A DNA stretch of 21,401 nt from a virus. The notes beneath the pieces are model-generated. The model searched no databases, was not told where the DNA came from, and worked only from the letters and a program-made list of their open reading frames with translations. Shown here in pieces: positions 1-21,401 of this stretch. The position numbers were made by a program, and so were the translations under genes. The stretch's first letter is position 1. Every line of letters begins with the position of its first letter. The stretch lies in the IMG/VR virus record IMGVR_UViG_3300025300_001362, positions 1 through 21,401 of that record; one strand, written 5' to 3'.

Positions 1-640
1 CTTCGTAGAGTTCTTGAAAGGCGGCGGCGTTGCCACGGAAGACACTCTTAGCATCAAGCACTTCGGCTTCATCTAACACGCCAGCGTCAATCGCATCCCA
101 CGCGGTGATCTTTGCGTAGTGCCAATCCGGTTCACCACTTTCGGCTCGTCGTGCCAGTTGGTATGCCCAATTCCGTCTGCCCTTGACATTACCAATCACA
201 CGCACCGCACCGCCCGTCGCGGTGATAGTTGTCCGTGCCGCGATCCAAGCGTCTTCTTTGCACCGTGTCGCTTCATCAATCACTAGCGCATAGACATCTT
301 CACCATAGAGGGCATCTGGTTTATCGGCTGACTTGAACGCGATGATGGTGTTCGATGGACGAACGTGAATCTCTAAGTTCTGCTCATGGGATTCATACAG
401 ACTGGTATCGAGATATTGCTTGAGTCGTTTGAAGGCGATCTTGGACTGTTCACGAATTGGCGCAATCCACCAGTATTGATTTCCGGCTTTGCCCTGAAGG
501 GCTTGCTCAAACAGCCAGATGATGCAGCCAACGGTCTTCCCGCTTTTCGTGCTGGCTTCAATGACGCTATACCGCGCAGGGCAGAAGATGGCTTCTAGTT
601 GTTTGGGGTAGAGCCACGGTCGAGAGTAACGCGCAATCAC
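1..640 (-). CDS. terL: Terminase large subunit, N-terminal part (cut by window edge)
   Basis: About 213 residues of the ATPase half of the phage DNA-packaging motor are present; the C-terminal nuclease half lies beyond position 1. The translation shows a Walker A-like loop STKSGKT at residues 30-36 and a Walker B segment ALVIDEA at 118-124, followed by a TRCKEDAW stretch where the coupling region is expected. The protein translocates DNA into the prohead and cuts concatemers with the small subunit. The start is GTG at 640, overlapping the terS stop as GTGA, so translation is probably coupled to terS. The order terS then terL is the usual phage arrangement. No ATG alternative is close to the overlap. 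Identification is firm because both ATPase motifs and the partner gene are present; the subfamily (headful or cos) cannot be judged from this half. Confidence 0.9.
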   Translation of the reverse strand, partial: MIARYSRPWLYPKQLEAIFCPARYSVIEASTKSGKTVGCIIWLFEQALQGKAGNQYWWIAPIREQSKIAFKRLKQYLDTSLYESHEQNLEIHVRPSNTIIAFKSADKPDALYGEDVYALVIDEATRCKEDAWIAARTTITATGGAVRVIGNVKGRRNWAYQLARRAESGEPDWHYAKITAWDAIDAGVLDEAEVLDAKSVFRGNAAAFQELYE

Positions 641-1110
641 GGATCGTTCTTCTCTGTCTTACTCGTTAAGAGTCGCTTCACCAGCGAAGCCTGACGGGGC
701 GGTGGGGGAATGTTGAGCTTGATTTCAATCTCGTTATTCTCACCTTGACCCATGTGTTCCACTTTGTCGCCGTATGTTTCACGGCGATGAGCCTTGAGAA
801 TAAAGATAGCGGCAAGGTCGCTCTTCTCTCTGGCTCGGTTATGGAGTGACGCGAGGGTGAGGTCGAGTCCATCTTCAATAGCTTCGTTCCATGCTTCTCG
901 AAACTGTTTATTCTTGTCGCGTTCTCGATACACGACTGCGCGACTGACACCAGCTTTGCGAGCCGCGATGGCAATCACAGGCATCACCGCCAGTGTCGCA
1001 AGGAACACAGCCTTCCATTCGCCAGCCGACTTCGGGCTGACACCCTTCTTGCGTCCCCCACGTTTCTTTCGTGGAACTAGCGTGATCGGTTTCTTCGTTG
1101 TGCTTGACAT
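637..1110 (-). CDS. terS: Terminase small subunit
   Basis: A 157-residue basic protein directly upstream of terL, of the size normal for small terminases (about 140-190 residues). The N-terminal 25 residues are rich in Lys and Arg (VPRKKRGGRKKG). A helix-turn-helix follows at about 38-62, with AARKAGVSRAVVYRERD as turn and recognition helix, then a helical part (FREAWNEAIEDGLDLTLASL) suited to oligomerisation. Small terminases bind the packaging site on phage DNA and load the large subunit. The stop overlaps the terL GTG start by four bases. The family is assigned from position, size and HTH layout rather than from a unique catalytic motif. Confidence 0.8.
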   Translation of the reverse strand: MSSTTKKPITLVPRKKRGGRKKGVSPKSAGEWKAVFLATLAVMPVIAIAARKAGVSRAVVYRERDKNKQFREAWNEAIEDGLDLTLASLHNRAREKSDLAAIFILKAHRRETYGDKVEHMGQGENNEIEIKLNIPPPPRQASLVKRLLTSKTEKNDP

Positions 1111-1121
1111 CAGTGTGGTTC

Positions 1122-1661
1122 TTATAATAAAGCACGAAGCTCGTGAATACTTCTCATTTTACCGTTCACATCTAATCCGTAGCCGAACACAAACTTATCA
1201 CCGACCGCGAATCCAGAATAGTCAACGTCGTGATTCTTCTTTACCAATAACGCCGCAACACCAATCGAGGCAGGTTTATATGACGCAAGATAGTTCTTGA
1301 CGTATTTCAACGTCAGCCCAGTGTCAACAATATCCTCAACGATAATGACATGGCGACCTTCGATGGCGGTGGTGAGGCCACTAACCAGGTTCACCGTTCC
1401 TGTGGGCTGCGTGTGGTCATAGCTATTGACCTTAATGAAATCAATCTCAGGATACAGCGGTGTCCGATACCGCTTGCTCTGTCCGGTGGGATGGCTTAAT
1501 GCCCGAACCAAGTCTGCCATAAACATGAACGCGCCGTTCAGGATTCCAATCAGGACAGGGTCTTTGTCTGCGTAGTCTTTGAGGATCTTCGAGGCAATGT
1601 CGCGAACTCTTTGCGCGATGGCACGGTCGGTCTTGTGTAGTGACCCGTCTGTCGGTTTCAT
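1122..1661 (-). CDS. hpt: Hypoxanthine/guanine phosphoribosyltransferase-like protein
   Basis: A 179-residue type I phosphoribosyltransferase, full length for Hpt. The PRPP-binding loop VIIVEDIVDTGLTL is at residues 105-118. The flexible-loop segment KVNSYD is at about 77-82, a LLVKK lysine that contacts the purine is at 138-142, and FVFGYGLD, the base-stacking and Mg-binding segment, is at 157-164. The known reaction is purine base plus PRPP to nucleoside monophosphate. The gene overlaps the folE stop as ATGA and ends the queD-queE-folE group, so it may replenish the GTP that FolE uses, or handle a free deazapurine base. Both roles are inference. It is uncommon in phages and could also simply salvage guanine from degraded host DNA. 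Confidence 0.88.
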   Translation of the reverse strand: MKPTDGSLHKTDRAIAQRVRDIASKILKDYADKDPVLIGILNGAFMFMADLVRALSHPTGQSKRYRTPLYPEIDFIKVNSYDHTQPTGTVNLVSGLTTAIEGRHVIIVEDIVDTGLTLKYVKNYLASYKPASIGVAALLVKKNHDVDYSGFAVGDKFVFGYGLDVNGKMRSIHELRALL

Positions 1662-2209
1662 TTAGCAAGCTCTAAGAACTCCATGCGGGTCTCGTGGTGG
1701 TCTTTGAACTTGCCACGCATTACCGACGACACCATGACCCCATCGGACTTAATACCGCGCATCGACATACAAGTGTGAACACCTTTCGCGATGACCGTCA
1801 CGCTTGGGCTGTTAGTAACGCCTGACACCTCAGTTGCGATGTCATCGACAAGGCGTTCCTGAACCTGTAACTGATGAGCATACTTATGGCAGATCCGAGG
1901 AATCTTCGACAACCCAATCACGCGATCCTTGGTGATGTAGCCCACTGCGATATCGCACCAGAACGGAAGCAGGTGGTGTTCGCAGAGTGACCAGACACGA
2001 ATGCCGGACACGACCACCATCTGATCGACTGTCACCGTGTCGAAGGTGGTGTCAATCGTGCCTGGATCGTATCCGATAAACTCCTGCCAATACTTGGCGA
2101 ACCGCTTTGGTGTGTCTTGCAGTCCAGGTCGGTCGGGGTCTTCCCCGATGACTGTCAGAAGTTGTTCGGCGATGTGTTCTAGTTGTCTATACCGCTCGTC
2201 TATTTCCAT
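1658..2209 (-). CDS. folE: GTP cyclohydrolase I
   Basis: A 183-residue FolE catalysing GTP to 7,8-dihydroneopterin triphosphate plus formate, the entry step to both folate and 7-deazaguanines. The zinc ligands are visible as C76 and H79 in CEHHLLPF and C147 in GVHTCMSMRG. The 71-residue gap from first to second cysteine equals that in the E. coli enzyme (C110 to C181). The family motif VIGLSKIPRI is at about 97-106. Its length is that of the core domain, shorter at the N terminus than E. coli FolE. It overlaps the queE end by 23 bases and hpt by 4. With QueD and QueE beside it, the role here is deazaguanine synthesis rather than folate. No clear Shine-Dalgarno was seen, so coupling to queE translation is likely. 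Confidence 0.96.
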   Translation of the reverse strand: MEIDERYRQLEHIAEQLLTVIGEDPDRPGLQDTPKRFAKYWQEFIGYDPGTIDTTFDTVTVDQMVVVSGIRVWSLCEHHLLPFWCDIAVGYITKDRVIGLSKIPRICHKYAHQLQVQERLVDDIATEVSGVTNSPSVTVIAKGVHTCMSMRGIKSDGVMVSSVMRGKFKDHHETRMEFLELAK

Positions 2210-2903
2210 AGGTCAGTGTATGAAGTCTCGTAGTCACATGATAGTTCCGTGCGATAGCCGCTTCAGCGACATCGGATAACGTCTTCTGCACCTGTGTGGC
2301 CTCGATGCCTTCGGGCATGATATAAACAGGACTCAGGGCGTGATTCGTCACCAGCCTGTCTATCTCATCAAAGTCAGCCACATCTTGGACAACAAACTTG
2401 AAGCACCGTCGTGGGTGTTCATTGAACGCATCAAGGACCGTCGGCTGATACCGATCACGTTCGGCGTTGCCGCTGTTCTCAAGTTTGGGACTCACATTGT
2501 ATCGACCGACCTTGAGTGACGGGTTCGGTGCGATGGTGCCAGCGGTCTCTATCTCGCTTGTCCATCCCTGGTCTGCCAGTCTGTCTATAAGTGGAATAAG
2601 GCGTTCAGCCTGTAGCATGGGTTCTCCACCGCTGATAACCAGATGACATATTAGCCTCCCCGATTCCATGTTCTTGTGGCTGAGAGCGTGAATACGAGCC
2701 TCTACGGCACCAATCTCCATCAGGTGGACTTCCTGTGTCTTGTCATATCGTGTCCAGTCCCACGAGAACGGCGTATCGCACCACAAACACGCTAGATTGC
2801 ATCCGGCCAATCTCAAGAAGATGCACGGCGTTCCCATCGTAGGGCCTTCCCCTTGAAAGGTTGGGCCGAAGATTTCGTTCACCGCGAGCATGTGGCTTGA
2901 CAT
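2187..2903 (-). CDS. queE: 7-carboxy-7-deazaguanine synthase
   Basis: A 238-residue radical SAM enzyme converting 6-carboxy-tetrahydropterin to 7-carboxy-7-deazaguanine (CDG). The N terminus has the QueE signature NEIFGPTFQGEG followed by the CX3CX2C cluster-binding motif at C35, C39 and C42 (GCNLACLWCDT). ISGGEPMLQ further on is the radical SAM GGE element. Length matches the family (about 220-245). The start at 2903 has a GAGGA-type ribosome site about ten bases upstream; an internal ATG at 2891 is the alternative. It overlaps queD by 25 bases and folE by 23, consistent with a tightly coupled pathway. Confidence 0.95.
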   Translation of the reverse strand: MSSHMLAVNEIFGPTFQGEGPTMGTPCIFLRLAGCNLACLWCDTPFSWDWTRYDKTQEVHLMEIGAVEARIHALSHKNMESGRLICHLVISGGEPMLQAERLIPLIDRLADQGWTSEIETAGTIAPNPSLKVGRYNVSPKLENSGNAERDRYQPTVLDAFNEHPRRCFKFVVQDVADFDEIDRLVTNHALSPVYIMPEGIEATQVQKTLSDVAEAAIARNYHVTTRLHTLTYGNRRAV

Positions 2904-3304
2904 TTTCTAGTTTCCTCGACCACACACCGCACCAACCTACAGCCCGTGCCTTCCAGTGCCACAGGCGCGACGTCGTGAACAAGATGATGTGCCATGTTTT
3001 CAGCCGTCGGGTTGAACGGCGTGACTACTAGGTCATCAGGAAAATGACGATGAAGCACCGCTACGTCAGGGTCATCCTCGTAAATCAGAAACCGATGATC
3101 CCACTGGGACTCTAACCAGTCACAGAGGCGGTTTTTAATGGCTGAGAAGTCTAAGACCCGTCCGATATCGTCAAGCCCTGTATCCAGTTGCACGGTGAAG
3201 TGGATACGATAGTTGTGACCGTGTAGATGCCTACATTTATTCTCGTGGCCTGTAACTTTGTGACCAGCACTGAAGTCATGGTATCTGGTGGCGACTACTG
3301 ACAT
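2879..3304 (-). CDS. queD: 6-carboxy-5,6,7,8-tetrahydropterin synthase
   Basis: A 141-residue QueD/PTPS-family enzyme converting dihydroneopterin triphosphate to 6-carboxy-tetrahydropterin. Zinc ligands are H15 in FSAGHKV and H28/H30 in HLHGHNY, with the catalytic cysteine C24 in ENKCRHLHG. The Asp-His pair is D69-H70 in QWDHRF, and a late glutamate lies in VVEET. I chose the ATG at 3304 because it has a GAGG site ten bases upstream and gives the usual family N terminus. A GTG at 3328 would add eight residues (MRFRGRAR) and deepen the overlap with the upstream methyltransferase. The C-terminal end overlaps queE. Confidence 0.94.
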   Translation of the reverse strand: MSVVATRYHDFSAGHKVTGHENKCRHLHGHNYRIHFTVQLDTGLDDIGRVLDFSAIKNRLCDWLESQWDHRFLIYEDDPDVAVLHRHFPDDLVVTPFNPTAENMAHHLVHDVAPVALEGTGCRLVRCVVEETRKCQATCSR

Positions 3305-4101
3305 ACGAGCGCGACCTCTAAAGCGCACTCAGGGTACAGGGCGGCAATGGTGGGAAGTGCTTGCTCACGCGGCATGATCTTTAACAGCATTTCAGCTTTT
3401 TGAAGTGACTCTCCTGAGAGAACCGCTTTTAGATGCCGACACTTTGTTGATAGACCGATAGTCTTCTTAATTGACCAACCAGCATCCTCTAACCAGGAGT
3501 GAAGTTCTGTCATCTTCGGCTCATAGACATGTGCCGCATATTGCGCATCGTACCCACTTGCACCTTCCTGTGTCACCGGACACGTTAGGTACAGAATTGC
3601 CTTGTTCGTCGCGACCGCACGACATTCCCGCAGCGAGGCTTGTTGCGCCTCGATTGCCATGTGTTCAATGGCCGACGTGTATACCACTAGGTCAAACCGT
3701 CCACTCAGATGCTGTGACATCTCCGCCACATTTGCTTCGACGAACGAGACAGGAAAACCCCAGTCCTTCTCTTCTTTTGATCTTCGAGGGTCTAAGCCTC
3801 TCGCAAAGACAGCGTTCTGTGAATGGATGTCAACACCAACATAGGCGCGGCACGTTTTTGAACGGTAACGTAGAAACGGAATCAACAACCCTCGCCCACA
3901 ACAGACATCCAGAACCCTGCCGTGATTCGGCATTAGGTCGGCCGCGAAGGCGTGTTGAAAGTAGCAGTGAACATCAAGTTCTGACGCAACGCCATCGTAG
4001 AACTGTCGAAAGCAGTTCCTCATCTGATACGTTGTGCATAGCACCTCTTTTCGATCTATGTCATCCGTGATCTTTGGCACGATCCTACTTGACAGGGTCA
4101 T
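3295..4101 (-). CDS. Class I SAM-dependent methyltransferase of unknown substrate
   Basis: A 268-residue protein with a Rossmann-type methyltransferase core. Motif I VLDVCCGRG is at about 63-71, the acidic end of beta 2 (GVDI) at 89-92, a motif II-like FVEANV follows, and DLVVYTSAIEHM matches motif IV of small-molecule class I enzymes. There is no SPPY or DPPY, so it is not an amino-methylating DNA methyltransferase of the usual kind. I chose ATG 4101, which has a GGGAG site seven bases upstream; an ORF start at 4194 would overlap dpdA by 110 bases and has less support. It overlaps dpdA by 17 bases and queD by 10, placing it inside the deazaguanine block. A role in methylating a deazaguanine intermediate or the base in DNA is inference. 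It has an extra C-terminal domain of about 70 residues that I do not recognise. Confidence 0.8.
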   Translation of the reverse strand: MTLSSRIVPKITDDIDRKEVLCTTYQMRNCFRQFYDGVASELDVHCYFQHAFAADLMPNHGRVLDVCCGRGLLIPFLRYRSKTCRAYVGVDIHSQNAVFARGLDPRRSKEEKDWGFPVSFVEANVAEMSQHLSGRFDLVVYTSAIEHMAIEAQQASLRECRAVATNKAILYLTCPVTQEGASGYDAQYAAHVYEPKMTELHSWLEDAGWSIKKTIGLSTKCRHLKAVLSGESLQKAEMLLKIMPREQALPTIAALYPECALEVALVCQ

Positions 4102-5008
4102 GGTCACTCCCGTTGGCGGTAAGGCTCCATCCAGCGTGGAGCATATATCGTTGATACTTAACCCACTCGCCGAAATTGTGCATAGCGGTTTCACGCGCCT
4201 TTAAGCGTGTTCCGGGGGGACACTTAACCTTTCTTAGACCTGCACCGGTAAAGACATCAAGGTAACCAGCACGATTGCCCATTGTCCAGTTCGTTGAGTC
4301 CACCGAGTCAAAGCGGTAGTTGGTGAGTCCCGATGTTGGCGCAAAGCCTAACCCGTGAACCCTAGTTCTAGTCTCATGGGCAATGTCGCACAACTTGTTG
4401 AGGTATCTATACTCCTTACGATGAATGGCCTTAATTGCTAACCCACCGATAGCGACATACGGGTAGTCCTTCACCATTCCTCGCCAGTAGTCAAGGCCAC
4501 GACTACGATGCCAGACTGGAATGCATTGCCGTCCGGTACGTGCCTCAAGCGTATGACGTAACTGTTCAACACGCGAAAGACCTACAGCCACGTCAATATC
4601 AAGTTCAAGAAAAAGGTGTATGTCATGTTTAAGAATAAAGTCTGCATAGCGACACACGTAGTCATCCCAATCCGTTGACGCTTTAGTGTTAACACTTTTG
4701 GTCTTTTGTTTTATAAACGTGAACGCACCGGAGTCGAGCATAAAGTTCCAGACCTTGTTGTCGATGTATGGAAGCATCCAATCTTTTACATAAAAGAATG
4801 ACTCAAGAACGTAGAGTCCTGGCTCTGCCAGTTTTGCTCTGCCAGGGTCAACAGGCTTGTGATGGCATAGCCCGTGAAGCGTTCCCGTTGAGACGAGGTA
4901 GTTGTCCATTATCAACCAGTCACGCGAAGCGATTCCGGCGAGGTAGTTGTCCATTGCTTCTTCAATGAAAACACGTCCATATCTACCCGTGACGAGGTAG
5001 TTATCCAT
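4085..5008 (-). CDS. dpdA: DpdA-type DNA 7-deazaguanine transglycosylase (TGT-like)
   Basis: A TGT-like TIM-barrel protein of 307 residues from the first start, or 274 from the third. Residues 91-96 read LDSGAF, matching the TGT element that carries the first active-site aspartate (D92). LELDID at 135-140, VAIGGL at about 185-190 (TGT GGL loop), HGLGF at 219-223 and FDSVDSTNW at 233-241, the likely nucleophile region, follow in the expected order. DpdA proteins exchange guanine in DNA for a 7-deazaguanine, the DNA counterpart of tRNA transglycosylation. Adjacent queD, queE and folE support this over a tRNA role. The N terminus is unusual: MDNYL occurs three times, at residues 1, 19 and 34, each with an ATG that could initiate. 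Only the first (5008) has a strong Shine-Dalgarno (GGAAGGA). The third fits the family N terminus best. Confidence 0.9.
   Translation of the reverse strand: MDNYLVTGRYGRVFIEEAMDNYLAGIASRDWLIMDNYLVSTGTLHGLCHHKPVDPGRAKLAEPGLYVLESFFYVKDWMLPYIDNKVWNFMLDSGAFTFIKQKTKSVNTKASTDWDDYVCRYADFILKHDIHLFLELDIDVAVGLSRVEQLRHTLEARTGRQCIPVWHRSRGLDYWRGMVKDYPYVAIGGLAIKAIHRKEYRYLNKLCDIAHETRTRVHGLGFAPTSGLTNYRFDSVDSTNWTMGNRAGYLDVFTGAGLRKVKCPPGTRLKARETAMHNFGEWVKYQRYMLHAGWSLTANGSDHDPVK
4892..5008 (-). repeat. Three in-frame copies of the dpdA start-codon segment
   Basis: An 18-base element beginning ATGGAYAACTACCTCG occurs on the minus strand at 5008-4991, 4954-4937 and 4909-4892. Starts are spaced 54 and 45 bases apart, so all are in the dpdA frame. 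Copies two and three differ at two positions and copy one has one silent change. Similarity between copies two and three continues weakly past the element (GGAATCGCTTCGCG against GGGAACGCTTCACG), suggesting local tandem duplication of the gene start. The function is unknown; alternative starts or a translational control site are possible. Confidence 0.85.
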
Positions 5009-5023
5009 TCATCCTTCCATGCA

Positions 5024-5626
5024 CTACTTTACCTGTAGCACTTTAAGGATGGCTTGCTCTGGAGATTTCCCATGTGCCGCTAGTGCTGTGACTACCGCTT
5101 GATGATCGTCAGGAGAAAACTTCAGCGTCAGCGTTATCGTTTCCTCTTGGTTGGCGTTCGGGTCATTCTCAAAGAATTGGTCGAGGTCAACATGTTCTGC
5201 ACTAGCGAGAATTGACTGCAATTCCTCATCGTAAAAGAATGACGAGAGGTCGATATTGTTGTTCGCGTCTTCGAGCAATTGCTTGGCGTCCCAATCAGCG
5301 AGTTCACCTGTGCGGTTGTCATAGATGGCCAGGTCGCGCTTCTGAGCCTCTGACAGCCCCGTACGGCGCACCGCAACAAGTTCTGACCCCTTAGCCTCAA
5401 CCACCTTGAGGTCGGTGATACCAGCCTCGCCAGCGGCTTCTATGGTCGCATTACCAGCCAGTACTTCGTTGTTCTCATCAATGACAATCGAGCGACCGGT
5501 GCCGACCTTGTGCAACGCCTCGACAATCATGCCGACGTTTCTCGGCGTGTGCTTGCGTCGATTCTTCGGGTCAGGAACCAAGTCCTTGATGTGAGTAAGC
5601 GGCTTTGCTTCTTTTTTAGGTGTCAC
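5024..5626 (-). CDS. ParB N-terminal-domain protein
   Basis: A 200-residue protein whose first 110 residues form a ParB/sulfiredoxin-type domain. DLVPDPKNRRKH at 15-26 is the entry motif, IVEALHKVG at 34-42 the helix, and IVIDENNEVLAGNATIEAA at 47-65 corresponds to the ParB box, with GNATIEAA where chromosomal ParB has GERRYRAA. The C-terminal 90 residues are acidic and have no motif I recognise. The start is GTG at 5626 behind a GAGAGGAAAG site. Such isolated ParB domains are common near phage DNA-modification genes. The bacterial dpd system uses DpdB, a ParB/DndB-like protein, with DpdA, so a partner role with DpdA 16 bases downstream is plausible but unproven. The changed ParB box argues against plasmid partitioning. 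Confidence 0.8.
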   Translation of the reverse strand: MTPKKEAKPLTHIKDLVPDPKNRRKHTPRNVGMIVEALHKVGTGRSIVIDENNEVLAGNATIEAAGEAGITDLKVVEAKGSELVAVRRTGLSEAQKRDLAIYDNRTGELADWDAKQLLEDANNNIDLSSFFYDEELQSILASAEHVDLDQFFENDPNANQEETITLTLKFSPDDHQAVVTALAAHGKSPEQAILKVLQVK

Positions 5627-5647
5627 CTTTTGGGACTTTCCTCTCTA

Positions 5648-6229
5648 TCACGCATACGCCTCTGACTCCTGTTTTAGTGAATCCCGATACAGATGCTGCT
5701 GGTGTTTATAGTGCCGCAACTCATCCGGTGGGCGAAGCTGACGAATCTTCTTGGCATAGGCTTCACCTGTTGAGAATGTCTTCAGATAGGCGCGGTCAAG
5801 AATCTCGTGATAAAGACACCAGCCAACAAACGTGTAGTCTGTTTGAATATCCTGCTCCGTGTGGTCCCATGTTTCACAGAGCATAAGTGCATAGGCATCA
5901 ACCATGTTCGCATCTCGGCTCTTTTTGAGCGGCACGATGAGATGGTCAGTGCGTCTGGTGACAGCCTTCACGTCAACACGTACACCAGAAGGCAAGACAC
6001 AGTCGTGGCCACCGGAACGCGGTTCAGTCGTCAGGTCTGGATAGGTATTCAGTAACTTAGCGAACGCCACCTCTGCACCGAAGCCACGTCGCTCCATGAC
6101 CATCGGGGAAGCATCGGCATAGAGCGCATCAGTCACACCGGCCTTTCGGTTGTTGAGATACCGGCAGTTCGAGACAAATTCGACGAGACGAAGTTCTGTC
6201 GTGTTCAACGTCGTGCTGTTATCCACCAT
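5648..6229 (-). CDS. PD-(D/E)XK-fold nuclease-like protein
   Basis: A 193-residue protein from ATG 6229, which has a strong AAGGAG six bases upstream; ORF starts at 6253 and 6235 lie in or before this site. A restriction-endonuclease-like core is visible: E53 in RRGFGAEVAFAKLL, D76 in SGGHDCVL and D86-V-K88 in VRVDVKAV, fitting E...D-X9-DXK. The sequence RSGGHDCVLPSGVRVDVKA resembles phage and restriction-type PD-(D/E)XK proteins that act on a defined DNA. It overlaps the aminotransferase by 11 bases and lies 21 bases upstream of the ParB gene, so it joins the sugar island to the DNA-modification block. Whether it cuts unmodified host DNA, repairs or does something else is unknown. Confidence 0.65.
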   Translation of the reverse strand: MVDNSTTLNTTELRLVEFVSNCRYLNNRKAGVTDALYADASPMVMERRGFGAEVAFAKLLNTYPDLTTEPRSGGHDCVLPSGVRVDVKAVTRRTDHLIVPLKKSRDANMVDAYALMLCETWDHTEQDIQTDYTFVGWCLYHEILDRAYLKTFSTGEAYAKKIRQLRPPDELRHYKHQQHLYRDSLKQESEAYA

Positions 6230-7487
6230 AACCATCTCCTTGTGACGAGACACATTCCTGTACGTTTACCTCACAGACGTTCGCAACCGATTGACCCAAG
6301 ACGCTGCCGACCCGCTTTGCGTCAGCAGCAGTCATACTCGCTATGATATTCCCACAAGCTCGGTGCAACAAGACTCCCCGCTGATAGGCTTGACCTAATA
6401 CTGCATCGAGTTCTCCGTCAGTCAGTCCAGCCAATCGAAAATGCACCGGATACCCTTCCATCACACTGGGCGTTCCACTGGCCTCAGCATGAAAGGCCTC
6501 GCGTAGAATGTAACCCCGCTCCCACATCCGTTCACTGATAGACTCCGTGCGATACCGCGTGATAACTTCCCTGGCGGCTGATAGTCCTAGAAGTGACCCC
6601 CCAAAGGTGCTGCTGATGAGGTGTGCTTCTTTCATCACATCTTTAGAGCCACAAATGGCTGCAATAGGCACACCGTTTCCGAGTCCCTTTCCAAAGGTGG
6701 CGATATCGGGCAACGTATCCCGTGCCGAAAACAGACTTTGCGAACCGGCCAATGCATGGCGAAATCCAAAGATCATTTCGTCAAAGATAAGCAAGGCCCC
6801 GTGTGCATGTGTGAGGGCTTTAACTTGACGCACAAAATATCGCTCGTCATCTTGTGGGACGCGTTCCAATCCAATCGGCAACACGGGAAACCGATAAGGC
6901 TCAATTAATACTGCCGCTGTTTGTTTTGTGATTTTGCTTCGCAGATCATCTATGTCGCCATGTTTGAATGTCTGAAGACTGGCAGCCATGCTTCCATAAC
7001 AGTCGGCAAAATCTTGAGGATTCTCCGTGCCGTCCATAAGGATGGGTTGGCGATACTGTGACTGGAACCATTCGTGCCAGCCATGATATGCGGTGTCTGC
7101 GACGAGAAGATTGCTTCGTTTGGTCACACTACGGGCAATCTGGACCGCTCCTTGCACCGCCTCACTCCCGGTCATCACGAAACGTGTCATTTCTGCACAG
7201 GGAATCACTTCTGATAACAGCGTCGCGACCTCATTTTCAAGACGATGCGGCAACGACAGAATTGACCCGAGCGCGAGTGCGTGACCAACGGCCTTGGTGA
7301 CTCCGATGTCTCCATAGCCAAGTGAAATCGCACCAAGCCCCGCCACTAAGTCAATGACCTCAGAATAATCAGAACACACGACACGACACCCTGCTCCCGA
7401 TTCTGCATAGCGGGGATAAACATGTGTTGGCCCAACCGCTCCGAAGGCTTTTGATCGTGTTTGAGTATCGAGTGGTGTGTGTAGCAT
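6219..7487 (-). CDS. Class III PLP-dependent aminotransferase (GSA-aminomutase-like)
   Basis: A 422-residue fold-type I PLP enzyme. TGSEA at 106-110 binds the cofactor phosphate, YHGWHEW at 134-140 stacks on the ring, D236 in IFDEMIFGFR holds the pyridine nitrogen, and K267 in TFGKGLGNG is the Schiff-base lysine. Together they mark the glutamate-1-semialdehyde aminomutase branch. In surface-sugar clusters such enzymes are annotated beside SpsF and NeuB homologues and are thought to aminate a sugar or its precursor. Haem synthesis is unlikely here because of the neighbours. It would have to stand in for the DegT-type PseC or LegC, which is absent. It starts five bases after the cytidylyltransferase stop and overlaps the PD-(D/E)XK gene. 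Confidence 0.88.
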   Translation of the reverse strand: MLHTPLDTQTRSKAFGAVGPTHVYPRYAESGAGCRVVCSDYSEVIDLVAGLGAISLGYGDIGVTKAVGHALALGSILSLPHRLENEVATLLSEVIPCAEMTRFVMTGSEAVQGAVQIARSVTKRSNLLVADTAYHGWHEWFQSQYRQPILMDGTENPQDFADCYGSMAASLQTFKHGDIDDLRSKITKQTAAVLIEPYRFPVLPIGLERVPQDDERYFVRQVKALTHAHGALLIFDEMIFGFRHALAGSQSLFSARDTLPDIATFGKGLGNGVPIAAICGSKDVMKEAHLISSTFGGSLLGLSAAREVITRYRTESISERMWERGYILREAFHAEASGTPSVMEGYPVHFRLAGLTDGELDAVLGQAYQRGVLLHRACGNIIASMTAADAKRVGSVLGQSVANVCEVNVQECVSSQGDGYGG

Positions 7488-7491
7488 CGTG

Positions 7492-8184
7492 TTATATCTC
7501 TTTCAGTATTCCGCACAGTCGCGCTGCCTCTAGAACATTCTGTGCTGAGTAATCATCAGGCACCAGATATCCCCATACCCGCCGCACACGGTCGAGGTCT
7601 TCCTGTCGATCTACGCTGAGTTTGAGATAGCCATAGTCGTGTTCGGACAAGACATCATGAGTCTCGCAGTTGGATCGAATCCACGGCGTAACGTGTTCAC
7701 GGTCATGGCGAGTATTCACACGTTGAGCCGCCTGATGTAAGACTTCCGCTGCCATCACTTCGGTATCGAACCCATCGGGCCATCGTGCCTGGCGACCGAC
7801 ATTCGACACGTAGTCATAGGTCGACTTCAGGTATTCGCCTAAGACGTATGACGACACATCTGAGGCCAGCAACGGACAATCGCCTGTGATACGCATCACC
7901 ACATCGGCTTTCATAAATCGTGCGGCCTGATCCATCCGTCCTAAGACATCCCACTCCTCCCCACGATAGACACAGATACCACTCGATGGACGTTCAAAAA
8001 CCGAAGCCAGTTGGTCATCGTGTTCGTTGACACTGGTAACAAGACAGATTCCGGTAAGTTTTTCCACATGAGAAACACGGGTGACCACATGCTGAATCAT
8101 GGACTGTCCGGCAATTTGAGATAGGGACTTCCCCGGCAATCGCTTAGATCCCATACGAGCCTGAATCAACGCGACAACTCTCAA
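7492..8184 (-). CDS. SpsF/KdsB-type CMP-sugar cytidylyltransferase
   Basis: A 230-residue nucleotidyltransferase. The N-terminal nucleotide-binding motif IQARMGSKRLPGKSL is at about 7-21. YRGEEWDVLGRM, MRITGDCPLL, WPDGFDTEV and REHVTPWI follow in the order seen in SpsF proteins, and LKLSVDRQEDL closes the fold. It should activate a sugar acid as its CMP form, the last step before transfer. The only plausible start is TTG at 8184, overlapping the upstream stop as TTGA; there is no good Shine-Dalgarno, so reinitiation after the FemAB-like gene is likely. The exact sugar cannot be read from the sequence; NeuB upstream suggests a nonulosonic acid. Confidence 0.88.
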   Translation of the reverse strand: MRVVALIQARMGSKRLPGKSLSQIAGQSMIQHVVTRVSHVEKLTGICLVTSVNEHDDQLASVFERPSSGICVYRGEEWDVLGRMDQAARFMKADVVMRITGDCPLLASDVSSYVLGEYLKSTYDYVSNVGRQARWPDGFDTEVMAAEVLHQAAQRVNTRHDREHVTPWIRSNCETHDVLSEHDYGYLKLSVDRQEDLDRVRRVWGYLVPDDYSAQNVLEAARLCGILKEI

Positions 8185-9236
8185 TGCACTACTCGGTCCA
8201 CAGGACGTACGTCACATGTATAAATCGGCTGCACGAAATCCTCACCGCCGAAGCCGCGCCGGAAGAATTCGATATTAGATTCCTTCTTAGTTACGCCGAC
8301 ACCTTGATGACCCATCTCGTAATACGTCACACCGAGTCCCTTTAAGTGCTTTATGACGGCCCACTGAATCGCATGGGAGACGTTTGGTGTCAGACTGGCG
8401 GCACTGGCATAGTAGGCGTATCTTTTGTCTCGAATAACATACGCAAATCCCACCGGCTGTGTAGTGTCTGGGTCACGAGCAATGAACCAGGATGCCTGAT
8501 TCTGTTGCGCCCAAGCATCCTGGTAGATCCAAGAGTCTGTTGGTCGTGTCTTTCCACCGGCAGCCCGTTGATGCAAATCCTGACAGATTTTTCGTGCTTC
8601 AGAATGTGTCTCTGTTCCGATGTTTAACTTTGAATCACGGATAAGATGCCGATACGATTTCCTCATGTCATGCCATAACTGATCTTGTTCTTTTTGCAGA
8701 TTAATGATTCGCGTTTTATGTCCGACATCTACCCACTGGCCCATCAACGGACTGGCGCATGTGTGGGCGTATCCCCACGCACAGATAAGTGCCTTCCGAT
8801 CTTGACCGGCCATGACCATTTCTTGGTCTGTGAATTCCGACTTGAAGTGAGGATGCCAGATGGCACTCTTTAATCTGAGACTGCCCGACTTTTCACACCG
8901 AGCGATTAGTCCTGCTCTGCATTGCTCGTAGTCAAAATCGTAATGCGAATCATCACCATCAGGCGGTAAGATGGCGGGGGGTGGTGCTGGCAAATCACCA
9001 AGCCCGTATTCCAAATCATCAGGATTGTATGTCAATAACTGGGCCGCGTGGACCCGATATTCCTTGTCGACTAATGCCCACGAATGGTCTTCAAGTTTAG
9101 GATTTCGTGCCAGTTCATAATCACGCCATTGCGGACGTGACCAAAACCACAACGATTGCGTGGCATCCACAATGTGATTCACTTGGTCTGCTAGATGGTC
9201 TGTATCGAGCGGGACAAGCGATAGTCTAACGTCCAT
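8181..9236 (-). CDS. FemAB/GNAT-superfamily acyl- or aminoacyl-transferase-like protein
   Basis: A 351-residue protein whose C-terminal half resembles the FemAB-like GNAT fold (acetyltransferase_6 type). MRKSYRHLIRDSKL at about 190-203 is the usual lysine/arginine-rich helix. PVGFAYVIRDKRYAYYASAAS at about 260-280 gives the paired strands, and YYEMGHQG the late motif. The N-terminal half is rich in Trp and acidic residues and I cannot assign it. Similar proteins occur in nonulosonic-acid and capsule clusters, where they may attach an acyl or amino-acid group to a sugar amine. The ATG at 9236 has GGAG six bases upstream even though it lies 46 bases inside the preceding gene. The substrate is unknown. 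Confidence 0.65.
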   Translation of the reverse strand: MDVRLSLVPLDTDHLADQVNHIVDATQSLWFWSRPQWRDYELARNPKLEDHSWALVDKEYRVHAAQLLTYNPDDLEYGLGDLPAPPPAILPPDGDDSHYDFDYEQCRAGLIARCEKSGSLRLKSAIWHPHFKSEFTDQEMVMAGQDRKALICAWGYAHTCASPLMGQWVDVGHKTRIINLQKEQDQLWHDMRKSYRHLIRDSKLNIGTETHSEARKICQDLHQRAAGGKTRPTDSWIYQDAWAQQNQASWFIARDPDTTQPVGFAYVIRDKRYAYYASAASLTPNVSHAIQWAVIKHLKGLGVTYYEMGHQGVGVTKKESNIEFFRRGFGGEDFVQPIYTCDVRPVDRVVH

Positions 9237-9748
9237 AAATCTCCGCGGTTATGACTGACCCAAAATCCAGCACCACAAAAGGCCGACAACGATGCTGCGT
9301 TGGCGTGTTTTATCTGTGCCTCCAATGATCGTAAGTTCAGGTGTTCGGCATACGAACATAGAGATTTGAGTATTGGAGTAGCATATCCTCGCCCACGATA
9401 TGAGGGGCCAACCGTAATGGACACGCGACCGTGTCGTTCAGTGTCTCTATTGACAGAATGAGATGTCTTGTGAATATCAGCACCATGATCAATGCGACAG
9501 GTTCCAATCGCAAAATACAGACCGTTGTTCGTTTGTGTTTCAGCCATCAACAAACAACGTGTCTCAGATTTCATTGACTGCCAACACCACTGAACATGGT
9601 CGTCGTAATCAATTTCGTCTTGGTTCAAAGACCATTTACGAGTATCCCCGTCATTGGCCCACTGATACAAAAGATTGATGTCGGTCTCCGTCGCCAGGCG
9701 AAGGTGTATAGACACGTCATGCCGCCAATCGCATTCACCGCCATTCAC
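9191..9748 (-). CDS. GNAT N-acetyltransferase, PseH-like
   Basis: A 185-residue acetyltransferase. The N terminus RLATETDINLLYQWANDGDTR (residues 17-37) and the HVQWCWQSM segment at 51-59 resemble PseH, the enzyme that acetylates the 4-amino group of a UDP-sugar in pseudaminic acid synthesis. The acetyl-CoA loop is VGPSYRGRGYATPIL at 113-127. The length is close to PseH. The start is GTG at 9748, overlapping the neuB stop as GTGA; a second GTG at 9715 would remove 11 residues. It overlaps the FemAB-like gene by 46 bases. GNAT membership is certain; the PseH-like role is inferred from similarity and neighbours. Confidence 0.8.
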   Translation of the reverse strand: MNGGECDWRHDVSIHLRLATETDINLLYQWANDGDTRKWSLNQDEIDYDDHVQWCWQSMKSETRCLLMAETQTNNGLYFAIGTCRIDHGADIHKTSHSVNRDTERHGRVSITVGPSYRGRGYATPILKSLCSYAEHLNLRSLEAQIKHANAASLSAFCGAGFWVSHNRGDLWTLDYRLSRSIQTI

Positions 9749-10632
9749 TTTGTTTGAACGACCCTAAAACCACTAAGCGATTGTTCAGATTGCGTTACCG
9801 CTTTCTTTCCAGAGCCGAGCATTGATATGGCCTCTTTCGCATTTAACACATACGACTGAAATTGATCCGATGTCATGGCATGTGGATAGTCTGGATTATC
9901 TACATCTGTTGTCCTTAAACGCAAATGCGCCTCTAAAATTGTGGCTCCAGCCATCACGGCCAATGCTCCACTCGACACATAATTCGGATTCGTATGGTCA
10001 GAAAAACCATCAAACGAAATGCTCTTTCTTTTTGAATCAGCTAAAGAAATCCCATCAGTCTTATTTGCGTCGAGTTGCGTGTGGACTGTCGGGCTGATAC
10101 GAGTTCGCAGCACTGATAAATTGCAATCGGCCAATGGTGTCGGATACGCACTCACGCAATGGAGCAACTTCACATCATCAGCAGAATATCTGAGAAGAAA
10201 TTCCAAGTCTTTTTCTTCAGTGATGCCCGTGCTGAGATAAACAGGTTTCTTGTGACTCAGCATCGCATCCAGTAACTCAATATCCCCACATTCAAAAGAT
10301 GAAATCTTAAATGCGTCAACATGCGGAGCAATAACTTCGACATCTTCAGGTAGATACACACTACACAGATATCTGATGTTGTGTTGCGTTGAGATTGTTC
10401 GTAACTGTTCGTGCCAATCTTTGCTCCATTGCAGATATTTCCTGTAATGAGATAGATACGGGGTCTTGCTGGCATGTCTGCGTCGAGCCATCTTCGTCGC
10501 ACTCGATGTCCACTGAAACTTAACAGCATCCGCTCCAACATTGGAGGCCGTGATAGCCAGTGCGTTCATTTTGTGAAGTTGACCATCTCCACATGAAGCG
10601 GCTTCTGCGATAATTGTGAGCTTATTTTGCAT
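9745..10632 (-). CDS. NeuB-family nonulosonic acid synthase lacking the SAF domain
   Basis: A 295-residue TIM-barrel synthase condensing phosphoenolpyruvate with a six-carbon amino sugar. Family motifs appear in order: IIAEAASCGDGQ at about 7-18, GADAVKFQW at 33-41, a KISSFECGDIELLDAM segment, KPVYLSTG, LLHCVSAYPTP, GFSDHT, and ILEAHLRL with NPDYPHAM. Typical NeuB/PseI proteins are about 340-350 residues and end in an antifreeze-like SAF domain that caps the partner active site. This one stops after the barrel, so the SAF domain is missing. EAH replaces the common EKH. The start is ATG 10632 with AAGGAT upstream. The specific product (sialic, pseudaminic, legionaminic or another) cannot be read. 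Confidence 0.88.
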   Translation of the reverse strand: MQNKLTIIAEAASCGDGQLHKMNALAITASNVGADAVKFQWTSSATKMARRRHASKTPYLSHYRKYLQWSKDWHEQLRTISTQHNIRYLCSVYLPEDVEVIAPHVDAFKISSFECGDIELLDAMLSHKKPVYLSTGITEEKDLEFLLRYSADDVKLLHCVSAYPTPLADCNLSVLRTRISPTVHTQLDANKTDGISLADSKRKSISFDGFSDHTNPNYVSSGALAVMAGATILEAHLRLRTTDVDNPDYPHAMTSDQFQSYVLNAKEAISMLGSGKKAVTQSEQSLSGFRVVQTK

Positions 10633-11488
10633 CGTTGATTATCCTTATGACTTCTCGACCGTCTGTTAGTTGTGCAGCCCCTGATTGACCATTCAGTCCC
10701 CACGTCAAACCAATGAAGTCCCGAAGTTCAGTTATATACATGTCGTGAATGTGCTTGGGTTTTGACTTCCAGTTTCTGGATGTGACGTGATCGTCATCCC
10801 AGAATATCTTGATATCGCGCAGTTCATCGTCCGGATGAGACACATATTTGAGATCAAGATTGACGTGAAATTCTGCATTCTGAACTGGAGCCGCCGCTGG
10901 TGATAGTTCTGGAGTTGATGTCAAACACAACCATGCCTCCGACGCATTGACGACTGCCTTTTGCACTTTGTCTGAACCGAATAAATATCTCGCTAGATCG
11001 ATTTCGTGAGACATTTCGTAGACTGCATCACCGTAAGTCGAGGGATTGCCCGGCCACATACTCACGCACGAATGACATCGGATAGATGCCCTGACAATCT
11101 GCCTGTATTCGTTTGACCTATTCATAATACCAGACACTAATTCACGAATGCCTTCATGGAATCGCCAACAATAACCCATCACGACTGGACGGTCACCTGC
11201 CAACTCAAGCAATTCGTCGGCCTCTTCTAAGGTATGACATAAAGGCTTCTCGATGAACACCGCTGCCTCAGTTTCAGTAAGCACCCTCTTCGCCATATCA
11301 AAATGCGTCTGATACGGCGTGCAAATCATCACGCTAGCGGGGGAAAGTTTTAATGCGTCGTCTAGTTCTAAATTCGATTCGACAATGGGATCAACGATGC
11401 CAATTTTCTCCTTGGCGATGCCAATATAGAGGGTGTTCTTATAGTGGCGTTTGCCAATGGAACCATGCCCGATGATTAGAAGATCCAT
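10622..11488 (-). CDS. Gfo/Idh/MocA-family oxidoreductase
   Basis: A 288-residue NAD(P)-dependent oxidoreductase. The N-terminal Rossmann motif is LLIIGHGSIGKRH at 3-15. A CTPYQTHFDMA segment and the EKPLCHTLEEA motif, with the catalytic-site lysine of the EKP signature, follow as in the family. The C-terminal half is the alpha/beta substrate domain and is somewhat short. These enzymes oxidise or reduce sugars, often nucleotide-linked; homologues occur in legionaminic and related sugar clusters. It shares one base with the dehydratase stop (TGATG) and overlaps neuB by 11 bases. The substrate is probably the keto-sugar from the dehydratase or a derivative, by inference. Confidence 0.85.
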   Translation of the reverse strand: MDLLIIGHGSIGKRHYKNTLYIGIAKEKIGIVDPIVESNLELDDALKLSPASVMICTPYQTHFDMAKRVLTETEAAVFIEKPLCHTLEEADELLELAGDRPVVMGYCWRFHEGIRELVSGIMNRSNEYRQIVRASIRCHSCVSMWPGNPSTYGDAVYEMSHEIDLARYLFGSDKVQKAVVNASEAWLCLTSTPELSPAAAPVQNAEFHVNLDLKYVSHPDDELRDIKIFWDDDHVTSRNWKSKPKHIHDMYITELRDFIGLTWGLNGQSGAAQLTDGREVIRIINDAK

Positions 11489-12489
11489 CAGTATCCGTCG
11501 CTCTCTGCCTGGATCACTAATTCTCTGAGTTCATCGCAAGTCAGTTGGTGGAATGCATCGTTGCTGCAATATGTAAATGCGTCAGGTGCAGCATCGCCCA
11601 TCATCCACTTAGATCGTGTCCACGTTGGTTGTGGGGGTGCCACCATCAAGACATCGTGATTGCGATGGATAAGTGTTCTCGAAATTTCTTCTGTGGATAC
11701 AAGTTTTTCGTGGAGTTTTTCCCCACCCGCTCTGATACCAGAAATAATCGGTTTCGGCGCAGTATTTTTCTCTCCCAACAACCCATGCACCGCACCGAGT
11801 AATGATTTCACTGGTGCTGCACCGATCCTGGGGATGAAAATCTCACCACCTTGCATGTTATCTATTGCCGTCCAGACCAACATGACAGCATCGCGTAATC
11901 GCATCCAGAATCGAGTCATTCGCTCATCAGTCAATGTCACTTGCTGTCCTGACTGAAGGGCTTCTTTCCATAATTGAATAACTGAACCACGCGATCCGAG
12001 AACATTGCCATAACGAACCACACAGGACTTGAAATCTTGATCGTATGCATTAGCACCAACAACAAATCCTTCGGCACTGGCCTTTGTTTTGCCGTACTGG
12101 TTCATTGGTTCAACTGCCTTATCTGAACTAATAAATACAAGTCTTTTTACACCAGAAGCGAGACATGCATTCACGACATTGACTGTGCCGACCGTGTTGG
12201 TCTTTATAAGTTCGCCCCCATCAGTATGGGCATTGACTCGCTTTAATGCTGCCGCATGAATGACCACATCGGAACCACGAAATGCTTGACACAAACGATC
12301 TACATCCCGAACATCTCCAAGATAGGCTCTGAATTCTGGATAGTTGGCAAATTCAAGGCCAATCTCGTCGGCCTTAACTTCATCGCGAGATAACGAAATC
12401 AATCGTGTCACATCGTCGCGTTCTTGTTGACAGTACCGGGTGAAAGCTCGACCAAAAGAACCAGTCCCGCCTGTGACCACAACCTTCAA
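11488..12489 (-). CDS. PseB/CapD-type UDP-N-acetylhexosamine 4,6-dehydratase
   Basis: A 333-residue short-chain dehydrogenase of the extended type, the usual PseB length. The NAD-binding motif TGGTGSFG is at 6-13, SLSRDE at 32-37, HAAALKRV at 78-85, catalytic SSDK at 121-124 and the YGKTK tyrosine and lysine at 132-136. MTRFWM is the late motif of this subfamily. It should start the island by converting UDP-GlcNAc to a 4-keto-6-deoxy sugar. The start is TTG at 12489 inside a TTGA overlap with the preceding stop, with AGGTGAAG just upstream; the next ATG would cut into conserved regions. Confidence 0.9.
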   Translation of the reverse strand: MKVVVTGGTGSFGRAFTRYCQQERDDVTRLISLSRDEVKADEIGLEFANYPEFRAYLGDVRDVDRLCQAFRGSDVVIHAAALKRVNAHTDGGELIKTNTVGTVNVVNACLASGVKRLVFISSDKAVEPMNQYGKTKASAEGFVVGANAYDQDFKSCVVRYGNVLGSRGSVIQLWKEALQSGQQVTLTDERMTRFWMRLRDAVMLVWTAIDNMQGGEIFIPRIGAAPVKSLLGAVHGLLGEKNTAPKPIISGIRAGGEKLHEKLVSTEEISRTLIHRNHDVLMVAPPQPTWTRSKWMMGDAAPDAFTYCSNDAFHQLTCDELRELVIQAESDGY

Positions 12490-12683
12490 GTTACTTCACC
12501 TCGCAGTTGAAGTTGGCGATGCATTAAATGTCTGACGTAAGATTTCTTTAATTCTTCAATGTTGTCCTTTTTCTTCTTTACTGGTGCTGTAATTTTATGA
12601 CCACGTAACTTTGCAATCTCGGGATCATCTTTAATCGCTAACAATTTCACGTAGGCATTAAGACGATCAATATCTATGAACAT
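12486..12683 (-). CDS. Small protein of unknown function
   Basis: A 65-residue protein from ATG 12683, which follows the upstream stop by four bases. An ATG at 12752 would give 88 residues but overlap the upstream gene by 65 bases with no ribosome site. It has a lysine-rich middle (APVKKKKDNIEELKKSYVRH) and is predicted mostly helical; no motif is recognised. It overlaps the dehydratase start by four bases (TTGA), so its translation may drive that of the sugar island. The DNA is unusually AT-rich here: 17 of 60 bases are G or C in 12541-12600. Confidence 0.6.
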   Translation of the reverse strand: MFIDIDRLNAYVKLLAIKDDPEIAKLRGHKITAPVKKKKDNIEELKKSYVRHLMHRQLQLRGEVT

Positions 12684-12687
12684 GTAT

Positions 12688-13215
12688 CTATGCTTCAAAT
12701 GTGCGCCCACACGATGGACAGACAACTGATAATCCAGTTGAGTTTGAGTCATTCGTCACAACCGCTTCTGGCTTCGGAGACAACCCTCGTAAATCATCAC
12801 GACTTAAACCTTCAGCAACGGCCCGTTCAAGTAAAACATTTCTTAGATCTATGTCTTTTATCTTGGCTGCCTCTTGATGATGCGACCAAGATAATTTAGT
12901 TGCAAATGGTCTGTCGTTCTGTGGATAGGCCTTACTCACACGTACAGCCTGAGATAATGACCAATAGGATTTCTGAGTCAATTCAATTGCCTGTGAATAA
13001 CTTTCTCCATAATCTCCGCGTGTTTCTCCATACAGCAATAAATCACCAATCGCCCACATGGACACATTCGCCAATTGATAGCACTTTTGTAGCGAGCTAC
13101 AAAACTGTTCGATGGTTGGTTGACCTTCAATGACGGCACCAGAAGGCGTCAAACTGATCCCCCCGTCAAGTGCGATTGTTCCCACATCAGTTTGTTCTAC
13201 GAGTGATTGGCTCAT
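12688..13215 (-). CDS. Conserved phage/plasmid-type protein, putative DNA-binding
   Basis: A 175-residue protein with a strong AAGGAG site. The middle (MWAIGDLLLYGE at about 53-64, then YGESYSQAIELTQKSYWSLSQAVRVSKAYP) and the segment LSWSHHQEAAKIKD followed by LLERAVAEGLSRDDLRGL resemble a family of phage and plasmid proteins with a bundle of helices, some annotated as replication- or partition-related. The C terminus is VVCPSCGRTFEA, half of a zinc ribbon with only two cysteines. I do not know its function. It sits eight bases after the VRR-NUC gene and four bases before the small gene that leads into the sugar island. Confidence 0.7.
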   Translation of the reverse strand: MSQSLVEQTDVGTIALDGGISLTPSGAVIEGQPTIEQFCSSLQKCYQLANVSMWAIGDLLLYGETRGDYGESYSQAIELTQKSYWSLSQAVRVSKAYPQNDRPFATKLSWSHHQEAAKIKDIDLRNVLLERAVAEGLSRDDLRGLSPKPEAVVTNDSNSTGLSVVCPSCGRTFEA

Positions 13216-13224
13216 CTTTTCTCC

Positions 13225-13521
13225 TTAAATTTTACCGACTTCGTGAAGTGCATCCAGGACCTTTCTTGTGTCCTTGACATTTCTCACGATCGCCACTGGG
13301 CGACCCGTCCATGCTTGGTGCCACCTCTCTTGCAGTGCGTTCAGCTTTCCTTTTGGTGATTTGATTTCTACTAGTGTTGTCACCCCGCAATAACCGACAA
13401 CGATGTCTGGCACACCATCACCCAATGATGCGATAGAAAAAACGGTGACGCCTTCTTGTTTCCTGAATTCTTTAACGATGTCTGAGTGGTTTAGATCAAC
13501 CTTCGCGCGAAACACAATCAC
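13225..13521 (-). CDS. VRR-NUC domain nuclease
   Basis: A 98-residue single-domain protein of the PD-(D/E)XK class. The active-site pattern GDGVPDIVVGY has D39, then VEIKSPKGKL gives E52-I-K54, and Q64 follows in LNALQERWH; this is the VRR-NUC arrangement. Stand-alone VRR-NUC proteins are frequent in phage replication regions and are thought to resolve or nick branched DNA. The start is GTG at 13521; a stop lies three codons upstream, and GTG 13515 is the only other early choice. The 63-base gap before it holds no gene I trust. Confidence 0.85.
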   Translation of the reverse strand: MIVFRAKVDLNHSDIVKEFRKQEGVTVFSIASLGDGVPDIVVGYCGVTTLVEIKSPKGKLNALQERWHQAWTGRPVAIVRNVKDTRKVLDALHEVGKI

Positions 13522-13584
13522 ACCAGTCTACGTTGAACATTGACTTTGCCATTTGCCCCAAGTTGTTCATCCACAGGCACAATA

Positions 13585-14538
13585 TTATTGGCAAAACAGC
13601 GGCCCTTCAATCCGCTCATTTGCTAATCGGATGTAGTCAGCGTTGAGTTCAATGCCGACGAACTCCCGCCCTAACTTGCCAGCCACCAGTCCCGTGGTGC
13701 CACTACCCGCAAAAGGATCAAGAACGGTATCGCCCTTCTTACTGCCAGCCTTGACGCACGGTTCGACGAGCGCAGTCGGAAACGTCGCAAAGTGCGCTTC
13801 GCGGTAGGGTTGCGGGTTGATGGCCCACACAGAGCGGAGGTTGCGGGTGGCTTGATCGCCCAGTGTGCTTCCTTCTACATTCTGGCCTGTTGATTTTATT
13901 CGCTCGACGGTGTCGTTGTATTTCCAAGTATTGACGCCACGTTTACGCTGCTGGCTCCATCCACTCTCAACCCCAGTTTCTCGCACCGACTCAGCGTCAT
14001 AAAAGTACCGCGCTGACTTGGTGAGCAGGAACAGGTATTCGTGCGATTTGGTCGGGCGGTCGGTCACGGGTTCAGGCATTACCGATCCAGCGTAGTCAGG
14101 ACAGAACGACACGCCTTTGGCCCACACGATGTCGCTGCGTAGATACCACCCGTCAGATTGGAGCGCGAACGCCACGCGCCACGGAATGCCGACGAGATCT
14201 TTCGGCTTAAGTCCTTCTATCTTGGCATTGACCGCAACGACTTGGCCGTTACGACCTTCGGGGTGTTTTGGGTCTGTATAAGCCCCCTTGCTCCCTGTCC
14301 CGCAGTATGAGTCACCAAGATTGAGCCACACCGTGCCATCGTCGCGTAGCACACGCTTCACCTCGCGGAACACCTCCACCATCGTGGTCACGTATTCCTC
14401 TGGTGTCGGCTCAAGGCCAATCTGACCCTCCATGCCATAGTCACGCAAACCCCAATAGGGTGGAGAAGTCACGACGCACTGCACCGATCCAGCGTCGAGC
14501 GTCGGTAAGATGTCTCTGACATCACCCTGCTTTACCAT
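13585..14538 (-). CDS. Beta-class DNA N4-cytosine/N6-adenine methyltransferase
   Basis: A 317-residue DNA methyltransferase. The catalytic motif IV TSPPYWGLRDYG comes first (about 24-35) and the SAM-binding motif DPFAGSGTTG comes near the C terminus (about 274-283). This order defines the beta class. SPPY is compatible with N4-cytosine or N6-adenine methylation; the base cannot be told from the motif alone. A central stretch of about 120 residues holds the target-recognition region. No Shine-Dalgarno precedes ATG 14538, which lies within the last codons of the HNH gene (7-base overlap). The likely role is protection of phage DNA, perhaps paired with the HNH nuclease. Confidence 0.92.
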   Translation of the reverse strand: MVKQGDVRDILPTLDAGSVQCVVTSPPYWGLRDYGMEGQIGLEPTPEEYVTTMVEVFREVKRVLRDDGTVWLNLGDSYCGTGSKGAYTDPKHPEGRNGQVVAVNAKIEGLKPKDLVGIPWRVAFALQSDGWYLRSDIVWAKGVSFCPDYAGSVMPEPVTDRPTKSHEYLFLLTKSARYFYDAESVRETGVESGWSQQRKRGVNTWKYNDTVERIKSTGQNVEGSTLGDQATRNLRSVWAINPQPYREAHFATFPTALVEPCVKAGSKKGDTVLDPFAGSGTTGLVAGKLGREFVGIELNADYIRLANERIEGPLFCQ

Positions 14539-14837
14539 TCATGTCCACACTGAGGGCAGGTTACTTTAATGATCCGTTCAGTCACTTGCCTGTGACAGGT
14601 GGAGCATAACATTATGCAGTTGAAGGAATTGAAAATTTCTTCAGGTGGTTTTCCCCTTAATTGAGACCTGCTTTTCATCTCATGCATCTCCAGAAATACG
14701 GTACTAGCACATGCACGGCACCGCCTATCCCTCTTAAGAACTAATTGCCTTGTCCTGGCGATGTGGGCGTTTTTCACCTTGCGTCTGTTTGTCTTTTCGA
14801 TCTTTCTGCGAATGGGTTTTGCAAACTTCAAAGGCAT
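14532..14837 (-). CDS. HNH endonuclease
   Basis: A 101-residue protein from ATG 14837. An ATG at 14957 would add 40 residues that look unlike coding sequence (rich in Arg, Trp and Ser); neither start has a good ribosome site. The HNH core shows C40 and C43 in RRCRAC, H52 in LEMHEMKSR, N73 in FNSFNC and H82 in CSTCHRQV. Cysteine pairs C40/C43 and C78/C81 hold the structural zinc, and a third pair C94/C97 (CPQCGHEW) is at the end. The very basic N terminus should bind DNA. It overlaps the methyltransferase by seven bases. It could be a restriction partner, a packaging-type HNH or a free homing nuclease. Confidence 0.82.
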   Translation of the reverse strand: MPLKFAKPIRRKIEKTNRRKVKNAHIARTRQLVLKRDRRCRACASTVFLEMHEMKSRSQLRGKPPEEIFNSFNCIMLCSTCHRQVTERIIKVTCPQCGHEW

Positions 14838-14958
14838 GACTTTGTTTAGGCCTGGGAAAAAGGTGACGTTGAGGAAATCGGAGCAGGAGTTGGCAATCCC
14901 GCCACGAAGCCATCGCTGGCGCGATGACCCGCGGAATTTCCCCAACGTCATCCACATT

Positions 14959-14982
14959 GTCTCATATGAGGTAGCGTATGAG
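14959..14982. promoter_or_regulatory. Inverted repeat in the gap before the HNH gene
   Basis: The arms TCTCATA and TATGAGA (7 bases each, 10-base loop) form a perfect dyad immediately after the stop at 14984. If the HNH gene starts at 14837, this lies in a 146-base gap that I otherwise cannot explain and that has no clear promoter. It could be an operator or an RNA hairpin separating the two genes; there is no T-tract. Confidence 0.35.
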
Positions 14983-14983
14983 A

Positions 14984-15601
14984 TTACCTGTTCTTTTTTC
15001 TACGGGTTTTCAATTTACTTTGGGCGCGGTGTTGTTCTAGTCGAGGATTAGTGTGCCAGCACACGCAGTGTTCTACCCATGTGTGGTCGTATAGATAGAA
15101 CTGACGTTGCTTACAACTGGCACACAGTTCTTGTCTTGTGCAGTCATATTCACGCCAGCCTGTATCCTGACACTGATGACAATGAAACAACGGTATCGGC
15201 CCATCAGGAATGATCCGACTATATCTATCGGCAACTTCAGCACCGAATTTTCCCTCCAGTGACGCTAAAAATTTCGCCCTTGCTTCGCGTCGTTTGTCCT
15301 CCATGACAACATCTTCAGGTGCCGTCAATTGTTTGGTTTGGCTTAATTCACGCACTAGATTCTCATGTGCCAGGTTGTCTGCTAATTGATACCAACTTCC
15401 ATCATCAGGCATGAAAGGATTCGCTTCCTTGCACAATGCTTGTGCCGCTACTTCAACACTTTCAATCGGTAAATCACTCAGCACTAGAAATGATGCCTCC
15501 AGTTTCACCTCATCAGTTTTCGCATTCTTTGAAGAAGCGAGAAAATTAAACACCCTATTAAATCGTTCCGGTGAGTCTCGTGTTAATAGGTAGGTGACCA
15601 T
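14984..15601 (-). CDS. Putative helicase-loader-like replication protein with zinc motif
   Basis: A 205-residue protein with AAGGAGG upstream, starting right after the initiator stop. The N-terminal half has SFLVLSDLPIESVEVAAQAL followed by ANPFMPDDGSWYQLAD. This resembles the helical layout of phage loaders of the G39P type, where a DLP turn, helix and F-x-P step are conserved. The C-terminal part has cysteine pairs CHQC, CASC and a CVC, consistent with one or two zinc sites (about residues 139-182), and a basic tail. The place after an O-like initiator fits a loader or replisome adaptor. The assignment rests on weak resemblance and gene order. Confidence 0.5.
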   Translation of the reverse strand: MVTYLLTRDSPERFNRVFNFLASSKNAKTDEVKLEASFLVLSDLPIESVEVAAQALCKEANPFMPDDGSWYQLADNLAHENLVRELSQTKQLTAPEDVVMEDKRREARAKFLASLEGKFGAEVADRYSRIIPDGPIPLFHCHQCQDTGWREYDCTRQELCASCKQRQFYLYDHTWVEHCVCWHTNPRLEQHRAQSKLKTRRKKNR

Positions 15602-16375
15602 CTATTCCTCCTTTCGATGGCGTTCGAGGAAGCGTTTACTGGCATCAATCATGGTTAGTGTGTTTTGCGTGAGCTTTGGCTTGTGGTTGACTTGTGGCTC
15701 GTCTTCCCATCTCCGTTCTTTGAGAAACCGAACCGCGTGGCAGATATAGCGTTCTTCTACGTTCTCGTCTTCCCATGCCTTTAGATACCTGGTGAGTCCG
15801 TCCATGACCTCCCGATAGAGTGGTGTATCGTGTTCAATTTTCAACTTCTTCCAGATTTCAGAAGCCGCTTTCTTGCCTCGATTTCGTGGATACCTCGACC
15901 AGAATGATTCAAATCGAACCGTGTACGTACTAGTACTCTTATTAGTACTATTATTAGTACAGTCTCCACTCAGCACCAGCCCATCGGTTGTCTGTAACTG
16001 CACATCCTTGTGTGGTTTATTAGCGTCAGCTAGTAACATCGATGTTACAGGGGTAGCCACATGGGTATTACTACCCTTCGGTGAAATCAGTTTCAGTTGA
16101 TACAAGTTCTCGACGTATTGCTGCGGCTTAATGGTCTGGTGTTGCACAGCTAATGCGTTGATGCCGAGCAGTTGTTTCACCCATCGATCTACGGTTGGCG
16201 TTGAACATTTCAGAACAGTCGCAAGTTCAGACCGTGATGGGTTCGCTAGCCCATCACGGTCGCACCACTTCGCCGAGAGATACGCATAGAGCCGAATCGC
16301 TCCATGCTGGACAGATGATTCAAGAATCCATAACGGAACATGCGCCAGTGGACCCGTGTCACTTTTCAGTGCCAT
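15602..16375 (-). CDS. Replication initiator, lambda O-like layout (winged helix plus C-terminal domain)
   Basis: A 257-residue protein. The N-terminal part (about 20-100) is a winged helix: GAIRLYAYLSAKWCDRDGLANPSRSELATVL, then STPTVDRWVKQL as the recognition helix. A low-complexity Ser/Thr/Asn linker spans about 138-150. The C-terminal domain has FESFWSRYPRNRGKKAASEIW and YICHAVRFLKERRWED, signatures of phage replication proteins that contact the helicase or loader. The DNA for the linker carries iteron-like repeats, as lambda O carries ori. The ribosome site AAGGAGATATAC before ATG 16375 is near perfect, implying high expression. Confidence 0.8.
   Translation of the reverse strand: MALKSDTGPLAHVPLWILESSVQHGAIRLYAYLSAKWCDRDGLANPSRSELATVLKCSTPTVDRWVKQLLGINALAVQHQTIKPQQYVENLYQLKLISPKGSNTHVATPVTSMLLADANKPHKDVQLQTTDGLVLSGDCTNNSTNKSTSTYTVRFESFWSRYPRNRGKKAASEIWKKLKIEHDTPLYREVMDGLTRYLKAWEDENVEERYICHAVRFLKERRWEDEPQVNHKPKLTQNTLTMIDASKRFLERHRKEE
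15927..15962. repeat. Three 12-base iteron-like units inside the initiator gene
   Basis: The units TTATTAGTAC at 15951-15960 and 15939-15948 are identical, and GTACTAGTAC at 15927-15936 matches at 8 of 10 positions. The period is exactly 12 bases. The stretch is AT-rich and falls in the codons for the Ser/Thr/Asn linker, so it also encodes a four-residue repeat. Its place in the linker of an O-like gene is where lambda has its origin iterons. Confidence 0.6.
16033..16048. repeat. Perfect 16-base palindrome in the initiator gene
   Basis: GTAACATC followed by GATGTTAC is a perfect dyad with no spacer, about 70 bases from the iteron-like units. A palindrome this long has no reason to arise from coding, so it may be a protein-binding site of the origin or a regulatory site. 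Confidence 0.55.
16051..16076. repeat. Inverted repeat GGGTAG/CTACCC beside the palindrome
   Basis: The arms GGGTAG at 16051-16056 and CTACCC at 16071-16076 are perfect and separated by 14 bases. The repeat is three bases from the palindrome and forms part of the same cluster of symmetric sequences inside the initiator gene. Confidence 0.4.
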
Positions 16376-16553
16376 GTATATCTCCTTCCCGCGGGTCTGA
16401 CAGCATCGCCATGTCGAATCTCGACGACAGTGCGACGATAATGCCAGACAGAAACGCTAGAGCGATGGCAGTCATGGGATACCGTGCCGCCCAATACACC
16501 GCCACCGCCCCAAGCAAGACAGACAGAATGTTCCAGAACAAATTCCAGTTCAT
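16359..16553 (-). CDS. Small membrane protein with two transmembrane helices
   Basis: A 64-residue protein from ATG 16553, which overlaps the upstream stop as ATGA; an ORF start at 16664 would run 115 bases into that gene. Two hydrophobic helices are visible: LFWNILSVLLGAVAVYWA at about 6-22 and MTAIALAFLSGIIVAL at about 27-42. Between them is a short turn with RYP, and a polar tail follows. It overlaps the initiator gene by 17 bases. The size and two-helix form recall phage membrane proteins of holin or superinfection type, but the location in the replication module does not favour lysis. The function is unknown. Confidence 0.65.
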   Translation of the reverse strand: MNWNLFWNILSVLLGAVAVYWAARYPMTAIALAFLSGIIVALSSRFDMAMLSDPREGDIHGTEK

Positions 16554-17284
16554 GACGTGATAACCGTCTTGACGGTTTTGATAGGAGCCACGCCGGGAAT
16601 TGTCAGTTGTTCCTTCTCCTGTCTCGCTTTGGAATTGAGATACGTCATGTTCGCTTGGAGACATTGTAAATCTGCATGGCCATTGGCTACGGCTCGCACA
16701 AGCATTTTCAGATTCACCACCTCAGCACGATAGCTCTGTCTTGAAGAGTGGCCCTGAGGGCGGCTATATGGCTGTTTAACAGGCGTATAAGCGACTGGTA
16801 AGGGTTGAGCCTTGAGTGTGTCTGCTACATCAGCGATGACCGTTTTCGTATCGTCTGGAGCTTGTGCCTTCTCTGCTTCAAGTTGGGCGAGTTGACGGTC
16901 ACGTTGCTGCTGTGCGATCTGTTCCGCTTTCTCCATGGCGGCTTGTAGTTCCTTTTGTGCCTTGGCCTCGCGTTCTTGTTCCCATCCTTGAAGAAGGGCT
17001 TGACATGTCTGCTCACCAGATTGACAGGGTTTCAGGTCTGACTTCTCGCTATCGCGCAGAAGTTTCACGGTATCCTGTGCGCTACGTTTGAACGGCATAT
17101 AGTGGGCTGTGATCTTCTTCCGCATCGCGACGAACAACCCTAGTGCCTGATGCACTGTCTGGTATTGCACTTGGGAACGAATACGCTTCGGTAAGGTTTG
17201 TTGAAGCTCGGAAACTTCCTGCACTTCAACTGCATCCATTCTGAGGAAGTCATTGTTGCGTTTGACGAGTTCTGCGTTTGCCAT
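16550..17284 (-). CDS. Coiled-coil phage protein of the recombination module
   Basis: A 244-residue protein from ATG 17284, which has AAGGAG upstream; the longer ORF start at 17347 has none. A predicted coiled coil rich in Gln, Glu, Ala and Lys spans about 95-142. The first 80 residues carry a helical domain with RKKITAHYMPFKRSAQDTVK, and the C-terminal 50 residues read LQANMTYLNSKARQEKEQLTIPGV. That ending is typical of a conserved phage family found beside recombination genes and of unknown function. It overlaps the nuclease gene by 35 bases and the membrane protein by four. An accessory role for the exonuclease and annealing protein is inferred from position. Confidence 0.75.
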   Translation of the reverse strand: MANAELVKRNNDFLRMDAVEVQEVSELQQTLPKRIRSQVQYQTVHQALGLFVAMRKKITAHYMPFKRSAQDTVKLLRDSEKSDLKPCQSGEQTCQALLQGWEQEREAKAQKELQAAMEKAEQIAQQQRDRQLAQLEAEKAQAPDDTKTVIADVADTLKAQPLPVAYTPVKQPYSRPQGHSSRQSYRAEVVNLKMLVRAVANGHADLQCLQANMTYLNSKARQEKEQLTIPGVAPIKTVKTVITS

Positions 17285-17831
17285 TTCTGCTCTCCTTCGC
17301 TTCGTTAAGTATCTCCATCCATGTGATGTAGTCACTGATATCGTCATACTGTTTCAGTGTCCACGTCCCATCGGCTTTGATGTAGAGGCCGATACGAGTC
17401 AGCACAGGTGCTGGTTCAATTAACAGGCTGTAGGCGGCAAGCTGATAGCGGTCTGCGTTGCGTGGTGCGCCTGTCTTGATATCAAGCACGACCTTGTCTG
17501 GTTTGCCATAAATGAACCCAAACCGATCAACGATGCCGTGATACCCAAGAGCCTCCGACTCCAGTGCCGATTCAATCCTCAGCCATCTCGGTTTTGATGC
17601 TTCCACGAAATCCTGCCATGCGTAGCAGTAGCCTTCCAATCCTCTCGGCATTTCGACCTTACGTGGCACTAGACGGTCACGCTCATAATCCGCATTGGCT
17701 GTCCACTCATGCACGAGACTTCCACGTTTCAGGGCGGCTGGTGGGACATGCTCTGCCCCACCAAACCGCACCGCCAGGGCGCGAGTCACTGACCAATCAG
17801 TCACCCAGTCAGGACGATTCGTTAGACTCAT
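17250..17831 (-). CDS. RecB/Cas4-type PD-(D/E)XK exonuclease
   Basis: A 193-residue nuclease with the RecB/Cas4 active-site order: H41 in GSLVHEW, D102 in YHGIVDRFGF, D117-I-K119 in VVLDIKTG, and Q130 and Y134 in RYQLAAYSLL. These are the residues that bind metal and position the phosphate in such exonucleases. There is no four-cysteine cluster, so it lacks the Cas4 iron-sulfur site. Phages use this type for 5-prime resection and pair it with an annealing protein, and that partner overlaps it here by ATGA (17828-17831). Confidence 0.88.
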   Translation of the reverse strand: MSLTNRPDWVTDWSVTRALAVRFGGAEHVPPAALKRGSLVHEWTANADYERDRLVPRKVEMPRGLEGYCYAWQDFVEASKPRWLRIESALESEALGYHGIVDRFGFIYGKPDKVVLDIKTGAPRNADRYQLAAYSLLIEPAPVLTRIGLYIKADGTWTLKQYDDISDYITWMEILNEAKESRNGKRRTRQTQQ

Positions 17832-18655
17832 TGAGTCGCCTCGAAATACTCATCGCTGTTCAACCACTTGACGACATCGTTGAAGTCGCTGAATGGAATG
17901 TCAGCCGGATCAGGTGAGCCGTAGGTTTTCTCCAAGTAGTTCTGGCAAGCCTCTGGATCGCGACCGTTATTCTTGACTAGAACGTGCCAGTACTTCACCT
18001 GCCTCACAGTGATTTTCTTGACGCCATCCTGTGTAGTGTTATCGGCGGCATCTACTTCGGTCTTCTTTGCCGCCTTCCTTACTACCTTCTTTGGTGCCTC
18101 CACCTTTGGTGTCTGCACAGGCTCAACATAGACCGTTCGGTCGGCATCGACTGGCATCTCGTCATCTGAAACCTCACCGAATCCAACCAACGAACTAATC
18201 GCCCGATTGCTGGCTCTGGTGTGTGCGTGGGCGCGGACATTGTGTTCAGTGCTACGTAACCCGCCACGCGACTTCTCAGAAGCGAAGCATGATCCGTCAC
18301 CATCGACAAAGGCTCCGCTCTGTGTTGAGGCCCGATACCGCACATGCCATCCCCAATCCACTGACCCGTCTTCTAGTGCGATCTCAACACGTTCGTCGTG
18401 GATACATTCAACGGTGAGATTAAACGCGGCTCGTAAGGCTTTCCAGTATCCCTTCTTCCGATACGGCTTGCCTTGGATCTCCATGATTTCCTCTGGCATA
18501 GACTCGTCAATGGCGCGCTGAAGTGCCTTGTATGCTTTGAATGATTGAGCGAATTCCGGCCCACTGACTACAGGCATGACCGTGACGGGTGCGTACGGCA
18601 CCAAGTCTTGGTCTTCAACGACAGGTTGTTCGATGTTCTTCGTTAGCTTAGACAT
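17828..18655 (-). CDS. Putative single-strand annealing recombinase
   Basis: A 275-residue protein from ATG 18655, which has GAGGA eight bases upstream; the 18745 start would precede this site. The core has KGYWKALRAAFNLTVECIHDE and then STEHNVRAHAHTRASNRAISS followed by LVGFGEVSDDE. This recalls the strand-strand-helix layout and (T/K)RA helix of Rad52/Sak/Erf-like annealing proteins. The C-terminal domain (ITVRQVKYWHVLVKNNGRDP then FSDFNDVVKWL) is the kind seen at the end of phage recombinases. The exonuclease in the next frame supports this. The superfamily is inferred, not proven. Confidence 0.6.
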   Translation of the reverse strand: MSKLTKNIEQPVVEDQDLVPYAPVTVMPVVSGPEFAQSFKAYKALQRAIDESMPEEIMEIQGKPYRKKGYWKALRAAFNLTVECIHDERVEIALEDGSVDWGWHVRYRASTQSGAFVDGDGSCFASEKSRGGLRSTEHNVRAHAHTRASNRAISSLVGFGEVSDDEMPVDADRTVYVEPVQTPKVEAPKKVVRKAAKKTEVDAADNTTQDGVKKITVRQVKYWHVLVKNNGRDPEACQNYLEKTYGSPDPADIPFSDFNDVVKWLNSDEYFEATQ

Positions 18656-18725
18656 AGCTATATCCTCATCGGAGATAAGAAGTGTGGTAGGATGGAAACA
18701 CCATTTCGTTTTCCTTTCCCACTGT

Positions 18726-18759
18726 AAACGGCGCGAAGTCTCCACGCTTCGCGTCGTTT
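18726..18759. terminator. Strong hairpin between genes, with T-tract on the plus strand
   Basis: The 13-base arms AAACGGCGCGAAG (18726-18738) and CTTCGCGTCGTTT (18747-18759) pair at all positions if one G-U is allowed on the plus-strand RNA; the same position is a mismatch on the minus strand. CTTTTTA follows on the plus side. It starts 10 bases past the stop of the small gene at 18769, so it could act as a bidirectional terminator or as an attenuator/processing hairpin in the minus-strand transcript. Confidence 0.55.
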
Positions 18760-18768
18760 CTTTTTACA

Positions 18769-18960
18769 TTAGAGATGTGTGCGAATCAGTTGTTCAACGG
18801 TATCGGACTCAGACAGAAACCGATACTCCCCCTGCCTCCCCTCAAGTTTGTTAGTGGCCATTGGTGTGAGCGTGAAACTCTTGCGCTGACTCTTACCGGG
18901 AAACTTCGTACGCTGTGGGCGACGCTGTAGTGTGACAGGCCGCTCTTTTGGATTGTTCAT
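18769..18960 (-). CDS. Small basic protein, possibly ribbon-helix-helix
   Basis: A 63-residue protein with AAGG seven bases before ATG 18960. The N-terminal 30 residues are very basic (RRPQRTKFPGKSQRK). The rest, SFTLTPMATNKLEG and SESDTVEQLIRTHL, has the strand, helix and late VEQLIR pattern of ribbon-helix-helix repressors, but the match is weak. A TATAAT lies 35 bases upstream and a strong hairpin follows, so it may be its own short transcription unit. No firm function. Confidence 0.6.
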   Translation of the reverse strand: MNNPKERPVTLQRRPQRTKFPGKSQRKSFTLTPMATNKLEGRQGEYRFLSESDTVEQLIRTHL

Positions 18961-18994
18961 AATGACCTTTCTGGTAGGTTTCGATGTGATACAT

Positions 18995-19000
18995 ATTATA
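18995..19000 (-). promoter_or_regulatory. Candidate -10 promoter element TATAAT
   Basis: A perfect TATAAT reads on the minus strand at 19000-18995 in the gap of 50 bases between two genes. No good -35 box is found 16-18 bases upstream and no TG extension is present, so it is only a candidate. It would serve the small basic protein gene. Confidence 0.35.
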
Positions 19001-19010
19001 GCTCTTACCC

Positions 19011-19334
19011 TTACTCTATACCGAGGAACCTGATTTCGGTTTTCGTCTTTCTGATAGCGTTCACCAGTGCTTGCATGGCCTCCTTGTATGGCGACCGCAT
19101 CCTCTTCTGCAACTCGTTCACGTCGTCTGAGATAATGCTCAGGTACACTCCGATGGCTGCTGTGGCCTCCCCGGTTTCCAGACGTGTGATCTCCTTGTCG
19201 AGTTCATCCATGTGCGTCTTGAATAGTTTCGACTCAGTGGCCGGGAGAAACGCTCTCGTTCGTGCCAGTTCGTATTTATGAGATTCCAATCTCTTCGTTA
19301 TCAATTGTTTCTGGGTGTGAACTTGTTCATGCAT
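19011..19334 (-). CDS. Coiled-coil protein of unknown function
   Basis: A 107-residue, highly charged, helical protein. I chose ATG 19334 because AAGGAG lies seven bases upstream; the ATGs at 19367 and 19340 are before or against that site. Heptad-like spacing is visible in TQKQLITKRLESHKYELART and in FKTHMDELDKEITRLE, and a second helical part follows (DDVNELQKRMRSPYKEAMQA). No catalytic motif was seen. It lies 44 bases downstream of the DUF3150-like gene and is likely transcribed with it. Confidence 0.7.
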   Translation of the reverse strand: MHEQVHTQKQLITKRLESHKYELARTRAFLPATESKLFKTHMDELDKEITRLETGEATAAIGVYLSIISDDVNELQKRMRSPYKEAMQALVNAIRKTKTEIRFLGIE

Positions 19335-19378
19335 CTTCATTCTCCTTTTGAGTTCGGTAGTTTTCATGTCGCCAAATA

Positions 19379-20269
19379 CTAGTCATCGAAGATGATTTGA
19401 CGCACAGGACATTCCTCGACCAGTGTCTCGATATTGGCAACGGTCGAAGCTATCTGGTCGTTGATTGATGCCTTGAAAGACTCGCTGTCCCGCAGGTCTT
19501 TCACACTCACGCCACGCAACAGCGTTCGCATATTTGAAACAGCCCCAGACAGTTCAACATCACCTGACAGATTTCGGGCGTTGAATGTCTCCATGAAGTC
19601 AGTCAGCTTGGTCAATGTCGAACTATGGATAGGACGTTTCCGAGTGCTACCGTTCGACCCGTTGGGCTGTAGTTGAGATTTGAACTGCGTCACAAATTCC
19701 AAGCAGGTGCGACGCATGATAGCCCTTGTATATTCGGTTGCCTTCGCGAACTCTTTTTCTAGCTTGTCGCGTTCACGTTGAAAGACTCCGCTACTGATGT
19801 CAGCCAGTTCGCCGGGAACGTCAGTCGAGATATACGACCACTCAATCCCGAATGCCTGAGCGACTTCTGCCACGCTTGGATAGTCATTCTCGCTATATAG
19901 ATCACCAAGCTGTTCACGGGCCGTGACTTCTATCAGTGTCGGCCACTCGCCACACAACGTCGCGACTTCACCTTTCATCTGTGACACGTAGTCAGTCAAC
20001 TGGTCTTCGACCTCTGAGACAAACGCAGTCGGCAGGGCATACACCGCACCACGGAGTCCAGTCTCTACAGCGCGAGAGAGTAGATACGACCGTGCTTTGG
20101 ATTGGATTCGCGTGATGCGCTTGAAAGTGTCACTCTGGAACAACTTCTTGTTGACGCTCACCAGAGTCTTGTCAGCGGTCGTATCCACGCGACCCTTGTC
20201 AATCTTTCTGGTCACGCCGAGACAGCGAAAGTGGAGCGAGATAAATACTGCGTTCTTGATAGTTGCCAT
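19379..20269 (-). CDS. DUF3150-like phage protein
   Basis: A 296-residue protein with AAGGAG six bases before ATG 20269. Its layout recalls DUF3150: an N-terminal strand pair, a segment SVNKKLFQSDTFKRITRIQS, then ALPTAFVSEVEDQLTDYVSQ, EVAQAFGIEWSYI and a long helical C-terminal half. DUF3150 genes in phages and bacteria often sit beside MoxR-type ATPases and VWA proteins, which are not in this window but could lie upstream. Function unknown. The Gly/Ser/Asn-rich stretch NGSNGSTRKR at about 201-210 looks like a linker between two domains. Confidence 0.55.
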   Translation of the reverse strand: MATIKNAVFISLHFRCLGVTRKIDKGRVDTTADKTLVSVNKKLFQSDTFKRITRIQSKARSYLLSRAVETGLRGAVYALPTAFVSEVEDQLTDYVSQMKGEVATLCGEWPTLIEVTAREQLGDLYSENDYPSVAEVAQAFGIEWSYISTDVPGELADISSGVFQRERDKLEKEFAKATEYTRAIMRRTCLEFVTQFKSQLQPNGSNGSTRKRPIHSSTLTKLTDFMETFNARNLSGDVELSGAVSNMRTLLRGVSVKDLRDSESFKASINDQIASTVANIETLVEECPVRQIIFDD

Positions 20270-20284
20270 TCTGTTCTCCTTGAA

Positions 20285-20309
20285 TTGGACACAAGGAAGT
20301 TATGTCCAA
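20285..20309. promoter_or_regulatory. Inverted repeat upstream of the DUF3150-like gene
   Basis: Perfect 7-base arms TTGGACA (20285-20291) and TGTCCAA (20303-20309) are separated by 11 bases and end about five bases before the ribosome site of the gene starting at 20269. It could be an operator or a translation-control hairpin. No convincing -10 box is nearby. Confidence 0.4.
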
Positions 20310-20331
20310 GTGATGTGCTAGATGCTTCGGT

Positions 20332-20517
20332 CTACAGCCGAGTGGCTGCACGTTCAAAGGCGCGGGTGAGTCTCTCAATCGCCTTCTCTACAGATTCAAT
20401 CGTGCGGAGTTCGGTCGTGGTCATCCGTAAGTCGGAGCCATACATAAACATGCGATTAAGAGATTCGAGTCGGCGAATAAATCTCTCCAGCGAAGCCTCA
20501 ATCTGTTCCTGATTCAT
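20332..20517 (-). CDS. Small helical protein of unknown function
   Basis: A 61-residue protein. ATG 20517 has GGAAGGGGA upstream and removes the overlap with the previous gene; ATG 20532 would add five residues. It is a likely two-helix hairpin (EQIEASLERFIRRLESLNRM and TIESVEKAIERLTRAFERAA) with a short turn. It could oligomerise. No domain is recognised. Confidence 0.6.
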   Translation of the reverse strand: MNQEQIEASLERFIRRLESLNRMFMYGSDLRMTTTELRTIESVEKAIERLTRAFERAATRL

Positions 20518-20531
20518 TCCGTCCCCTTCCA

Positions 20532-20861
20532 CTAGATACCTTTATAATTCCAGAGCCATTCGCGTTCCACTGCCAGAGCCTCAGCGCGAGATGACTGGGG
20601 TGTCATGTGAATAATGGGACCATCGACTGGTGACATATTCACCCGCCACTGACAGTCCCAGTGCCGTGTCCATTCGACGATGCCGATAGCTCGACACCAA
20701 TGAAACAACCGCCGCAGGACGCGACGGTGCGGCTCGATATGAGAGAGCCTTTGCCGATGACAGACGCCTAGGGTGTGAAGGCTGGCGAGCGGGGGGTCAT
20801 CAACGAAGCTCAAAGAGCCGTTCTCTACGGTTATACAGACGCGAGGTATACTGACACTCAT
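20532..20861 (-). CDS. Conserved phage protein of unknown function
   Basis: A 109-residue protein starting in an ATGA overlap with the DUF2997 gene. The middle HIEPHRRVLRRLFHWC and the segment VEWTRHWDCQWRVNM, followed by SRAEALAVEREWLW, match a pattern I recall from small phage proteins with conserved Trp and Arg residues; none has a known function. Two cysteine-histidine groups are present but do not form an obvious metal site. The translational coupling makes it part of the DUF1257/DUF2997 group. Confidence 0.65.
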   Translation of the reverse strand: MSVSIPRVCITVENGSLSFVDDPPLASLHTLGVCHRQRLSHIEPHRRVLRRLFHWCRAIGIVEWTRHWDCQWRVNMSPVDGPIIHMTPQSSRAEALAVEREWLWNYKGI

Positions 20862-21040
20862 GACCGCACCGTCGTGGCTGTAGCCGCCCGTAAGCGGCCC
20901 TCAGGGGTCATTGTGATGGCAGTCTTCTTCCCTAGTGCCTTCTCTAGCTCTGCTGTGGCTGCCAGACATTCCTTACCCTTGAATCCAGCAGTCTCGACAG
21001 AGGCTTCGCCGTCTTCAATCGTCACCGTGATCGTCTTCAT
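20858..21040 (-). CDS. DUF2997 protein
   Basis: A 60-residue protein matching DUF2997 along its length: MKTITVTIEDGEASVETAGF at the N terminus, then GKECLAATAELEKALGKK. This family is usually encoded next to DUF1257 (Ycf35-like) in phages and bacteria, as here. Its role is unknown. It overlaps both neighbours by four bases (ATGA at 21037-21040 and at 20858-20861), so all three are likely translated together. Confidence 0.82.
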   Translation of the reverse strand: MKTITVTIEDGEASVETAGFKGKECLAATAELEKALGKKTAITMTPEGRLRAATATTVRS

Positions 21041-21401
21041 GATTTCACTCCAATCACTTGCCTCTGTCCCTTAGCATTCAGACGAGTGCTGACTCGGTAG
21101 CCTTTGCGCTGTAGCTGTTTGACGGCCACCCGTTCGGCATACGAGTTCTTGATAATTTCAAGTCCAGCACCATACCGCTTGGCGATACGAGTCCCACTCG
21201 CGTAGTTGTCATAGAGCAATCGATACCCTTCACCCGTCGGATTCTTGACGACACCAATTTCGTAGTCGGCTCCCTCGACCTTGATGGCGTGTTCCGACTT
21301 GCCGAAGTCATCAGCCTTGAAGCCGTTATCGACTGCCGCCGATGAGCCGTGGAAGTCGTCCATCCACTTCCCATACCACTTGTAGGTGTGCTGACCTTCG
21401 C
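21037..21401 (-). CDS. DUF1257 (Ycf35-like) protein, N terminus cut by window edge
   Basis: The open frame runs off the right edge, and an ATG at 21363 is probably internal because the codons before it (GQHTYKWYGKW) fit the family. Conserved parts include GKSEHAIKVEGADYEIGVVK and the C-terminal YAERVAVKQLQRKGYRVSTR, as in DUF1257. The family is widespread in phages, cyanobacteria and plastids (ycf35) without a known activity. The order DUF1257 then DUF2997 supports the call. Confidence 0.75.
   Translation of the reverse strand, partial: EGQHTYKWYGKWMDDFHGSSAAVDNGFKADDFGKSEHAIKVEGADYEIGVVKNPTGEGYRLLYDNYASGTRIAKRYGAGLEIIKNSYAERVAVKQLQRKGYRVSTRLNAKGQRQVIGVKS

Follow-up and report, generated by a model that had tools for sequence, protein, structure and literature searches.

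Sialic-acid-like sugars are known on cell surfaces and flagella. What, then, would a phage do with genes of the kind that make them, and where would it put the sugar? The question is raised by positions 6219–12489 of the window (the whole stretch of DNA analysed, 21,401 nucleotides of the IMG/VR record IMGVR_UViG_3300025300_001362), in which seven tightly packed genes lie on the minus strand.

Results

A nonulosonate-type cassette in a phage genome

The ORF list of the window contains all seven genes in one direction, as a sequence-only reading of this DNA had proposed (Table 1). Adjacent ORFs overlap by 1–46 bases, the sole exception being a 4-base gap between the genes for the class III aminotransferase (AT) and the CMP transferase. 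Predicted functions were assigned at family level, several proteins scoring below the cut-offs of more specific models. The dehydratase, whose top PDB match is the UDP-GlcNAc C6 dehydratase 2gn4, reached 275 bits against PseB TIGR03589 (equivalog cut-off 408); the GNAT protein 29 bits against PseH TIGR03585 (cut-off 93); the aminotransferase 166 bits against NF004856 (cut-off 486); and the FemAB-like protein 18.8 bits against Pfam FemAB (cut-off 22). For the CMP transferase, the top PDB match was the cytidylyltransferase 6oew (E 1e-23, full length). The AlphaFold model of the synthase (pLDDT 89) confirms the NeuB fold, its closest fold being the SAF-less Leptospira synthase 6ncs (E 1.6e-19). 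The FemX-like model is of low confidence (pLDDT 63) and matched folds of FemX and aminoacyl-tRNA-dependent peptide synthases (E 1.5e-9 to 5e-8); its likely role is transfer of an acyl or aminoacyl moiety.

Table 1. Coordinates of the cassette genes and of two further features in the window.
Feature	Position	Strand	Evidence
Large terminase, partial	2–640	-	94% to G024 TerL
PD-(D/E)XK-like protein, cassette neighbour	5648–6253	-	weak DUF5843; nuclease motif read by eye
Class III PLP aminotransferase (AT), GSAM-like, PRK06209 type	6219–7487	-	Aminotran_3 PF00202, E 6e-35, 121 bits
SpsF/KdsB-type CMP-sugar cytidylyltransferase	7492–8184	-	CTP_transf_3 PF02348, E 1e-24, 88 bits
FemAB/FemX-like transferase	8181–9236	-	TIGR04421 FemAB, E 9e-11, 41 bits
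GNAT N-acyltransferase, PseH-like	9191–9748	-	Acetyltransf_3 PF13302, E 8e-16, 59 bits
SAF-less NeuB/PseI-type synthase, 295 aa	9745–10632	-	NeuB PF03102, E 2e-40, 139 bits
Gfo/Idh/MocA oxidoreductase	10622–11488	-	GFO_IDH_MocA PF01408, E 3e-12
PseB/CapD-like UDP-sugar 4,6-dehydratase	11488–12489	-	TTG start; Polysacc_synt_2, E 8e-75, 252 bits

The setting is that of a phage. The left end of the window carries a small terminase gene and the end of the large terminase gene, and a replication initiator, an exonuclease and an HNH protein are also encoded; the location of the cassette between replication and DNA-modification genes was borne out. The same arrangement occurs in two separate assemblies (L002, 99.7%; L003, 99.5–100%), making a chimaeric contig very unlikely. 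Relatives in other phage genomes, sought as the earlier reading had suggested, were found: the seven genes recur in identical order and genome position in L095/L096, L015, L017/18, L019, L020 and L194, at least six further phages in all, with protein identity down to 21–44%, and such order in diverged relatives excludes chance. The contig scan used two short NeuB motifs and mostly returned loci without the cassette. One cassette-bearing relative is a complete 47-kb circular genome (123-base terminal overlap) encoding TerL, portal, capsid, tape measure and tail genes. Other assemblies, conserved order and this complete relative together rule out a chimaeric contig and a host genomic island, the latter being a condition that the earlier reading had named as refuting it. 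In L020/G008 a homologue of the PD-(D/E)XK-like neighbour lies within the sugar operon, between the CMP transferase and the aminotransferase. Terminase comparison gave only distant matches (≤31% identity), and no host is therefore named; no tRNAs that might hint at one were found.

Constraint and a virus-only synthase lineage

Predicted catalytic residues are conserved throughout. NeuB E10, K38, K109, S112, H213 and H236 are invariant, as is the PLP lysine K267 of the aminotransferase; across seven phages the same holds for D123, K124, Y132 and K136 of the dehydratase and for GxGxxG, K81-P82 and H161xxD164 of the oxidoreductase. Viral SAF-less NeuBs (n = 17) form one clade (support 100/98) with all sampled bacteria outside, and a profile of the clade scored 309 bits with a held-out member versus 197 with the top bacterial sequence. 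No NeuB relatives were found in cultured phages (50,697 records).

Candidate transferases beside the portal and capsid genes

A new feature of the sugar-operon phages is a pair of genes for an unannotated GT42-like protein, one copy after the portal gene and the other after the major capsid gene; G015, a distant phage with the sugar operon, has the same two-copy placement. Examples of the family are encoded at 1200–1955 and 6435–7253 of L286 and at 18053–18997 of L104. When the family profile was compared with the PDB, the top nine matches were GT42 sialyltransferases (E 0.002–0.036), as a smaller profile had already indicated; against Pfam, no family was matched at usable E. Comparison of the family with Maf/MptE gave P 0.0018 (NeuB control, P 0.27). 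Scanning with the GT42-like family recovered phages that NeuB had missed, and in four independently found phages (L301, L311, L339 and L358) the gene lies within the sugar operon itself. In the window, the portal gene and the first GT42-like gene fall beyond the left contig end; L292, however, is 100% identical to window positions 1–2178 and has a GT42-like gene at 5305–5955, indicating that the window's own population has one. The copies are under purifying selection (dN/dS 0.05–0.12). Linkage is not universal: a Microcystis phage has a GT42-like relative, yet its 26 kb of available sequence include no sugar operon by annotation, and on several contigs that bear the gene no sugar genes lie within 10 kb of it.

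Discussion

Proposed route and target of the sugar

From gene content, conservation, constraint, the viral NeuB clade and the linkage of the GT42-like family, we infer the chemistry, the use of the sugar by GT42-like transferases, and the target. During infection, the dehydratase would convert UDP-GlcNAc to a 4-keto-6-deoxy sugar, to which the class III aminotransferase would add an amino group; the GNAT and FemX-like enzymes would acylate the amino sugar, and a hydrolase step would be supplied by the host or by an unrecognised protein. NeuB would join the freed sugar to PEP, and the cytidylyltransferase would yield a CMP-activated nonulosonic (sialic-acid-like) sugar, which the phage's own GT42-like (putative CMP-nonulosonate) transferases would attach, most likely to virion head proteins. 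That the resident module makes CMP-nonulosonate for this use has, in our judgement, an even chance of being right. The sequence-only reading had left the target between host surface and virion; the GT42-like genes beside the capsid genes shift the weight to the virion, although position is no proof of a virion target.

The main rival takes the host's envelope as the target (its O-antigen, capsule or flagellin), with phage GT42-like or host transferases at work; such modification might exclude other phages or keep progeny off debris. GT42 enzymes of known function modify bacterial lipooligosaccharide (by their PDB names), bacterial homologues of the cassette adjoin flagellar genes and Maf transferases, and the exchange of the cassette looks like that of surface-antigen loci. 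We nevertheless consider an envelope target unlikely, since in two lineages of phages both transferase copies stand amid the head genes, no GT2, GT4 or Maf/MptE transferase (the last by Pfam) is present in core relatives, and no lysogeny genes were recognised among the proteins scanned. With regard to a temperate-phage seroconversion cassette, which would carry lysogeny and GtrA/B/C-type genes, a scan of the larger proteins from two relatives revealed no integrase.

Cassettes are exchanged between close relatives in the manner of antigen-like modules, and from the exchange of variants it follows that the glycan probably varies under selection. On the virion reading, the virus-only synthase lineage (within our sampling), the dedicated operon and the capsid-block GT42-like transferases would amount to virus-specific sialylation, with an exchangeable sugar coating diverse tailed-phage particles, a wider proposal that we hold tentatively, as not quite evenly probable. 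If true, phages make and wear sialic-acid-like sugars themselves, with bearing on adsorption, phage–phage competition and particle stability, and enzymes for CMP-nonulosonate gain a new source; through the two transferase genes, the purpose of phage sugar genes becomes directly testable on single proteins.

Identity of the sugar, and other uses

The earlier claim of a nonulosonate pathway stood as to type: a 4,6-dehydratase, a NeuB-family PEP-condensing synthase and a CMP-sugar cytidylyltransferase are present. It did not stand as to textbook completeness. DegT aminotransferase (PseC/LegC; PF01041) is absent from the window and from all core-family records searched, the class III aminotransferase being present instead; PseG-type UDP-sugar hydrolase (TIGR03590) is likewise absent from the window and from core relatives (14 virus records); and the synthase is SAF-less. 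Together with the Gfo/Idh enzyme and the sub-threshold PseH score, these gaps would suit some other ketosugar in activated form, such as a 3-amino sugar or a Kdo-like acid. Such a product is decidedly unlikely, given that PseB-like dehydratase, NeuB and CMP transferase constitute the nonulosonate core, and that in a bacterial locus (L242) a SAF-less NeuB is accompanied by PseB and a CMP transferase, with a PseG-like protein and Maf/MptE proteins as further neighbours.

Transfer of the CMP-sugar onto phage DNA bases is brought to mind by the adjoining FolE, QueD, QueE, DpdA-like enzyme and DNA methyltransferases. It is highly improbable, and DNA sugar modification is disfavoured by persistence of the sugar operon in phages without deazaguanine genes (G024, G005 and G007); in addition, the DpdA-like gene is swapped independently and no hydroxymethylated-base gene was recognised. 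A DpdA scan yielded just four contigs, too few for a control on linkage to the sugar genes. That the genes are host-derived cargo in passing, from which the phage gains nothing lasting, is hardly credible: the GC content of the island is slightly lower in part (0.45–0.53), but functionless cargo is contradicted by order and position kept over deep divergence, by dN/dS near 0.1 (0.06–0.12) and by the virus-only NeuB clade.

Comparison with known systems

With bacterial pseudaminic/legionaminic acid (Pse/Leg) pathways (PseB-C-H-G-I-F; Bacillus SpsM-C-D-G-E-F, PMC7439481), the phages share a dehydratase of PseB/SpsM type, a GNAT, a synthase of NeuB/SpsE type and a CMP transferase of SpsF type in one operon; unlike them, the phage set lacks DegT and PseG/SpsG, has a SAF-less synthase, adds FemX-like and Gfo/Idh enzymes, and resides in phage genomes. 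A bacterial flagellar glycosylation locus, G239 (L236), near flagellar genes and Maf, has in common with the phage set PseB, an SpsF-like transferase, class III aminotransferase, a PseH-like domain, synthase and a FemAB-like gene. It differs in having DegT and a PseG-PseH fusion (identified by eye plus a GNAT profile match), a synthase of usual length (349 aa) and another gene order.

The GT42 CMP-sialyltransferases CstI/CstII (PDB 2p2v, 1ro7) are the top profile match of the phage candidates; similarity is weak, although a glycine-rich N-terminal motif and the motif A-x-A-I-x-x-G-x-x-x-I-x-L-x-G-x-D align. Unlike CstI/CstII, the phage genes, which encode putative transferases, stand in the head-gene block.

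The literature searched (subscription papers and preprints excepted) yielded no description of a nonulosonate operon in a phage, which does not prove absence; a virome survey names neuB among the functions found (PMC3877843). According to PMC12363180, citing Freeman et al. 2023, glycosyltransferases of mycobacteriophages Che8, Corndog and Myrna modify capsid and tail proteins. Phage-encoded glycosyltransferases, putative in the phages studied here, are the point of resemblance; relative to the mycobacteriophages as described there, the phages studied here add a dedicated nonulosonate pathway.

A nonulosonate-type operon carried by tailed phages

The gene set that the sequence-only reading had described was borne out by seven minus-strand ORFs, with overlaps of 1–46 bases plus one 4-base gap, and by the families assigned to them. 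The NeuB synthase lacks the C-terminal SAF domain, and the structure nearest to its predicted model (pLDDT 89) was 6ncs, a SAF-less Leptospira synthase; for the FemAB-like model the nearest folds, at low confidence, were FemX and other aminoacyl-tRNA-dependent transferases.

Genes of the island and its flanks, by window position
Feature	Position	Strand	Assignment
Seven-gene island	6219–12489	minus	
PseB/CapD dehydratase	island	minus	Pfam, NCBIfam
Gfo/Idh/MocA oxidoreductase	island	minus	Pfam, NCBIfam
NeuB synthase, 295 aa	island	minus	Pfam, NCBIfam
GNAT	island	minus	Pfam, NCBIfam
FemAB-like protein	island	minus	Pfam, NCBIfam
SpsF/KdsB-type cytidylyltransferase	island	minus	Pfam, NCBIfam
Class III aminotransferase	island	minus	Pfam, NCBIfam
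HPRT, FolE, QueE, QueD, DpdA-like protein	1122–5008, left of island		
Methyltransferase	3295–4194, left of island		
ParB-like protein	5024–5626, left of island		
HNH, VRR nuclease, N4/N6 methyltransferase, replication initiator, exonuclease	right of island		

The source record is a 21.4-kb IMG/VR fragment, and the same stretch was present in two further assemblies (99.5–100% identity). A search of other phage genomes, as the sequence-only reading had proposed, recovered all seven genes in unchanged order (L095/L096, L015, L017/L018, L019, L020 and L194), with replication/HNH genes on one side and ParB or TerS genes on the other; protein identities ranged from 89% to as little as about 21%. Whole contigs of these relatives are tailed-phage genomes. 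G024 encodes terminase, portal, major head protein, protease and tape measure; a second assembly of this phage shows a 123-base overlap between its ends, which makes the map a complete circle of about 47 kb. Given the near-identical copies and the same gene set in tailed-phage genomes, a host genomic island, which the earlier reading had named as grounds for refutation, is ruled out. Among cultured phages no relative of the window NeuB was found, and one two-motif scan of viral contigs gave 478.

Seventeen viral NeuBs lay on one side of a branch (support 100/98) that held no bacterial member from the three phyla and one class sampled (399, 296, 294 and 385 genomes, respectively, with plasmids and matches of a genome scan). 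The viral profile scored a member kept out of its building at 309 bits, against a bacterial maximum of 197. Bacterial SAF-less synthases (L231, L241, L242), with flagellin-type genes alongside, formed their own branch. A second viral group of usual length (about 330 aa; L031, L035, L042, L046) grouped with bacterial L251.

Comparison of contig L003 with the window showed 87 and 115 bases repeated at joints 9173–9174 and 10278–10279, probably an assembly artefact, which leaves the gene next to the aminotransferase gene shorter. In phage G008, an IS110-type transposase (L103:8616–9641) is inserted among replication genes.

Constraint and probable exchange

Island genes showed dN/dS of 0.06–0.12 between L193 and L194, and catalytic residues were invariant across seven diverged phages (PLP lysine K267; dehydratase D123/K124/Y132; NeuB K38/K109/H213/H236; oxidoreductase K81 and HxxD). 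Between the window and G024, flanking genes mostly shared 79–94% identity (dS 0.55–0.77), whereas six of the seven island genes, and small genes just beside them, shared 40–67% (dS saturated or >3); only the cytidylyltransferase resembled the flanks (89%, dS 0.71). The simplest reading of this contrast would be that related phages exchange alleles of the cassette, as is known for surface-antigen loci.

The genes left of the island resemble the set of phages with 7-deazaguanine DNA, although QueC was absent from the window, and may specify a different deazaguanine base. The methyltransferase gene overlaps the DpdA-like gene; G008 has a QueC-like gene at that spot. DpdA was 47% identical between L193 and L194 and its neighbours 92–98%, and this DNA-modifying enzyme was therefore swapped on its own. 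The ParB-like protein is fused in G024 to a DNA methyltransferase domain (L106:13568–14800), and Dcm-type methyltransferases or PP-loop proteins occupy its spot in other relatives. A 302-aa G024 protein (L107, 32969–33874) looks by its sequence like one of the PAPS-reductase/PP-loop family and may represent a further gene for DNA modification.

Candidate transferases and the proposed fate of the sugar

DegT aminotransferases, PseG, and Maf/MptE, GT2 and GT4 transferases were not found in core phages. A similar bacterial set, L236, adjoining flagellar genes and two MptE/Maf proteins, has by contrast genes resembling DegT and PseG-PseH, both recognised by eye, besides a class III aminotransferase. 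Either the phage class III enzyme therefore substitutes for PseC, with a host hydrolase, or the product is other than pseudaminic or legionaminic acid.

Reading the unannotated proteins of relatives picked out a family present in two copies per genome, one between portal and protease and the other a short way past the major capsid gene, both under purifying selection; neither Pfam nor PHROG assigned the family at a useful score. Against the PDB, GT42 sialyltransferases made up most of the best matches to a 15-member profile, and with a 25-member profile each of the nine best matches was a GT42 CMP-sialyltransferase (E 0.002 to 0.036). In a profile comparison, the alignment with MptE domains from bacterial Maf proteins stayed in register across the full domain (P 0.0018; P 0.27 for the NeuB control). 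Weak sequence similarity and gene linkage hint at GT42 membership.

In G015, a distant phage with a sugar operon, both copies occupy these two sites. As an independent test, viral contigs were scanned with this family alone: several contigs missed via NeuB bear sugar genes, and L301, L311, L339 and L358 hold the gene within an operon that also contains relatives of NeuB and PseB. The family occurred at 0/128 bacterial and 15/118 viral NeuB loci, many of the latter too short to show it. It is present in the window's own population, since L292, bearing copy 1, is 100% identical to window 1–2178 and 99.9% to the neighbouring contig, which L286, bearing both copies, overlaps at 99.85%. The sole cultured relative, in Microcystis phage L284 (PP496355.1), adjoins the small terminase gene and carries a seemingly doubtful type 11 methyltransferase annotation; that phage also encodes a sugar O-methyltransferase.

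We propose that a CMP-nonulosonate-like sugar would be produced early or mid infection and transferred to head proteins by the GT42-like enzymes, a target we infer from their location among head genes. The main rival is that the same enzymes modify the host envelope. Transfer to head proteins would be analogous to virion glycosylation by phage-encoded transferases, described for mycobacteriophages (PMC12363180).
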